Origin: Listeria ivanovii subsp. londoniensis
Lineage (GTDB): Bacteria; Bacillota; Bacilli; Lactobacillales; Listeriaceae
Length of the DNA: 64,000 nucleotides
Assembly: GCF_000763495.1 (NCBI RefSeq)
Contig: NZ_CP009576.1
Span: 2,428,001-2,492,000, forward strand
Direction: 5' to 3'
The notes under the pieces are model-generated. The model was given only the letters and a program-made list of their open reading frames with translations, was not told the origin of the DNA and did no database searches. Positions 1-64,000 of the stretch are shown in pieces. Position 1 is the first letter of the stretch. Each line of letters opens with the position of its first letter. The position numbers were made by a program, and so were the translations under genes.

Positions 1-746
1 TTTACAATGCCGGATGGCGTGTTTTCCTCATTGCAGCTCTATGTCTTAGTTTTGGCATTACTATCGTTTACTTTTTAGCCAAATTATTTGGGGTAGATAA
101 AAAACTAGCGATTTTAGTTGCCTGTGGAACTGGGATTTGTGGAGCAGCGGCAGTTGTAGCCATTTCTCCTCAAGTAAAAGCAGACAACAATCAAACGGCA
201 GTAGCTGCTACGATTATTGCTTTACTTGGAACTATTTTCACTGTTGTTTATACACTTATCTATCCTATTTTACCGCTTGGACCAGATGGGTATGGTATTT
301 TTGCAGGTGCGACACTTCATGAAATCGCCCATGTAATTGCTGCTGCTGATCCTGGCGGTGCTTCCGCAGTTGATATGGCCGTTATCGTTAAATTAACTCG
401 TGTAGCCTTACTTGTACCAGTTTGTTTCGTCGTTGCAAAAATGGTGAATGTCGGAACAAAAAACCGTTTTTCTTGGGCAGAACTTCCTGTGCCATGGTTT
501 ATTTTTGGTTTTTTAGCAACTAGTGCTATTAATAGTTTTGGAATCATTCCTTCATCTATAACAGACTTCCTTGTCGTTTGCGCTTATTTCCTAATTGCCA
601 TGTCAATGGGCGGACTTGGCTTGAATGTCCATTTACCTTCTTTTGGGAAAATGGGCGGGAAACCCTTTGCTGCCGCATTTATCGGTTCTATTTTACTTTC
701 TGCTTTTGGCTTAGGTTTAGTACTTTTGTTCCATTTAGCAGGTTAA
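1..746 (+). CDS. YeiH-family (UPF0324) membrane transporter, 3' part
   Basis: The gene enters from the left edge; the first whole codon in frame is at position 3 and the stop is at 744-746, so only the C-terminal ~247 residues are visible. The protein is almost entirely hydrophobic helices. Two signatures of the YeiH family are visible: a GTGICGAAA stretch near window residues 43-51 and a [10 protein letters not shown] stretch near 102-111. YeiH proteins are inner-membrane proteins proposed to export sulfate or related anions; the substrate is not proven. A downstream ATG at 375 is inside the conserved core and is not a separate start. Confidence 0.85.
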
Positions 747-801
747 GTTTCGCTCGTCACCTCAATTTATGATACAATAGCTAGCACGAGGTGACTATTT
801 C

Positions 802-1443
802 ATGAAAAAAGCAATTTGGACTTGCCGAGCTTTTTTAGTTGGTTATTTTCTTATTCTGTATTTTACAGCAGATACTTATACCTTTTTGATTTTAAATGTC
901 GGGCTTGCTTACATCCCTTTCGAAATAGCTGTGTTTCTTACAAAAAAACCTCGCGTTTGGTGGGTTTTCTGGCCATTAGCTATCGTTTGGTTAGTATTTT
1001 TCCCGAATTCCCCATACTTGTTAACTGATTTACTTCATTTACAGCGTTTAGAAATTTATGGTGCGGAAGGAATTTTATCAACTGCCCCTTGGTTATGGCG
1101 TCATTTCACTTATATTATCGTTGGTGTCTTTTTTGGATTATTTATTGGATTTTGGTCTTTTGCCAAGATGCTTGCAGAAATCAGAAGACGATTCAACTGG
1201 ACTAGCAAACTTAGTTATCAACTACTTTTAATAGGGTTAATTCTATTATCTAGTTATGCTATTTACATCGGTCGTTTTTCACGTTTACATTCTATCCACT
1301 TACTGACACAGCCAATTGAATCGTTACAAGTTATGTTTGGCGTTTTCCACTGGCCATTCTGGAACTTTGTATTCTATTTCTCGATTATCCAATATGTTAT
1401 TTACACGCTATTTAGTAAGTTTTCTAGCTCGCTAAAAAATTAA
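802..1443 (+). CDS. DUF1361 multi-spanning membrane protein
   Basis: 213 residues with about six hydrophobic segments. The stretch FPNSPYLLTDLLHL (around residues 72-85) is the conserved core of DUF1361, a family of unknown function in Firmicutes and cyanobacteria. A GAGGTG ribosome-binding site at 788-793 fixes the ATG. It follows the YeiH-like gene by about 55 bp on the same strand and ends at a bidirectional terminator, so the two may be cotranscribed. No function can be assigned. Confidence 0.75.
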   Translation: MKKAIWTCRAFLVGYFLILYFTADTYTFLILNVGLAYIPFEIAVFLTKKPRVWWVFWPLAIVWLVFFPNSPYLLTDLLHLQRLEIYGAEGILSTAPWLWRHFTYIIVGVFFGLFIGFWSFAKMLAEIRRRFNWTSKLSYQLLLIGLILLSSYAIYIGRFSRLHSIHLLTQPIESLQVMFGVFHWPFWNFVFYFSIIQYVIYTLFSKFSSSLKN

Positions 1444-1494
1444 AAACGTTTGTATTATAGGAAAATTTCTTTTCTTAAATACAAACGTTTTTTT
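1444..1494. terminator. Bidirectional terminator between convergent genes
   Basis: A 12-13 bp stem (AAACGTTTGTATT with AATACAAACGTTT) is flanked by A-rich and T-rich runs, and sits between the DUF1361 gene and the convergent MazG-like gene. It can serve both. Confidence 0.85.
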
Positions 1495-1810
1495 AATCGA
1501 TATGAAGTTTACTGCGCTCAGCTGAAAAACCTTGTGGATAGCGTCGTTTCAGTTTTTCAATATTTAGTTCTGCGACTGTTTCCATACTAATATCTGCCCA
1601 TTTTGCAATTTGTGATACATACCAAAGTACATCACCGAGTTCTTTGGTTAGGGCTTCTTTGTTTAAATCATGTCCATGAAAAGCATATTTCTTAATCAAA
1701 TCGGCAACTTCACCGGCCTCACCAGTAATTCCAAGTCCGTAGTTTGTCAGTGCCTGTTCGTGTGTTGCTGCAGTCCTGTTTGCTAAAATTTGATACTCTT
1801 TAAAATCCAT
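1493..1810 (-). CDS. MazG-like nucleotide pyrophosphohydrolase
   Basis: 105 residues. The GEAGEVADLIKK helix followed by KELGDVLWYVSQIA is the EExxE...ExxD metal-binding signature of all-alpha NTP pyrophosphohydrolases (MazG superfamily), which hydrolyse (d)NTPs to NMP and PPi. A strong AAGGAGG site lies just ahead of the ATG. It is a single-domain protein, much shorter than two-domain E. coli MazG. A second MazG-type gene lies at 2238-2534. The substrate is unknown; a house-cleaning role on non-canonical nucleotides is inferred from the family. Confidence 0.8.
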   Translation of the reverse strand: MDFKEYQILANRTAATHEQALTNYGLGITGEAGEVADLIKKYAFHGHDLNKEALTKELGDVLWYVSQIAKWADISMETVAELNIEKLKRRYPQGFSAERSKLHID

Positions 1811-2008
1811 ATGTTTTCCTCCTTGCTTCTCTTCCTTTCTTACTATAACAGATAAATTTTTTTGTTTGCAGTCTTGACTATTTCCTATTTATGCGAACCT
1901 ATGCTCTATCAGTAGCTTTCATCTTTAAAATTTTTTTATCTTTTAAACCTTATTTTTTTGCACTAATTCCTTTATAATAGAGATAAGATTTCTGAAAGGA
2001 GTTTATAT

Positions 2009-2185
2009 ATGAAATTAGCTGGCTTAGTAATTTTTCTTATTGGTTTGATTGGTTTTGGTTTTTCCTTCAGCATAACTGGACTTATCGGCTTTGGTGTATG
2101 TATTATTTCCCTTATTTTAGTAATCGCAGGGATTTTTGCCATGATTCGCTCTAAAAAGCGCCGTAAACGTTCTTATTCTTATTAA
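2009..2185 (+). CDS. Small membrane protein (58 aa), unknown
   Basis: ATG at 2009 is preceded by GAAAGGAG and the ORF ends with TAA at 2183-2185, just before a terminator. The product is 58 residues: two hydrophobic helices (about 4-24 and 26-45) separated by a glycine-containing turn, then a strongly basic tail (SKKRRKRSYSY), predicting a two-span membrane protein with a cytosolic positive C-terminus. I recognise no family. Confidence 0.65.
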   Translation: MKLAGLVIFLIGLIGFGFSFSITGLIGFGVCIISLILVIAGIFAMIRSKKRRKRSYSY

Positions 2186-2190
2186 ATAAA

Positions 2191-2226
2191 CAGCTACTTT
2201 ATCTAATCGGTAAAGTAGCTTTATTT
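2191..2226. terminator. Bidirectional terminator
   Basis: AGCTACTTTA and TAAAGTAGCT form a 10-bp stem with a 9-nt loop, followed by TTTATTTT on the plus strand and with A-rich sequence upstream that serves the minus-strand MazG-like gene. Confidence 0.8.
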
Positions 2227-2237
2227 TGCAGTTCATT

Positions 2238-2534
2238 TCACTTCGACCATGTTCTCATCCGATTTTCTGCTAATTTCAATCGGATAACTTCTTCGGCATC
2301 TGCACCTAAACTCTCAACAATTTGCAAAGCATAAATCATTACATCTGCTACTTCTTTTAGCATTTCTTCTCGATTTTCTTTCACAGCATCTTCATCAGTT
2401 TTCCACTGAAAGCATTCTAATAATTCTGCTGCTTCCAATGATAATGATAGCGCTAGGTCTTTTGGATAGTTATATTGATCTAACCAGTCACGTTCTTTTA
2501 GGAAAGTAGTAATTTCATTTTGTAATTTCTTCAA
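2238..2534 (-). CDS. MazG-like / dCTPase-type nucleotide pyrophosphohydrolase
   Basis: 98 residues from a TTG start at 2534. That start was chosen because AAAAGGAGC lies 8 nt ahead of it, whereas the upstream in-frame ATG at 2579 has no site and adds 15 residues unlike the family. SLEAAELLECFQW plus KEVADVMIYALQI gives the EExxE / ExxD metal signature of the RS21-C6/MazG-like subgroup, which favours dCTP and modified pyrimidine nucleotides. Its place next to the ribonucleotide reductase operon fits nucleotide-pool control, but it is separated from that operon by a terminator. Confidence 0.75.
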   Translation of the reverse strand: MKKLQNEITTFLKERDWLDQYNYPKDLALSLSLEAAELLECFQWKTDEDAVKENREEMLKEVADVMIYALQIVESLGADAEEVIRLKLAENRMRTWSK

Positions 2535-2585
2535 AATTTCAGCTCCTTTTGTAAAATGGCATTGTGAACAAACGCGCAAATAAGC

Positions 2586-2632
2586 ATAAAAATAAGCAAC
2601 AAGCCCTTTAGAAAGAACCTGTTACTTATTCG
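2586..2632 (-). terminator. Terminator of the nrd operon
   Basis: On the minus strand AATAAGTAACA pairs with TGTTGCTTATT around an 18-nt loop, followed by a T-rich run, a few bases after the thioredoxin stop codon. Confidence 0.6.
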
Positions 2633-2633
2633 A

Positions 2634-2960
2634 TTATGCGTTTAATGAAATAGCCTCTTCAATTTTATTGGGAGGAATAAAGCCATTTAAACGGTGGATT
2701 TCTTCGCCACCTTTGTATAATACAAGCGTAGGTGTTTGTTGTACATCCCGATCAAAAAAGAAGTTTTCACCCATTTCTTCTAATTTTACTTTTAATACTT
2801 TTACTTTCTTTGCGATTTCTGAGTTTTTGAATTCAGCAAATGAAAGATCAAGCATTTTGCAATTAGGACAGTTGTCTTTCCAGTAGTCCACGTATACTAA
2901 TTCATCCCCACTAATATGAGCTGCAAACTCTTCTGGTGATTTGATTTCAATACTTGTCAT
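2634..2960 (-). CDS. Thioredoxin-like protein of the nrd operon
   Basis: 108 residues. The start at 2960 follows AAGGAG; longer in-frame extensions only read through the flavodoxin gene. DYWKDNCPNCKML carries the CxxC redox pair (CPNC) of a thioredoxin fold, and QQTPTLVLYKGG gives the cis-proline loop. The ATG overlaps the TGA of the flavodoxin gene by 4 bp (ATGA), so the two are translationally coupled. As last gene of the nrd operon it is probably the electron donor that re-reduces the alpha-subunit cysteines; this role is inferred from context. Confidence 0.85.
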   Translation of the reverse strand: MTSIEIKSPEEFAAHISGDELVYVDYWKDNCPNCKMLDLSFAEFKNSEIAKKVKVLKVKLEEMGENFFFDRDVQQTPTLVLYKGGEEIHRLNGFIPPNKIEEAISLNA

Positions 2961-3394
2961 TTCATTCCACTCCTTAGTGTTAAAATTTCTTTGACCCATC
3001 GATGGATAGCCAATCTGTCTTGTTCTGTATGTGGCATCTGTTCTACTTTTAAAGTAGGGTAGCTTGTTCCAAAATAAGCTGCCATTCGGTCGACAGCACC
3101 ACAATAAAATTCCATACCCCATTGTGTTTCTCCAGTCCCAAAAATGGCTACATTCTTGGGTTTAACGGCAAGTTCCGCGATAAAATCTTTCATATCTGGC
3201 GGTGTTCTTCCGTAATCGACTGTCCACGCCCCTAACATGTACAAGTCAAAATCCTCATCAAGCGGATACTCAGCCATCGGGGATACGCGGAAGGACACAA
3301 CATCATGCCCCTCGCTCACTAAAATCCCTTCAATTTCATCGGCTACCATTTTCGTATTACCACTTAAAGAATCATAGGCTAACAAAATCCTCAT
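2957..3394 (-). CDS. Flavodoxin of the nrd operon (probable NrdI role)
   Basis: 145 residues. DSLSGNTKMVA near the N-terminus is the FMN-phosphate loop, and WTVDYGRTPPDM and GTGETQWGMEFYCGA form the isoalloxazine-side loops. It overlaps nrdF by 4 bp upstream and the thioredoxin gene by 4 bp downstream. In class Ib reductases the flavodoxin-like NrdI supplies oxidant to build the dimanganese-tyrosyl radical in NrdF. Position makes that role likely here, although the sequence looks like a general flavodoxin. Confidence 0.8.
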   Translation of the reverse strand: MRILLAYDSLSGNTKMVADEIEGILVSEGHDVVSFRVSPMAEYPLDEDFDLYMLGAWTVDYGRTPPDMKDFIAELAVKPKNVAIFGTGETQWGMEFYCGAVDRMAAYFGTSYPTLKVEQMPHTEQDRLAIHRWVKEILTLRSGMK

Positions 3395-4440
3395 AAATCG
3401 TCGAATCCGTTATCCATATTCGTTTTTTTGTAACTTGAATTGCGCATTTCGAAAAAGTCGGTTTTGGTTTCTGTAAAATTATCTGCATAAGCTTTAATCC
3501 ACGTCATCGTATTTTCGCTATGCCCTGGATAAAGTTCTGGAATACCAAGCATTCCTAACATTTTGTTGGCACGGTATTTCACGTAGTCAACCATTTCTTC
3601 CACATCAATACCTTCAATACCTTGCATGACTTCTTCTGACCATTCTGTTTCTAATTCTACTGCATGGCGGAAAGCTTCGTGTGTATATTCCACTAGTTCA
3701 TCTGTTTGTAATTCTGGGTTTTCACCAAGGATTGCCCGAATAACTTCGGAGATAAACTTAGAATGTGCTAATTCATCACGATTAATAAAGCTAATAATTT
3801 TCCCTGTTCCAGTCATTTTATTTTGCCGAACAAGATTGTAGAAGTAAGCAAAACCACTATAGAAATTAATTCCTTCTAAAATAGATGACTGAATTAATGC
3901 TTTTACTAGTGTTTCCCCTGTTTTATTATTCATGAACTCATCGTACGCTTCCATGATCGGCTCGTTCCGCTTAATGATTGTTGGGTGCGTTCTTGCTAGT
4001 TCAAATACACGATTTTGCTCTTGCAGATTAGTGATAGAAGCAAGTACATAAGAATAACTTTCATTATGAATGACTTCTTGTTGTGCAATAATCGCTGCAT
4101 TCGCATGAACAGCTGGATCAGTAATGTACTCAGCAATATTATAAATAAAACGAGTTTGCGGAGAATCAAGTGTCGCCAGTAAGCCAATAATCGCATCGAA
4201 GGCATATTTTTCTTGTTCTGAAAGTGCTGGATATTGTTTCGCATCACTCTTCATATCTACTTCATCTGGAATCCAGTAGTTAGTAGAAAGTTCTTTATAA
4301 GCTCGGTAGAAAGATGGATACGGGATATCATTCCAATTGAGGATACCGCTAGTTTCTCCGTTTATAATTGAAGTAGAACGATTTGGAAATAAAGGTTCTA
4401 ATATTTTAATCCGTGTTAGTTGTTCTTTTTGGTCAGCCAT
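3391..4440 (-). CDS. nrdF: Ribonucleoside-diphosphate reductase beta subunit
   Basis: 349 residues, the usual size of the R2 subunit. Metal-site motifs are seen in order: the D of FDAIIGLLATLDS, the E and H of QQEVIHNESY, and the ExxH of NRDELAHSKF. The C-terminal tail (NMDNGFDDL) would dock to the alpha subunit. R2 makes the tyrosyl radical needed for reduction of ribonucleotides to deoxyribonucleotides. The gene lies 48 bp after the alpha gene and overlaps the flavodoxin gene. Whether it is loaded with Mn or Fe is not visible. Confidence 0.93.
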   Translation of the reverse strand: MADQKEQLTRIKILEPLFPNRSTSIINGETSGILNWNDIPYPSFYRAYKELSTNYWIPDEVDMKSDAKQYPALSEQEKYAFDAIIGLLATLDSPQTRFIYNIAEYITDPAVHANAAIIAQQEVIHNESYSYVLASITNLQEQNRVFELARTHPTIIKRNEPIMEAYDEFMNNKTGETLVKALIQSSILEGINFYSGFAYFYNLVRQNKMTGTGKIISFINRDELAHSKFISEVIRAILGENPELQTDELVEYTHEAFRHAVELETEWSEEVMQGIEGIDVEEMVDYVKYRANKMLGMLGIPELYPGHSENTMTWIKAYADNFTETKTDFFEMRNSSYKKTNMDNGFDDL

Positions 4441-4488
4441 CGAGGCAAGCCCTCCCTTTTGTTTTGATTGATAGTTTTTAGAGATTTA

Positions 4489-6780
4489 TCAACTTGAACA
4501 CCATTCGCACTCTTCTACATCGATATCATTAGAACGAACATAGTACGTAGTTTTTAATCCTTCGTTCCATGCAGTCATGTGAAGTTCAAGTAATTTACTT
4601 GCTTTGATACCACTTGGCACATAGAAGTTAAAACTAAGTGATTGATCGACGTGACGTTGACGACGCCCGTTTTGACGAACACTGGCGAATTGGTCCACTT
4701 TGTATGCACCTTTTTCGTAGTATGGGTAGGTACTTAGATTCAAGCCTGGTGCAATAACAGGACGACGATAATCTTTTTTCTCTTCATAATAAAAGGCACT
4801 GTAAATTGGGTCAATCGATGCAGTAGAACCAGCGATTTGCGCAGTACTCATATTCGGCGCTACAGCAACAAGGTACGCATTACGCAGGCCTTTTTCAGCT
4901 ACTTCTTTTGCAAGCTCTTGCCATTCAGGTGAATTGTAGTTACGACGAGCAAAGTATTCTCCTGTATTCCAATCGCTTCCTTTGAATACTTTATAAGCAC
5001 CTTTTTCTTGTGCTAATTTTGTGCTAGCGGTAATTGCTAGGTAGTTGATTTGTTCATATAATTCATCGGCATATTTTTCCGCTTCTTCAGAGTCCCACGC
5101 GATGTTTTTAAGTGCTAACAGATGATGCCATCCAAAAGTTCCAAGCCCAATGGAGCGGTATTTTTGATTGGTAATCGTCGCTTGTGGTACTGGTAGTTCA
5201 TTTAAGTCAATCACATTATCTAACATCCGAACTTCTACTTCGATTAAACGTTCTAGTGTTCCTTCTTCTGCAACAACAGCACGACCTAAGTTAACAGAAG
5301 ATAGATTACATACAACGAAATCGCCAGCTTGTTTCGTAATAACAATTTGATCCCCAGAAATAATTTCTTGGATCATTTTTGTTGGACTCATGTTTTGCAT
5401 GATTTCCGTACATAAGTTACTAGAATATACCATTCCTTCATGTTTGTTCGGATTCATCCGGTTTACTTCATCACGATAGAACATGAATGGGTTTCCTGTT
5501 TCTAGTTGGCTCATCATCACACGTTTCATGATATCAATTGCTTTAACAATTTTTTTGCTGATTGTTTCGTCAGCTACTAGTTCGTCATATTTTTCGCGGA
5601 AAGTCCCTTCTCCTTTTGATTCATCGTAGAAGTCTTGTAAGTACCAACCTTTTTTCGCTTTTACTTCATGTGGATCGAATAAATACCATTCGCCACGACG
5701 TTCGACTGCTTCCATGAAAATATCTGGAATACAAACTGCAGTAAATACATCATGTGCGCGTAAACGTTGATCTCCGTTATTCAAACGTAAATCTAAGAAT
5801 GACTCGATATCTTTATGGAATACGTCTAGATATACAGCAATCGCACCTTTTCGTTGACCTAATTGATCGACACTAACTGCGGTATTATTTAATTGTTTAA
5901 TCCAAGGAATGACACCACCGCTTGCACCTTTTACCCCGCGGATAGCAGCTCCAGTTGAACGAACGTAACCGAGATATGCGCCAACCCCACCGCCGTGCTT
6001 AGAAACTCTAGCAACGTCTGTGTTGCTGTCATAAATACCTTGCAAGCTATCATCTACTGTATCAATGAAACAACTAGATAATTGTCCACCAACTTTTCCT
6101 GCATTTGCAAGTGTTGGTGTAGCCACTGTCATATAAAGATTGCTTAAAGCCCAGTATGCTTCTCCAACTAAGTTCATCCGTTTTTCTTTTGGTTCGTTTT
6201 GCATTAAGTAAAGGGCAATCGTTAACCAACGTTCTTGTGGCAATTCATATACATTGCGTTCAGAATCAGTCGCTAAATAACGAGTAGCTAACAAATATAA
6301 ACCATTATAAGTAAATAACTTATCTTTTTCAGGATCAATTAATTTTCCGGCTTCAATTAGTTCCTCTTTAGAATAATTTTTTAAGATGTTTCCGGAATAA
6401 ATACCACGTTCGCCTAGGCTTTCTTGAAGTCCCACATAAGAACCATACTTGTCATCATCATTGTAAAAGCGGTTTTTACTTGCTTTTTTATATAATTTAT
6501 TTAAATAAAGGCGTGCTGCAAAATGTTCCCATTCAGGGATATGAATGTCCGTACGTGCTTCAGCTTCCCGAATCAAGTAATCTACTAATTCATCTGCTGG
6601 ATAATCTTCCTTTTTCTCTACAAAATTAAAAACCTTACGTTTGTAATCTTCTAAGTCGAGTTTTGGAAATTCTTCATGGATTTTCTCTAAATACCCGTCC
6701 AATCGACTCTTATCAAAAGGTAACTTTCTGTTTCCCCCGTCTTTTACTATGTAAGTTGTCATTTGCAATCCCCATTTCAT
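4489..6780 (-). CDS. nrdE: Ribonucleoside-diphosphate reductase alpha subunit
   Basis: 763 residues. An ATP-cone-like domain (about 7-95) precedes the 10-stranded barrel. The redox cysteines are in GGQLSSCFID and VVCNLSSVN, the thiyl-radical cysteine in SNLCTEIM, and a CEWCSS tail carries the pair that swaps electrons with thioredoxin. It catalyses NDP to dNDP with NrdF. The ATG at 6780 has GAGG 8 nt upstream; a second in-frame ATG at 6762, preceded by GGGG, is equally possible. The N-terminal ATP cone suggests overall activity control by ATP/dATP, which many class Ib alpha subunits lack; nrdA could be used as name. Confidence 0.92.
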   Translation of the reverse strand: MKWGLQMTTYIVKDGGNRKLPFDKSRLDGYLEKIHEEFPKLDLEDYKRKVFNFVEKKEDYPADELVDYLIREAEARTDIHIPEWEHFAARLYLNKLYKKASKNRFYNDDDKYGSYVGLQESLGERGIYSGNILKNYSKEELIEAGKLIDPEKDKLFTYNGLYLLATRYLATDSERNVYELPQERWLTIALYLMQNEPKEKRMNLVGEAYWALSNLYMTVATPTLANAGKVGGQLSSCFIDTVDDSLQGIYDSNTDVARVSKHGGGVGAYLGYVRSTGAAIRGVKGASGGVIPWIKQLNNTAVSVDQLGQRKGAIAVYLDVFHKDIESFLDLRLNNGDQRLRAHDVFTAVCIPDIFMEAVERRGEWYLFDPHEVKAKKGWYLQDFYDESKGEGTFREKYDELVADETISKKIVKAIDIMKRVMMSQLETGNPFMFYRDEVNRMNPNKHEGMVYSSNLCTEIMQNMSPTKMIQEIISGDQIVITKQAGDFVVCNLSSVNLGRAVVAEEGTLERLIEVEVRMLDNVIDLNELPVPQATITNQKYRSIGLGTFGWHHLLALKNIAWDSEEAEKYADELYEQINYLAITASTKLAQEKGAYKVFKGSDWNTGEYFARRNYNSPEWQELAKEVAEKGLRNAYLVAVAPNMSTAQIAGSTASIDPIYSAFYYEEKKDYRRPVIAPGLNLSTYPYYEKGAYKVDQFASVRQNGRRQRHVDQSLSFNFYVPSGIKASKLLELHMTAWNEGLKTTYYVRSNDIDVEECEWCSS

Positions 6781-6861
6781 CCTTTTTTCCTCGTTGTAAA
6801 AATATCTGATTCATTTGTGCGCTTTTACTCGTCAAGTGAATAATTATGTCCATCCATGGAG

Positions 6862-6908
6862 CAAAAAAATTAACTTTTAAAGGAGCAAATTCCCCTCGAT
6901 AAAAGTTA
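6862..6908 (-). terminator. Terminator-like hairpin inside the nrd leader
   Basis: On the minus strand TTAACTTTTA and TAAAAGTTAA form a perfect 10-bp stem around a 20-nt loop that can pair further (AGG/CCT), followed at once by seven T residues. It lies between the nrd promoter (6947-6975) and the nrdE start (6780), so it would end transcription about 75 nt into the leader. Confidence 0.65.
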
Positions 6909-6937
6909 AAAGGCGATGAAGCAATATTTCGCTTTCG

Positions 6938-6985
6938 ATACTATATATAGTATAACTTTTTCATTGTGAATGCAAGATATAGTGC
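6938..6985. promoter_or_regulatory. Tandem NrdR boxes over the nrd promoter
   Basis: Box 1 at 6938-6953 (ATACTATATATAGTAT) is a perfect palindrome with the NrdR core CTATATATAG. Box 2 at 6970-6985 (ATGCAAGATATAGTGC) matches the ACACWATATATWGTGT consensus at 11 of 16 positions. Their starts are 32 bp apart, about three helical turns, the spacing known for NrdR. Box 1 covers the -10 and box 2 the -35, so repression at high ATP/dATP is expected. Confidence 0.85.
6947..6975 (-). promoter_or_regulatory. nrd operon promoter
   Basis: TTGCAT (6970-6975) and TACTAT (6947-6952) are separated by 17 bp on the minus strand. Both hexamers are covered by NrdR boxes, which supports the assignment. Confidence 0.7.
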
Positions 6986-7308
6986 TTTCTCTTTTCAATC
7001 GAAATCTTCAAAACTACGATAAAGACAGGGTTTTTAGCTTATAAAAAATTTTTCGAAGTTGTTATATGTGCTCTTTTACACAAATTATACTAGCTAATAC
7101 CACTACTTATTGTGTCTATTTCCACCCTTTTTATCTACATTTAGTAACCCGAAAACCTAATTTTCCGTCTTCACAAACTCCTTTCATTCATTCTGACAAA
7201 ATTGTAAGGTTCTAGTGTGATTTTGTTAGTTAACAAACAGGATAAATGGCTCTTTTCATTGTAAACTTAATGTAATAAATCAAAACCATTTGGAAAGGAT
7301 GAAGAAGA

Positions 7309-7650
7309 ATGTTTACGAAAAAAAGAGTATTAATAATGTTAGCCACAGTTCTTCTCGCTGTCTGTGCTATTTGGGAGTATGCGATGCCAACTGATGCAGC
7401 AGTTAAATCCTATTACCTTAAAGTAGAAGAAGCTGGAAAACCTGTACAAAAAAATCAATTTAAAGGTTATGAATACGTATCAAAAGTTTACGATGATAAA
7501 GGAAAACAAAAAACGTTGACTTTCTATTCCGAAAAAAAATTAACTCAAGATGATCAATTTAAAGTATTAATTGGTGAAAATAAAATGGTCGTTAATTATA
7601 AAAAAATCAAAAATGTTCCTGACAAAATTAAATACCTAGCTGAACAATAA
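7309..7650 (+). CDS. YxeA-family (DUF1093) secreted protein
   Basis: 113 residues. The N-terminus KKRVLIMLATVLLAVCAIWEY is a signal peptide or anchor, followed by a small domain with the YxeA pattern (YYLKVEEAGK..., YEYVSKVYDDKGKQKTLTFYSEKKL). AAAGGATGAAG precedes the ATG. YxeA-like proteins are small exported beta-rich proteins of unknown function. It stands alone between the nrd operon and a convergent hydrolase gene. Confidence 0.75.
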   Translation: MFTKKRVLIMLATVLLAVCAIWEYAMPTDAAVKSYYLKVEEAGKPVQKNQFKGYEYVSKVYDDKGKQKTLTFYSEKKLTQDDQFKVLIGENKMVVNYKKIKNVPDKIKYLAEQ

Positions 7651-7702
7651 AAAACGCCTTGCACGCACTCTTTGAAAAAGGGTCATGCAAAGCGTTTTTT
7701 AA
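7651..7702. terminator. Bidirectional terminator
   Basis: AAAACGCCTTGCACG... pairs with ...CATGCAAAGCGTTTT with T-runs on both strands; it lies between two convergent genes. Confidence 0.85.
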
Positions 7703-7703
7703 T

Positions 7704-9608
7704 TTAAGGAGTGACAATATTAAATACAGGGTTGAATTCATCTAGCAAGGAAGCAAACTCGCCAAATTTCTTCGTGTTCCCTTCTAACTTCACTGATTGA
7801 TCAGCAAATGCTTCTTCAAATGTTTTCGCTCCACCAAAGATATGATTAAAAGTATCACGAGTCGTTGTTAATGTTAAATCGGCTTTATCATCTTCTTCTC
7901 CATCACGGTAAATTAATACGGAATTATTTACTAGTAAATGATATTTTTCATCCACATCTGTCAAATGCCAGTTCATGGAAATACGCTTATCAATGGATTT
8001 TTCTCCATTCAAACGAATACCCATGTAATCTAAAATTAAATCAAATGGCATCCCTTCAACAATATCCAGTGTTACACCAGAAATAACTTCATCTGGTACA
8101 GAATTTCTAAGTTCATGAGCTCCAGCTAAGAACACATTCCGCCAAGGTCCAGACTCCGATTGGTAACCTAATTGTTCTAATGCATCTGCTAATAACCCTC
8201 TAGCTTCTTCATTTTTATCTTCCGCAAAGACTGCATGTTTTACTACTTCAGCAACCCAGCGATACTCCCCAGCCTCATAGGACACACGAGCTTTTTTCAG
8301 TACTTCATCCACGCCACCCATGAACTCAACATATTTTTTAGCAACATCTTCTGGAGGTAGTGGGTAAAGATCAGCTGGATTTCCATCGTACCAGCCAAGA
8401 TAAAATTGGTAAATTGCTTTCACATCATGGTTAAGTGTTCCATAATAACCACGTAAATACCATTTTTCTTCTAGGGATGGCGGGAATTTAACTGCTTCCG
8501 CTACTTCGATTGCAGTCAATCCTTTATTAATAAAATGTAGTGTTTGGTCATGCATGTATTTATAGGCATCCCGTTGGTGAATTAACATATCGTTAATTTC
8601 TTCGTTACCCCATGTTGGCCAGTGATGTTGGCCGATACACACTTCATATTTATCGCCAAACGCACGAATCGCTTTATCAATATCTTTCCACCATTCATAA
8701 GCATCACGTATTTGTGCGCCACGAAGCGTTAGAATATTATGCAGGTTATGTACTGCATCTTCCGCAATGTTAATTAGTTTAAATTGTGGGAAGTACATCA
8801 TATGTTCAGATGGAGCTTCTGTATTTGGCGCCATTAAGAACTCTACTTCTATTCCATCAACTACACGTTTTTCATGATCAAAAGTAATGGTATCATTTGG
8901 TGCAATTAGAGACATGTGACCTTTGGATGCGCTTTTTCCAAGCCCTGCGTCTACTTGACCTAGCTCGCCTCGTGTTAAACGACTTCCATACATATATTCC
9001 GCACGACGAATCATTGCATTTCCAGCAAAAATATTTTCACTAACTGCTGCTTCCATAAATCCTTCTGGACCAATTAATGCTACTTTGCCAGAAGCAACAT
9101 CTTCTTTACTAATTAACCCCGCTACACCACCATAATGGTCTGCATGAGAATGTGTATATATAATTGCTTTAATTGGTTTTTTGGGACGGTGCTCGTAATA
9201 AAGTTCAAGCGCTGCACGAGCCGTTTCAACAGACATTAATGTATCTGTAATTACTAGCCCAGTGTCACCTTCCATGATAGTTGTGTTCGACATATCGTAC
9301 CCACGAACTTGATATACGCGGTCCGTTACTTTGAATAAACCATTCGTCATATTAAGCTGACCGATACGCCATAAACTTGGGTTAACCGAATCTGGAGCCT
9401 CTCCGTCACCGATAAACTTGTAGTCATCCAAATCCCATACTGGATGCCCATCTTCTGTATCTATTTTGACTTTATCCCATGTGCCTATAAAGCCTTTCTT
9501 TGCATCTTCAAAATCTTTTGTGTTTTCAAAAGGTAGAGAACTTTTTACTGCATCATTTAACTCTTTTGTAAACTTGGTTGCCTTTTTCGGTAAAATGTTT
9601 TTTGCCAT
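7704..9608 (-). CDS. Alkyl-sulfatase-like metallo-beta-lactamase-fold hydrolase
   Basis: 634 residues, the size of BDS1/SdsA-type alkyl sulfatases. THSHADHYGG (about 152-161) is the HxHxDH zinc motif; TEAPSEHMMYFP and IGQHHWPTWG carry further ligands. The last ~120 residues resemble the SCP2-like lipid-binding domain of this family. Such enzymes hydrolyse alkyl sulfate esters, usually after export, but no signal peptide is seen, so this one is probably cytosolic. The ATG is preceded by AGGAGGGAAAACAAGT. At this position EGD-e has lmo2157, which I recall being labelled sepA. The substrate here is unknown. Confidence 0.82.
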   Translation of the reverse strand: MAKNILPKKATKFTKELNDAVKSSLPFENTKDFEDAKKGFIGTWDKVKIDTEDGHPVWDLDDYKFIGDGEAPDSVNPSLWRIGQLNMTNGLFKVTDRVYQVRGYDMSNTTIMEGDTGLVITDTLMSVETARAALELYYEHRPKKPIKAIIYTHSHADHYGGVAGLISKEDVASGKVALIGPEGFMEAAVSENIFAGNAMIRRAEYMYGSRLTRGELGQVDAGLGKSASKGHMSLIAPNDTITFDHEKRVVDGIEVEFLMAPNTEAPSEHMMYFPQFKLINIAEDAVHNLHNILTLRGAQIRDAYEWWKDIDKAIRAFGDKYEVCIGQHHWPTWGNEEINDMLIHQRDAYKYMHDQTLHFINKGLTAIEVAEAVKFPPSLEEKWYLRGYYGTLNHDVKAIYQFYLGWYDGNPADLYPLPPEDVAKKYVEFMGGVDEVLKKARVSYEAGEYRWVAEVVKHAVFAEDKNEEARGLLADALEQLGYQSESGPWRNVFLAGAHELRNSVPDEVISGVTLDIVEGMPFDLILDYMGIRLNGEKSIDKRISMNWHLTDVDEKYHLLVNNSVLIYRDGEEDDKADLTLTTTRDTFNHIFGGAKTFEEAFADQSVKLEGNTKKFGEFASLLDEFNPVFNIVTP

Positions 9609-9646
9609 ACTTGTTTTCCCTCCTACATAGGTTTCTTACAAATTCT

Positions 9647-9674
9647 ATTATATACTTTATTCCACTTAAGTTAA
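9647..9674 (-). promoter_or_regulatory. Promoter of the sulfatase-like gene
   Basis: TTAACT (9669-9674) and a perfect TATAAT (9647-9652) with a 16-bp spacer, about 40 nt ahead of the ATG. Confidence 0.5.
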
Positions 9675-9696
9675 AACGATTTCATTACCTATAGAC

Positions 9697-9737
9697 AAAA
9701 TAAATAGATCTGAGCTAAAAGCCCAAATCTATTTATT
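9697..9737 (-). terminator. Terminator of the csbD-like gene
   Basis: AAATAAATAGAT...ATCTATTTATTT stem, overlapping the end of the CsbD-like gene region and followed by T-rich sequence on the minus strand. Confidence 0.65.
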
Positions 9738-9923
9738 TCATTCAGATAATTTCTTTTTCGCGTCGGCTGTTTTATCTTCTACTTCGCCTTTAGCTTTTTG
9801 TGCTTTACCTTCAGCTTGTTTTCCTTTGTCGTCAGTTGCTTTTCCAAGTTTATCCTTAGCGTCACCTACTACTTTGTCTTTCAATCCTTTTGCCTTATCT
9901 TTCATGCCTTTATCTTCACTCAT
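9738..9923 (-). CDS. CsbD-family small stress protein
   Basis: 61 residues, almost wholly K, D, A, E and G, with repeating KGLKDKVVGDAKDK and KAEGKAQKAKGEVEDK segments, the CsbD pattern. In Bacillus and Listeria, CsbD proteins belong to the SigB general stress regulon; their molecular role is unknown. An AGGAGG site precedes the ATG. A possible SigB promoter lies upstream (see 9985-10010). Confidence 0.85.
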   Translation of the reverse strand: MSEDKGMKDKAKGLKDKVVGDAKDKLGKATDDKGKQAEGKAQKAKGEVEDKTADAKKKLSE

Positions 9924-9984
9924 TAATATGGCCTCCTAGATTAGAATTAATTTCTAACGAAGATTAAATATCTTCATATTAATG

Positions 9985-10010
9985 TTTTCCACATTGACAA
10001 AAAATAAAAC
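9985..10010 (-). promoter_or_regulatory. Possible SigB promoter of the csbD-like gene
   Basis: GTTTTA, 14 bp, then GGAAAA on the minus strand, compared with the SigB form GTTT-N13-16-GGGWAT. The -35 fits; the -10 is weak (three of six). It is supported mainly by the known SigB control of csbD genes. Confidence 0.35.
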
Positions 10011-10017
10011 ATTCTTT

Positions 10018-11067
10018 TTAAATAGATTGGATAGTTTGGTTCATTTCGGCTGCTCGGAAGATTGCTTCAATTAGTTTTAAAACTTGATATACTTCTTCAT
10101 TTGAAACAATTGGTTCACTATTATCATTGAGTACTTCTACAAAATTATTATAGAAACTAGTGGCCAACTTGCTTGGTGATACAAGCGGTAGGGTCTCCGT
10201 TGCTTCTTCGCTTGGAGGTGCCATCGTTTTCGTCAACCCTTGTCCAGCTTGAATTGGCGTTGGTTCCGATAACTTAGCAAGAGCAGTTGGTTTAACGATT
10301 TCTCCACTTAAATCCCAATCTTGAATGATTCCTGTTCCTTCCGTACCTTTCACATACCAGCGAGGTAATTTGATGAAGTTGGTTGTTCCTACTTCCACTT
10401 GCACAGTTATTCCATTTTCAAAAGTAATAAAGGAAACAAATCCATCATCTACCTCATCACCGAGCGCAAAACTTAAATTAGCTGAAACAGACTTCACATT
10501 ACTATCAATTAAAAATAGCAGTTGATCCAATAAGTGAACGCCCCAATCAAGTACCATCCCACCACCATGCGCTTTTAAATGGCGCCAATCGCCTGGGATA
10601 CCATTTGCTCCGTGTACTCGTGATTCAAGATGAAAAATATCCCCAATTGTTTTTTGCTCCATCATTTTTTTGATAATCAGGAAATCTTCGTCCCAACGTC
10701 TATTTTGATGCACCATAAAATGTTTATTTTCTTTTTTAGCAGTATCCATAATGACAAGTAAATCTTCACTTGTCATCGTAACTGGTTTCTCACAAACGAC
10801 GTGTTTCCCAGCTTCTAATGCGCGAATCGCCAATTCCTTATGCGTATCATTTGGCGTTGCAATCAACACTGCATCTACCGCATCATCTGTTAAAACAGCC
10901 TCGAAACTCGGATAAATTTTCAAGCCTTTTTCTGCTGCTGCAACTCGTTTTTCTTCTAAAATATCAAATACACCGAGAACTTCTAAATTATCAGCAGCAG
11001 AAGCAAGTGTTACATGATAACTCCCCATCCCGCCGTATCCAATAATTACGATTTGGTATTTTTTCAT
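10018..11067 (-). CDS. Gfo/Idh/MocA-family oxidoreductase
   Basis: 349 residues. The N-terminal GYGGMGSYH is the Rossmann dinucleotide loop and EAGKHVVCEKPVTMT carries the conserved EKP lysine of sugar dehydrogenases. GGMVLDWGVHLLDQLLFL contains the D..H catalytic pair. The family oxidises or epimerises sugars and inositols with NAD(P). It is last in the operon, 20 bp after a TIM-barrel epimerase gene. The substrate is unknown. Confidence 0.85.
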   Translation of the reverse strand: MKKYQIVIIGYGGMGSYHVTLASAADNLEVLGVFDILEEKRVAAAEKGLKIYPSFEAVLTDDAVDAVLIATPNDTHKELAIRALEAGKHVVCEKPVTMTSEDLLVIMDTAKKENKHFMVHQNRRWDEDFLIIKKMMEQKTIGDIFHLESRVHGANGIPGDWRHLKAHGGGMVLDWGVHLLDQLLFLIDSNVKSVSANLSFALGDEVDDGFVSFITFENGITVQVEVGTTNFIKLPRWYVKGTEGTGIIQDWDLSGEIVKPTALAKLSEPTPIQAGQGLTKTMAPPSEEATETLPLVSPSKLATSFYNNFVEVLNDNSEPIVSNEEVYQVLKLIEAIFRAAEMNQTIQSI

Positions 11068-11087
11068 TTCAAGTCATCCTTCCTAAA

Positions 11088-12056
11088 TTAAGCCCACCAC
11101 ATATCCAGTGGCTTATCTTTTATCAAAATGGATTGTAAATTAGTCACAGCGCGGTCAAAACCTTCATCAATCGACATTAATGGATCTTCATGTTCAATAC
11201 TAACTACATAATCATAACCATAAGTTCTAAGTGCACTCATAATGTCAGACCATTCTGTTAAACTATGCCCACATCCAACCGAACGGAAAGTCCAAGCACG
11301 AGTTTGCACATCTCCATATGGTTGCATATCCGTAAGTCCATACATATTAATGTTGTCTTGATCCAAATAAGTATCCTTCGCATGAAAATGGTGAATTGCA
11401 CCTGCTTTTCCAAGAATTTTAATCGCACCAACTGGATCAATACCTTGCCACCATAAATGACTAGGATCAAGGTTTACACCAATGGCATCATTTGTTTCTT
11501 CACGCAATTTTAAAATGGTGTATGGCGTGTGACAGAGAAAACCACCATGTAATTCAATGCCAATTTTCACATCTACTGCCGCTGCAAGTTCACCAATTTC
11601 TTTCCAATAAGGGATTAGTTTCGTTTCCCATTGCCAAGCTTCAATATCGCTATACACGGTCGGCCACGGTATCACCGGCCAATTCGGTGCTTTGGCGTCA
11701 TCACTATCTCCTGCTGTTCCTGAAAATGTATTAACAACTGGCACATTCATTAACGAAGCTAACTTAATCGATTTACGTAAAATCTCATCCGCAGCAGCCG
11801 CCTCTTCTTTATTTGGTGAAATCGGATTATCATGGCAACTAAAAGCACTAATAGTTAAGCCACGGCTAGAGAATTTTTCTAAATAAGCATTACGCGCTGA
11901 CTCACTTTCTAGTAGTTCATCTGTTGGGCAATGATGGTTCCCAGGGTTTCCACCTGTTCCAATTTCAACTGCATCTAGCCCAGCTGCTTTTACTTTATCT
12001 AACATATCTTCTAGTGGTAAATTTGCAAATAATGGTGTAAATACGCCTAATTTCAT
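11088..12056 (-). CDS. Sugar phosphate isomerase/epimerase (AP-endonuclease-2-like TIM barrel)
   Basis: 322 residues from the ATG at 12056, chosen because GGGAGGAAATAAA lies just ahead. It shows MKLGVFTPLFANLPL, DAVEIGTGG, GIELHGGF, VNLDPSHLWWQGIDP and HFHAKDTYL, the order of metal-binding E, D, H and E positions in xylose-isomerase-like TIM barrels. Such enzymes isomerise, epimerise or dehydrate sugar acids and keto-sugars. The ATG follows the ThuA stop by one base, implying translational coupling. Confidence 0.85.
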   Translation of the reverse strand: MKLGVFTPLFANLPLEDMLDKVKAAGLDAVEIGTGGNPGNHHCPTDELLESESARNAYLEKFSSRGLTISAFSCHDNPISPNKEEAAAADEILRKSIKLASLMNVPVVNTFSGTAGDSDDAKAPNWPVIPWPTVYSDIEAWQWETKLIPYWKEIGELAAAVDVKIGIELHGGFLCHTPYTILKLREETNDAIGVNLDPSHLWWQGIDPVGAIKILGKAGAIHHFHAKDTYLDQDNINMYGLTDMQPYGDVQTRAWTFRSVGCGHSLTEWSDIMSALRTYGYDYVVSIEHEDPLMSIDEGFDRAVTNLQSILIKDKPLDMWWA

Positions 12057-12057
12057 T

Positions 12058-12780
12058 TTATTTCCTCCCAATTTTTTCTAGTGGTTGATGATTTCCATAT
12101 GCTGGATAGGTATCTCTTCCATTTGCGCACCAATGAACCCCATTGATAATTACTTGTTGAATGTCTGGATGATGGTATGTTGGGTAAGATTCATGACCTG
12201 GTTGGAAATAGAAAATCCGCCCATTTCCTCGTTTATACGTAATGCCACTTCGGAATACTTCTCCGCCTTCAAACCAACCTAAGAAAATCAGTTCATCTGG
12301 CGCTGGAACATCAAAGTGCTCACCGTACATCTCTTCTTCATCAAGCTCAATAAATTCACCAATTCCTTTGGCGATTGGATGAGATGGATCTACTACCCAA
12401 AGTCGCTCTCTTTCATTTGCTTCACGCCACTTTAAATCACAACTTGTTCCCATTAAACGCATGAAAATTTTCGACATATGACCAGAATGAAGTACAATCA
12501 GCCCCATACCTTCTAATACACGTTTTTGAACGCGGTTGACAATGTTATCTTCTACACGATCATGGCCCATGTGTCCCCACCAAATAAGGACATCTGTACT
12601 AGCAAGAACTTCTTCAGTAAGCCCATGTTCTGGCTCTTCTAGTGTAGCTGTTCCCGCATCGAAACCAGCCTTTTCTAGAAAATGAGCAATTTGTCCATGG
12701 ATGCCATCTGGATAAATCGCAAGTACTGCATCATCTTCTTTTTCATGCAAAAATTCATTCCAAACTGTAACTCGTGTCAT
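12058..12780 (-). CDS. ThuA-family protein
   Basis: 240 residues with a class I glutamine-amidotransferase-like (Rossmann) fold: [53 protein letters not shown]. ThuA works in catabolism of trehalose-type disaccharides by the 3-keto route in rhizobia; most other members have no known reaction. The neighbours on both sides are a Gfo/Idh/MocA dehydrogenase (ThuB-like) and epimerases, the usual company of ThuA. Confidence 0.85.
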
Positions 12781-12781
12781 A

Positions 12782-13522
12782 TTACTTCTCCTCCAATAAA
12801 CTTGCTAAATAATCGCGCCCTCTACTTACACTAATTAACGGATCTTCTTCAAATGCTTCTTGTTCAATAATCAACCACTCGGAACCGCTGTTTAAAGCTG
12901 CGGTAATATATCCTTGAATATCTAATACACCTTCTCCGATAATCGTGCTTTCTTTTTGCTTGGCAGACCTGTCTTTAATATGCACTAAAGGAATGCGCTG
13001 CTGATATTTTTCAATAAAGGGAATAACACCCACACCTGCGTACTCTAGCCAATAAGTATCTAATTCTGCATTCATTTCTGGTACGTTTTCTAACAACATT
13101 TCGAGACTTGTTTGATTAGAAAGCCTCTCCAGCTCGTGCGCATGATTGTGGTAGCTAAAAGAAAGACCAGCATCATTGATTGTTTGCGTCATTACTTGAA
13201 GTTGTTTGCTAAATTCAAGCCATTCTTCTTCCGTTTCAAAATCTGCATAAGGACATACAATATGCCTGTTTCCTAGTTCTTTTTCATGCAAAATCACATT
13301 GTCTAGATCCGCTTCTAATTGTTCTTTACTAATATGTGAACCTGCAACTTCTAGTCCAAGCTCAGCTATTTTTGCTTTTATTTCATGAGCTGATTTCCCG
13401 TAATATCCAGCGAACTCCACACCGTCGTAACCCATTTCAGCCACTTTTTCTAGTGTTCCAAAGAAATCGAGTTCACAGGCTTCTTTGACACTCCACAGTT
13501 GCAAAGCTATTTTTGCTTGCAT
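12782..13522 (-). CDS. Sugar phosphate isomerase/epimerase (TIM barrel)
   Basis: 246 residues. [16 protein letters not shown] and [14 protein letters not shown] open the barrel; [33 protein letters not shown] and LIIEQEA give the metal-ligand pattern of xylose-isomerase-like enzymes. It is shorter than, and not closely similar to, the second epimerase of the same operon (11088-12056), so the two probably do different steps. It ends 1 bp before the ThuA start and begins 15 bp after the dehydrogenase. Confidence 0.85.
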
Positions 13523-13537
13523 AAAGATTCAGCCTCC

Positions 13538-14614
13538 TTAATTAAAATAAACTGGTTGTCCGGTTTTAGATGATTCATAAATGGCTTCTAAAATTTGTGT
13601 CACAACAAGTGCTTGTTCTGGTTTTACAACTGGCTCTGTATTGTTTAAAATTGCATCCAACCACTGCTCTGCTTCGATTAACGCTGGATCATCTCCTTCG
13701 CCGTCATAAAAATCTACACCATCTGCATCCAGTTGGATTTTCTTTTCGTACATTTGACTATATGCTTCACCATTAATCCGTAAACCGTCTTCCATATCTG
13801 CGCCGCCTTCTGTTCCACTAAGAGAAGTTCTTGCTTCACCGACATCTAGTGTATTAAGTGCCCAGCTTGCTTCTAATACTATCGTTGCTCCATTTTCCAT
13901 TGTAATGAAACCAAATGCTGAATCTTCTACCGTAAATTTCTTTGGATCCCAAGAACCCCAAGCATTTGCTGCATTTTCTTTTTTTGCTAATTTATGATAA
14001 CTATTTCCGACAACATATTTCGGTTTATAATTGTCCATCATCCAGAGTGTTAAATCAAGTGCGTGGGTACCAATATCAATTAGTGGTCCACCGCCTTGTG
14101 CTTCTTCATCTAAGAATACGCCCCATGTTGGTACTGCACGACGACGAATTGCTTTTGCTTTTGCATAGTAAATATCGCCTAGCTCGTTATTTTCACAAAT
14201 TTGGTGTAAATAATCGGAGTCTTTACGGAATCTATTTTGATAACCAATTGTTAGTTTCTTTCCAGTTCGTTCTGCCGCTGCAATCATACTTTTAGCTTCT
14301 TCCGTTGTTTTTGCCATTGGTTTTTCGCACATAACATGTTTACCGGCTTCCATTGCTGCAATCGAAATTTCAGCATGCGAAATATTTGGTGTGCATACGT
14401 GGATAACGTCGATTGATTTGTCTTCGAGTAGGTCTTGATATTTTTTGTATACGCTTGCATTTTTCGCGCCAAATTCTTTTGCTGCCGCCTCTGCTTTTTC
14501 TATTACAATATCGCAAAAAGCAACCATTTCTGCTTTCTCCGCTTTTAATAAACTCGGCATATGTTTCCCATTTGCAATGCCTCCACAACCAATAATTCCA
14601 ACTTTCAATGACAT
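13538..14614 (-). CDS. Gfo/Idh/MocA-family oxidoreductase
   Basis: 358 residues from the ATG at 14614 (TTGGAGG 8 nt upstream); an upstream TTG at 14629 would sit inside that site. GIIGCGGIANGKH is the nucleotide-binding loop, EAGKHVMCEKPMAKT the EKP motif and GGGPLIDIGTHALDLTLW the catalytic D..H segment. It is the first enzyme gene after the AraC regulator and is paralogous to the dehydrogenase at the other end of the operon, so two oxidation or reduction steps are likely. Confidence 0.85.
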   Translation of the reverse strand: MSLKVGIIGCGGIANGKHMPSLLKAEKAEMVAFCDIVIEKAEAAAKEFGAKNASVYKKYQDLLEDKSIDVIHVCTPNISHAEISIAAMEAGKHVMCEKPMAKTTEEAKSMIAAAERTGKKLTIGYQNRFRKDSDYLHQICENNELGDIYYAKAKAIRRRAVPTWGVFLDEEAQGGGPLIDIGTHALDLTLWMMDNYKPKYVVGNSYHKLAKKENAANAWGSWDPKKFTVEDSAFGFITMENGATIVLEASWALNTLDVGEARTSLSGTEGGADMEDGLRINGEAYSQMYEKKIQLDADGVDFYDGEGDDPALIEAEQWLDAILNNTEPVVKPEQALVVTQILEAIYESSKTGQPVYFN

Positions 14615-14629
14615 ATAAAAAACCTCCAA

Positions 14630-14659
14630 TAGTTTTGATAGTTACATCATACAAAACTA
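14630..14659. promoter_or_regulatory. Inverted repeat upstream of the dehydrogenase operon
   Basis: Perfect 8-bp arms TAGTTTTG (14630-14637) and CAAAACTA (14652-14659) with a 14-bp spacer, between the AraC gene and the first dehydrogenase and ending at its ribosome-binding site. It is a candidate regulator site or RNA hairpin; there is no T-run, so not a classical terminator. Confidence 0.4.
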
Positions 14660-14687
14660 CTAGAGGTATTTCTTCCTGTTTTATTGC

Positions 14688-15566
14688 TTAATTATTCCCG
14701 TATATTGCTTTTCTGTATTTGAGTGGCGCTATTCCCATCGCTCGTTTGAATGCATGATGGAAAGTTTTAACACTACTAAAACCCGCAAGTTCCGCCACTT
14801 CAGTTACTGGAAATGCTTCATTTAATAGCATCCACTTAGCTTTATTGAGACGATAATCATTTAGAAATGTCACAAAAGTCATTCCGGTGTTTCGCTTAAA
14901 AAACTTCGTAAAATAATAAATACTAAAGCCGGTGTGGTCTGCTATTTCTTGCAAGCTAACAGGTTCCTGATAATGTTTTTCTACGTAGGAAAAAATTTGA
15001 TCTAATTTATGTAAGGTTTCTTGTGATTTAAGTACAGCTTGTTCAGTAATCACACTGTCAGGCTGGGTTTTTATTTGTGGAATTGCACGATAAATAAGTA
15101 CAATAATCGATAATAAATTCGCTTTTAAAATATAATGCTTTCCAGGTTTATGCTCGTTAGCCTCTCCATGTATTTCCATAATTAGTGACTGCATGTTTGT
15201 AACAACCGCTTCTGGCCATTCTCTACTCAAATGAGCCATTTCTGTAAGCATTTCTCGAAGTGGTTTTCCTGCATCATCCATCTGCATCTCTTCTTGAAAT
15301 AGACTTAAATCAAACTGAATAACAATACGCTCACTATTTGGAGAAGCTAAAAAATAATGGACATCCCCACCGTTAATAACTTGAATTTCGCCTTCATTTA
15401 ATTGAATTGGCATATCATTTATGCCTAAATTCAAGCTACCTTTTAATGCGTAAATTATTTCGATTTCTTTGTGCCAGTGAGGATATACAAGCACCTCACC
15501 CTCATTGATGAATGATCGAAAAGGAAAAGCTTTATTTAATTCGGGGATTTCCAAGTAATCACTCAT
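14688..15566 (-). CDS. AraC-family regulator with cupin sensor domain
   Basis: 292 residues. The N-terminal half has a cupin-like core (VYPHWHKEIEIIYALKG, GEIQVINGGDVHYF) that binds a sugar-type ligand in the family. The C-terminal ~100 residues hold two helix-turn-helix units (SLQEIADHTGFSIYYFTKFFKR and PVTEVAELAGFSSVKTFHHAFKR). It is the first gene of the operon of dehydrogenases, epimerases and ThuA and probably activates it in response to the substrate. Confidence 0.88.
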   Translation of the reverse strand: MSDYLEIPELNKAFPFRSFINEGEVLVYPHWHKEIEIIYALKGSLNLGINDMPIQLNEGEIQVINGGDVHYFLASPNSERIVIQFDLSLFQEEMQMDDAGKPLREMLTEMAHLSREWPEAVVTNMQSLIMEIHGEANEHKPGKHYILKANLLSIIVLIYRAIPQIKTQPDSVITEQAVLKSQETLHKLDQIFSYVEKHYQEPVSLQEIADHTGFSIYYFTKFFKRNTGMTFVTFLNDYRLNKAKWMLLNEAFPVTEVAELAGFSSVKTFHHAFKRAMGIAPLKYRKAIYGNN

Positions 15567-15635
15567 AGTATAACTCCTCTTTTTTCTTCATTTTATCATA
15601 AAAAGAAGACAGCCGTTAGACTATCATCTTAAAGT

Positions 15636-16331
15636 TTATAAAATTAATGATTCATATGGAATTTCGTTAAGCAATTTTTCAGCATTGACTACGATTGGTA
15701 TTTTCGTATGGAGTAAATAACCTTCTTTTTTTAGTTCGCTCAGTGTAAGACTAAGGTACTCCCGTGTTATCCCCATAAACTTAGATAAAAATGTAGTCGA
15801 TAACTCTGGAGGAATTTGGATATTACTACCATTGGAAATTCCATATTCATATCCAAGCGCTGCAATAACATGCTTGACGCGATCTTTTACTTTAAGTGTA
15901 TTCAGTAAACAGCGACGTTGCAGTATCATAATTTCTTTTTTGGATTGATAAAGCATAAATTCTTCCATGCTAACATGTTTTTCAACCATAAAAATAAAGA
16001 AGTCTCTATCTACTGCAGTAATAACACTGGCGCTTGGCGATAATAGTTTAGCTCCCATATTTCGTTTTAATTCTAGAGACATAAATGAAGCAAAATTACA
16101 CACATCACCGTGTTTTAATAATTGATTGTACCCTATGTAATCATCAATTTGTGTTCCTTTCATCACGATCCCTGTTTCAACAAAATAGATTCCCGTTACA
16201 AAATCAACATCAAATAGTTCATTTTTTGAAAGTTTTATACTCATACTATGTTTTGCAAAATCACCAGACTTCTTACAAAAGTGGAGTGGATTGACTAAAA
16301 TTTCATGCTGCCTTTTTTCTAAAGTATTCAT
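15636..16331 (-). CDS. Crp/Fnr-family regulator (first of two)
   Basis: 231 residues. The N-terminal ~130 residues resemble a degenerate cyclic-nucleotide-binding beta roll (FDVDFVTGIYFVETGIVMKG...), followed by a long dimer helix and a winged helix (PPELSTTFLSKFMGITREYLSLTLSELKKEGYL). The ligand residues of true cAMP-binding Crp are not evident. Listeria carries many such Crp/Fnr paralogues, including PrfA; targets of this one are unknown. GAGGAGG precedes the ATG. Confidence 0.8.
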   Translation of the reverse strand: MNTLEKRQHEILVNPLHFCKKSGDFAKHSMSIKLSKNELFDVDFVTGIYFVETGIVMKGTQIDDYIGYNQLLKHGDVCNFASFMSLELKRNMGAKLLSPSASVITAVDRDFFIFMVEKHVSMEEFMLYQSKKEIMILQRRCLLNTLKVKDRVKHVIAALGYEYGISNGSNIQIPPELSTTFLSKFMGITREYLSLTLSELKKEGYLLHTKIPIVVNAEKLLNEIPYESLIL

Positions 16332-16570
16332 TATAAATTCCTCCTCTAAAGTATAATATCATACAGCGAAATTACGTTAGAGACAGAATACAATGAAATA
16401 ACTACTATTCCAGCTTAAAAAGAAGATATTTTTTACTTTTTAAGTACCAAAATCAAATTTTTCGTAGCTCAAAATGAATAAATAAGGATTTTTTGTGAAA
16501 TTTTTGTTCCATGTTTTTTAAATGGCTTTCAAATTTTAACCGATAAAAACAATACCTATTAAATTTATTT

Positions 16571-17242
16571 TTACAAGACATCCATATTTTTGATCACCCA
16601 GGGTTTATGACTATCATCTAAAATTTCTTCTTTGCGTAATTTTAAAACGATAATGTTGGTGTACTCTCGTGTTGTGTTAGCATATTGCGCCAAAATAGAG
16701 TTATTAATCTCTTCTGGTAAAATATATTCTCTCTCTTTCGTTACGCGTCCCATATATAAACCGATCTCTTTTAGGCAAGCTCGAATACGTGCTTCTTTCT
16801 TCATAAAAGTACGCTTACTTGCTTTAAAATAAACTTTTCTTGTATAGAGCAAATTAGACAATAAATAGATTGCTTTTTGGTTCGACTCATCTAAAGTCTT
16901 TTCCACAAAACCAGGATCTAACACCCAACACTTTACTTCGGTCAAAGTACGTAAACTGGAGTCTTCAGGTTCTTCTTTAATGATTGGCACTAAATTAACA
17001 GCTACTTCATCCCCAACAAAACAAATAATCCCTGAATCACCTTGGTCATTTTGAAGACAATAGGCAAAATAACCACTTTCTACTAGATAAATTTTGAAGT
17101 CATTGGAATCATTTAATAGTATTTCTTGGCCTTTTGATAACGTTTCTTGATAACAATATTTATAAAAATCTTCCTTTTTCTTAAGTAGTTGTAGCAATGA
17201 TTTTGTTGTTGCTTCTTTGAAAATTTCTTCATCTGAATACAT
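16571..17242 (-). CDS. Crp/Fnr-family regulator (second of two)
   Basis: 223 residues. It has the same layout as its neighbour: a beta-roll sensor (ILLNDSNDFKIYLVESGYFAYCL), a connecting helix, and a helix-turn-helix (PEEINNSILAQYANTTREYTNIIVLKLRKEEIL). Sequence similarity to the neighbour is modest, so this is an old duplication or two separate family members. A 239-bp gap separates them, so they are probably not cotranscribed. Targets unknown. Confidence 0.78.
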   Translation of the reverse strand: MYSDEEIFKEATTKSLLQLLKKKEDFYKYCYQETLSKGQEILLNDSNDFKIYLVESGYFAYCLQNDQGDSGIICFVGDEVAVNLVPIIKEEPEDSSLRTLTEVKCWVLDPGFVEKTLDESNQKAIYLLSNLLYTRKVYFKASKRTFMKKEARIRACLKEIGLYMGRVTKEREYILPEEINNSILAQYANTTREYTNIIVLKLRKEEILDDSHKPWVIKNMDVL

Positions 17243-17267
17243 TTTCTAACATCCTCTCATTTGTTTA

Positions 17268-17302
17268 CAAAAAAATGCAGAAATATTGATTTCTGCATTT
17301 TA
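17268..17302 (-). terminator. Terminator of the hydrolase gene
   Basis: AAATGCAGAAA and TTTCTGCATTT form an 11-bp stem followed by a T-run on the minus strand; it includes the stop codon. Confidence 0.8.
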
Positions 17303-17917
17303 ATTAAAATAGGGGTTCGTTGCTTTTTCATGGCCAATTGTTGTCATCTCTCCGTGACCAGAATATGCTCTCAAGTCATCTGGAAGAATAAATAATTCTG
17401 TTGTAATACTATTAATCAATGTATCAAAATCACCAGTATATAAGTCCGTACGTCCAATACTACCTTTAAATAGTGCATCGCCAACAATGACAAAGTCGTC
17501 AAAAATAAAGCTTAAACTTCCAACAGAATGTCCAGGTGTCGGTACAACTTTAAAATGAAAACCTTCGATATTATATTCTCCTAGCTTAAATTCATGTTCT
17601 GCAGGATTAGCAACGATTGGTGTTTCTGCAATATGCGCCGATAGATTTAGTGCCGGGTTTATAAGCCACTCTTGTTCTTTCGGGCTAACATAAACCGGAA
17701 TTGAATAAGCTTTCCGAATTTCTTCCAAAGCTCCAATATGGTCATAGTGACAATGCGTCAATAAAACCGCTATCGGCGTCACTTGAAGTTCAGCAATTAC
17801 TGCTTTGATTTTACTAGCTTCTGCTCCTGGATCAACAATGAGCGCTAAGTTATCTTGATAAATAATATAACAATTTTCTTGAATTATTCCAGTCATGATT
17901 CGTTTGATTTTTGTCAT
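17300..17917 (-). CDS. Metallo-beta-lactamase-fold hydrolase (glyoxalase II-like)
   Basis: 205 residues from the ATG at 17917, preceded by GAAGGTGG; an in-frame start 21 bp upstream lies within that site. THCHYDHIG is the HxHxDH metal motif, VPTPGHSVGSLSF and VGDALFKGSIGRTDL the following ligands, and SGHGEMTTIGHEK the last. This is the YqgX/GloB2-like subgroup of thioester hydrolases. A glyoxalase I-type gene lies divergently next door, so a role in methylglyoxal or thioester detoxification is possible but not shown. Confidence 0.82.
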   Translation of the reverse strand: MTKIKRIMTGIIQENCYIIYQDNLALIVDPGAEASKIKAVIAELQVTPIAVLLTHCHYDHIGALEEIRKAYSIPVYVSPKEQEWLINPALNLSAHIAETPIVANPAEHEFKLGEYNIEGFHFKVVPTPGHSVGSLSFIFDDFVIVGDALFKGSIGRTDLYTGDFDTLINSITTELFILPDDLRAYSGHGEMTTIGHEKATNPYFN

Positions 17918-17979
17918 TATACTTCCACCTTCCTGCACATTTTCATTATACCGAAAATCCCACTCTACTTCAATATTCC

Positions 17980-18007
17980 TTGTTTGTAATCATTTATAAG
18001 ATATAAT
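17980..18007 (+). promoter_or_regulatory. Promoter of the glyoxalase-like gene
   Basis: TTGTTT, 16 bp, perfect TATAAT (18002-18007); about 36 nt ahead of the ATG. Confidence 0.6.
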
Positions 18008-18043
18008 ACAATGGATGTAGATGTTTAAAAGGAGGAATAAACC

Positions 18044-18433
18044 ATGACAGCAAAAATGCTACATACCTGTATTCGAGTGAAAGATTTGACTGAATCGATT
18101 ACTTTTTATGAGAATGCTTTGGGTTTAAAAGAAGTTCGGCGTAAAGATTTTCCGGATTTTGAATTCACACTAGTATATATGGCTTTTGAAGAGGGTGGCT
18201 TTGAATTAGAACTAACGTATAATTATGACCAAATAGAGGCTTACGATTTAGGTAATGGTTATGGACATTTAGCTGTTGGTGTTCCTGATGTCCGTGCCTT
18301 ACTAAAAGAACATCAAGTTGCTGGCTATACTGTGACTGACTTAAAAGGACTTCCAGGTGAAGAGCCGTTTTATTACTTCCTAACTGACCCAGATGGTTAT
18401 AAAACAGAGATTATTCAAGATGGCGCATTATAG
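18044..18433 (+). CDS. Glyoxalase I / VOC-superfamily protein (lactoylglutathione lyase-like)
   Basis: 129 residues, AAAGGAGGAAT before the ATG. It shows the paired beta-alpha-beta-beta-beta modules of the VOC fold: LHTCIRVKDLTESITFYENALGLKEV, ELELTYN, GHLAVGVPDV, and FYYFLTDPDGYKTEIIQ. Metal-ligand candidates are H of LHTCIRV, E of ELELTYN, H of YGHLAVG and E of KTEIIQ, matching GloA (H/E/H/E). GloA isomerises the hemithioacetal of methylglyoxal; the thiol cofactor in this organism is not known from the sequence. Confidence 0.85.
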   Translation: MTAKMLHTCIRVKDLTESITFYENALGLKEVRRKDFPDFEFTLVYMAFEEGGFELELTYNYDQIEAYDLGNGYGHLAVGVPDVRALLKEHQVAGYTVTDLKGLPGEEPFYYFLTDPDGYKTEIIQDGAL

Positions 18434-18448
18434 AACTGGAGACTTTCC

Positions 18449-18607
18449 ATGGTAAAATATTTGATGATTATTTTGATTGCACTTGCAATTAACGGTATTA
18501 GCTTTCTTTTTGATAATGATATTGCTAATCTCATTGCTGTTATTATCACCGCATTATTACTTGTATACTTAATGCTCGATTTAACCAAAATGTATCGACG
18601 TAAATAG
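18449..18607 (+). CDS. Small membrane protein (52 aa), unknown
   Basis: It starts 15 bp after the glyoxalase-like gene (ACTGGAG upstream of the ATG) and ends just before a terminator. The 52 residues form two hydrophobic helices (about 4-20 and 27-45) and a basic C-terminus (KMYRRK). Probably cotranscribed with the gene before it. Family not recognised. Confidence 0.65.
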   Translation: MVKYLMIILIALAINGISFLFDNDIANLIAVIITALLLVYLMLDLTKMYRRK

Positions 18608-18608
18608 T

Positions 18609-18650
18609 AAAAGCCAGAAAATCAGCGAAAATGATTTTCTGGCTTTTATT
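18609..18650. terminator. Bidirectional terminator
   Basis: A 16-bp stem AAAAGCCAGAAAATCA / TGATTTTCTGGCTTTT between convergent genes. Confidence 0.9.
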
Positions 18651-19580
18651 TTATTGAATAACTAAATTACTTGCAACTTGCTCGGATTCTTTCATCAAGC
18701 TTTCGATGATATTTTTAGTGGAGCGAATCTCTGTTAACATCCCGCAAATTTGGCCTGCCATAACAGAGCCATTTTCGACATCCCCTTCATGAACTGCTTT
18801 TCTAAGGGATCCCAGTGTTAATTCTTCTAGTTGATCTCGAGAAGCATTTTCATTTTCTAACTCGACATATTTTTTAATCATCGGGTTTTTTATACTTCTA
18901 ACTGGTGCGCCATTTCGTCGTCCTGTCACAGTTGTATCTGTATCACTTGCATCAAGAACAGCTTGTTTAAAGCTAGCTGGCACAGGGCATTCCTCTGCCA
19001 CAAGGAAAAGCGTACCAATTTGCACACCACTAGCTCCAAGCGCATAAACAGCTGCCATTCCGTGACCATCAGCTATTCCACCTGCTGCAATTACAGGGAT
19101 ATTTACTGCAGCAACAACTTGACGGACCAATGCCATCGTAGTTGTTTCACCCACATGCCCACCAGCTTCTGTCCCTTCTGCCACCACGGCATCAACGCCA
19201 ATTTCTTCCATTTTTTTCGCAATTTTCACTGATGGAATTACAGCAATCACTTTGATTCCTGCTGCCTTTAGTTTTCCCATAAATGGTTTCGGTGTTCCGG
19301 CACCAGTTGTAACAACACGAACTTCCTCTTCAATAATCACATCGACAAGCTCAGGGCAATTAGGCATCATTAGCATAATATTTACTGCAAATGGATTCGC
19401 TGTTTTTTCTTTGCAAAGTTGAATTTGTTCGCGTAAAGCATCTGCTGTCATCCCACCTGACGCAATAATTCCTAGACCTCCTGCATTTGATACCGAGGAA
19501 GCTAATTCATAAGTTGCTATTTGAGCCATTGCCCCCTGTAAAATTGGATACTTGATTCCTAACATTTTTGTTAAACTCAT
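18651..19580 (-). CDS. Nitronate monooxygenase / FabK-like FMN oxidoreductase
   Basis: 309 residues. KYPILQGAMAQIATYELASSVSNAGGLGIIASGGM is the start of the FMN-binding TIM barrel shared by 2-nitropropane dioxygenase and enoyl-ACP reductase II (FabK); DAVVAEGTEAGGHVG and VIAAGGIADG form the phosphate-binding part. Length and the EGTEAGGHVG motif fit FabK well. It is the last gene of the sigma-54-controlled operon, after a CoA-transferase and an MFS carrier, so a role on an acyl-type substrate rather than bulk fatty-acid synthesis is plausible. Confidence 0.78.
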   Translation of the reverse strand: MSLTKMLGIKYPILQGAMAQIATYELASSVSNAGGLGIIASGGMTADALREQIQLCKEKTANPFAVNIMLMMPNCPELVDVIIEEEVRVVTTGAGTPKPFMGKLKAAGIKVIAVIPSVKIAKKMEEIGVDAVVAEGTEAGGHVGETTTMALVRQVVAAVNIPVIAAGGIADGHGMAAVYALGASGVQIGTLFLVAEECPVPASFKQAVLDASDTDTTVTGRRNGAPVRSIKNPMIKKYVELENENASRDQLEELTLGSLRKAVHEGDVENGSVMAGQICGMLTEIRSTKNIIESLMKESEQVASNLVIQ

Positions 19581-19602
19581 TTTATTTTTCCCCTCTCTGA
19601 TT

Positions 19603-20826
19603 TTATGCTAATTCCTTCGCAGGTTGTTTTTTCTCACGTAACTTATAAACAATATTAATACATAACCCTACTGCGGCCAGTGCAATCGCAATATAGAAAG
19701 CTTGTGTAAAATCGCCTCCGTTCTGCCCAGCAATTTGTGCTGCCATTTTCGGTGCAAAGAATGCTGCTGTGGAATAACCAATGAATACTATTCCATAATT
19801 GACACCTTGATTTTTGGGACCATAGTTTTCCATAACAATGGACGGGAAAACACCCATAGTTCCGCCAAAGCATAAACCAAGACCGATAATACCGATAACA
19901 AACCCTGCTACTGATTGAAGCGTAGCAAGTGCTAATAAAGATAGCGCGATGACTGTATAAATAATCATTAACGTGTTAGATCTTCCTAAACGGTCTGATA
20001 CAGCGCCCCAAACAACTCGCCCCAAACAGTTGCTTAGTGAATAAATACTTACGTAAGCTGCAGCCGATGCCGCTGTTAAACCAAACATATTTTGACCAAT
20101 TAAAGAAGCATTAGAAGCAATCATCAGTCCTGAAAATGCTCCAATACCAAGCATTAAAAGAATTAAATAGAAAGTCACGGTTCGAATCATTCCGGTCCAA
20201 GGTACATTGATCATGCCGGCATTATTTCCCGCTGGAGCTGACCAACCTTTTGGCGCATAGCCAGCTGGAGCAACTCGGATAAGAAAACTACAAACTATTA
20301 CAACCGCGATATAAACCGCACCCATGATTTTAAAAGCGGTCATGACACTATATGTTTCAATTAAATGATTCGCAATTGGCGCTGCAATAATCGTTGCTCC
20401 ACCCATGCCTGCTGTGATAAGGCCAGATGCAAGACCACGTTTATCCGGGAAAAGACGAATCGTATTACTAAGACATCCCGAGTAAGCAAAGCCTTGTCCA
20501 AGTCCAGCTAAGACGCCGTATGATAAATACAGCATAGTGGTGGATGTCGCAAATCCAGTTAGAGCAAATCCAAGACCAAATAGTATTCCACCTATCAAAA
20601 TAGCCCATTTCGCCTTTCCTTTATCAGTTAAAACCCCGCCCAAAATGGTTGGGATTGGGCCAATCGCCGCATTAATAGTAAATGCCATCATTACTTGTGG
20701 AATGGTCCAACCATGAGCGGCACTAAGCGGTCCAGCAAAAACACTAAACGCATAAACCGCACCTGTACAAAGAAGCACCCCTACAGAACCAATCAAAACT
20801 CCCCAACGATTTATTTCCTTTGTCAT
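19603..20826 (-). CDS. MFS transporter, oxalate/formate-antiporter-like
   Basis: 407 residues from the ATG at 20826, which overlaps the CoA-transferase stop (ATGA) and follows GAGGGGGAG. Twelve hydrophobic segments are seen, with the loop ILGGVLTDKGKAKW (MFS motif A region) between helices 2 and 3 and VWGAVSDRLGRSN in the matching place of the second half. This pattern is common in the OFA (oxalate:formate antiporter) branch, which carries small carboxylates. The operon suggests an organic acid activated by the CoA-transferase as cargo. Confidence 0.82.
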   Translation of the reverse strand: MTKEINRWGVLIGSVGVLLCTGAVYAFSVFAGPLSAAHGWTIPQVMMAFTINAAIGPIPTILGGVLTDKGKAKWAILIGGILFGLGFALTGFATSTTMLYLSYGVLAGLGQGFAYSGCLSNTIRLFPDKRGLASGLITAGMGGATIIAAPIANHLIETYSVMTAFKIMGAVYIAVVIVCSFLIRVAPAGYAPKGWSAPAGNNAGMINVPWTGMIRTVTFYLILLMLGIGAFSGLMIASNASLIGQNMFGLTAASAAAYVSIYSLSNCLGRVVWGAVSDRLGRSNTLMIIYTVIALSLLALATLQSVAGFVIGIIGLGLCFGGTMGVFPSIVMENYGPKNQGVNYGIVFIGYSTAAFFAPKMAAQIAGQNGGDFTQAFYIAIALAAVGLCINIVYKLREKKQPAKELA

Positions 20827-22415
20827 ACTTTTACTCCCCCTCTTGTTTGTTTTTCGATAATGGTTTTTAAACCGCCCCATTTTTCACTAAAAATGCCACT
20901 ATCCATTATTTTCAAGTCACTCGCGATAGTTGGTTCAAAATCCATTTGTCCAAGCACATCTTTTTCTAAGTCAATGCCAGGTGCAATTTCAGTGAGAATC
21001 ATTTTACCATTTTCTAAACGGAATACTGCTCTTTCGGTGACATACAGTATTGTTTGATCAGTTGTAGATGCATATTCGCCGCTAAATGTGATTTGTTGAA
21101 CTTTTTTGATAAACTTTTTAGCCTTTCCTTCTTGTAAAATCTCCAGTTTTCCGTCACTGACGCGTGTCTTTAGGCCACCAGCCGTAAATGTCCCAGCAAA
21201 AATTAGTTTCTTCGCTGATTGAGATATATTAATGAAACCACCGCATCCAGCTACCCTCGTGCCAAATTTACTTACATTAACATTTCCAGCTTCGTCTGTT
21301 TGTGCTAAACCAAGAACGGATAAATCAAGCCCGCCACCATCATAAAAATCAAATTGGGAGTGATGATCAACAATCGCCTCACTATTGTAGGCATGTCCAA
21401 AATCTGCTAAACCGGCTGGAACACCACCAACTGAGCCGGCTTCTGTTGTGAGAATTAATTGATCACTAACGCCCTCTTCTGCTGCTACAGTGGAAACATT
21501 AACTGGAATTCCAACACCTAAATTAAGAATTGTTTGAGGCTCAAGTTCTGCAGCTGAACGCCTAGCAATGACTTTACGATCGTCTAATTCAAGTGATTCG
21601 ATATCTCCAAGCGGAACTTGAATATGTCCTGAAAACGCCGGATTATATTGTGTGTTTTCTGTTTGGAAATGATTTTCTGGGTCTGAAATGATGATATGAT
21701 CAACTAAAATCCCTGGAACTCTAACATCTTTTGGATTTAATGAACCTTTTTTAGCCACAGATTCGACTTGCGCAATAACAATTCCACCAGAATTACGAAC
21801 TGCTTGGGCAATAGGTAACACTTCCATATGTAGTCCCTCTTTTTCTAATGTAAGATTTCCAAATTCATCCGCAACTGTCCCGCGGATAAGTGCGACTTGA
21901 ATAGGAAAACTTGGATAAAATAACCATTCTTCTCCGTGAATAGTAAGTAGCTCAACTAAATCATCTGTAGAACTTGCTGACATCTTTGCGCCTTCAATTC
22001 GAGGGTCAACAAATGTCCCCATTCCGATTTTTGTAATAACACCTGGCCGTTTTGCTGCAATTTCGCGGTAAAGTTGGGTGATAACACCTTGAGGTAAATT
22101 GTAAGCCTCACATTTATCTTCCTCAATTAATTTTGCCATTTTGGGAGAAGCAATAGCAATGCCACCAATCCAACGTTTAATTAAACCAGCATGCCCCCAA
22201 TGACTCATTCCTTTTTCCCGGCGATCTCCTAACGCACTGGCATGCATTACGGTTAAATTCCGTGGTTCCCCCCTCTCTAAAAACCGCTTTTCTACTGCAA
22301 TAGCCATTTCTTCATTGACGCAAGATAAACCAAAACCGCTGAGTGCAACTGTATCTCCATCTTTAATCAATTTTGCTGCTTCACTTGCTTTGATAACTTT
22401 TGACAAATTCTCCAC
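20823..22415 (-). CDS. Acetate/propionate-type CoA-transferase
   Basis: 530 residues, with both halves of a family I CoA-transferase fused as in YdiF and propionate CoA-transferase. The first half has GDTVALSGFGLSCVNEEMAIAVEKRF; the second has NLGVGIPVNVSTVAAEEG and LTTEAGSVGGVPAG, whose Glu is the expected thioester nucleophile. It moves CoA between a short acyl-CoA and an organic acid. First gene of the operon, about 55 bp behind a clear sigma-54 promoter. The physiological acid is unknown. Confidence 0.87.
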   Translation of the reverse strand: MENLSKVIKASEAAKLIKDGDTVALSGFGLSCVNEEMAIAVEKRFLERGEPRNLTVMHASALGDRREKGMSHWGHAGLIKRWIGGIAIASPKMAKLIEEDKCEAYNLPQGVITQLYREIAAKRPGVITKIGMGTFVDPRIEGAKMSASSTDDLVELLTIHGEEWLFYPSFPIQVALIRGTVADEFGNLTLEKEGLHMEVLPIAQAVRNSGGIVIAQVESVAKKGSLNPKDVRVPGILVDHIIISDPENHFQTENTQYNPAFSGHIQVPLGDIESLELDDRKVIARRSAAELEPQTILNLGVGIPVNVSTVAAEEGVSDQLILTTEAGSVGGVPAGLADFGHAYNSEAIVDHHSQFDFYDGGGLDLSVLGLAQTDEAGNVNVSKFGTRVAGCGGFINISQSAKKLIFAGTFTAGGLKTRVSDGKLEILQEGKAKKFIKKVQQITFSGEYASTTDQTILYVTERAVFRLENGKMILTEIAPGIDLEKDVLGQMDFEPTIASDLKIMDSGIFSEKWGGLKTIIEKQTRGGVKV

Positions 22416-22469
22416 TCCTCATTGTTCAATTATTCACATATATTTGTAATGATACACATTTTCTTATAA

Positions 22470-22485
22470 AGCAACTTTCATGCCA
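22470..22485 (-). promoter_or_regulatory. Sigma-54 (RpoN) promoter of the CoA-transferase operon
   Basis: TGGCATG-AAAG-TTGCT on the minus strand fits TGGCACG-N4-TTGCW at all key bases, including the GG of -24 and the GC of -12. It lies 55 bp before the CoA-transferase start and downstream of the gene for a sigma-54 activator. Confidence 0.88.
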
Positions 22486-22533
22486 AAATGAAAAATGGGT
22501 ATTTAGCAGCATTTTGATTCATTAAATTTTTTC

Positions 22534-22547
22534 GTTGTCGCAAAAAA
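22534..22547 (-). promoter_or_regulatory. Putative enhancer (UAS) for the sigma-54 activator
   Basis: TTTTTTGCGACAAC on the minus strand (GTTGTCGCAAAAAA on plus), about 75-90 nt upstream of the predicted sigma-54 transcription start. The same 14 bp occurs at 24093-24106, just upstream of the activator's own promoter. It sits in a wider T-tract/A-tract near-palindrome. Confidence 0.6.
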
Positions 22548-22597
22548 GAGACGTTTTTTCATCCTCCAGTTAAATAGACCGTCGTAAAAACGCAACA

Positions 22598-22630
22598 AAA
22601 AACCTAATCCTTTTTGCAGATTAGGTTTTC
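22598..22630 (-). terminator. Terminator of the activator gene
   Basis: AAACCTAATC and GATTAGGTTT pair around a short loop with a following T-run on the minus strand; the stem contains the stop codon. Confidence 0.8.
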
Positions 22631-24001
22631 TTCTTCATTTATAACTTTAAGTTTCCGGTATAAGACGGAACGGTGAATACCTAGCGCATGGGCCGCTTTC
22701 GTCACATTTCCATCACTTTCTTCCAACACTCGCATAATAAAATGTTTTTCTACATCTTGCAAATAATCTTTTAAATAGAGCGACTCTTTCTTCGCTTGCT
22801 CTTTAAAATGCAAATCAAGTGCAAAGTCATCTGTCGCCTGTACTTCTACTTCTTTTGCACCTGACATAACCACTAATCGTTCGATTTGATTCCTAAGTTC
22901 GCGAACATTTCCAGGCCATCCATAAGAAAGTAACTCTTTTGTTTTATCGCCGCTAAGTTGAAAATCTTTTTGATATTTTTGATTAAATTTTTGGATAAAC
23001 TGGCGTGCAAGTCCGATAATGTCTTGAGGTCTTTCTCTGAGTGCCGGGATATGAACAGGAACAACATTAATCCGGTAATATAAATCTCGCCTGAAAGTTC
23101 CATTTTCCACCATTTCACCAAGATTACGATTTGTTGCTGAAATAAGCCGAAAACGACGCTTGGTTTCTATGGTTGAGCCGAGTCTTCTTACTTCGCCCGT
23201 TTCAAGCACTCGAAGCATCTTAGCTTGAAGTTCTAAAGGCATTTCCGAAATTTCATCTAAAAACAATGTACCTCCATCAGCAAGTTCAAGCATTCCTGGC
23301 TTTTCAATATCCGCTCCCGTAAATGATCCTTTTTCGTGACCAAATAATTCCGACTCAAATAGTGCCTTTGGAATAGCTGCGCAGTTAATCGAGATAAAAG
23401 GTCCAGCAGCTTGTTTGCTTTTTTCGTGAATATAGCGTGATAAGACTTCCTTACCAGTACCTGATTCCCCGTACAATAAAACCTTACTATCAAACGGGGC
23501 GATTTGGTTGCAGACACGAACGATTTGCTTCATCGCTACGCTTTCTGCCACCACAACGGTTCCTTCTTGCTCTTTGTAATCCTCTAAAAGAAGCGATTCT
23601 TGATTATCCGAAATCGCCTCACCACGCCAAGTCTTAAAACTATCTGGTTGTGTTTCATCTGACATCGTAACGACTAAATGAACGGTGCCATCTGGATAAA
23701 GAATCGGTGTTGAGGTAGAACGGATACTAAAACCTTTTTTTGTGTTAATTACTTTTGTTTTCTTTTCCTTCGTTCGGATTGCATCTAAAGTGACAGAATC
23801 ATTATAAACTCCATCCTCTACTAAATCTTTCACATTACAACGAAGCAATTCTTCTAAGGACATTCCAACAGTGAGTGCAGTAAACGTATTAGAAATTAAA
23901 ATATTACCTTCTGCATCAGTCACAAAAAGTGTTGTTGGCATATCTTTATTTAATTCACCAAATGACTGTACCCCCAGCAAGTTATCCATTAAGTCAAACA
24001 T
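22604..24001 (-). CDS. Sigma-54-dependent transcriptional activator (PAS-AAA-Fis)
   Basis: 465 residues from the ATG at 24001, which has AAAAGGATGAG upstream; a TTG 54 bp earlier lies inside the promoter region. There is a PAS sensor (about 20-130: TTLFVTDAEGNILISNTF), an AAA+ domain with Walker A GESGTGKE, the sigma-54 contact loop as GSFTGA, and Walker B GGTLFLDE, then a C-terminal Fis-type helix-turn-helix (GNVTKAAHALGIHRSVLYRKLK). It activates RpoN promoters by ATP-driven remodelling. The obvious target is the operon immediately downstream. The PAS ligand is unknown. Confidence 0.9.
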   Translation of the reverse strand: MFDLMDNLLGVQSFGELNKDMPTTLFVTDAEGNILISNTFTALTVGMSLEELLRCNVKDLVEDGVYNDSVTLDAIRTKEKKTKVINTKKGFSIRSTSTPILYPDGTVHLVVTMSDETQPDSFKTWRGEAISDNQESLLLEDYKEQEGTVVVAESVAMKQIVRVCNQIAPFDSKVLLYGESGTGKEVLSRYIHEKSKQAAGPFISINCAAIPKALFESELFGHEKGSFTGADIEKPGMLELADGGTLFLDEISEMPLELQAKMLRVLETGEVRRLGSTIETKRRFRLISATNRNLGEMVENGTFRRDLYYRINVVPVHIPALRERPQDIIGLARQFIQKFNQKYQKDFQLSGDKTKELLSYGWPGNVRELRNQIERLVVMSGAKEVEVQATDDFALDLHFKEQAKKESLYLKDYLQDVEKHFIMRVLEESDGNVTKAAHALGIHRSVLYRKLKVINEEENLICKKD

Positions 24002-24058
24002 TAATAGCTCATCCTTTTGGACTAGTTCCCTAGTTATTTGCTCACCATTACACAATCT

Positions 24059-24067
24059 ATTATAGCA
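24059..24067 (-). promoter_or_regulatory. Extended -10 promoter of the activator gene
   Basis: TGCTATAAT, a perfect extended -10, on the minus strand with no good -35. A copy of the TTTTTTGCGACAAC motif lies about 30-45 bp upstream. Confidence 0.65.
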
Positions 24068-24092
24068 TAACTAGCTTGTTAGCAGTACTCGT

Positions 24093-24106
24093 TTTTTTGC
24101 GACAAC
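24093..24106 (+). promoter_or_regulatory. Second copy of the TTTTTTGCGACAAC motif
   Basis: Identical over 14 bp to 22534-22547, in the opposite orientation, abutting the -35 region of the activator's promoter. This suggests autoregulation. Confidence 0.5.
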
Positions 24107-25037
24107 TTAGTCCTTGTCCGCAATACAGACACGATTTCGTCCAGCAAGTTTCGCTTTATATAAAGCCTCATCCGCTGTTTTAAATAACCGTTCACTGGTC
24201 ATTATTCCGTCATGACATCCACTGACTCCAATAGAGATAGTAATTTTCACGGTTTGTCCAGTTGGAATTACAAAGTCGTACTCTTCAGTTTCTCGTCGTA
24301 TATGTTCAGCAAAATAATTTCCTTCGTCCACCGAGCACTATAACAAGATAAGTGAAAACTCTTCCCCACCATTTCTAAAAGCTTCCGAACCATCTGTTGT
24401 GTTTCCTTTTAAAGTCTTTGCGAGTTGCTTCAAAATGGCATCTCCCGCATCCTGCCCATATGTATCATTAATATTTTTAAAGAAATCGATGTCGATTAAC
24501 ATTAAAGTGACTTCTCTAATAGTTCCATCCATTACATGGTTAATTTTTTCATCAAACTGCCTTACATTGGAAAGTTGGGTTAAATAATCCAGTGTGGAAT
24601 CTTGCTCATATTTTTGAAAAAGTTGTTTAGACTTAATCATATTATCCATTAATCCTGCTGACACAAAACCGATAACTAGTGAAATTACTACAAAGGTAAT
24701 CATGTTTATCCAGTAGAAAGCTTCATTTGCTAAAATCAAATGTAAATTAATTACAACAAATCCGCTGGCAATAATATTTAATATAAAAACACCCAAACGT
24801 TATATCGCTCTAGTCGTTTGCTTAAAAGTGCTACCATAATCCCGATTAACATCATCACTACTCCGGCCATAACTGCTGCTAAATTGATAGAAATCCAAGA
24901 ATCCCAGTCCATACACCAATCACTACTTTTCTTCTCGTTGATATCTCTTTTGTTATTGGTTCTTTATAAATAATGGGAATAACATCAAAGCCCGCGAGTA
25001 ATATCGCCGCATTACTTACTGTTCTATCAAAAAGCAT
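24107..25037 (-). pseudogene. dgcC: Broken membrane-bound diguanylate cyclase (GGDEF), dgcC-like
   Basis: Reading leftward, a hydrophobic domain starts at an ATG at 25037 (MLFDRTVSNAAILLAG..., the xxFDxR pattern of 5TM-LYT sensors), then shifts frame near 24880-24905, shifts again near the five-base homopolymer at 24785-24789, and meets an in-frame TAG at 24338-24340, after which the same frame continues to the natural stop at 24107. Joined together it gives several membrane helices, a linker, and a GGDEF domain with an intact GGEEF signature and the C-terminal SIGVSG...ADEALYKAKLAGRNRV. The usual first membrane helices before FDxR are absent too. GGDEF enzymes make c-di-GMP; this copy cannot. 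Correspondence to EGD-e lmo2174 (dgcC) is from memory of gene order. Confidence 0.85.
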
Positions 25038-25168
25038 CCCCCGCCTTCACTTCGTTACTTTATTACCCTCTTATGCTCATTAATATGCATTCTTAGCAAC
25101 CTACACGCCAAAAAACAACCTCTCAAAAATAGACGTTGCGAAAAATATCTATACACTTATTTTGACAT

Positions 25169-25207
25169 AAAAAATCCGCAATGAAAATAATTTCAAATGC
25201 GGATTTA
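25169..25207 (-). terminator. Terminator of the SDR gene
   Basis: AATCCGCA and TGCGGATT stem with extended pairing and a following T-run on the minus strand. Confidence 0.8.
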
Positions 25208-25216
25208 TCTATTATT

Positions 25217-25978
25217 TTAGTAAGCTGTCCAACCAGCATCTGCTGTAACAATTGTCCCGTTGACAAAACTAGCATCATCCGAAGCTAAAAATAAAGCCAC
25301 TTTGGCGATTTCAGAAGCATCTCCAACACGTGGATTTGTTCCCATTCCAATCATCGCTCTTTCTTGTCCGAATTGATCTGGCGCATAAATAGTTGTTCCA
25401 ATATTCGTATTCACTGCTCCTGGTGCGATGGCATTACAGCGAATATTTTTATTAGCATATTGGAACCCAACGTTTTTAGTGAATCCAACTACCGCATGTT
25501 TAGAGGCTGTGTATGCTGCACCAGCTCGTGAACCAAATAATCCCCCAGCTGATGCAATATTAACAATAACACCTTGCCCTTTTTCTTCAAATATATGCAA
25601 TGCTTTTCTAGTAGCTCGCATGACTCCTGTTGTATTAATTGCGAAAACTTTATCCCAAAGTTCATCCGTTAATTCTCCAGCTGGAACAAAATTATCCATA
25701 ATTCCAGCATTATTAACTAAAATATCTAATGTACCATATTTTTCTACGGCTTGATTCATCATTTTTTGTACATCATCTTCACTCGTTACATTAGCAGCAA
25801 CAGCAAGAGCAGATCCTTTTCCTGCTTCAATTAATTCAACTGTTTTTTGTGCAGCTTCTAAATTCAAGTCTGCAACCACTACCTTCGCACCTTCATTTGC
25901 AAAAAGCAACGAAATTTGTTTCCCCATTCCTGAGGCTGCCCCTGTTACAACTGCTACTTTACCATCTAATTTCCCCAT
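25217..25978 (-). CDS. Short-chain dehydrogenase/reductase (SDR)
   Basis: 253 residues, classical SDR size. TGAASGMGKQ is the TGxxxGxG cofactor loop, NNAGIMD the NNAG motif, and the catalytic set is S of NIASAGG, with YTASK giving Y and K. The acidic D in VVADLNLEAAQ after strand 2 favours NAD(H). Substrate unknown; often annotated glucose or alcohol dehydrogenase. It is divergent from a TetR gene that probably controls it. Confidence 0.87.
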   Translation of the reverse strand: MGKLDGKVAVVTGAASGMGKQISLLFANEGAKVVVADLNLEAAQKTVELIEAGKGSALAVAANVTSEDDVQKMMNQAVEKYGTLDILVNNAGIMDNFVPAGELTDELWDKVFAINTTGVMRATRKALHIFEEKGQGVIVNIASAGGLFGSRAGAAYTASKHAVVGFTKNVGFQYANKNIRCNAIAPGAVNTNIGTTIYAPDQFGQERAMIGMGTNPRVGDASEIAKVALFLASDDASFVNGTIVTADAGWTAY

Positions 25979-26039
25979 TATTTCTCCTCCTTCACTTTAG
26001 TTGCGCTAAAAAGGATAAAAGTCCATCCTTCTTGCTTCC

Positions 26040-26068
26040 ATTATAATCCGGATATAAAACGCTTTCAA
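26040..26068 (-). promoter_or_regulatory. Promoter of the SDR gene
   Basis: TTGAAA, 17 bp, perfect TATAAT. The -35 overlaps TGAAAGCGTTTTAT, which resembles a CcpA cre site at all but its last two fixed bases. Confidence 0.75.
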
Positions 26069-26087
26069 TAGCTAAAAAAGCCATTTT

Positions 26088-26103
26088 TGTTGATTAAGCA
26101 ACA
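26088..26103. promoter_or_regulatory. Probable TetR-type operator
   Basis: TGTTGATTAAGCAACA is a 16-bp near-perfect palindrome (only the innermost asymmetry breaks it), lying 20 bp upstream of the SDR -35 and between the SDR and tetR genes. Confidence 0.6.
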
Positions 26104-26158
26104 CTTTTGAGTTATATGTATAGTAATAGAAAAAATTATCATTGGAGGTTTTGAAAAT

Positions 26159-26722
26159 ATGGATAGACGGGTTAAAAAAACAAAACAAGCCTTAAATCAA
26201 GCATTATTTACCCTTCTTGACCATAAACCATTTAAACAAATTACGATTACAGATATTGTTCAACAAGCTGATGTAAATAGAGGGACCTTTTATAAACATT
26301 ATCGCGAGAAAGAAGAATTACTGGAAAATATTATCCAAGACGTCTTAGCAGATTTAAAAGAGGCTTATCAAGACCCGTATCGTCAAACTAATCATTTCAC
26401 TGTCCAAATGCTCACACCTTCAATGATAAAAATATTTGATCATGTTTATAGTCATCAAGCATTTTATAAACAAGTGATTAACTCGACAATTAGTCCCAGT
26501 TTTCAAAATCAAGTTTGCGAGGTGCTTCGTGAATTAGTTTTAAATGATTTCGACAGTTTTTCTAGTATGATTAATGCCGAACCGCGGTTACTTGCAACTT
26601 ACCAAGCATACGCCATTTTCGGGATGATTGTTTTTTGGGCGGAAGAAGATTTCACTCATTCCTCAGAATATATGTCTGAGCAATTGCTTCTAATTATTCA
26701 TACTAATTACCAAGGCAGTTAA
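26159..26722 (+). CDS. TetR-family repressor
   Basis: 187 residues. The N-terminal helix-turn-helix reads FKQITITDIVQQADVNRGTFYKHYREKEELLENI, the classical TetR form; the C-terminal half is the variable ligand domain. TTGGAGG precedes the ATG. It is divergently placed to the SDR gene with a palindromic operator in the gap. Ligand unknown. Confidence 0.88.
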   Translation: MDRRVKKTKQALNQALFTLLDHKPFKQITITDIVQQADVNRGTFYKHYREKEELLENIIQDVLADLKEAYQDPYRQTNHFTVQMLTPSMIKIFDHVYSHQAFYKQVINSTISPSFQNQVCEVLRELVLNDFDSFSSMINAEPRLLATYQAYAIFGMIVFWAEEDFTHSSEYMSEQLLLIIHTNYQGS

Positions 26723-26827
26723 TCCTTACATATTTGTTATATTGGTTTCTAACTTTGTCACTTGAATCGAGGGCTACACATCATCACACTTGCTATAATA
26801 AGCGTATCAAAGAAAGGTGTGTTGATT

Positions 26828-27175
26828 ATGAATGATCATCGAATTTTAAATGCGTTAAGTTATTTTAGTATCTTTTTCGCCCCCATCGTTGTTCCAGCGC
26901 TAATTTGGATTTTCGCAAAAACAGACGAAGTTACCCACCACGCAAAAGTTGCTTTACTAACACATGTTATACCAACTATTGCCGGTTTTATTTGTTTCTC
27001 TAGTATTTTTATTACCTCCCTAACTAATGGCGGTATTCCCACAAATCTCATTTTCATCGTCACTGCTTGCTTGTTCTTTTTCATGGTAATCACGATGGTT
27101 GGTTTCTTTATTTTTAATATTGTTCGCGGTATTCAAATGTTACTTACAAAATCAGAAGAAGATGTTTGGATTTAA
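26828..27175 (+). CDS. DUF4870-like small membrane protein
   Basis: 115 residues from the ATG at 26828, which has AAAGAAAGGTGTG upstream. There are three hydrophobic segments (about 12-30, 41-63 and 75-100) and the pattern NALSYFSIFFAPIVVPALIWIFAK...HHAKVALLTH, resembling the DUF4870 family (Tic20-like fold) of unknown function. It stands alone ahead of a strong terminator. Confidence 0.65.
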   Translation: MNDHRILNALSYFSIFFAPIVVPALIWIFAKTDEVTHHAKVALLTHVIPTIAGFICFSSIFITSLTNGGIPTNLIFIVTACLFFFMVITMVGFFIFNIVRGIQMLLTKSEEDVWI

Positions 27176-27177
27176 TA

Positions 27178-27214
27178 CAAAAAGCTATCCTAAAATTTTT
27201 AGGATAGCTTTTTG
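27178..27214. terminator. Bidirectional terminator
   Basis: AAAAAGCTATCCTAAAA and TTTTAGGATAGCTTTTT stem between convergent genes. Confidence 0.92.
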
Positions 27215-27216
27215 GT

Positions 27217-30200
27217 TTATTCCTGCGTCTTCCTTGTTTTTCTTAATAGGAACAAGGCAAGTGCGCTAATAATAAATCCTGTAAAAATAACTTCATCTGG
27301 TAGCGTATCTCCTGTAGAAGGTAGGTTCACAGATTTTTCAGCTTTAATAGTTGTTTTATTGTTTTTTGCTGGGTTTACTGGATCTCTTGGTTTCGTTGGT
27401 CTGTTTGGATTAACCACAATTGGTCCTTTGTTTTTTGCATACACAAAAGTAACTTTTTGTGGTGCTCCTTTAAATACACCAGTTTTGTTAGTAGGATCTT
27501 TCACTAGTTGGTAATTTTTAATTTCTTTGGTATCTATTTTGTATGGCTTACCAACTACACCCGTGTGAATTTCTTCTGCAGCTAGTTCATTTCCTGCTGT
27601 ATCAACAAACACTGCAGTTACAGTTCCACTTACCATTTTTTTCGTGTTTTCTTTTGTTACTTGAAGTGACTGTTGTTGATTAAAAGCAATATTTACATTT
27701 ACTGGAGTCGTATCTAATTCATAGTCATTTGGTGCTTTAGTCTCTATTAATTGATAGTCTCCAGGTGCTAAATCCGTTAATTCGATTGCTCCGTTCTTAT
27801 CTGTTGTTAAGTTTTCTAGAACAGTTTTGTTTGCAGCAACTAATTTAAATATGGCTCCAGTAAGTGGGGCTTTTGTCTCGCTGTCTATTTTTGTTAAAGT
27901 AACAGACCCTGTAGACATTGTATTTGTTTTAGTTAACTGTATCGGTTCTTGTTGATTAAATTCAATAGTGAATTCAATCGGCGTCTTGTCCAACTGATAG
28001 CCATTTGGTGCTTTTACTTCTATAATTTGATATTTCCCTGGTGCTAAATCCGCTACGCTCAATTTACCATCTGCGTCTGTTACTAAGCCACTTTTCACTT
28101 TCGTTCCATCCGCTTGTTGTAACTCAAATTCTGCTCCGGACAAGTTCGCTTTCGTTTGGTCATCTTCTTTTGTTAATATCGCACTACCTGTTTTCACTGT
28201 ATTTTCTTTGGTTACTTCGATAGTTGTCGTTTGATTAAATACAATCGTAAACGGCACTGGAGTTGCATCTAGCTTGTAACCGGTTGGCGCTTTTGTTTCC
28301 ACAAACTGATAGTCGTCCGGTGCAAGATTAGATACAGTCAATTTACCATCCGCATCTGTTACTAAGTCCTGTTTCACTTTTGTTCCATCCGCTGTTTGTA
28401 ATTCGAATTCTGCTCCAGATAACGCCGCTTTAGACTCGCCATCTTCTTTCGTTAAAGTGACATTGCCCGTTTTGGCTGTGTTTTTTTTGATTACTTGAGT
28501 TGGTATAGCTTGGTTAAATGTAATGGAAAATGAAACAGGCGTTGCATTTAGTTGATAACCTATCGGCGCTTGTGTTTCCACGAATTGATATTCACCTGGT
28601 GCTAAATCTGCTACAGTCAATTTACCATCAGAATTTGTCACCAAACCATCTTTCACTTTTGTTCCATTCGCTGTTTGTAATTCGAATTCTGCTCCGGATA
28701 ACTTCGCCTGGTTACGGTCATCCTCTTTCGTTAAAATGACGCTACCTGCTTTTGCTGTATTTTCTTTCGTTATTTGGATAGGTGTTGCTTGATTAAATAC
28801 AATCGCAAACGGTACTGGAGTTGCATCTAATTTATATCCGGTTGGTGCTTCGGTTTCTACAAATTGATAGTTACCTGGCGCTAAATCTGTTACAGTCAAA
28901 TTACCATCTGCATCTGTTACTACATCCGTTTTCACTTTCGTTCCGTCTGCTGTTTGCAATTCGAATGCTGCTCCGGATAGCTTCATTTTAGATTTAGCAT
29001 CTTCTTTTGTTAAAATAACACTGCCAGTTTTGGCTGTGTTTTCTTTGGTTACTTGGATAGGCGTTGCTTGATTAAACCCAATAGTAAACGTGACTGGACT
29101 TATATCTAGCTTGTAACCGGTTGGCGCTTTTGTTTCTATGAATTGGTAGTTACCTGGTGCTAAATCTGCTACCTCAATTTTACCATCCTTGTCGGATATT
29201 AAGCTCTCTTTCATTTGCACTCCATCCGCTGTTTGTAACTCGAATTCTGCTTCAGACAACTTCGCTTTTGTCTCACTATCTTCTTTTATTAAAATCACAC
29301 TGCCAGTTTTGGCTGTATTTTCTTTGGTTACTTCGATAGGCGTCGCTTGATTAAAAATAATGGTAAATGCTACCGGAGTTGCATCTAGCTTGTAACCGGT
29401 TGGCGCTTTTGTTTCCACAAACTGATAGTCGTCCGGTGCAAGATTAGATACAGTCAATTTACCATCCGCATCTGTTACTAAGACCTGTTTCACTTTTGTT
29501 CCATCCGCTGTTTGTAACTCAAATTCTGCTCCTGCTAATTTTGCTTTCGTTGTGTCATCTTCTTTTGTTAAAATCACACTGCCAGTTTTCGCTGTATTTT
29601 CTTTGGTTACTTCGATAGGCGTCGCTTGATTAAAAGCAATCACAAATGACACTGGGGTTGCATCTAACTGGTACCCAGTTGGTGCTTTTGTTTCCACGAA
29701 TTGGTAGTCACCTGGCGCAAGATCAGTTACAGTCAATTTACCATCCGCATCTGTTACTAAGTCCTGTTTCACTTTCGTTCCATCCGCTGTTTGTAATTCA
29801 AATTCTGCTCCAGATAATGCCGCTTTAGACTTGTCATCTTCTTTTGTTAAAACAACACTTCCAGAGACTTGTGTATTTTCAACCGTATAGCTTGCTACTT
29901 GACCATCAGCTCTAACAGTCACTTCTTTTCCTTCTTTGTATTCATCACTAATAGTATAGCCATCTGGCGCCTCAGTTTCTACTAATTTATATTTCCCAGA
30001 TTGAATTCCATCAAATAGAATTTTACCTTCTGCATTAGTGGTACCAATTTGCCCTGCTTCCTCACCATCCAATGTATAAAGTTGGAATTTAGCACCGGCT
30101 AGTTTTTTCGTATGATCTGCTTGATCTACTTTTGTAATTTCTAATGAACCAATTGTGGCAATTCCACTTCCGCTTCCCATCGTAAATGATGGCGCGATAG

Positions 30201-33192
30201 ACGCAGTGGATTTTTTATATGATTCAGGCAACACACCATAATCAGTAGCATCGACATTAGCTTCATTCGCAACGATTCCCGACATCAAGCTAACTGTACT
30301 GTAAGTCACTTTAATAGGCTCTGTTGCTGTATAGTCTTTAAATTGAATCGTAAAATTATTATTTTCAAAAGTAATATCGTAATACTTTGAATCAATCGTA
30401 TCTCCTGTGGTGCTATTAACTACTTTAAAACTGCTCTTCACTATTTGCGCACCAGTAGCTCCTGTCGTTAGCGTATCCGTGATAATTGGATTAGTTACAG
30501 GACGATTTGGAGCAATGTTTGTTAATTCCAAGGTCCAAAGTACTTGATTATTAAAGGCAGGAGAAATAGCAGCAGCTTTTGAAATTGCGCGATACCTAAG
30601 ATTTGCATAAGTTTGATAAGAGTAGGATTTTTGCCCGAACCCATTATCCGAAACTTTAGCCACATTGTTTACAGATTGGAAAAAATACCAATTTTCATCT
30701 AGTTTTGTACTATATTTAATAAAGACGCGTGATGTCCCCATATTAGCAAATTCTAAATGTATTTTCTTACTTGTCGTATCGATCGTTGTTGGATAATTAT
30801 TATCTCCAGGTACAGCAAGTGTCCCAACTGTTCTTAAAGGGACATATAAGCTCAACATTTCAGTCGTCGAATCCACATTACGATATTGTAATGAGTCTTC
30901 CACAAGCGTCAGTCCTTCTGGCATCTCATCATCAAAAATTAAATTATCATAGTCTTTTTCCATTGTGTTCACTGAAACAATCCAGTCGATATTCCCTGTT
31001 GAGGCATTATAGGAACCATACTTCTCACCATTATTCATGATGTTTGTATCTGGAGTTACTTCAGACTTTATTTCATCTATATGCCTTGAAATCCCAGTCT
31101 CATCATAGTAAATAGCATCTGCCTTATTATCAATTGTATTTGTAACATCAGATAAATCAATTTTTGTATTTATCTCTACTACAATTTTTTTATTTGTTGC
31201 ACTATAATCACCGATAAGTTGAATCGAAAAACCTCTTGGCGTGATATCTTTATCAATAGTATAGTCTCTGCCTTCTTTTAAAAAGGCTCGATTAGTCTCA
31301 TCTTTATACGCATATACATCATAGCTTTCTAAACTTGTTACACCAGAAGAGAACGTATCAGTAATACTAAGACGATTCATTTGAATCCTATCTGAGTTAG
31401 CAGTTATCGTCCATTTCATTGTATTATTAAAATAGTCAATCGTCCCTGCCTTTTTCTTCAATAAATCAGGTTGAAAGTTAATCGATGCCTCTGAGGAAAC
31501 ACCCTGTTCGTCCGTAATTTTATTTTTAATTTCTCGGCTACTAAAGTCTGTTACTTTGGTTGAATAGGTGATTTGGTAAGAATTTGTACTCGTATTTTTA
31601 TATGTTAAATCAAAATCCCCATTAGCTGAAATAGCAGAGGTAGTCCAGTCGCTGGATGCATCAGATCCAATGATTGGTGTGCCAGTCGTCGAATTAAAAA
31701 TGATATGATTTATTTTAAGGGAGTTCGCCACATATTCGACGCCACTATCTTCTAAAACGTCTTTCAGAACTGTAGTAGGCGATATCTCTTTCTTGTCAAA
31801 ATTGAAATCAATTGCCCAGTCAATACATTGTGTGGAAGTATTGTAAACAGCTCTCTTCTCAAGATGTTTATAGTTAATCATCTGCAAATAAACAATTGCT
31901 GAGTTTCCAGATAACTTCCCTTCTTCTCCAATTGTTTGTGCTTCTGTCGTAACATGAGTTATACCAATACTCGGTTTATTAACGGTACGCTCATAAGTTA
32001 CCTGGTATCCACTTGCAGCAAGTCCGCCATCAAGTAAAACGCTCATTCTGTTATTCTCATAAGTTAGTGTATAGTCGGTTCCTTCTATTAATTCCTTTTT
32101 CGTTCCGATAAATGTCCCACCCGCGCTTACATCACTAGAATAGACTTTGATAGTTGCTCTATCTATTGTTGTTGTCCCACCAGCAGTGAAATCAATTAAT
32201 TTTAATTCTCCTTTTGCATTTGTTTCTTTCGTTAAATTGAATTTTGCATCGACAGTTATTTTCTCTGGATTTACTACTCCAGGTCTTGCTGACATGTATA
32301 TGGCAGTCGGGTCGCTAGCATTAGGAATTATTTCAATTGGATAAACAGTATCTTCTCCCGCAGTTTTAAAAACAACATTTTGTTCGGTTTTATCTGTTGT
32401 TGTAAACATTTTAAAAGCTGTACTAATACTGATGTCGTAATCACCTTCTTGAACACCATCTTTTAAGAAGGTAATAGTCAAAGCATTGGTCTTCACGTTT
32501 AAAGACCATTCTGCTTCAGTGGATGGTAAAAAGTTCCCACTTATGTTGTTTGTACCAAAATCGAAGGCATCCGGCAAAATGGTTGTAAAAGTATCACCAG
32601 CTTTATAGTTTTTTCCAGTGAAGCTAAAGTTCATATCTAAAACAACACCACTACCATTTTTAACTCGATCTGTCTTGTTAAGTTCCTTTCCATTTCCATC
32701 TTTAAGCGTTACCTTTTTAAAAATATTTTCCGAAATAGCTGCTTTTAAATTCTTTTCTGAAACCGATTTTTTTTCAGATACAACTGTTTCTTCTATTTTA
32801 TTTGTAGTTTCCTTTTCTTTTGCAGAAATAGACGTAACTACTTCTTCTTTATCGGTTAATGTTACATTGTACTCATTTTCATCTAGTATATAACCTGGCG
32901 CTGCTGTTTTTTCTTTTACAACATATTCTCCAGCTGAAAGCGATTCATCTGTAAACTCCCCGTTTTCATGTATGGAAAGTTCCTTGCTTTCTCCTGTCTC
33001 TTTATTTTTCAGTTCGAAAACTGAGCCATTTATTTTTTCTTTTGTATCTTTATCTTCTTTCATGATTTTAAGTGTTGTTTGTTTTGATGCTTCTTCTGTT
33101 ATCGTTGCCAAAACAGGAGAAACATTTTGGAATACAAGTAGCCCAATCACAGCAGCGATTAGCATTTTCTTCCATTGTTTAATATTTCTCAT
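27217..33192 (-). CDS. Giant LPXTG surface protein, nine SpaA-type repeats
   Basis: 1991 residues. Signal peptide (about 1-30); one SpaA/Cna-B-type module (38-130); a long adhesin-like region (about 150-1010); nine tandem Cna-B/SpaA modules of 93 residues (about 1015-1851), each with LTKED (isopeptide Lys) and FVETKAPTGY (catalytic Glu); a MucBP-like module (about 1852-1920); and LPSTG at about 1957, followed by a hydrophobic segment and KTRKTQE. Sortase A would anchor it to peptidoglycan; internal isopeptide bonds would stiffen the stalk. The ligand is unknown. Paralogue of 33733-38319, at the EGD-e lmo2178 position. ATG with GGAGG. Confidence 0.9.
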   Translation of the reverse strand: MRNIKQWKKMLIAAVIGLLVFQNVSPVLATITEEASKQTTLKIMKEDKDTKEKINGSVFELKNKETGESKELSIHENGEFTDESLSAGEYVVKEKTAAPGYILDENEYNVTLTDKEEVVTSISAKEKETTNKIEETVVSEKKSVSEKNLKAAISENIFKKVTLKDGNGKELNKTDRVKNGSGVVLDMNFSFTGKNYKAGDTFTTILPDAFDFGTNNISGNFLPSTEAEWSLNVKTNALTITFLKDGVQEGDYDISISTAFKMFTTTDKTEQNVVFKTAGEDTVYPIEIIPNASDPTAIYMSARPGVVNPEKITVDAKFNLTKETNAKGELKLIDFTAGGTTTIDRATIKVYSSDVSAGGTFIGTKKELIEGTDYTLTYENNRMSVLLDGGLAASGYQVTYERTVNKPSIGITHVTTEAQTIGEEGKLSGNSAIVYLQMINYKHLEKRAVYNTSTQCIDWAIDFNFDKKEISPTTVLKDVLEDSGVEYVANSLKINHIIFNSTTGTPIIGSDASSDWTTSAISANGDFDLTYKNTSTNSYQITYSTKVTDFSSREIKNKITDEQGVSSEASINFQPDLLKKKAGTIDYFNNTMKWTITANSDRIQMNRLSITDTFSSGVTSLESYDVYAYKDETNRAFLKEGRDYTIDKDITPRGFSIQLIGDYSATNKKIVVEINTKIDLSDVTNTIDNKADAIYYDETGISRHIDEIKSEVTPDTNIMNNGEKYGSYNASTGNIDWIVSVNTMEKDYDNLIFDDEMPEGLTLVEDSLQYRNVDSTTEMLSLYVPLRTVGTLAVPGDNNYPTTIDTTSKKIHLEFANMGTSRVFIKYSTKLDENWYFFQSVNNVAKVSDNGFGQKSYSYQTYANLRYRAISKAAAISPAFNNQVLWTLELTNIAPNRPVTNPIITDTLTTGATGAQIVKSSFKVVNSTTGDTIDSKYYDITFENNNFTIQFKDYTATEPIKVTYSTVSLMSGIVANEANVDATDYGVLPESYKKSTASIAPSFTMGSGSGIATIGSLEITKVDQADHTKKLAGAKFQLYTLDGEEAGQIGTTNAEGKILFDGIQSGKYKLVETEAPDGYTISDEYKEGKEVTVRADGQVASYTVENTQVSGSVVLTKEDDKSKAALSGAEFELQTADGTKVKQDLVTDADGKLTVTDLAPGDYQFVETKAPTGYQLDATPVSFVIAFNQATPIEVTKENTAKTGSVILTKEDDTTKAKLAGAEFELQTADGTKVKQVLVTDADGKLTVSNLAPDDYQFVETKAPTGYKLDATPVAFTIIFNQATPIEVTKENTAKTGSVILIKEDSETKAKLSEAEFELQTADGVQMKESLISDKDGKIEVADLAPGNYQFIETKAPTGYKLDISPVTFTIGFNQATPIQVTKENTAKTGSVILTKEDAKSKMKLSGAAFELQTADGTKVKTDVVTDADGNLTVTDLAPGNYQFVETEAPTGYKLDATPVPFAIVFNQATPIQITKENTAKAGSVILTKEDDRNQAKLSGAEFELQTANGTKVKDGLVTNSDGKLTVADLAPGEYQFVETQAPIGYQLNATPVSFSITFNQAIPTQVIKKNTAKTGNVTLTKEDGESKAALSGAEFELQTADGTKVKQDLVTDADGKLTVSNLAPDDYQFVETKAPTGYKLDATPVPFTIVFNQTTTIEVTKENTVKTGSAILTKEDDQTKANLSGAEFELQQADGTKVKSGLVTDADGKLSVADLAPGKYQIIEVKAPNGYQLDKTPIEFTIEFNQQEPIQLTKTNTMSTGSVTLTKIDSETKAPLTGAIFKLVAANKTVLENLTTDKNGAIELTDLAPGDYQLIETKAPNDYELDTTPVNVNIAFNQQQSLQVTKENTKKMVSGTVTAVFVDTAGNELAAEEIHTGVVGKPYKIDTKEIKNYQLVKDPTNKTGVFKGAPQKVTFVYAKNKGPIVVNPNRPTKPRDPVNPAKNNKTTIKAEKSVNLPSTGDTLPDEVIFTGFIISALALFLLRKTRKTQE
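27640..30150 (-). repeat. Nine tandem 279-bp repeats encoding SpaA modules
   Basis: Unit length is 279 bp (93 codons) over about 2510 bp. Some units are almost identical: the stretch beginning at 28261 recurs at 29377, exactly four units (1116 bp) away, over more than 100 bp with one noted change. The first module (near 30150) and the last are the most divergent. Confidence 0.9.
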
Positions 33193-33240
33193 GATGCTTT
33201 ATCCTCCTAAATTCAACTTTGATTGCAAGTAACTCCATAC

Positions 33241-33246
33241 ATTATA
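33241..33246 (-). promoter_or_regulatory. -10 element of the nine-repeat surface protein gene
   Basis: Perfect TATAAT about 50 nt ahead of the ATG, without a recognisable -35. Confidence 0.5.
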
Positions 33247-33300
33247 ACAAACAACAAAAAAACAAATTTTACTTAAAAAGGAAAAGATATGTGTATCATG

Positions 33301-33316
33301 TGACGTTTCCGTGAAC
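33301..33316. promoter_or_regulatory. TGAC-N6-GTGAAC motif, copy 1
   Basis: TGACGTTTCCGTGAAC, 109 bp upstream of the nine-repeat gene start. The same motif is found twice upstream of the paralogue (38427 and 38650). Confidence 0.45.
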
Positions 33317-33659
33317 ACTAATATAGTAGCTGAAAAAGTTTGTTAGTTTTTGAACGTAGGTACAAATATACCTAAAGAAGACATAAAACTTTTCACCTCA
33401 ATAGTTTTGAACACTCTCAGCAACTTAAAAAGACAAATATCAAGTTTATCATCGCTATTTCCCAACCTTATTTCGGGTGATATGATGCATCGAATTTACT
33501 ATTTTATTGAGACTAATAATTCAAATTATCATATATAACTCGCTCTACTCTTCTAAATCGAAAGAATCACAAAACCAATAACATTATTACTACTATCCAC
33601 AAACGTACTTGATTATTGAAATTACTAACTTCTTTTTTTCCCAAGAAAAAAATAGTATA

Positions 33660-33706
33660 AAAAAAGACCTTTAAAAGGTAGATTTTAGTCTACTTTTTAA
33701 AGGTCG
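33660..33706 (-). terminator. Terminator of the four-repeat surface protein gene
   Basis: GACCTTTAAAAAGTAGA and TCTACCTTTTAAAGGTC stem with a T-run on the minus strand. Confidence 0.9.
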
Positions 33707-33732
33707 GCCACTTTAGCCTTGTGTTTAATGTT

Positions 33733-36700
33733 TTATTTATGCGTTTGTCTCCTTTTTCTTAGTAAGAAGAGTGCGAATGCACTAACAAGGAATCCCGTGA
33801 AAATAACTTCATATGGGAATTCATCTCCGGTAGAAGGCAGATTTACCGACTTTCCGTCTTTTACAGCAGGTTTTTCTGGGTTGGTTGGGTTGGTCGGTTT
33901 CGTTGGGTTTACTGGATTGACCTTGATTGGTTGTTTCGTTTTGTCATAAATAAACGTAACTTTTTGCGGTGTTTCTTTATATGCGCCAATCTTGTTGCTA
34001 GCATCTTTTACAAGTTCGTAGTTTTTAATTTCTTTGGCATCAATTTTATAATTTTCGCCAACTAGGCCTGTATGAATTTCTTGTTCTGCCAGTCTATTTC
34101 CTTTTGTATCAATAAATTCCACTGTGATAGAACCACTAACCACTTTTTTTGTATTGATTTTAGTTACTTGGGCTTTCGTTTGCTGGCCAAAATCGATTTT
34201 AAAGTCTACTGGAACAGTATCTAGTTCATAACCAATCGGTGCTTTTGTTTCGATTAATTGGTAATCTCCTGGTGCTAAATCCGTTAGTTCAAGTTTTCCG
34301 TCTCTATCTGTAGTTAGGTTTTCAGTAACATTATTATCCTCATCAACTAATTTAAATGTCGCATCAGCAAGAGGTTCCTTGGTTTGACCATCTGTTTTAG
34401 TTAAAATAACAGAACCTGTATTCATTGTATTTACTTTCGTTACTTGAATTGGTTCTTGTTGGTTAAATTCAATGGTGAATTCGACTGGCGTTGCATCTAG
34501 CTTATACCCTGTTGGTGCTTTTACTTCCACTAATTGATAATCGCCTGGTGCTAAATCATCTATTCTTAATTGACCATTTGCTTCTGTGACAACATTTGTT
34601 TTTAAGCTTGCACCTTGTTTTGTTTGTAATTCAAACGCAGCACCTTCTAAGTTACTTCTTGATTTGCTATCTAATTTAGTTAGAACAACGCTTCCTGCTT
34701 TCGCTACATTCTCTTTAGTTAATTGTACTGCAGCTTCTTGGTTAAATTCAATGGAAAATGTGAGCGGTGTTGCATCTAGTTCATAACCTGTTGGCGCTTT
34801 TGTTTCGACAAATTGATAATCGCCAGGTGCAAGATCTGCTACTTCGATTTTACCGTCCGTGTCGGATGTTAAGCCATCTTCTATCTTGGTACCATCTGCT
34901 GTTTGCAATTCGAATTCCGCTCCAGATAATTTTGCTTTAGTTGCGCTATCTTCTTTTGTTAAAACAACACTACCAGTTGCTTGAGCATTTTCGACTGTGT
35001 AGCTTGCGACTGCACCATCTGCTAAAACGGTTACTTCTTTCCCATTTTTGTATTCATCGCTAATTGTGTAACCAACTGGTGCCTCAGTTTCCACTAACTT
35101 ATATTTTCCGGATTGCAGTCCATCAAAGAGAACTTTTCCTTCTGAATTGGTTGTGCCTTCTTGCCCAGCCGTTTCGCCATCAAGCGTATACAGTTGGAAT
35201 TTAGCACCATCTAATTTTTTCGTATTATCTACTTGGTCTACTTTGGTAACTTCGAGTGAACCGACTGTTGCCATTCCACTGCCACTACCAATGGTAAATG
35301 CTGGTGCGACAGATCTGCTAGCTGATTTATAGACTGCTGGTAAAGCACCATAATCATTGGCTGCAGCAGTCGCTTTATTGGTAATAATTCCTGACATCAA
35401 ACTAACGGTGCTATAAGTTACTTTGATTGGAGCTGTCGCTATATAGTCCTTAAATTGAAGCGTAAAATTGTTATCTGTATACGTAATATCGTAATATTTA
35501 GAATCAATTGTCTCGCCAGTCGTACTATTAACTACTTTAAAACTACTTTTTACAACTTGGGCGCCTGTAGCTCCAGTTGTTAGTGTATCTAAAATAGTCG
35601 GATTTTCTACAGGGCGGTTGGGAGCAATATTTGCTAGCTCTACTGTCCAGTTAACTTTATTATCATAAGCTGGGTCAATACTACCTGTTTTTGAAATTGC
35701 ACTATACACATGACTTGCATATGCTTGATAAGTGTAGCTTTTTTCACCTACCCCATTATCAGATACCTTGGCTATATTCGTTACATATTTATAAAAATAC
35801 CAATTATCATCCGGTTTTGTACTATATTTAATAAAGACACGTGATGTCCCCATATTAGCAAATTCTAAATGTAGTTTTTGACTAGTTGTCTCCACTTTAG
35901 TTGGATAATTGTCATCACCAGAAGCAGCTAATGTCCCAGTGGAATTTAAAGGAACATATAAATTTAATAGTTCTGTTGATGAGGCGACATTTCGGTACTT
36001 TAACGAACCTTCGACATAAGATAATCCAGTTGGAATATCATCATCAAAAATTAAATTCTCATAGTCTTTGGACATCGCATTGACAGAAACAATCCAATCG
36101 ATATTTCCTGTTGTTGAATTATAAGAACCGTATTTGCCGCCATTTGTCATAATGCTTGCGTTTGGTGTCATCGAAGCACTTACTTCATCGACATATTTGA
36201 TTACGCCACCATCATAGTACGAAATGGATGCTTTGTTATCAATTGTTTTTGTTACATCATTTAAATCGATATTGGTTACCATATCTACTACAATTCTTTT
36301 ATTGGTTACTTTATAATCTCCAATAAGCTGAATGTAAAAACCTTTTGGTGTTATATCTTTATTAATTGTATAATCTACACCTTCCGTTAGTAAAACGCGA
36401 TTTGTATTGTCTGTATAGGCATAAACATCATAACTAGCTAAACTTTTTACCCCCGTAGAAAATTCATCTGTAATATTAAGATTAGTCATAGTGATTCTAT
36501 CTGCATTCGCTGTAATTTTCCATGTCATCGTGTTATTAAAGTAATCGATGCTCCCTGCTTCTTTTTTCAGTAAATCAGGTTGAATCGCAATGGTTGCATC
36601 AGCAGACACACCATTTTCATCTGTAATTTCATTTTTAATATCACGATCACTAAAATCTGTTATTTTAGTAGAATAGGTAATTTGATACGCATTAGTACTT

Positions 36701-38319
36701 GTATCTTTATACGTTAAATCAAAGTTCCCATTGGCTGATATGGCGGATGTCTCCCAGTCACCTGACGCATCTGTTGTTCCAATAATCGGTGCTCCTGTGG
36801 TTGCATTAAATGTTACAGGGGTTATTTTAAGAGAGTCAGCCACATATTCCACATCATTATCTGCTAAAACATCCGTAAGAACCGTAGACGGAGATAATTC
36901 ATCTTGATCATAGTTGAAATTAATAGTCCAGTCAATACTTTGAGTAGAGCCATTATAAGTCGCTTTTTTCTCTATATGCTTGTAGTTGGTCATCGTCAAG
37001 TAAACATAGGCTGAATTACTAGATAAAATGCCAGAATCTCCCATTGTTTGTGCTTGAGTGGAGACATAGGATAAGGATGTGCTTGGTTGGTTAATTGTCC
37101 GGTCATACATTACTTGATAACCTTTTCCAGCAAGTCCACCATTCAGCGTGACAGTCAACCCAGTTGTCGCATAAGTTAACGTATAATCTATTCCTTCAGT
37201 TAGCTCTTTTTTTGTTCCAATAAAAGTTCCTCCAGCACTAACATCGCTAGAATATACTTTTATACTAGATTGATCAATTGTTGTTGTACCGCCAGATGTG
37301 TAATCTGACAATTTCAGTTCCCCTTTTGCATCTGTTTCTTTTGTTAAGTTGAATTTCGCATCAACACTGACTTTATTAGGATTAACTACTCCAGGACTTG
37401 CTTTTACACTTACTGTTGTCGGATAAGTAACTACTGGTACTACCTCAATTTGGTAAACAGTATCTTTTCCTGCCGTTTTAAAGACAACATCTTGCACTGT
37501 TTCTTCGGATGCAGTAAATACTTTAAAGGCTGTGCTGATACTAATATCATAATCGCCTTCTTGAACACCATCTTTTAAAAAAGTAATAGTTAATTCGCGT
37601 GTAGTTACATTTAAAGTCCATTCTGCTTCTGTGGAAGGTAAGAAATCTCCACTTAGGTTTTTATTGCCAAAGTTAAAAGCATCTGGTAAAACAGTGGTAT
37701 ATGTATCCCCTGCTTTATAATTTTTTCCAGTAAATCCAAAATTCATATCTAAAACAACACCACTACCATTTTGGATTCGGTCAGAAGTTTTAATTTCCGT
37801 TCCAGTTCCATCTTTTAGAACTACTTCTTTAAAAATATTATCTGTAATCGCCGCTTTTAAATTATTGCTAGTAACTGATTTTTTGTCAGGTGCTGTTGAT
37901 TGTTCTTCTTTTGTTGTCTGCTCTTCATTCGTTGCAGTGGCTTCTTTAGCGGAAACAGATGTCACCACTTGTTCTCTATCAGTCAGAGTTACATTATACT
38001 CTTTTTCATCTAAAGTATAACCTGGTGCTGCGGTTTTTTCCTTCACAATATACTCCCCAGCTGAAAGAGACTCTTCTGTACCAACCCCGTTTCCCTGTAT
38101 AGAAAGTGTTTTGGTTTCCCCTGTTGTTTTATTTTTAATTTCAAAAATAGAACCATTCACTTTTTCATTCGTCTCTTTATCTTCTTTAGTCACTTTCAGA
38201 CTCGCTTGTGTTGATTCATCTTCCGTCATCGTTGCTAGAACTGGTGAAACATTTTGGAACACAAGTAGCCCGATAACTGCTGCAATAAGTATTTTTTTCC
38301 ATTGAGTGATTTTTCTCAC
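33733..38319 (-). CDS. LPXTG surface protein, four SpaA-type repeats
   Basis: 1528 residues from a GTG start at 38319 (AAGGAGGG upstream). It has the same architecture as the neighbour: signal peptide (1-30), one N-terminal SpaA module, a ~880-residue adhesin-like region, then only four SpaA modules (about 1020-1390), a MucBP-like module and LPSTG at about 1494 with a hydrophobic anchor and RKRRQTHK. The part before the repeats is about 1019 residues against 1014 in the paralogue, so the size difference is almost exactly five 93-residue modules. Clearly a tandem gene duplication; EGD-e lmo2179 position. Confidence 0.9.
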   Translation of the reverse strand: MRKITQWKKILIAAVIGLLVFQNVSPVLATMTEDESTQASLKVTKEDKETNEKVNGSIFEIKNKTTGETKTLSIQGNGVGTEESLSAGEYIVKEKTAAPGYTLDEKEYNVTLTDREQVVTSVSAKEATATNEEQTTKEEQSTAPDKKSVTSNNLKAAITDNIFKEVVLKDGTGTEIKTSDRIQNGSGVVLDMNFGFTGKNYKAGDTYTTVLPDAFNFGNKNLSGDFLPSTEAEWTLNVTTRELTITFLKDGVQEGDYDISISTAFKVFTASEETVQDVVFKTAGKDTVYQIEVVPVVTYPTTVSVKASPGVVNPNKVSVDAKFNLTKETDAKGELKLSDYTSGGTTTIDQSSIKVYSSDVSAGGTFIGTKKELTEGIDYTLTYATTGLTVTLNGGLAGKGYQVMYDRTINQPSTSLSYVSTQAQTMGDSGILSSNSAYVYLTMTNYKHIEKKATYNGSTQSIDWTINFNYDQDELSPSTVLTDVLADNDVEYVADSLKITPVTFNATTGAPIIGTTDASGDWETSAISANGNFDLTYKDTSTNAYQITYSTKITDFSDRDIKNEITDENGVSADATIAIQPDLLKKEAGSIDYFNNTMTWKITANADRITMTNLNITDEFSTGVKSLASYDVYAYTDNTNRVLLTEGVDYTINKDITPKGFYIQLIGDYKVTNKRIVVDMVTNIDLNDVTKTIDNKASISYYDGGVIKYVDEVSASMTPNASIMTNGGKYGSYNSTTGNIDWIVSVNAMSKDYENLIFDDDIPTGLSYVEGSLKYRNVASSTELLNLYVPLNSTGTLAASGDDNYPTKVETTSQKLHLEFANMGTSRVFIKYSTKPDDNWYFYKYVTNIAKVSDNGVGEKSYTYQAYASHVYSAISKTGSIDPAYDNKVNWTVELANIAPNRPVENPTILDTLTTGATGAQVVKSSFKVVNSTTGETIDSKYYDITYTDNNFTLQFKDYIATAPIKVTYSTVSLMSGIITNKATAAANDYGALPAVYKSASRSVAPAFTIGSGSGMATVGSLEVTKVDQVDNTKKLDGAKFQLYTLDGETAGQEGTTNSEGKVLFDGLQSGKYKLVETEAPVGYTISDEYKNGKEVTVLADGAVASYTVENAQATGSVVLTKEDSATKAKLSGAEFELQTADGTKIEDGLTSDTDGKIEVADLAPGDYQFVETKAPTGYELDATPLTFSIEFNQEAAVQLTKENVAKAGSVVLTKLDSKSRSNLEGAAFELQTKQGASLKTNVVTEANGQLRIDDLAPGDYQLVEVKAPTGYKLDATPVEFTIEFNQQEPIQVTKVNTMNTGSVILTKTDGQTKEPLADATFKLVDEDNNVTENLTTDRDGKLELTDLAPGDYQLIETKAPIGYELDTVPVDFKIDFGQQTKAQVTKINTKKVVSGSITVEFIDTKGNRLAEQEIHTGLVGENYKIDAKEIKNYELVKDASNKIGAYKETPQKVTFIYDKTKQPIKVNPVNPTKPTNPTNPEKPAVKDGKSVNLPSTGDEFPYEVIFTGFLVSAFALFLLRKRRQTHK
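34150..35262 (-). repeat. Four tandem ~279-bp repeats encoding SpaA modules
   Basis: Same unit as at 27640-30150, with more divergence between units. The modules keep LTKxD and E-T-K-A-P-x-G-Y signatures. Confidence 0.85.
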
Positions 38320-38368
38320 TGTGCTTTTCCCTCCTTAAATACGAGTTTTTTCGCATATGACATACTGA

Positions 38369-38374
38369 ATTATA
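38369..38374 (-). promoter_or_regulatory. -10 element of the four-repeat surface protein gene
   Basis: Perfect TATAAT about 50 nt ahead of the GTG start; no clear -35, which is compatible with an activator-dependent promoter. Confidence 0.5.
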
Positions 38375-38426
38375 TCAAGCTACAAATAAGCGAAATGTTC
38401 TCAAAGAACCAAAAAATCGCTATTTG

Positions 38427-38442
38427 TGACATTTTAGTGAAC
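38427..38442. promoter_or_regulatory. TGAC-N6-GTGAAC motif, copy 2
   Basis: TGACATTTTAGTGAAC, 108 bp upstream of the four-repeat gene start, the same distance as copy 1 from its gene. Confidence 0.45.
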
Positions 38443-38649
38443 AAATAAATTATCATATTAGGAACAAAAGTCTACTCAAAAGAAAGATTTAATTTCTAAA
38501 CTAACGCAAAACTCTTTATACACCAACATTTTAAGCCGTTTTTTTATCAACCTATTAAAATCGCTATAGGTTGATTAACTACTTTTCACTTCCACAGGAT
38601 AAATTTTTTTGTTTATTGTGGTGAAAAATGCCGGAAAACGCGCTTTTAT

Positions 38650-38665
38650 TGACTTTTTAGTGAAC
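38650..38665. promoter_or_regulatory. TGAC-N6-GTGAAC motif, copy 3
   Basis: TGACTTTTTAGTGAAC, 223 bp further upstream than copy 2. It has no counterpart in the gap upstream of the other paralogue. Confidence 0.4.
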
Positions 38666-38724
38666 AAAGATAACCTTATAAGGACAATATCCTTAATTTT
38701 TTATGCGTTTTTAAACCATATTAA

Positions 38725-38757
38725 TAAAAAAACCAAAGATGCTGATTATCTTTGGTC
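38725..38757 (-). terminator. Terminator of the Gp157-like gene
   Basis: ACCAAAGAT...ATCTTTGGT stem followed by seven T residues on the minus strand. Confidence 0.85.
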
Positions 38758-38764
38758 AATCCAT

Positions 38765-39241
38765 TTACCTTATTCGAAGTGATTCACTTTCTACCAATAT
38801 TGCCCCCTCAACTTTATTTCCTGACTTGAGTAATTCAGCAATTCGCTTTTTATCGATCTTTGGTTCTTGTAATAAAAAGTACGGCTTAAGCAAAGTTTTA
38901 TCCGTTATTTCTACCCTAGCTGGATTTCTCTGAATTTGAATAGTAAAGAGAGCACTATTAATTTTCTTGATTTCTAGTCTTTCCATCTCCAATTGCAAAT
39001 ATTCTTTTAGCTTCCAAGCATTATTTTCTAAAGCTTGTTTACGCTTTAGTAATCGTTTGCTTTCTATTCCAGCCATTTCAGCATCTGCCATTAATGACTT
39101 AACTATTTTAGCAACATTCTCCGCTTTATCATGAAAACCGTCTGTAATCGCATCTAGTGTATCTTCTAGTGCCTCAGTTCTATTTTCTTCTAAAAGTTCT
39201 TGCACACGCAAATAATTATCAGTTAGCTCATATAATTTCAT
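38765..39241 (-). CDS. Siphovirus Gp157-like protein
   Basis: 158 residues from the ATG at 39241 (AAAGGATGAG upstream); longer in-frame starts run into the srtB terminator. MKLYELTDNYLRVQELLEE, then DTLDAITDGFHDKAENVAKIVKSLMADAEMAGIESKRLLKRKQALENNAWKLKEYL and a short C-terminal domain (RVEITDKTLLKPYFLLQEPKIDKKRIAELLKSG), the full layout of phage Gp157 (PF05565-type). The long charged helices predict a coiled coil. In phages it is linked to host-phage resistance and replication modules. Here it is alone, with its own terminator, between surface-protein and sortase genes. Confidence 0.82.
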   Translation of the reverse strand: MKLYELTDNYLRVQELLEENRTEALEDTLDAITDGFHDKAENVAKIVKSLMADAEMAGIESKRLLKRKQALENNAWKLKEYLQLEMERLEIKKINSALFTIQIQRNPARVEITDKTLLKPYFLLQEPKIDKKRIAELLKSGNKVEGAILVESESLRIR

Positions 39242-39261
39242 CCAACTCATCCTTTCCAAAA

Positions 39262-39303
39262 AGAAAAAAAGCCCCAAAGAAGCTGTCCTTCCTTTGGCGC
39301 TTC
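39262..39303 (-). terminator. Terminator of the heme / sortase B operon
   Basis: AAGCGCCAAAG and CTTTGGGGCTT stem with a seven-T run on the minus strand directly after srtB. Confidence 0.85.
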
Positions 39304-39304
39304 C

Positions 39305-40045
39305 TCAGCTTGCTACTAATTTCCCTTGAATAACCATGCGTCCTTTTTCATAATCTTTCTCTGTATCACAAGTAGAAAGTGTAATAATTCGATCAGCTCC
39401 AGTTACTTCAACATTGGATTGATAGATTGATTGTTGTTTCACTTTTTGTAAATATTTTTCAAAATCCAGTTTATTTGGAAATTCTGTTTCTATATAGTAG
39501 AAGTCTGTTGTCGTTTCATAGACAGCAAAAATTTCTACCTGATAATTTTGGAGGGCGGATTCATAAGAGAAAGTAGGATGTTCTGCTAAAAATTTTTCAT
39601 TTAAATACTTTCTTAAATCAGCAAACATGGAACCGTCTTTCATGTTATGCCCGTATATTATTGTATTTTTATCTAAGAATTCGTTTGTATTCCGATAATC
39701 TTTAAAAATACTACCTGCCCTCGCTTGCTCATTCTTATAATTACGGTGTAAATAATAGTCATTATCTGTACTTTGTAAAATAGGGTAATCTATTTCTGTA
39801 TCATCCAAAGTTAACCAACCAGTCATATCTTTATTAAGCTGCTGCAAGGACTTGAGTTCATCTCTCACTTCTCCAGTTATATTTGTGGTCGTTACTTGTT
39901 CTGTATACACAGCTTTTGCATCATCTAATATGGAACGATTATGCTTGTTTTCATATAGTTCATATCCAATTTTCCACCCTGAAAAAAGAAAAACAGCTAA
40001 AACAATCCACGTAACACTTTTCCCTAAAAACGATTTTATTTTCAT
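39305..40045 (-). CDS. srtB: Sortase B
   Basis: 246 residues from the ATG at 40045 (GAAAGGA upstream). An N-terminal membrane anchor (about 9-28) is followed by the sortase barrel with the catalytic H of IIYGHNMKDGSMF, C of TLSTCDTEK and R of GRMVIQGKL. The TLSTC motif and the long helix before the Cys are typical of class B. Sortase B anchors NEAT-type heme proteins through NxxTN-like signals; both substrates (Hbp2, Hbp1) are encoded upstream in the same locus. It begins 4 bp after the ABC ATPase gene. Confidence 0.93.
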   Translation of the reverse strand: MKIKSFLGKSVTWIVLAVFLFSGWKIGYELYENKHNRSILDDAKAVYTEQVTTTNITGEVRDELKSLQQLNKDMTGWLTLDDTEIDYPILQSTDNDYYLHRNYKNEQARAGSIFKDYRNTNEFLDKNTIIYGHNMKDGSMFADLRKYLNEKFLAEHPTFSYESALQNYQVEIFAVYETTTDFYYIETEFPNKLDFEKYLQKVKQQSIYQSNVEVTGADRIITLSTCDTEKDYEKGRMVIQGKLVAS

Positions 40046-40049
40046 GTTA

Positions 40050-40829
40050 TCAAAATTCCTTTCGCCTTTTTGGGACAATGTACATACCTTTATTCGCATC
40101 TTCTAAAATATCGGCATGAACTCCGTATGTTTCAGCAATTAGCTCTGCTGTTAAAAGTTCTTTAGGGTCTCCTTTTGCAACTACCGCACCGTCTTTCATC
40201 ACAATCAATTGGTCGCTATACGCTAGCGCTTGATTTAAATCATGTAAAATCATCACAATCGTTAAATTCTCGTCCTTGTTTAACCTTTTTATCAACTCTA
40301 AGATTTCAAGTTGGTAGTACATATCAAGAAATGTGGTAGGTTCATCTAACAGCAAAATGGGCGTTTCCTGAACTAAGGCAGTAGCAACAAAAACCCGTTG
40401 TCGCTCTCCACCTGAAAGACTTTCCACCATTTTATCTGCTTTTTCAACTAGTTCTGTTTGGATTAATGCCGATTCGACAGCCAAATCATCTTCTTTAGTT
40501 TTAGTCATTCGCCAATTTTTGTAGGGAAGCCTCCCAAAATAAAGCAACTCCTTTACTGTCAACTCACTTGGCAAAATATTATTTTGATGTACAACCGCCA
40601 CATTTTGAGCAAATTTTTTGGCTTTCCAGTCAAAAATTGATTTTCTTTTTAATAAAACTTCTCCTGTATCAGGTTCAAGTAGTCGAGCAAGTATTTCTAA
40701 CAAGGTTGACTTCCCACTACCATTTGGTCCAACAATGGTGTTAATTTTATTTTTTTGGATAGTAAATGAGATATTTTTTAGAATAGGTTCTGCATAATTA
40801 TAGCTAAAACTAACGTCCTTTACTTCCAT
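40050..40829 (-). CDS. Heme/siderophore ABC transporter ATP-binding protein
   Basis: 259 residues from the ATG at 40829 (AAAGGGTG upstream). Walker A is GPNGSGKS, the signature is ESLSGGERQR, Walker B is PILLLDEPTTFLD, and the switch His is in ILHDLNQ. This is the FecE/FhuC-type of iron-complex importers. It starts 20 bp inside the end of the permease gene, so the two are translationally coupled. Its location between the permease and srtB supports heme import. Confidence 0.9.
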   Translation of the reverse strand: MEVKDVSFSYNYAEPILKNISFTIQKNKINTIVGPNGSGKSTLLEILARLLEPDTGEVLLKRKSIFDWKAKKFAQNVAVVHQNNILPSELTVKELLYFGRLPYKNWRMTKTKEDDLAVESALIQTELVEKADKMVESLSGGERQRVFVATALVQETPILLLDEPTTFLDMYYQLEILELIKRLNKDENLTIVMILHDLNQALAYSDQLIVMKDGAVVAKGDPKELLTAELIAETYGVHADILEDANKGMYIVPKRRKEF

Positions 40830-41799
40830 AAAAATCACCCTTTCGCATTAAAAAGATTAAGAATGGACCACCAATAATAAGCATCATCACGGAAGCCGGA
40901 ATTTCCATCTGCTCAAATAATGTTCTGCCAATCGTATCTGCTACTAAGAGTAAAAGTGCCCCAAATAAAATCGAAAACGGAACCAATATTTGATAATTCC
41001 CTCCTACCAGTTTTCTAGCAATATGCGGTACGAGTAAACCCACAAAGGCAATAACACCTACGACGGCCGTTGTAATAGAAGCAAGTAGCACCGCAATTAG
41101 AGCTAACCAGATTCTCGTTCGGTTTACTGGGACCCCAAAACCACGAGCCATTTTGTTTTCAAGCGCTAATACATTACACCATTTAGCAAACATCCATGCA
41201 CAAATCAGACCAATGGCAACATAGATAAATAAGGTTTCTACATCCGACCATTTCTTCATCGCCAAACTTGCTGCATTACTAGCTGTTTGACTAGAAATAA
41301 GCGCTACCTGAGAGGAAAGTGCATCACTCAGTCCTGTAAATACTGCATTAATCGCAATACCAATAATAATAAAACGAAGCGGATTAAAGTCAGAACGATA
41401 ACTAAAGAAAAATACTAAAAAACAAGCAAGTGCTCCACCAACAAAGGAAAAAAGTGGTAGCCAAAAATATAATTCCGGTAAAAACAACAGTATGACAAAG
41501 CTAAAAAACTTCGCCCCAGCGGAAATACCAATTACCCCTGCATCAGCAAGTGGATTGCGCATCACAGCCTGAAGTAATAATCCAGACACAGATAAAGCAG
41601 CACCAGCCAGTAAAGCAAGCATAATTCGAGGAAATCGCAAATCAATAATGATATCCACCGTCTCATTTTCACCATCAAAAAGCCCTCTGATGAATTCTGG
41701 AATCGATACAGACAAACTCCCTGCTTGTATCGCCCATATAAATGTCCCGATTAGTAATACTGCAACTATCCCAAAATAACTTTTTTGTTTAATTGTCAT
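40810..41799 (-). CDS. Heme/siderophore ABC transporter permease (FecCD family)
   Basis: 329 residues from the ATG at 41799. About nine to ten hydrophobic helices; GLLLQAVMRNPLADAGVIGISAGAKFF and FVGLLVPHIARKLVGGNYQ are the FecCD-family signatures, the latter being the ATPase-docking loop. The start lies 11 bp within the binding-protein gene. It is a homodimeric permease, as usual for single-gene FecCD systems (IsdF-like). Confidence 0.9.
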   Translation of the reverse strand: MTIKQKSYFGIVAVLLIGTFIWAIQAGSLSVSIPEFIRGLFDGENETVDIIIDLRFPRIMLALLAGAALSVSGLLLQAVMRNPLADAGVIGISAGAKFFSFVILLFLPELYFWLPLFSFVGGALACFLVFFFSYRSDFNPLRFIIIGIAINAVFTGLSDALSSQVALISSQTASNAASLAMKKWSDVETLFIYVAIGLICAWMFAKWCNVLALENKMARGFGVPVNRTRIWLALIAVLLASITTAVVGVIAFVGLLVPHIARKLVGGNYQILVPFSILFGALLLLVADTIGRTLFEQMEIPASVMMLIIGGPFLIFLMRKGDFYGSKGR

Positions 41800-42661
41800 A
41801 AAGCATCTTTTCCATTTCTTGAAGTGCAGCTGGCGCATTTAAACTAGCTGTCATTCCAAATAAATTTCCATCCAAGTCATAGACACGATTATTTTTCACC
41901 GCATCGAAATGTTTCCAAATATCATTGGTTTTAAACTCTTCATTAAACATTTTTACGACCTCAGCTGGCATTCCATGAGCTGCACGCAAAATAATATCTG
42001 GGTTAGCATTCTGTAAATATTCCGTGTTGGAAGCCAAATACTCCACTTTTTGATTTGTTATAATATTTTCCCCCCCAGCAATTTTCACTAAATCACCTAT
42101 GTAAGCATGTTCTGTCACAACCAAGTAACTGCCAGGTACTCCCATTAATATTAAGACAGAGGGGTGTTCTTTTTTAGAAACACTTTTTTTCACTTGATTT
42201 ACTTTAGTTGATAAATCTTCATTTAATTTTTCCGCATCTTTGTCTCGGTCGAATTTTTTTCCAAGTTTACGAATCTCCGTTTGCATCGAGTCTATACTAG
42301 TAAAATCCAAAAACTCCGCCTGCAAATTAGCTCCTACAAACCCTGATTTTAAATCGGCTTCGAGTGTTTTTGTAGAAAGAACAACATCTGGCTTCAACAT
42401 ACGAATAATTTCTAAATCCGGTCCCATTGGCGACCCAGTTTCCTCCACTTTTGCATATCGTGCTGGTAAATTTTTAGAACTTGTTGGTATACCAACAAGC
42501 GGCAAATCAAGTTTATCCATAATTTCCGTTATTGCCACCGTAGTAGCGACAATTTTGGGTGTTTGCTCTGTTGTTTCCGATTGGTTGTCAGCTGCTTCTT
42601 CCTTGCCACAAGCTACTAGCAAAAGCAGTAACACCATACATAAAACCATCATTTTTTTCAT
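41789..42661 (-). CDS. Heme-binding lipoprotein (IsdE-like) of the ABC importer
   Basis: 290 residues. LLLLLVACGKEE is a lipobox with Cys about 18, so the protein is anchored to the outer face of the membrane. The rest is a periplasmic-binding-protein class III fold (PKIVATTVAITEIMDKLDLPLVGIP..., LKPDVVLST, NPDIILRAAHGMP). The family binds heme or siderophores; IsdE-like heme transfer from the NEAT proteins encoded upstream is the natural reading. The intergenic hairpin at 42692-42741 separates it from hbp2. Confidence 0.9.
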   Translation of the reverse strand: MKKMMVLCMVLLLLLVACGKEEAADNQSETTEQTPKIVATTVAITEIMDKLDLPLVGIPTSSKNLPARYAKVEETGSPMGPDLEIIRMLKPDVVLSTKTLEADLKSGFVGANLQAEFLDFTSIDSMQTEIRKLGKKFDRDKDAEKLNEDLSTKVNQVKKSVSKKEHPSVLILMGVPGSYLVVTEHAYIGDLVKIAGGENIITNQKVEYLASNTEYLQNANPDIILRAAHGMPAEVVKMFNEEFKTNDIWKHFDAVKNNRVYDLDGNLFGMTASLNAPAALQEMEKMLYDN

Positions 42662-42691
42662 GATTATTTCCCCCAGTTATAAAATAAAATC

Positions 42692-42741
42692 GGTAAAGCG
42701 AGCCAAGTAAAGGAAAAACCTCCACCTAACTCGCTCTTACC
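42692..42741 (-). terminator. Intercistronic hairpin between hbp2 and the importer genes
   Basis: On the minus strand GGTAAGAGCGAG... pairs with ...CTCGCTTTACC over about 20 imperfect base pairs with a T5 loop, followed by a U-rich but mixed run (GATTTTATTTTA). It is likely a partial terminator or a processing/stabilising element. Confidence 0.6.
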
Positions 42742-42748
42742 AGTTTTA

Positions 42749-44464
42749 TCAACTTATTCTTTTACGTTTCAAACGATAAGCTAAATAAAGGAAGGAAGCT
42801 CCAAATAATGTAATGTACCATGTCATACTAGAGGTATCACTTGTTTTTGCATTTTTCTCTGCTTTGTTTTCTGTTGTTACTTTCTGAACAGTTTTTGTGT
42901 CGTCAAAATCTGGTTTTGGTAAATTAGGTCCAGCATTATTAGACACATTATTTGTATTTAAAAGATCATTTTTCGGTGGTTCTTTTAAAGTGACATCTGT
43001 TCCTGTAATGTCTTTAATAGTCGCTGCATTCAGTTTTACTTGAACAACATATTCATGATCATAGGAAAAGCCAGGCATATTTTCAACTAAAACATGCGTT
43101 CTTACATCTGTATTCGCTGTTCCGTCTTTTACAGGATATTTTACGGTTCTAGTATTTTTATTTAAATCACCAGAAACTACTTCCATATCTTTCCAAACAC
43201 CATTTTGCTTATATTGGAATGTTTTGATCCAACTACTATTTGTTAAAGTTAAATATACATTAGGCTGGTTATTTTCTACTTTAATCAAAGCAGGTTTCAT
43301 CACGTAGCTTTCCATCATAGAAGTTTCTGCGGTCCCATCTTTAAACACATTAAAATCGATTGAATACGTATGCTTATTTAATAGCTTTTTAGGATCCACT
43401 ACAACTGGTTTAGTTGGCGTTGTTGGTGTAGTAATTGGCGGATTCGTTGTCCCTGGATCAGGATCAGGTTTTGTTACTGGTGGAGTTGGTTCCTCTGGGT
43501 CAACTACAGGAGGAGTTACATCCGCTCCAGGATATAAACTAGCTGTAACCGCCTTCGTTGTATCAAAAACATAACGGAAATCCGCTTGTCCTTTATAAAC
43601 AGAGCCATTGAACGGCGCTTCATAATTAACATGTGCAGCAAGTGGTTGGCTTAAATCTACCACTTCAAATTCCACTATTCTTGTATTTGCATCCTTATCT
43701 TCTGAAATAATTTTTACATCTTGTAGTGCTCCAGCTAATTGTGTTTTCAGAGCTGTCACAGTCTTATTATCATTGACTGTCATCGCAATTGTTTTCTTAC
43801 CATTTTTAACTTTTAACCAAGCTGGGTTGTCAAAATAATTTTGCATGCTTGAATTAGTGTCATCATTCGCTTTTTTAGCTACGAAAGGAATCGTATAAAT
43901 ACCGTCTGAAAGTGTCCCAGGTGTTGTAACAGCAGGTTCAGAAATCACTTTCAAACTACTTGGGTCAATGGTTAAATCCACTTGATACCAATGATCATAG
44001 CTAATTGCATCTACTTTAATATGCATATACGAGTATATAATATCATCAAGTGAACTTAGCTTGAATTTCTCTACACGCGTGTTATTCGCTGCATCTGTGC
44101 TAACGGTTTGTACATCTTGATAGCTATCTTGATATACTTCTGCTTGTACAGGTTTCTCTGGACGAGATCCATCTTTTGAAATGGCCATTGTTTGCCAGAA
44201 ATTGCTATTTGTAATGGTTAAGTACATATACGGTTGACCGTTTTCCACTTTGATTGTAGCGGTATGATCAATATATTTATCTGCCTCGGATGATTCTTTC
44301 GTTGTTTTCCCGGTGTTATCTTTATAGAAATTAACTTGAACCTGATATTCTCCGCCATCTTTTAGCCTTGAATCAGTTGCACTGGCTGAAAATCCTGGTA
44401 TCATTTGAAAAATAAGCGTCCATGCGAGTAGCGATACTAAGCCTTTTTTCCATAGTTTCTTCAT
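42749..44464 (-). CDS. hbp2: Heme-binding NEAT surface/secreted protein Hbp2 (SvpA)
   Basis: 571 residues. Signal peptide (1-30); three NEAT-type domains at about 34-165, 185-303 and 362-490. Domains 1 and 3 carry the SYDHWYQV and FSYDHEYVV strands whose tyrosines bind heme iron; domain 2 lacks this pattern. A proline-rich linker (about 325-360) precedes NEAT3. The C-terminus has NAKTS (42839-42853), a hydrophobic stretch and KRKR, a sortase B-type signal. Hbp2 captures heme from hemoglobin outside the cell and part of it is secreted. It follows hbp1 by 12 bp. Confidence 0.93.
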   Translation of the reverse strand: MKKLWKKGLVSLLAWTLIFQMIPGFSASATDSRLKDGGEYQVQVNFYKDNTGKTTKESSEADKYIDHTATIKVENGQPYMYLTITNSNFWQTMAISKDGSRPEKPVQAEVYQDSYQDVQTVSTDAANNTRVEKFKLSSLDDIIYSYMHIKVDAISYDHWYQVDLTIDPSSLKVISEPAVTTPGTLSDGIYTIPFVAKKANDDTNSSMQNYFDNPAWLKVKNGKKTIAMTVNDNKTVTALKTQLAGALQDVKIISEDKDANTRIVEFEVVDLSQPLAAHVNYEAPFNGSVYKGQADFRYVFDTTKAVTASLYPGADVTPPVVDPEEPTPPVTKPDPDPGTTNPPITTPTTPTKPVVVDPKKLLNKHTYSIDFNVFKDGTAETSMMESYVMKPALIKVENNQPNVYLTLTNSSWIKTFQYKQNGVWKDMEVVSGDLNKNTRTVKYPVKDGTANTDVRTHVLVENMPGFSYDHEYVVQVKLNAATIKDITGTDVTLKEPPKNDLLNTNNVSNNAGPNLPKPDFDDTKTVQKVTTENKAEKNAKTSDTSSMTWYITLFGASFLYLAYRLKRKRIS

Positions 44465-44476
44465 AATAATCCCCCT

Positions 44477-45100
44477 TTATTTAAAACTTGCTCGTCTTTT
44501 TAGTAAAACTAAACCTATTCCCGCTGCAACAAAAACAATCCCATATAAGAACATTTGACTAGAGTCACTTGATTTCGGATTTGCAACTTCTGTTTTTGAT
44601 TCATTAGTAATAGCTTCTTTTGTTGCACTATCATCAGAAGTTTTTACCGCAGCAGCAAGCGACTTTGCTGAACTCTCGTCAAAATTTAATTGAATTTGAT
44701 ACTCATGATGATAATTCAGTCCATCATCATCAATATCTACCTTAATTTTTGCTTTAACTGGGCTACTTAAAGTAGATACTGGAAATTGTACTTTTCTAGT
44801 ATCGTTTGCAGTACTACTAGAAGTTACACTAACCTCACTACCTTCGACCCACAAACCTGTAATCCACTTACTATGGTTCACTTGTAAGCTAACAATAGAT
44901 TTCCCTCCATTTATCGTTACAGTTGCTGGTTTATCAAAATAATCGTTCGCCATTGACACGGATTCGCTGTCACCTTGAAGTATCGTGTAATTAACCGAAT
45001 AATTCCCATCTTTAAGTGCCGCTTCTGCGGTCACACCACTAGAAAGAAAAGAAAAACTAAACAAAACTACAAAAGTAACGAATACTGCTATCTTCTTCAT
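44477..45100 (-). CDS. hbp1: Heme-binding NEAT protein Hbp1
   Basis: 207 residues. Signal peptide (about 1-28), one NEAT domain (about 29-150) with LNYHHEYQIQLNF carrying the heme-ligand tyrosines, a short linker, and a C-terminal NPKSS signal with hydrophobic tail and KRRASFK. Sortase B attaches it to the wall, where it relays heme to the membrane importer. First gene of the Fur-controlled operon. Confidence 0.93.
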   Translation of the reverse strand: MKKIAVFVTFVVLFSFSFLSSGVTAEAALKDGNYSVNYTILQGDSESVSMANDYFDKPATVTINGGKSIVSLQVNHSKWITGLWVEGSEVSVTSSSTANDTRKVQFPVSTLSSPVKAKIKVDIDDDGLNYHHEYQIQLNFDESSAKSLAAAVKTSDDSATKEAITNESKTEVANPKSSDSSQMFLYGIVFVAAGIGLVLLKRRASFK

Positions 45101-45197
45101 ACATCTATCTCCCCTCTTTAATAAAGAATGTTAGTTATAAAAAATCTCCACAAAACCTTGTGGAGTAAAAGTTATGTAACTTCATCCGTTAATTACC

Positions 45198-45227
45198 ATT
45201 TTAATTGATAATGATTATCATTGTCAA
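45198..45227 (-). promoter_or_regulatory. Promoter of the heme locus
   Basis: TTGACA (45222-45227), 18 bp, TAAAAT (45198-45203) on the minus strand. The spacer is occupied by the Fur box. Confidence 0.85.
45207..45225. promoter_or_regulatory. Fur box
   Basis: GATAATGATTATCATTGTC matches the 19-bp Fur consensus at 18 of 19 positions and lies inside the hbp1 promoter, so iron-Fur would block RNA polymerase. Confidence 0.95.
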
Positions 45228-45256
45228 CTGTATTTTGATTTTCCTTGTAAAAGATA

Positions 45257-45292
45257 CAAAAAAGCCATGGATTTACGATGCTCATCCATGGC
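45257..45292 (-). terminator. Terminator of the 90-aa protein gene
   Basis: AGCCATGGAT and ATCCATGGCT perfect 10-bp stem with T-run on the minus strand. Confidence 0.88.
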
Positions 45293-45296
45293 TCGA

Positions 45297-45569
45297 TCAT
45301 TCTTCTTTCATTTCTATATTATTAGAAAACCGTTCATACAATAAATCCCCTTTTAAAGTTAATGAGTAGCGTTTCTCCGTTAGCTTATTATTTCGAGCTA
45401 AATAACCATTCTCCTCTAGCCAATAAAGTGTAAGTAACACCTCATTTTTCGTATATTTTCTCAATTCTCTAAAATCAATAACCTCTAGTGACATATCATT
45501 AATTTTTGTATCTACATTTTTCGCAAAAAGAAGCACATCTTTCAGTAATTCTTTATTTTCAAATGTCAT
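45297..45569 (-). CDS. Small winged-helix-like protein (90 aa), unknown
   Basis: 90 residues, GGCGGGG before the ATG. The pattern ELRKYTKNEVLLTLYWLEENGYLARNNKLTEKRYSLTLKGDLLYERF looks like a helix followed by a beta wing, as in small winged-helix DNA-binding proteins. It has its own terminator and sits between the Fur-controlled heme promoter and the small RNA candidate. I do not recognise a named family. Confidence 0.6.
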   Translation of the reverse strand: MTFENKELLKDVLLFAKNVDTKINDMSLEVIDFRELRKYTKNEVLLTLYWLEENGYLARNNKLTEKRYSLTLKGDLLYERFSNNIEMKEE

Positions 45570-45604
45570 TTTACCCCGCCTTTTTTGTCATTTCAAGCTG
45601 ATAA

Positions 45605-45706
45605 CGTAAAAAGCCGTAGCACAAGGCCACGGCTTCTTACAGCGCAATCAAAAGGAGAAATTCACACAATCAAATAAAGGGGGTATTTGTTTGTGATTTA
45701 TTTCAC
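45605..45706 (-). ncRNA. Candidate small RNA with C-rich loop
   Basis: About 100 nt on the minus strand, bounded by promoter TTGAAT-17-TATATT (45713-45741) and terminator AAGCCGTGGCC...GCTACGGCTTTTT (45607-45638). The 5' part folds as an 11-of-12-bp stem (CACAAACAAATA / TATTTGATTGTG) with loop CCCCCTT; the linker has TTTCTCCTTTTG. Both single-stranded parts are complementary to Shine-Dalgarno sequences. No ORF with ribosome-binding site is present. The layout resembles LhrC-type Listeria RNAs, but I cannot assign it to a named one. Confidence 0.7.
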
Positions 45707-45712
45707 GGTTAT

Positions 45713-45741
45713 AATATACCATATAAATTACTTTAATTCAA
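45713..45741 (-). promoter_or_regulatory. Promoter of the small RNA candidate
   Basis: TTGAAT (45736-45741), 17 bp, TATATT (45713-45718), minus strand. Confidence 0.7.
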
Positions 45742-45802
45742 TAGTTCACATATCTATTTTTATATTTCATTTTGAGAACCTTCACTCACACCTTAAGCAA
45801 AT

Positions 45803-45831
45803 CAAAAAGACACGAAATTTCGCGCCTTCTT
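45803..45831 (-). terminator. Terminator of pepF
   Basis: AAGGCGCGAAATTTCGTGTCTT hairpin followed by T-run on the minus strand. Confidence 0.75.
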
Positions 45832-45847
45832 GATAGTCCAGCTTGTT

Positions 45848-47653
45848 TTATTTTACCAATTTTTCTAATTCATCTAGTCTTTGTTCAAATACTTTTAACG
45901 CATCATCTACTGGATCAGGAGTAGCCATATCAACACCCGCTTTTTTAAGCACATCGATAGGGTAATCCGAACTCCCAGCTTTCAAAAAGTCAATATATGC
46001 CGTTACAGCAGATTGCCCTTCTGTTAAAATTTTCGCACTAAGCGCTGAAGCAGCCGAAAATCCGGTAGCATATTGGAAAACATAGTAGTTCATATAGAAA
46101 TGTGGGATGCGTGACCATTCATAACCGATTTCCTCATCATAAACCATCGCCTCACCATAATACTTCTTATTAATATCAAAGTAAGTTTCAGTTAGGTAAT
46201 CTGCAGTTAACGCAATACCATTTTGATCTGCTTGATGAATAGTATGCTCAAACTCAGCAAATTGCGTTTGACGGAAAACAGTCCCTTTAAATCCATCTAA
46301 ATAATGATTTAGTAGATAAGCACGTACTTTCGGATCTTCATATTTTTTAAGCAAGTAATCGGTCAAAAGATTTTCATTTGTAGTGGAAGCTACCTCTGCT
46401 AAGAAAATCGAATAATCACCATATACAAATGGCTGGTTTTTTCTAGTATAGTAACTATGCACACTGTGACCAAGTTCATGCGCAAGTGTGTATACATTAT
46501 TAATATTATCCTGCCAATTCAACAAAATATAAGGATTCGTACTATAAGAGCCGGAAGAATAGGCACCACTTCGTTTTCCTTTGTTTTCCATGACATCAAT
46601 CCAGCGACTGCTAAAAGCTTCTTTTAAGATTTCCTGATACTCTTCTCCAAGTGGCTTTAATGCCTCAAGTACAAGTTCTTTTGCCTCATCATATGTGAAT
46701 TCTAAATTAACATCATCCGAAAGCGGTGTATAAAGATCATACATATGCAATTCTTCTAGCCCTAATAATTCTTTACGTAACTTCACATAACGATGAAGTA
46801 AATTTGCATTCGTATTTACAGACTTAAGTAACGAATCATATACTGTTTCAGGGATATGATTGCCAGAAAGTGCTGCTTCACGCGCTGATTGATAACCACG
46901 AGTAGCAGCATAAAAATTAGATTTTTTCACTTGACCGTTTAATGTTGATGCTAGTGTATTTTTTAGCCCTTCATAAACAGAATAGACACCTAGAAAAGCA
47001 TCTCTACGTACACGTGGATCATTGCTTTCTAATAATTTCCCAAAACGTCCATGTGTGATTTCTATCTCTTCACCATCTTCGTCTTTAATAGTTGGGAACT
47101 TCATATCTGCATTATTTAGCGTATTAAATGTATTAGATGAACTTCCAAGAACTTCTCCAGCATTTGCAAGTAGAGCTTCTTCCTTCTCACTTAAAATATA
47201 TGGACGACTAAGGTTTAATTCTTCCAAAAGGTGCCCATATAATTGTAAATCTGAATTCTCTTTTACAAATTGGTTTAAAACAGTTTCATCCATTGCTAAT
47301 ATTTCTGGATCATAGTAGGATAATGCTGACATTAACTTAGTCACTAAACTACCTGCCCGACTATGTAACCCTTGATATTTAGCATTAGCTGTATCTTGAT
47401 CCATTTTTAAATGAGCATAGACATATAAATTACTAATTAAATCATATGCTTTATCACGAAATTGTAGCGCTTCATATAATGTTTGGCTACTATCTGCTAG
47501 ATGCCCTTTAAATTTAGTACTTTCTTCTGCAATTTTTTGTAATTCTTCAAACGCTTTTTCCCAGGCTTCATCACTTGGATAGATCGTCGCTAAATCCCAT
47601 GTTAACTCTTTTGGTACTTCTTCCCTTAAAGGCAATGCATTTGTTTTACTCAT
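45848..47653 (-). CDS. pepF: Oligoendopeptidase F
   Basis: 601 residues, standard size for PepF (M3B family). LAHELGHSVHSYY (about 385-397) is the HExxH zinc site, with the third ligand in the downstream FLAEVASTTNE helix. PepF is a cytosolic metallopeptidase that cleaves peptides of roughly 7-17 residues. The Opp peptide importer is encoded nearby, so it may digest imported peptides. In this gene neighbourhood it is upstream (in map order) of coiA and mecA. Confidence 0.94.
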   Translation of the reverse strand: MSKTNALPLREEVPKELTWDLATIYPSDEAWEKAFEELQKIAEESTKFKGHLADSSQTLYEALQFRDKAYDLISNLYVYAHLKMDQDTANAKYQGLHSRAGSLVTKLMSALSYYDPEILAMDETVLNQFVKENSDLQLYGHLLEELNLSRPYILSEKEEALLANAGEVLGSSSNTFNTLNNADMKFPTIKDEDGEEIEITHGRFGKLLESNDPRVRRDAFLGVYSVYEGLKNTLASTLNGQVKKSNFYAATRGYQSAREAALSGNHIPETVYDSLLKSVNTNANLLHRYVKLRKELLGLEELHMYDLYTPLSDDVNLEFTYDEAKELVLEALKPLGEEYQEILKEAFSSRWIDVMENKGKRSGAYSSGSYSTNPYILLNWQDNINNVYTLAHELGHSVHSYYTRKNQPFVYGDYSIFLAEVASTTNENLLTDYLLKKYEDPKVRAYLLNHYLDGFKGTVFRQTQFAEFEHTIHQADQNGIALTADYLTETYFDINKKYYGEAMVYDEEIGYEWSRIPHFYMNYYVFQYATGFSAASALSAKILTEGQSAVTAYIDFLKAGSSDYPIDVLKKAGVDMATPDPVDDALKVFEQRLDELEKLVK

Positions 47654-47727
47654 TATTTAAAAACCCCCAACCATAGTCATTTTGATTTTATTATGAGCCA
47701 AAATAACTTAAAAAGCAAAACTGATGA

Positions 47728-48843
47728 TTATATTTCTGATACAGTTTCATGAATACATGTCATCACACGTTTCACTCGATAACGATTTTCCGGTATCGCT
47801 GCTAGTACTCCCACTCCAATTAAATAAGCCATGTAAGCTTTTCCTAATTTTAAGTGCTCATTAGTTGGTAACCAAATTGTTCTCACTTGCTTTACTACTA
47901 ATTGAAATTTCTCTAAAAAATAAGCTTCACTAAATGTATCGCCTTGTTCAAGTCGATTAAAGAAAATATCCCATAAATCAAATTGCCATTCAACAGCTGG
48001 CGTAATAACTAAGAATTGTGTATCTAAATCCACCCCAATCTCTTTCGGTAGATAATGCAAATAATAACCAGCATTATATAAGCGGCGCATAAATTGCCCA
48101 TGCTTTTTAAACTTGGCATAGTAAAAACAAATCTTTTGCCGTTCTAATAATCTGTCTCTTTTCACATAAGCATTTCTCGAAATAATCCGAGCTATTTTTT
48201 GTTTCCATTCAGTAATATTTTCTTTCGATGAAAAATGCATTTCGCTAGCAAAAAAAGTACTCCCTTTTTCAAACGTTAAGTGATAAAACAAGGTGAAAAT
48301 TCCTTGTTCCGGGGAATAATGCCAAAAATGATAACCTAACTTTCGATCAAATTGTAAAAATGCCAGCTGAAATGCAGTTAAATGAATACGACCTTTCACC
48401 TTTCTAATTGTTTGTCCAAGTATCCAGTACACCTCTAAATCAAGCGACAGATAGTCCATTGTCCTTGTAATCATCTCGCTAATTGGCACGGAGGAGCACT
48501 GGAACTCAATCACTGCCTTATCGCTTACAAACAAATCTGCTTGTCTTGCAATCTTAGAAAAATAATGTTCTAATGTAGCAGTAACACCTTGATAACAAAA
48601 CCATGACATAATTTGACTTTTCGCAAGTAAATGCAGCTCACTTTCTCCTTCAGAGGCCAACGCACATTGGCTTGATTTTTCATGAGCAAAATGGGGTATT
48701 TTAATTTCACCTGCTTTAATCATTACAGGGCTAGAGCATGCTTTACAAAATAATTTACCTTCTTGACGAATACGCTCAACATTTGTTTTAGTAATAGTAA
48801 CCGTTTCTCCGCGGTCGTTTCTCGCTGTAAAAATGATGATCAC
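47728..48843 (-). CDS. coiA: Competence-like protein CoiA
   Basis: About 371 residues. An N-terminal zinc-ribbon-like section (FTARNDRGE..., FCKACSSPVMIKAGE-KIPHFAH) leads into a nuclease-type domain with the E and Q of VIEFQCSSVPISEM (about 111-124), the CoiA signature. In competent bacteria CoiA acts in recombination during transformation. The start is uncertain: a GTG at 48843 overlaps GGAGA, whereas the conserved N-terminus begins four to five codons later at ATC or ATT, correctly spaced from that same site. Confidence 0.88.
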   Translation of the reverse strand: MIIIFTARNDRGETVTITKTNVERIRQEGKLFCKACSSPVMIKAGEIKIPHFAHEKSSQCALASEGESELHLLAKSQIMSWFCYQGVTATLEHYFSKIARQADLFVSDKAVIEFQCSSVPISEMITRTMDYLSLDLEVYWILGQTIRKVKGRIHLTAFQLAFLQFDRKLGYHFWHYSPEQGIFTLFYHLTFEKGSTFFASEMHFSSKENITEWKQKIARIISRNAYVKRDRLLERQKICFYYAKFKKHGQFMRRLYNAGYYLHYLPKEIGVDLDTQFLVITPAVEWQFDLWDIFFNRLEQGDTFSEAYFLEKFQLVVKQVRTIWLPTNEHLKLGKAYMAYLIGVGVLAAIPENRYRVKRVMTCIHETVSEI

Positions 48844-48913
48844 TCTCCAATTAGCTCTTTACTAATACTATTCGACAACAACTAACTGTTTTCCTGCTTC
48901 ATTATTAAAATCA

Positions 48914-48959
48914 CAAAAAAAGACCCGTTTAGCTGATTTTCAAGCTAAAACGGGTCTTA
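48914..48959 (-). terminator. Terminator of mecA
   Basis: AAGACCCGTTTTAGCTTG... with ...AGCTAAACGGGTCTT stem of about 15 bp and a seven-T run on the minus strand. Confidence 0.92.
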
Positions 48960-48969
48960 AAATATAGAA

Positions 48970-49623
48970 TTAAAAGTATTGTCTTACTTGCTGTAATGCA
49001 GGAACGTCAAAAATGATTTTTCCGTACTCTGCTAGCATATAACCAGTTAAATTCGACTCTAAACCGTATTCAAGTAAAATACTAACGGCATTGTCAATGT
49101 TAGATTCATCATACTTATTTTCAGGAAATTCTACATTCAAATAATACTTCTCTTGATACGAGTATAATTTCGTTACTAGATTTTCTAATCCGGTTGCACG
49201 TGATAACGAAATAACATCTTCAAAATCGCGGAACTCTAAAATAAACTCTAGCGTATCATCTTCCCCAAGTGCTTCTTTCTTCACTGGATTGAAGTTTTCT
49301 TCGAGTAGTTTTTCGATTTTTTCTTCTGCAAGCTCATCTGGGGAGTTTAGCGTGACATCAAAGCCACCCTCTCCTTTTCCACCAATTGTAGCTTTTGTTA
49401 CAAATACTTCTAAGCCATGTTTCAAAGCTTGGACTTGTATCCAGAGCGGACCTTCTGGAGAGAACTCTTCTTCATATTTTAGCTCATCCATCATATCCCA
49501 GAAAAGCTCTTCACTTTTCTCGCGATCATACCAAACATCTTCTTGGTTAAAACCTCGCTCTTCTAAATCCAGATAAGAGATATAAAACTTGATAGTATCT
49601 TCATTAATTCGTTCAATTTCCAT
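48970..49623 (-). CDS. mecA: Adaptor protein MecA
   Basis: 217 residues from the ATG at 49623 (AGGGAGAG upstream), giving MEIERINEDTIKFYISYLDLEERGF, nearly the Bacillus MecA N-terminus. The N-terminal domain picks substrates such as ComK and Spx-like factors; the C-terminal domain (about 105-217) docks to ClpC and drives its hexamer assembly. An acidic linker joins them. spx is the next gene upstream, as in many Firmicutes. Confidence 0.93.
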   Translation of the reverse strand: MEIERINEDTIKFYISYLDLEERGFNQEDVWYDREKSEELFWDMMDELKYEEEFSPEGPLWIQVQALKHGLEVFVTKATIGGKGEGGFDVTLNSPDELAEEKIEKLLEENFNPVKKEALGEDDTLEFILEFRDFEDVISLSRATGLENLVTKLYSYQEKYYLNVEFPENKYDESNIDNAVSILLEYGLESNLTGYMLAEYGKIIFDVPALQQVRQYF

Positions 49624-49795
49624 CGTCACACTCTCCCTTCCTAGTTAGTCTTTGACAATGAAGGGTAAAACTTAATTGGTTAAATTCATTGTAGCTCATA
49701 ATAGAAAATAGTACCACCATTTTTCCTCAGAATTTCATGGTGGAGTATTATATTAGCTGAAAAACACAAATAATTCAAGAACAATTACTCGAATT

Positions 49796-49848
49796 ACAAA
49801 AAAAGTGCCAAGAATCCAATTAAATGGAATTCTTGACAACCACTTTTA
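49796..49848 (-). terminator. Terminator of spx
   Basis: AAGTGGTTGTCAAGAATTC and GGATTCTTGGCACTT long stem with a seven-T run on the minus strand. Confidence 0.9.
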
Positions 49849-49854
49849 TCAATC

Positions 49855-50250
49855 TTAGTTAACCATTTTTTGCGCTTCACGTAATTGATACGTACGTACT
49901 CGGCGCGGTAAGAAACGGCGAATTTCATCTTCATTGTACCCAACTTGCAAACGTTTCTCATCAATAATGATAGGACGTCTTAATAAGCCAGGATTTTTCT
50001 GGATTAATTCAAATAGCTGTTGTAAAGGAAGACTATCTAAATCCACATTCAACTTTTGAAAAGTTTTTGAACGAGTGGAAATAATTTCATCTGTTCCGTC
50101 CTCAGTCATACGAAGAATTTCTTTAATCTCATCCAAACTAAGTGGCTCGGAAAAAATGTTTCTTTCCTTATAAGGGATATCATGTTCTTCCAACCATGCA
50201 CGAGCTTTTCGGCAAGATGTGCAACTAGGTGAAGTGTATAACGTTACCAT
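49855..50250 (-). CDS. spxA1: Global thiol-stress regulator Spx
   Basis: 131 residues, the exact Spx length, from the ATG at 50250. [19 protein letters not shown] has the CxxC redox switch (Cys10/Cys13) and [17 protein letters not shown] the RPI motif. Spx binds the alpha C-terminal domain of RNA polymerase and redirects transcription under disulfide stress; ClpXP degrades it. AAGGAG is 12 nt ahead, a slightly long spacing, but no better start exists. Confidence 0.95.
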
Positions 50251-50527
50251 TAGACATTCACACTCCTTATCGGGTATTGTTTCATTCATATAACGAAATT
50301 CTAGCAATATCTCTATTTGGAAAATTCATTAAAGAACTTACACTTCATTATACACTAATTTTGTGAAATTCCATATACTATTTTTAAAATTTTTCTTCCC
50401 AAATATGTAAAACCATTGTTAGCAAGCCGTTATGTATATGATACCCCTACTATAACTTGTTTAAACTAAAATCACATGAAAAAATTAGCTTTTTTATGAG
50501 AATTTCATGAGAATTTTCATTTTAAAC

Positions 50528-50563
50528 AAAAACACTCGCCGAAATCGATTCGACGAGTGACAT
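50528..50563 (-). terminator. Terminator of the opp operon
   Basis: CACTCGTCGAATCGATTTCGGCGAGTG hairpin with T-run on the minus strand, directly after oppF. Confidence 0.88.
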
Positions 50564-50569
50564 TATTTA

Positions 50570-51532
50570 TTATTTAACAGCAGCAGATAATTTAGCATGC
50601 TTCTCTTTATACATTACTTCTTCTTCTTCTGAACAATAAACAAAGTGTCCAGGAGCGATTTCACGCATTTTAATTTCATCACCGTCTTTATAATTATGAG
50701 AAGTTGGATCATATGCTTTACGCACGCGAGTCCGTTCATAATTTGGGTCTGGTAGAGGAATTGCGGATAAAAGCGATTCTGTATAAGGATGTAATGGTGC
50801 ATGGTATAAATCATTAGCCGGTGCTAACTCTACCAATTTACCAAAATACATTACGCCAATACGGTCACTAATATATTTAACCATGGATAAATCATGGGCA
50901 ATAAATAGGTAGGTTAGATTTTTTTCTTTTTGTAATTGGCGTAATAAGTTAACTACTTGCGCTTGAATGGATACATCCAGTGCAGAAATAGGTTCATCAG
51001 CAATGATAAATTCAGGTTGAACAGCAAGCGCACGGGCAATCCCAATACGTTGACGTTGACCACCAGAAAACTCATGCGGATAACGACCAGCATGTTCTTT
51101 ACTTAAACCAACCGTCTCAAGTAAATCATATACTTGTTGATTTGTGTCTTCCGGCGTTTTAGCAAGTCCATGAATACGAATACCTTCAGCAATGATATCT
51201 TTAACTTTCATACGCGGATTTAAAGACGCATATGGATCTTGGAAAATCATTTGCATTTTACGACGGAATTCCAGCATTTCTTTACGGTTTTTACGTGCAT
51301 GCACATCTTTACCATTATAAATAACTTCTCCACCAGTCGCATCATACAAACGAATAATCGTACGTCCAGTAGTTGATTTACCACAACCAGATTCACCTAC
51401 TAAACCTAGTGTTTCACCTTTATAAATATCAAAAGAAATATCATCAACAGCACGTACTTCACTTGCAGTACCTTTGTTAAAGTATTGCTTTAGATTATGA
51501 ATTTCTAATAATTTTTCTCTTTGCTCCGTCAT
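50570..51532 (-). CDS. oppF: Oligopeptide ABC transporter ATPase OppF
   Basis: 320 residues. Walker A GESGCGKS, signature EFSGGQRQRIG, Walker B FIIADEPISALD, His switch in LFIAHDLSMV, and the C-terminal iron-sulfur/substrate-family extension (HPYTESLLSAIPLPDPNYER) of OppF/DppF. It overlaps oppD by 4 bp. Together with OppD it powers peptide import. Confidence 0.95.
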   Translation of the reverse strand: MTEQREKLLEIHNLKQYFNKGTASEVRAVDDISFDIYKGETLGLVGESGCGKSTTGRTIIRLYDATGGEVIYNGKDVHARKNRKEMLEFRRKMQMIFQDPYASLNPRMKVKDIIAEGIRIHGLAKTPEDTNQQVYDLLETVGLSKEHAGRYPHEFSGGQRQRIGIARALAVQPEFIIADEPISALDVSIQAQVVNLLRQLQKEKNLTYLFIAHDLSMVKYISDRIGVMYFGKLVELAPANDLYHAPLHPYTESLLSAIPLPDPNYERTRVRKAYDPTSHNYKDGDEIKMREIAPGHFVYCSEEEEVMYKEKHAKLSAAVK

Positions 51533-52605
51533 TCTACTTCTACCCCTTTCGCATGGACAGCTTGCATGCCAGGATGAAGTTCCGCAAACTGTTCTTGGCG
51601 ACGTAATACAGCATCAGGAGGCGTTACTTCAGGTGCATCTGGGTGAAGTAACCATGTAGCCGCATAATGTGTATCAGACACCTTAAATAGTGGGGGCTCT
51701 TCTTCAAGGTCAATTTGCATTGCATATTTATTACGAGCCGCAAATGCGTCCCCTTTTGGAGGATGAAGCAAGTCTGGAGGCGTACCTGGAATAACAAATA
51801 GTTCTTCATCATCTGTATCCAGTGTAGGCATAGAACTAATCAATCCCCAAGTATAAGGATGTTGTGGGTTATAGAAAATCTCATCAACCGTACCAATTTC
51901 CACAATTTTACCACCATACATAACAGCAACCCGGTCTGCAACATTTGCTACAACACCAAGATCATGGGTAATAAAGATAATAGATGTATCAATTTTTTTC
52001 TGCAAATCTTTCATCAAATCTAAAATTTGAGCTTGAATAGTTACATCTAGTGCCGTTGTTGGTTCATCAGCAATCAAAATTTGCGGATTACAAGCAAGCG
52101 AAATTGCAATAACAACACGTTGACGCATCCCACCAGAAAATTGGTGAGGATATTGTTTAATTCGTTCTTCTGCATTTGGAATACCAACTAATTGAAGCAA
52201 TCGCAATGCTGTTTTACGAGCTTCTGATTTGCTAATCTTCTGGTGCTTAATAAGTGGTTCAGAAATTTGTTTTCCAATTGTCATCGTGGGATTTAGTGAT
52301 GTCATTGGATCTTGGAAAATCATTGCTATATCTTTCCCACGAATTTTTTGCATTTCTTTTTCGTGTGCTTTAGCAATATCCATTCCATTAAACAAGATTT
52401 GACCACTTTTAATTTCTGAATTACCTTCTGGAAGCAAACGCATAATTGATTTTGTTGTAACTGATTTACCAGAACCAGATTCTCCAACAATCGCTAATGT
52501 TTCACCTTTATACAAATCAAAATTAACTCCACGAATTGCCTTTACTTCTCCAGCATATGTGTGGAATGAAATATTTAAATCTTTCACTTCTAATAGCTTT
52601 TCCAT
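51529..52605 (-). CDS. oppD: Oligopeptide ABC transporter ATPase OppD
   Basis: 358 residues. Walker A GESGSGKS, signature FSGGMRQRVV, Walker B ILIADEPTTALD, and a long C-terminal extension with HPYTWGLISSMPTLD typical of OppD. It follows oppC by 17 bp and overlaps oppF by 4 bp. Confidence 0.95.
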   Translation of the reverse strand: MEKLLEVKDLNISFHTYAGEVKAIRGVNFDLYKGETLAIVGESGSGKSVTTKSIMRLLPEGNSEIKSGQILFNGMDIAKAHEKEMQKIRGKDIAMIFQDPMTSLNPTMTIGKQISEPLIKHQKISKSEARKTALRLLQLVGIPNAEERIKQYPHQFSGGMRQRVVIAISLACNPQILIADEPTTALDVTIQAQILDLMKDLQKKIDTSIIFITHDLGVVANVADRVAVMYGGKIVEIGTVDEIFYNPQHPYTWGLISSMPTLDTDDEELFVIPGTPPDLLHPPKGDAFAARNKYAMQIDLEEEPPLFKVSDTHYAATWLLHPDAPEVTPPDAVLRRQEQFAELHPGMQAVHAKGVEVE

Positions 52606-52622
52606 AATTCCTCACCTCTCTT

Positions 52623-53657
52623 TTAATCGCGCATTTTAGGATCAAAGGCATCGCGTAAGCCGTCTGCAATCAGGTTAAATGCAATCATGACAATACATAA
52701 CACGATACAAGGATAAAGTATCATATACGGCAATACTTGTAATGTTTTATATCCATCATTGACCAAGACCCCTAGAGATGCGGCAGGCGCTGGAAGACCT
52801 AATCCAATAAAGCTTAAAAAGGCTTCAAAGAAAATCGCACTAGGAATACTAAACATAATATTAATGATAATAATCCCAGAAATATTTGGTATTAAGTGTT
52901 TTATAAGAATTTTTGGTGTCGATTCACCTAATGTCATAGAAGCCATAACAAATTCCTGGTTTTTCAGCTTTAAGACTTGTCCTCTGACTACCCTGGCCAT
53001 AGTTATCCAACTCGTTATCGCAATTGCGATGATGATTGAAAGCATTCCTGGATCCAATATCAACATCATTAAAATAACAACAACTAAGTTTGGAATTGCA
53101 CCAATAACTTCTAGCACACGTTGCATAAAGTTATCAACACGACCTCCAATGTACCCAGAAATTAAACCATAAGCAACCCCAATTACAAGGTCGCAGAGTG
53201 CTGCAACAACTGCAATAATAAGAGATACTCGTGTACCCGCCCAAATACGAGCAAATTGGTCACGACCTAGCGTGTCACTACCTAACCAGTAGTAAGTGCC
53301 TTCTTTAATATTATTTTGTTTATAAATATCGACATCTTCCCCACCAATTGATTGATGACCATTCCAAAATGGCATATTATCAAACCCTTGAACTTTTGGT
53401 GGAAGACTCGCATTTTCAGTGATTTGTCTATTTACATTGTGATCTGGACCTAAATTTTGTGATAAATAAGGACCAATAATAGCCATAATAACTACAAGTG
53501 CTAAAACAATAAGTGAAACTAAGGCCGCTCTATTTTTACGAATTCGAAGCCAAGAATCTTGCATAAAAGTTAAACTTGGTCGATTAATTTTCTCTGCTTC
53601 TGCTTCCAAAATGTGCGCTGGTTGAAATCTTTCTTTTGCAATTTTATGTTCTGCCAT
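52623..53657 (-). CDS. oppC: Oligopeptide ABC transporter permease OppC
   Basis: 344 residues. A cytosolic N-terminal arm (about 1-40), then six hydrophobic helices; the ATPase-docking loop appears as RVVRGQVLKLKNQEFVMASMTLGES...ILIKHLIPN, and the end PKMRD is typical. It overlaps the oppB stop by one base. Confidence 0.94.
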   Translation of the reverse strand: MAEHKIAKERFQPAHILEAEAEKINRPSLTFMQDSWLRIRKNRAALVSLIVLALVVIMAIIGPYLSQNLGPDHNVNRQITENASLPPKVQGFDNMPFWNGHQSIGGEDVDIYKQNNIKEGTYYWLGSDTLGRDQFARIWAGTRVSLIIAVVAALCDLVIGVAYGLISGYIGGRVDNFMQRVLEVIGAIPNLVVVILMMLILDPGMLSIIIAIAITSWITMARVVRGQVLKLKNQEFVMASMTLGESTPKILIKHLIPNISGIIIINIMFSIPSAIFFEAFLSFIGLGLPAPAASLGVLVNDGYKTLQVLPYMILYPCIVLCIVMIAFNLIADGLRDAFDPKMRD

Positions 53658-54586
53658 TATTTTCTACCTCCAGACACACGGATTCGTGGATCAATTAATC
53701 CGTAAAGAATATCCACTACTAAGATAATAAATACTAACATAACAGCAAATAGTAATGTAGTCCCCATGATAACTGGATAATCATTCGTTTGAATGGAAGA
53801 TACAAATTGACTACCAATACCTGGAATACTGTAAATATTTTCAATAACTAGAGAACCAGTCATTAGTGCAACTGACAATGGTCCTAAAACGGTAATTAAA
53901 GGAATAAGTGCATTACGAATTGCATGTTTTATTGCTACTTCAGTGCGACTATTCCCTTTTGCCTTAGCTAATAAAACATAGTCAGATGCAAATACATCAA
54001 TTAGTTCTGTTCTCATAAATCGAGCAGCTGTTGCAAGTGGGAACATCGCTAACGCAAATGCCGGCAAAATCGTATCTGCAAAAGTCCCCCATCCGGCTAC
54101 TGGGAACCATTGTAATTTTGCTCCAAACCAGTATTGTAATACAGTCGCAAAAACAAACGATGGTACTGACTTTCCTAATATTGCTATAAATGTACTCGTA
54201 TAATCCGGCCACCTATTTTGATACATGGCCGCGACCACCCCAAGCAATATCCCAAATATAACACCAAAAACCATTGCCTCTAGTGCTAATTGGACAGAAG
54301 GACCAATTAGCGCACCTAAAATTTCGGACACTGGTCTATTATCAAGTTGGAAAGAAACACCTAGGTCTCCTTTAACCAAATTTGTCATATAATTAAAATA
54401 TTGGGCTGGAATTGAATCATTTAGTCCGTATTTTTCATTCATCATATGAATTTGTTCATCAGATAGTTTCTCCTGATTACGATAAGGCGTACCAGGCAAG
54501 AATTTCATTAGAACAAACGTAACTGAAGCAATAATGAATAACGTTATAAGCATATATAATACTCTTTTTAACGTATATTTAACCAT
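53657..54586 (-). CDS. oppB: Oligopeptide ABC transporter permease OppB
   Basis: 309 residues with six membrane helices. The N-terminus YTLKRVLYMLITLFIIASVTFVLMKFLPG and the docking loop FMRTELIDVFASDYVLLAKAKGNSRTEVAIKHAIRN are the DppB/OppB signature. A 283-bp gap with a hairpin separates it from oppA, whose expression is probably higher. Confidence 0.94.
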   Translation of the reverse strand: MVKYTLKRVLYMLITLFIIASVTFVLMKFLPGTPYRNQEKLSDEQIHMMNEKYGLNDSIPAQYFNYMTNLVKGDLGVSFQLDNRPVSEILGALIGPSVQLALEAMVFGVIFGILLGVVAAMYQNRWPDYTSTFIAILGKSVPSFVFATVLQYWFGAKLQWFPVAGWGTFADTILPAFALAMFPLATAARFMRTELIDVFASDYVLLAKAKGNSRTEVAIKHAIRNALIPLITVLGPLSVALMTGSLVIENIYSIPGIGSQFVSSIQTNDYPVIMGTTLLFAVMLVFIILVVDILYGLIDPRIRVSGGRK

Positions 54587-54800
54587 CTATCTCTGCACCT
54601 CCCAGTATAAATAAATATATAAAAAAGTTATTCCTAACCAAATTCGCAAGTTTAGTGAGCCTTTTTCTTTATTTCTAAACTTTTATTGCAACATGGCAAA
54701 TTAGTTAGGAAAAAAACTTCATTTTTCGAATGTTAGGTTCTAGAAAATCTAGAAAAGGATACTTTAATTTTTAATTATAACACATGTAAATCATCAGCAA

Positions 54801-54836
54801 AAGGAGAGAGCATATCGAAATATACTCTCTCTTTCC
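54801..54836 (-). terminator. Partial terminator between oppA and oppB
   Basis: GAGAGAGTATAT and ATATGCTCTCTC stem with a short loop; the following CCTTTTG run is weak, which suits read-through or mRNA stabilisation rather than full stop. Confidence 0.55.
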
Positions 54837-54869
54837 GCTAAGCATTTTCTTAAAGACTAATTAATTATT

Positions 54870-56549
54870 TTATTTAGTCAAGTATGTTTCTTTATAAGTG
54901 TAATCAGGACCAAATGGATTTTTTTGCAAGTTTTTAATGTAGTCTTTTTGCAAGTATGCAGTAGAACGTTGATAAAGTGGTTGAACAGCTACATCTTCCG
55001 TAAGTAGGATTTGTTCTGCTTTAACCATTTCATCCCAACGTTTTTGATCATCAGCTGCATAAGTTACTGAAGCATCATTTAAAATCTTGTCGTAGTCTTT
55101 GTTAGAATAACTCATTCTATTTTGTGCACCATCAGTTACAAATAAATCAAGGAAAGTGGATGGATCTTGATAGTCAGGACCCCAGCCGCTCATTGAGAAG
55201 TCGTAATCTTGGTTTTGGTCATTTTGTAAACGAACTTTAAATGGTACGTTTTTCAGTTTAACTGTAAGACCATCTAAATTCTTTTCTAATTGAGCTTGAA
55301 GGAATTCAGAAGATTTTCTTGCATTTTCAGTATCATCACTAGTGAATTCAACTGTAATTTCAGAAACTCCAAGTTCTTTCAAACCAGCTTTCCAAGCTTT
55401 TTGTGCTTCTTTTACATCATATTCCAAATGTGGACCAGATTCTTTTGTATAATCTTCTTTGTTACCTGGATCAAAAGTAAATCCTTCTGGTACTAGGTTG
55501 TTGGCAGGTTTAGAGCCATTTTTTAGAACTGTGTCTGTATAAGATTGTTTGTCAATTGCAAGGGATATCGCTTTACGGATATTTTTGTTTGCAAATACGG
55601 TATCTTTACCAGCACGTTTTTGGTTGTATTTAATATAGAAAGTAGAAGAATCATTTACTGTTACATAATCTTTGTTGCTTTTGTTTTGCGCTGCATATTC
55701 AGCACTTAGTACAGTACGATCTACTTTGTCAGTATTGTATAGGTTAAGTCCAGTACCGGAATCTTGAACAACTTGTACGTTGATTTGTTTCAACTTCACT
55801 TTGTCTTTATCCCAGTAGCTATCATTTTTTACGTAAGTCCATTTTTTATTTGTTCCAGTCCAGTCTTTCAACTCGAAAGGTCCGTTGAATAACATGTTAT
55901 CACTATTTTGTGCATATTTTTCGCCTTTTTCTGTAACGAATTTTTCGTTAAGTGGGAAGAAAGTCGGGAATGCAAATAGTGAATTAATATATGCAGTTGG
56001 TTTTGCTAGAGTAACTTCTAGAGTATAGTCATCTACTGCTTTAATTCCTAATTCTTCAGGTTTTTTTGTACCTGCTACAATTTCTTCACCGTTTTTGATT
56101 GCAGCAAATAGGTAAGAATATGTTGCAGCGGTATTAGGGTCAACTGCACGACGCCATGAGTAAACATAGTCATTTGCAGTTACAGGATCTCCGTTTGACC
56201 ATTTTGCATCTTCACGAAGTTTGATAGTATAAACTGTTTTGTCATCACTTATTTTTGGCTCTTCAGCAGCACCTGCAATGGCAGGAATACCATCTTTATT
56301 AAGCGCATATAGACCTTCATTTGTTTGGTTAACTACGTTTAAACCAACTTGGTCATCCGCTTTTGTGCTGTCTGCAGAAGGAATTAATGCACTTTCTGTT
56401 AAGTTAAGTACTTGTTCTCCTGAAGCTTTACCTGAGCCTGAGCCTTTTTTGTCGTCAGATTTGGAATCAGATCCGCCTCCGCATGCTACCAAGACTAAGC
56501 TTAGTAATAGTGTTAATCCAAGTGTAAGAAATAATTTAGATTTTTTCAC
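54870..56549 (-). CDS. oppA: Oligopeptide-binding lipoprotein OppA
   Basis: 559 residues from a GTG start at 56549 with GGGAGG upstream. A lipobox LVLVACGGG puts Cys at about 23; the rest is the SBP class V fold (LREDAKWSNGDPVTANDYVYSWRRAVDP, NIRKAISLAIDKQ, GWGPDYQDPSTFLDLF). OppA captures peptides outside the membrane for OppBCDF. In L. monocytogenes it is needed for growth in the cold and for peptide use (known from the literature), and it is a reported target of small RNAs. Confidence 0.95.
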   Translation of the reverse strand: MKKSKLFLTLGLTLLLSLVLVACGGGSDSKSDDKKGSGSGKASGEQVLNLTESALIPSADSTKADDQVGLNVVNQTNEGLYALNKDGIPAIAGAAEEPKISDDKTVYTIKLREDAKWSNGDPVTANDYVYSWRRAVDPNTAATYSYLFAAIKNGEEIVAGTKKPEELGIKAVDDYTLEVTLAKPTAYINSLFAFPTFFPLNEKFVTEKGEKYAQNSDNMLFNGPFELKDWTGTNKKWTYVKNDSYWDKDKVKLKQINVQVVQDSGTGLNLYNTDKVDRTVLSAEYAAQNKSNKDYVTVNDSSTFYIKYNQKRAGKDTVFANKNIRKAISLAIDKQSYTDTVLKNGSKPANNLVPEGFTFDPGNKEDYTKESGPHLEYDVKEAQKAWKAGLKELGVSEITVEFTSDDTENARKSSEFLQAQLEKNLDGLTVKLKNVPFKVRLQNDQNQDYDFSMSGWGPDYQDPSTFLDLFVTDGAQNRMSYSNKDYDKILNDASVTYAADDQKRWDEMVKAEQILLTEDVAVQPLYQRSTAYLQKDYIKNLQKNPFGPDYTYKETYLTK

Positions 56550-56569
56550 TAAGTAGACCTCCCTTTTTT

Positions 56570-56584
56570 ATTTTTCTGAAAAAT
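56570..56584. promoter_or_regulatory. Possible CodY box at oppA
   Basis: ATTTTTCTGAAAAAT matches the CodY consensus AATTTTCWGAAAATT at 13 of 15 positions, between the oppA promoter and its ribosome-binding site. Confidence 0.5.
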
Positions 56585-56597
56585 TGTTTCGATATCT

Positions 56598-56627
56598 ATT
56601 ATACTCTAAGAATTCTGGCTTTGTAAA
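56598..56627 (-). promoter_or_regulatory. oppA promoter
   Basis: TTTACA (56622-56627), 18 bp, perfect TATAAT (56598-56603), minus strand. Confidence 0.75.
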
Positions 56628-57169
56628 TTATTTTTACAAGATAAATGAAAACAAGGATGAAAGATACAAGTTATTAAAATATTAAGGCAAAATTGAAATT
56701 GCGTGAAAAATCTGAACAGAGATTGTTACGCTACCCTTCATTTTGCGATAACTCGAATTAATTATGTATACTTTGCTAAACCTTTTTATTAAGTTTTCAG
56801 AAAAATAACCATTTAGGTGGTAAATTCATGAATAACTTAGCCAATTATGTCTGAACTATAGAAGTCATCTTTTTTGTATAAGAAAAAATATCGAACCCCT
56901 TTAAAATTTAAAGGATTATTATATTTATATACTTTTTTTGGGCTGTTGTCTAGATAAAAATACCAAAAATTTAATTAAATTTTGTAATAAATTCCAAAAA
57001 CGTTGATGTAATGGGATTCTTCTGTTAATAATATGTAAAGACAGTTGCTAGCTTATTTTCCATAAAACGATTGAATTTCTCACATTGCGTGATAGCTTTC
57101 TTCTATCATATAGTGTTTAACGGCAAATTGTGATAGAGTGAATTATGAAATTTAATTAGAGGTGAGAAA
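56628..57169. other. Intergenic region oppA / DUF3899 gene
   Basis: About 540 bp of AT-rich sequence. There is a short palindrome CCTTTAAAATTTAAAGG near 56900 and an 8-codon ORF with a ribosome-binding site at about 56829, too short to call. I see no tRNA, riboswitch or convincing small RNA. Confidence 0.5.
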
Positions 57170-57511
57170 ATGTTTTTAAGAATTTCGATTTACACTCTTA
57201 TTCAAGAGGGAATTATTTTTGGAATCCTACTTTTCGGCAAAAATGGGGTTAGTTTACGTGGTTATATAGATATTTCTTTCCTTGTATCACTAATTACATT
57301 GCTTATTGGATTATTTGTTTATATAATGAGAAGTGGTTTTCTGGACCGGGTTCATAATGGATTTAGGAATATATCTCGAAAAATCAAACGTGAAGAAGAA
57401 AGTGAGTTTTCTGATATGATGCTGTCAGAACTTGTAGGTCTTCAATATGCAGGTATTTTAATCAGCGCGCTTCTAGTAATGCTTTCCAGTATTTTATGCT
57501 TATTTTTATGA
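57170..57511 (+). CDS. DUF3899-like membrane protein
   Basis: 113 residues; AGAGGTGAG precedes the ATG. Two hydrophobic helices near the N-terminus, a central charged amphipathic stretch (FLDRVHNGFRNISRKIKREEESEF) and a C-terminal helix (GILISALLVMLSSILCLFL) fit the DUF3899 pattern of a three-span protein. Function unknown. Confidence 0.65.
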   Translation: MFLRISIYTLIQEGIIFGILLFGKNGVSLRGYIDISFLVSLITLLIGLFVYIMRSGFLDRVHNGFRNISRKIKREEESEFSDMMLSELVGLQYAGILISALLVMLSSILCLFL

Positions 57512-57541
57512 TTGACAAGCCGTTTTATAAACTGATAAAAT
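57512..57541 (+). promoter_or_regulatory. trpS promoter
   Basis: Perfect TTGACA, 18 bp, TAAAAT. It overlaps the stop codon region of the preceding gene and feeds the T-box leader. Confidence 0.75.
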
Positions 57542-57589
57542 GTATAGTAATATAACTGATGCGTTAATAGGAAGAATAGTACATTTTGT

Positions 57590-57811
57590 AGCTTTTCAAT
57601 AGAGAGTCTGTGGTTGGTGAAAACAGATAAAGCACAAAATCGAATGGCCTTCTGAGGACTGTTTGTGAAATGATGTAGCAGACAGCGGCTAAAGACCGTT
57701 ATCTTCTTTAATAGAAATTTTCTATTACTAAGAGCCTTTTTGGTACTTAGGGTGGCACCGCGGATAACCGTTCGTCCCTAACATTCATTTGTTGGGATGG
57801 ACGGTTTTTTA
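57590..57811 (+). promoter_or_regulatory. T-box leader (tryptophan) of trpS
   Basis: Stem I carries the AGTCTGTGGTTGGTGAAAAC element; GAATGGCC at 57642-57648 offers UGG (57645-57647) as specifier codon for tRNA-Trp. The T-box core TTAGGGTGGCACCGCGG is at 57747-57763, and the terminator (CCGTTCGTCCCTAAC / GTTGGGATGGACGG then T6) at 57768-57811 competes with it. Uncharged tRNA-Trp binding allows read-through into trpS. Confidence 0.95.
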
Positions 57812-57831
57812 TTTTCGCAATCAGTAAATAA

Positions 57832-58842
<1,011 letters not shown>

Positions 58843-58851
58843 ATAATTGCG

Positions 58852-58890
58852 AAAACCCGTATGAAGTGAATTATTCATACGGGTTTTTTC
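58852..58890. terminator. Bidirectional terminator trpS / ohrA
   Basis: AAAACCCGTATGAA and TTCATACGGGTTTT stem between convergent genes. Confidence 0.92.
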
Positions 58891-58908
58891 TATAAAAATA
58901 TCAGTAAA

Positions 58909-59325
58909 TTAACCAACTTTAATTTCCACATCAATGTTACCACGTGTTGCTTTCGAATATGGACAAACATCATGTGCTTTTTTCAGTAATGCTTCTGTTT
59001 TTTCTTCGTCCAAGCCTTCAATTGTTCCTTCTAATAAGACACCAATTTTAAATCCATTATCTTCTGGGTCACTGTATAAGCTTACAGTCGCTGTTACTGT
59101 GCTTTTTGCGTCAATCCCGGCTTTTCCAAGTACTAATTCTAGAGCACTATTGAAACAAGCACCATATCCAGCCGCAAATAATTGTTCTGGATTTGTTCCA
59201 CCGCCACCATCTCCCCCAAGTTCTTTGGGCGCTGCAATGTCAAAATAAAATACATTGTCAGGTGAATGTACTTCTCCGCTTCTTCCACCAGTGTTAATAA
59301 CAGTTGTTTCATACAGTTTTTTCAT
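58909..59325 (-). CDS. ohrA: Organic hydroperoxide resistance protein (OsmC/Ohr)
   Basis: 138 residues, Ohr length. The two reactive cysteines are in AAGYGACFNSAL and AHDVCPYSKATRGN. Ohr reduces organic and lipid hydroperoxides with dihydrolipoyl-type thiols. The start lies 17 bp within the end of the OhrR gene, so the two form an operon. Confidence 0.93.
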   Translation of the reverse strand: MKKLYETTVINTGGRSGEVHSPDNVFYFDIAAPKELGGDGGGGTNPEQLFAAGYGACFNSALELVLGKAGIDAKSTVTATVSLYSDPEDNGFKIGVLLEGTIEGLDEEKTEALLKKAHDVCPYSKATRGNIDVEIKVG

Positions 59326-59764
59326 GTTCTATTCCTCCTAATTGATTAGTTAGTGCTTGAATTTTTGTAAGTAATTGTGTATATTCCTTTTCGTCGGCAC
59401 CTAGTAGTTGAAGACATTTGTCCACGCTTTCTAGCACAGCAGCTTGTATTTTATTCGCTTTTTCTGTTGCTTTTATATACACGCGGCGTTCATCTTCGGG
59501 ATGACGGCTCCGAGTGACATATCCTAAATGCTCCATCCGCTTTAACATTGGCGTGAGTGTGCCACTATCCAAAGCTAATCTATTTCCAAGTTCAGATACC
59601 ATTAGTTCTTTCCCTTCCCATAAAACTAGTAAACTAATATACTGTGGATAAGTCAGTTGAAAAGGTTCCAATGCTTCACGATATAGCCTTGTAAATTGTT
59701 TGGATGCACTGTAAACAGAAAAACAAAGCTGTTCTTCTAATATGCGCTTGTTCGTGTCCACCAT
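59309..59764 (-). CDS. ohrR: MarR-family organic-peroxide sensor OhrR
   Basis: 151 residues. LEEQLCFSVYSASKQF carries the peroxide-sensing Cys near residue 14, and LRLAL-type helix plus RHPEDERRVYI form the winged helix. OhrR represses ohrA until oxidised by organic peroxide. Unlike in B. subtilis, where ohrR lies between ohrA and ohrB, it is here first in the operon and so autoregulated. GGAGGAG precedes the ATG. Confidence 0.9.
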   Translation of the reverse strand: MVDTNKRILEEQLCFSVYSASKQFTRLYREALEPFQLTYPQYISLLVLWEGKELMVSELGNRLALDSGTLTPMLKRMEHLGYVTRSRHPEDERRVYIKATEKANKIQAAVLESVDKCLQLLGADEKEYTQLLTKIQALTNQLGGIEHEKTV

Positions 59765-59786
59765 GTTCTCCTCCTTTTAGGTTGTG

Positions 59787-59801
59787 TGCAATTCAATGTT
59801 A
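59787..59801. promoter_or_regulatory. Probable OhrR operator
   Basis: TGCAATTCAATGTTA resembles the OhrR half-sites TACAATT-AATTGTA with a few changes and lies just ahead of ohrR. Confidence 0.5.
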
Positions 59802-59837
59802 CACCTTCTTTTAAAAGATAGCTATATTTTTGCTCAA

Positions 59838-59876
59838 AAAAAGCCCTACCTCCAACATGGAAGTAAGGCTTAAACT
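59838..59876 (-). terminator. Terminator of fabF
   Basis: AAGCCTTACTTCC and GGAGGTAGGGCTT imperfect stem with a seven-T run on the minus strand. Confidence 0.85.
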
Positions 59877-59878
59877 TT

Positions 59879-61120
59879 TTATTCTTTTACTCTTTTAAAT
59901 ACCAATGTCGCATTATGACCGCCAAAGCCAAAAGAATTGGATATTGCTACATCCACTTCTTTTTCACGTGCTTCGTTTGGAACATAATCCAAGTCACAAA
60001 CTTCATCTTGGTTTTTCAAGTGAATTGTTGGCGCAATAATATTATCACGAATACTTAGCACTGTAAAAATAGCTTCAATACCACCAGACGCACCTAAAGT
60101 ATGACCAGTCATTGATTTAGTAGAACTAATGGCTAATTTTTTAGCAGATTCACCAAATACAGTTTTAATTGCTTGTGTTTCATATTCATCATTATATGGA
60201 GTACTAGTTCCGTGAGCGTTGATGTAATCCACTTTATCAGGTGTAAGCCCTGCATCATCAATGGCCATTTTCATAGCACGAGCCGCTCCTTCACCACCTG
60301 GAGCTGGAGCTGTAATGTGATATGCATCTCCTGTTGCACCGTAGCCAACAACTTCTGCATAAATTTTAGCACCACGAGCTTTTGCATGTTCGTACTCTTC
60401 TAAAATGACAATCCCAGCACCTTCGCCAATAATAAAGCCATCACGATCTTTATCAAATGGACGACAAGCAGTTTCTGGATCTGGATTTAAAGATAAAGCC
60501 TTGTTAGCAGTAAATCCTGCTAAAGACATTTTTGTGATTGGCGCTTCTGCTCCGCCGGTAATCATTGCATCAGCATCACCACGTTCGATTACTTTGAAAG
60601 CATCACCGATAGAGTTTGTAGCTGTAGCGCATGCAGTAACTGTAGTTGAGTTAATTCCTTTTGCACCAAAACGGATGGAAACTTGACCTGAAGCCATGTC
60701 TGGAATCATCATTGGTACGAAAAACGGGCTAACACGACGATGTCCACGATTTAAAAACACTTCATATTGTGTTTCGAATGTTTCCATACCGCCGATTCCT
60801 GAACCAATCCAAACACCAACACGAGCAGCATTAGAATCATCAATAATTAGTCCAGAATCTTGTACAGCCATTTCAGCACTTGCAATTGCGTAATGGGTAA
60901 AGCGGTCCATTTTACGAGCTTCTTTTTTCTCTAAATATTTTTCAACATCAAAATCTTTCAATTCTGCTGCAATTTTAACCGGAAAGTCATCCGGATTAAG
61001 TCTTGTCATTTCTGAAACACCATTAACACCTTTTTTTGCGTTTTCCCAAGAAGTTTCCGCATCATTCCCAATTGGTGTAACGGCTCCAATACCAGTAACA
61101 ACCACTCTTCTTCTATCCAT
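59879..61120 (-). CDS. fabF: 3-oxoacyl-ACP synthase II
   Basis: 413 residues. [17 protein letters not shown] carries the nucleophile Cys, NAHGTST and GHTLGASG the two His of the C-H-H triad, and GGHNATLVF the C-terminal motif. FabF elongates acyl-ACP with malonyl-ACP in fatty-acid synthesis. Separated from fabH by about 200 bp including a terminator, so it may rely on read-through or its own promoter. Confidence 0.96.
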
Positions 61121-61259
61121 TTACTCATCTCCTCATTTTTGCGATTCATAAAAAACAACTTCTGTCTAATCGACAGTAGCTAGTATAAAATTAAGGCTTT
61201 ACTTAAATTAAAAATAGTGCACAAACAAATAAACCAAAAGCCTGCTCTATTATAACATA

Positions 61260-61313
61260 AAAAAAGTAGAGTTGCCCTAACTAAAATAATCGTTAGGGCA
61301 ACTTTACTTTTTT
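61260..61313 (-). terminator. Terminator between fabH and fabF
   Basis: AGTAAAGTTGCCCTAAC and GTTAGGGCAACTCTACT stem of about 16 bp with a seven-T run on the minus strand. Confidence 0.9.
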
Positions 61314-61324
61314 TAATTGGTGAT

Positions 61325-62263
61325 TTATTTACCCCAACGAATAATTAAAGCTCCCCACGTTAAACCGCCGCCAAAACCAACAAGTAACACATTATCATCT
61401 TCTTTAATACGTCCCTCTTCTACGGCATCTACTAGCGCAAGTGCAATAGAGGATGAAGATGTATTGCCATATTTATGAACTGTCTTCATTAGTTTTTCTT
61501 CTGGTAAATTTAAACGTTCCCGAGAAGCTTCCATAATACGAATGTTAGCTTGGTGTGGAATTAACAAATCTAAATCTTCTTTTTCAAGTCCAGCACTCTC
61601 AAGAACGCGTAAAGATGCTTCACCCATTTGACGAACAGCAAAGCGGAATACTTCGCGTCCATTCATGTAGATTTTTTTATTTTCGTCTAGATTTAAGTAT
61701 TTACCACCTGAACCATCCGAACCTAAGTCAAAAGATAGTAAACCGCGATTATCAGAGACCGGACCCATAACTACTGCTCCAGCTCCATCACCGAATAGAA
61801 CAGCAGTTGCGCGATCATCCCAATTAGTGATTTTAGATAATTTATCTGCACCAACTACAACGATATTTTTATATGCTCCTGTTTTAATAAATTGTGCTGC
61901 TGTCACGACACCAAAAGTAAATCCAGCACAAGCTGCTTCCACATCCATTCCAGCTGCGTTTTTTGCACCTAAACGGTCTTGAATAATGTTAGCAACTGAT
62001 GGAAAAGTTGCTTCTTGAGTTACTGTTGCTACGATAAATAAATCAATATCATCTGGTGTCAATCCAGCATTTTTGATTGCTACTTTTGCCGCTTCATATG
62101 CTAAATCATGTGTATATTCATCATCACGAGCAATTCTTCTTTCTTCAATTCCGGTACGAGTACGAATCCACTCATCAGATGTTTCCATCATTTTTTCTAA
62201 ATCAAAGTTTGTTAATATTCTTTCAGGTACGTATTTACCTACTCCTAAAATTCCTGCGTTCAT
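61325..62263 (-). CDS. fabH: 3-oxoacyl-ACP synthase III
   Basis: 312 residues. [10 protein letters not shown] carries the catalytic Cys, IPHQANIRI the His and YGNTSSSS the Asn. FabH starts fatty-acid synthesis by joining acyl-CoA to malonyl-ACP; in Listeria it prefers branched short acyl-CoA primers (family knowledge). GGAGGAG precedes the ATG. Upstream is a FapR-type palindrome. Confidence 0.96.
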
Positions 62264-62320
62264 GTGTTCTCCTCCATATCAAACTACATCAGGATAAATG
62301 TTAATCTCTCCTGGATATTT

Positions 62321-62337
62321 TTATGACCTGGTCCTAA
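62321..62337. promoter_or_regulatory. FapR-like operator of fabH
   Basis: TTATGACCTGGTCCTAA is a palindrome (seven of eight arm positions) resembling the FapR site TTAGTACC-GGTACTAA, and it lies right at the predicted start of transcription behind TTGCGT-17-TAAAAT. Confidence 0.75.
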
Positions 62338-62379
62338 TTTTAACAGAGAACTCTTCATTACGCAATTGGATTGCTACTT

Positions 62380-63480
62380 TTATTTTGTTTCCGTCAAATT
62401 TTCTGGGTTGTTTTCTGCAAATCCGCTTGCTTTTGACCAACCAATAATCTTTCCGTCATCAGTCTTCACACGATACCAGTATTCATTTTTTACATCTGCA
62501 CGTCGATCAATATCTAATTCTTTTCCTTTATAATCGTTTAATGCAGAAACTACTTTAGAATTATCTTCTACTGGATACGCATAAATTTTTTGATCAGAAT
62601 CTGTGACATATTTATCTAGTTTTACATTAGTTTCATTTTTAGGTGTATAAAAAATTTTTACTGCTTTACTATTTATCCAACCAATTTGTTTACCTTGATC
62701 CTGTAAATTATACCAAGTTCCTTGTTCAGTTGTAGCTTTGTCTGTGATTCTTAGTGACTTATTTTGATAATTTTTGGCATCAGAAGCTTTTTCAGCGCCT
62801 TCCGTATTGTATGGTTTTGTCCAAATGGTTTCGCCGGAATTCGTTATTTCAGCATAAGCTAATTGTTTCTCGGTAGATGTTACTGCGTCGTAAATATTAT
62901 CATAATTATCTAAATGATATTTCTCAATCGTTGAGATAAGCTTGTCTGCATATGCTGGGTCAGTTGCATAACCAGCATCTTGAATTGCATATGCCGCTTT
63001 ATTGTAGTTTGTTTCTCCGATGACTGCTGAATATAGCCCTCCGTTTCCTGACACTCCATTAACAAATAGTTGTGCATGATCTTCTAAAGATGCTTTTTTA
63101 TCCGGATACTTTCTAAAATCTGCTTGTGTCCGGTAAGCTTCACCATTACTAAATTCCTGCGTCCCCATTGAAACGGATTGTCCCTCGTAACTGCCTTTAA
63201 TTCCAAACAAGTTGTTACCTGATGTAGATAAGCCGCTTTTGCCCCAATTAGATTCTAAGATGGCTTGCGCTAATGTAACACTTGTCAATATTTTTTCTTC
63301 TTTTTGTAAATCTTGTGCATCGCTTGCTATGGATTGAATAAATTGTTGTTGTGATAAAGTCATTCCTGCTTGGCTCACTGTAGTTTGGCTTGCTTCGGCT
63401 GCCTCTGCATGAGCAAAAGGTAATAACGTTGAACTTACGATGGCACTTGCTAGTAAAATCTGCGTGAATTTCTTTTTCAT
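62380..63480 (-). CDS. Secreted autolysin: glucosaminidase domain plus GW modules
   Basis: 366 residues from the ATG at 63480, which alone gives a proper signal peptide (KKKFTQILLASAIVSSTLLPFAHAEA). A GH73-type N-acetylglucosaminidase domain covers about 40-195: LAQAILESNWGKSGLS has the catalytic Glu and NNLFGIKGSY follows. Two GW-type modules follow (about 210-285 and 290-355: WYNLQDQGKQIGWINSKAV and WYRVKTDDGKIIGWSKASGF), which bind lipoteichoic acid and hold the enzyme on the cell. It cleaves wall glycan. Map position matches EGD-e lmo2203. The stop lies between fabH promoter elements, so the fabH promoter overlaps its 3' end. Confidence 0.88.
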   Translation of the reverse strand: MKKKFTQILLASAIVSSTLLPFAHAEAAEASQTTVSQAGMTLSQQQFIQSIASDAQDLQKEEKILTSVTLAQAILESNWGKSGLSTSGNNLFGIKGSYEGQSVSMGTQEFSNGEAYRTQADFRKYPDKKASLEDHAQLFVNGVSGNGGLYSAVIGETNYNKAAYAIQDAGYATDPAYADKLISTIEKYHLDNYDNIYDAVTSTEKQLAYAEITNSGETIWTKPYNTEGAEKASDAKNYQNKSLRITDKATTEQGTWYNLQDQGKQIGWINSKAVKIFYTPKNETNVKLDKYVTDSDQKIYAYPVEDNSKVVSALNDYKGKELDIDRRADVKNEYWYRVKTDDGKIIGWSKASGFAENNPENLTETK

Positions 63481-63828
63481 TATCAGTTGGCACTTCCTAT
63501 CCAAATTAGTTATTTCCCCCAATTTAAATGGCTCTGTCTCTGTTAACCTTCTACATTCTAGCATTTTCATTCTGAGAGCTTACTAACTTTTTGATGAAAG
63601 TTTTATCATACAACACGATAAATGGCTGTATAATAGGATTCACGGATAACTATTTACATTTGACAATATTATGACATTGTTCATTTTAGCTCTTAATACT
63701 TATATTCTACACCTTTTAGCTTAATCCTTTCCAAAAGTTGATAATCCTATTTTCAAAGAATATTTGATTGGATAATCAAGTTTTATGTGCTAAAATGTAT
63801 TATGAAATAGATGAAATGGGGTGTAAGG
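63481..63828. other. Intergenic region autolysin / YjzD-like gene
   Basis: About 350 bp between divergent genes. The rightward promoter at 63768-63796 is clear. The autolysin leader is long; I see no riboswitch class I can name in it. Confidence 0.5.
63768..63796 (+). promoter_or_regulatory. Promoter of the YjzD-like gene
   Basis: TTGGAT (63768-63773), 17 bp, TGCTAAAAT extended -10 (63788-63796). Confidence 0.65.
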
Positions 63829-64000
63829 ATGCGTTACGTGGTGACTGTATTTTGGATATTCGTCCTTTCTTTAATGGCAGAATTCGTTCTTTCTTCCATG
63901 TTATATGTACCATTTGATATGATACGAGCTCTTGTTTTAGGGGTAGGCATGTCCTTCTTCATTATTTTAATCACTTTCTTAATGCCTAAAGATAGCGAAG
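63829..64000 (+). CDS. YjzD-like (DUF2929) membrane protein, 5' part
   Basis: The first 57 codons are visible before the window ends. MRYVVTVFWIFVLSLMAEFVLSSML is one hydrophobic segment and ALVLGVGMSFFIILITFLMP a second, the DUF2929 layout of about 60-65 residues, so little is missing. B. subtilis yjzD is likewise next to fabHA-fabF. Function unknown. Confidence 0.7.
   Translation, partial: MRYVVTVFWIFVLSLMAEFVLSSMLYVPFDMIRALVLGVGMSFFIILITFLMPKDSE

What the first reader, a model, noticed from the sequence alone, without database searches (positions are those of the whole stretch)
24107..25037. Diguanylate cyclase gene carrying three separate inactivating lesions
Seen: reading the minus strand, the 5TM-sensor/GGDEF protein is continuous only if one base is restored near 24880-24905, one base in the five-base homopolymer at 24785-24789, and the TAG at 24338-24340 is read through. 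The GGEEF signature and the C-terminal motif are intact, and the frame after the TAG is still open. Three independent lesions argue against a single sequencing error and for real decay. Known: Listeria has a small c-di-GMP network that controls exopolysaccharide and motility. Inference: this strain has lost one of its cyclases (dgcC).
Basis: partly seen in the sequence, partly recalled or inferred. Interest (0 to 1): 0.72.

Follow-up and report, generated by a model that had tools for sequence, protein, structure and literature searches.

The report
Dead cyclase in a dismantled signalling pathway
The broken gene is the last recognisable remnant of the enzymes that make the signal molecule c-di-GMP in this Listeria genome; most of the pathway and the slime-sugar operon it controls are gone too, so the strain is a natural test of what that signal is for.

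Summary
The dgcC gene at 24107-25037 (minus strand) is really broken, but one lesion was misread: the first break is a 145-bp deletion inside the membrane sensor, not one lost base. The one-base frame change and the in-frame TAG are present, and the start region is altered. No open piece holds a whole GGDEF domain.

The larger result lies outside the window. This remnant is the only GGDEF match in the genome. dgcA, dgcB, pssZ, pdeC, pdeB and the Pss exopolysaccharide operon pssA-E are deleted or broken as well: 11 of 12 network genes, against 2 of 86 other comparable genes. Only pdeD is intact.

The genome is very probably L. ivanovii subsp. londoniensis WSLC 30151 (inferred from size), not L. 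monocytogenes. The nearest relative G013 keeps most of the network; G011 lost it through other deletions.

In 25 Listeria genomes, stop-free cyclase genes and Pss genes occur together in 19 and are both missing in 6, in about five or six loss events. Best reading: repeated, here recent, loss of one dispensable signal-plus-output module. Gene decay is ordinary; the all-or-none pattern is informative.

The parts
24107..25037 (-). dgcC remnant (orthologue of lmo2174), about 140 bp shorter than intact copies
   Evidence: only GGDEF match in the genome
24879..25037 (-). first open piece (52 aa), start of the membrane sensor; opens at an ATG in place of the relatives' TTG, whose frame (TTG at 25030) stops after four codons
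   Evidence: no Pfam match
24891..24892 (-). junction of a 145-bp, frame-changing deletion in the sensor part
24785..24797 (-). one-base frame change
24338..24796 (-). second open piece (152 aa): end of the sensor and first half of GGDEF with the GGEEF motif (profile positions 2-88 of 161)
24338..24340 (-). in-frame TAG inside the GGDEF domain
24107..24331 (-). third open piece (74 aa): second half of GGDEF (profile positions 99-161 of 161)
22604..24055 (-). intact neighbour downstream: sigma-54-type activator with PAS-like region (context)
25217..25978 (-). intact neighbour upstream: short-chain dehydrogenase (context)

Best explanation
The locus is a recently inactivated dgcC, one piece of a c-di-GMP/Pss pathway that this lineage has dismantled. 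In L. monocytogenes the cyclases DgcA-C make c-di-GMP, PdeB-D remove it, and the receptor PssE switches on the Pss exopolysaccharide synthase (published). Here no cyclase gene is whole, receptor and synthase operon are gone, and two of three phosphodiesterase genes are deleted or broken; the genome should make no c-di-GMP and no Pss. Shown: the gene states, junctions that differ between lineages, and co-absence of cyclases and Pss in the genus set. Inferred: once either Pss or the signal was lost the other half had no use and decayed. Which went first, and whether selection or drift started it, is not known.
For: One GGDEF match in the whole genome, the remnant. About 1.98 kb deleted from inside dgcA to inside pssZ, with frame changes in the dgcA stub and the pssZ piece and two in pdeC. 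pdeB missing, pss reduced to short remnants. 11 of 12 network genes hit against 2 of 86 others. PilZ and HD_5 not found, controls worked. In 25 genomes the PssE-type match and PssC occur in 19 of 19 with stop-free cyclases and 0 of 6 without. First- and second-position changes since the split from G013: 31 on this branch and 5 on the other in the network pieces, against 16 and 14 in four flanking genes.
Against: pdeD is intact, which a total decay does not predict. dgcC shows little sign of long neutral drift, so its loss is recent and could be a strain feature. pdeC is broken only by two one-base insertions, the kind of error a PacBio-only assembly can hold. SerRS alone joins G000 with G011 (0.78), against the four-gene tree, which leaves a small chance that part of the loss is shared. 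One genome; no measurements.
Confidence: 0.85

Rival explanations
1. The breaks in dgcC are sequencing or assembly errors and the gene works.
For: The matching published genome is PacBio-only, and one of the dgcC breaks is a single base at a run of bases.
Against: A 145-bp deletion and a TAG are not of that kind. In the same genome stretches, none of 86 other comparable genes is shown frame-broken: 83 intact, one start difference that G013 shares, two variable genes absent. Three other network loci carry large deletions.
Confidence: 0.03
2. The losses are background decay in a genome with many pseudogenes; hitting this network is coincidence.
For: The published record lists 104 pseudogenes and 3,015 genes.
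Against: Four separate loci of one pathway are hit; G011 lacks the same set with other junctions; the two halves of the pathway go together in 25 of 25 genomes. The stretches were chosen around these genes, so the census is not a genome-wide rate.
Confidence: 0.07
3. The pieces still work: the two halves of the GGDEF domain are made separately (a GTG lies just after the TAG) or the TAG is read through, giving some cyclase.
For: Both halves are open, GGEEF is kept, and substitutions look near normal.
Against: The sensor has lost about 48 codons and its frame; no piece holds a whole domain; with PssE and Pss gone the product would have no known receptor.
Confidence: 0.04

Closest known systems
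L. monocytogenes c-di-GMP/Pss network: DgcA-C, PdeB-D, PssA-E (PMC4125290: abstract, sections 6, 7, 10 and part 1 of the Discussion read)
   Same: Same genes in the same order where they remain; the dgcC remnant, dgcA stub, pssZ and pdeC pieces and pdeD are recognisable
   Different: Here 11 of the 12 genes counted (pssZ included) are broken or absent; the paper calls the enzymes highly conserved in Listeria, L. ivanovii included
G011, an unnamed Listeria genome (about 81% identical in four genes)
   Same: No GGDEF match, no PssC, no pdeB-type EAL match; pdeD kept
   Different: Other junctions; dgcC cleanly absent; dgcA stub joined in frame to the PdeC EAL part
G013, probably L. ivanovii subsp. 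ivanovii (about 95% identical in four genes)
   Same: dgcC lost as well
   Different: By another, larger deletion; keeps dgcA, dgcB, pssZ, pdeB, pdeC, pdeD and pssA-E as open frames

Membership tests
DgcC (Lmo2174) orthologue | Same gene neighbourhood and sequence as dgcC of relatives | tested here: met
   75% DNA identity to G012 dgcC over 928 columns between the same neighbours
DgcC (Lmo2174) orthologue | One frame with 5TM sensor and whole GGDEF domain | tested here: not met
   Three pieces; sensor deleted in part; GGDEF split
Diguanylate cyclase | GG(D/E)EF signature | tested here: met
   GGEEF in the middle piece
Diguanylate cyclase | Enzyme activity | not testable with these tools
   Needs an assay; sequence says inactive
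Working Listeria c-di-GMP/Pss pathway | At least one whole cyclase, the PssE receptor and the pssA-E operon | tested here: not met
Working Listeria c-di-GMP/Pss pathway | EAL phosphodiesterase | tested here: met
   pdeD only, 236 aa, EAL match

The most novel reading that the evidence does not exclude
In Listeria, Pss exopolysaccharide is the only output of c-di-GMP that selection maintains, so cyclases and Pss behave as one removable module lost as a whole about five or six times among 25 species genomes. The second, unknown c-di-GMP target proposed for L. monocytogenes would then not be enough to keep cyclases where Pss is gone. The pdeD kept in two cyclase-free lineages either has another job or is on its way out.
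Probability: 0.45. Interest if true: 0.6.

Novelty: new member of a known kind. Interest (0 to 1): 0.45.

Why it matters
A paper states that the c-di-GMP enzymes are highly conserved across Listeria, L. ivanovii included (PMC4125290, Discussion). This genome has no whole cyclase, receptor or Pss operon, and five other genomes of the set share that state (one of them an incomplete assembly). Such strains are natural controls for what c-di-GMP does in the genus. The all-or-none pattern makes a direct prediction: a Listeria genome with working cyclases and no Pss should be rare or absent. In the paper searches made (open-licence papers, most judged from listings) I saw no report of this loss; that is not proof that none exists.

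Tried and rejected
Single-gene decay or sequencing error as the whole story: rejected after the GGDEF and EAL searches and the census. The census tested 117 G012 frames; by my reading 19 lie outside or at the edge of the G000 stretches held (17 on L203, 2 on L204) and were dropped, leaving 98: 84 intact (pdeD among them), one with a later start as in G013, two absent (a 103-aa frame and a 621-aa frame in the variable surface-protein region), 11 network genes. One search was a first version with G013 as reference: 95 frames, 66 intact at 80% identity, 4 short and 25 absent, most of these outside the stretches held. One search used 2 of 87 for the others (2 of 86 is right) and 6 for a count that one search corrects to 5; I do not rely on its p-values, because genes in one operon are not independent and the stretches were chosen around the network.

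Mended readings: the dgcA and pssZ rows ran through the deletion and are invalid (one search replaces them). The pdeC row reached past the gene's end and counted a natural stop; one search shows two one-base insertions and no stop change.

pdeD: dN/dS between G000 and G013 is 0.20 on few changes, within the range of four flanking genes (0.02-0.23), and first/second-position changes are 6 here against 2 in G013, so it is open whether pdeD is still needed. The EAL-like gene near serS in G014 and G023 looked different and was not pursued.

The c-di-GMP riboswitch search says nothing, since its controls were silent too. No structure was predicted; it would not decide the question. Paper passages seen that did not bear on the loss: PMC3019230 (no such terms), PMC10172500, PMC11439720; PMC5736727 lists pdeD in a table of a sensu stricto / sensu lato comparison.

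Full report
The gene. Three open pieces lie on the minus strand of 24107-25037. In 15 of 18 records scanned the same gene is one frame of 357-360 aa; the three without it were the window, G013 and G011, and some of the 15 are one genome under two handles. Against ten intact copies the window's copy has a 145-bp deletion at about 24892, a one-base deletion near 24795 and the TAG at 24338-24340. The TTG start used by relatives leads into a stop after four codons here, while an ATG at 25037 opens the following frame. GGDEF is split: profile positions 2-88 in one piece and 99-161 in the next. No piece holds a whole catalytic domain, so the gene is almost certainly dead; that is inference from sequence.

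Age. The remnant's substitutions are close to those of intact copies: dN 0.092 and dS 1.229 against G020; at columns where all ten intact copies agree, 19 of 477 first and second positions and 16 of 77 third positions have changed (G020 by the same count: 33 of 593 and 16 of 103). The loss looks recent on the scale of species splits.

Organism. The window lies in a single-contig genome of 3,045,035 bases. The published L. ivanovii subsp. londoniensis WSLC 30151 has 3,045,017 bases, and the subsp. ivanovii type strain 2,919,538, against 2,919,550 for G013 (PMC4319588, whole text read; G013 size). G013 is the nearest relative (94% in this region; 95% in four genes).

The pathway. Names follow PMC4125290. 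PdeB and PdeD were told apart by gene order, and pssA-E by order and by the PssE match in the last gene; both are inference. The gene between dgcB and pdeC (lmo1913) matches PDB 6r2m (E 9e-155), which PMC7479077 gives as PssZ, a Pss-degrading enzyme (passages). The genome has one GGDEF match, this remnant. Of the 19 other genomes with GGDEF matches, 14 have four.

Loci in this genome. dgcA-dgcB-pssZ-pdeC (about G000 2,173,300-2,175,300): compared with G013 about 1.98 kb is missing from inside dgcA to inside pssZ, with a 6-bp overlap of the flanking matches. dgcB is gone; the dgcA stub has a one-base deletion; the pssZ piece has four deletions and two stops; pdeC has two one-base insertions. 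Neighbouring genes are whole. pdeB: about 0.75-0.8 kb missing near 211,540-211,580. pssA-E: of the 7.2 kb operon of G013, matches of 190, 42 and 122 bases remain near 598,245-598,644. pdeD (about 196,700-197,410): whole 236-aa frame with an EAL match.

Is it special to this pathway? With G012 as reference 117 frames were tested and 19 dropped as outside or at the edge of the stretches held. Of 98, 84 are intact (pdeD among them), one has a later start as in G013, two are absent, and 11 are broken or absent, all 11 network genes. The stretches were chosen around the network, so this shows a clean background, not a genome-wide rate. In the pieces that remain, first- and second-position changes since the split from G013 are 31 on this branch and 5 on the other, against 16 and 14 in four flanking genes: relaxed constraint on this branch. 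The pdeC lesions alone could be assembly errors.

Other lineages. G013 keeps open frames for dgcA, dgcB, pssZ and pdeC, pssA-E, pdeD and pdeB, but its match ends about 50 bases inside the end of dgcC, and the dehydrogenase match is missing too. G011 has no GGDEF match and no PssC; dgcC is missing cleanly; its operon deletion runs from dgcA into pdeC; its pss remnants, including an 89-base match inside the first pss gene, have other end points; its two EAL matches are of the PdeC and PdeD types. Four genes place G000 with G013, support 1.0; SerRS alone joins G000 and G011 with 0.78. Different junctions and identity favour separate losses.

Genus pattern. Of 25 genomes, 19 have strong stop-free GGDEF matches, and all 19 have the weak PssE-type match and PssC. 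Six have neither: G000, G001, G009, G011, G014, G021. G001 is 89% complete, so its absences are less sure. A loss-only count on the SerRS tree gives five events with G000 and G011 as one, hence six if apart. EAL matches persist in G000, G001, G011 and G014 and are absent in G009 and G021.

Reading. For L. monocytogenes, PssE is the only predicted receptor, a second unknown target is proposed, and inactivating the dgc genes gave no observed phenotype in the laboratory. The all-or-none pattern fits one dispensable unit of signal and output, and argues against another output strong enough to keep cyclases by itself. PilZ and HD_5 were not found in this genome; the riboswitch search is uninformative. 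Elevated c-di-GMP lowered invasion and organ load in that species (abstract), so loss might be favoured in a host-associated lineage; neutral loss fits as well, and nothing here separates them.

Limits. One strain; a reported PacBio-only assembly; one genome per species; unnamed relatives; no measurements.

Noticed in passing
L185:9655-10461 (G011): The operon deletion in G011 leaves an open frame of 268 aa that starts with the DgcA membrane segments and runs in frame into the PdeC EAL domain: a deletion-born, membrane-anchored phosphodiesterase-like protein.
   Followed up: partly
L213:3248-3979 (G023) and L214:4001-4732 (G014): A divergent EAL-like protein of 243 aa lies near serS beside regulator-like genes; it is kept in G014, which has no GGDEF match.
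   Followed up: no
window 27217-33192: A 1991-aa repeat-rich surface protein gene; the corresponding region differs between G000, G013, G011 and G012 and matches itself at many offsets.
   Followed up: no
L182 around 8016 (G013): In G013 dgcC and the dehydrogenase gene next to it are missing and a repeat-rich surface protein gene follows closely, so dgcC was lost there by another event.
   Followed up: partly
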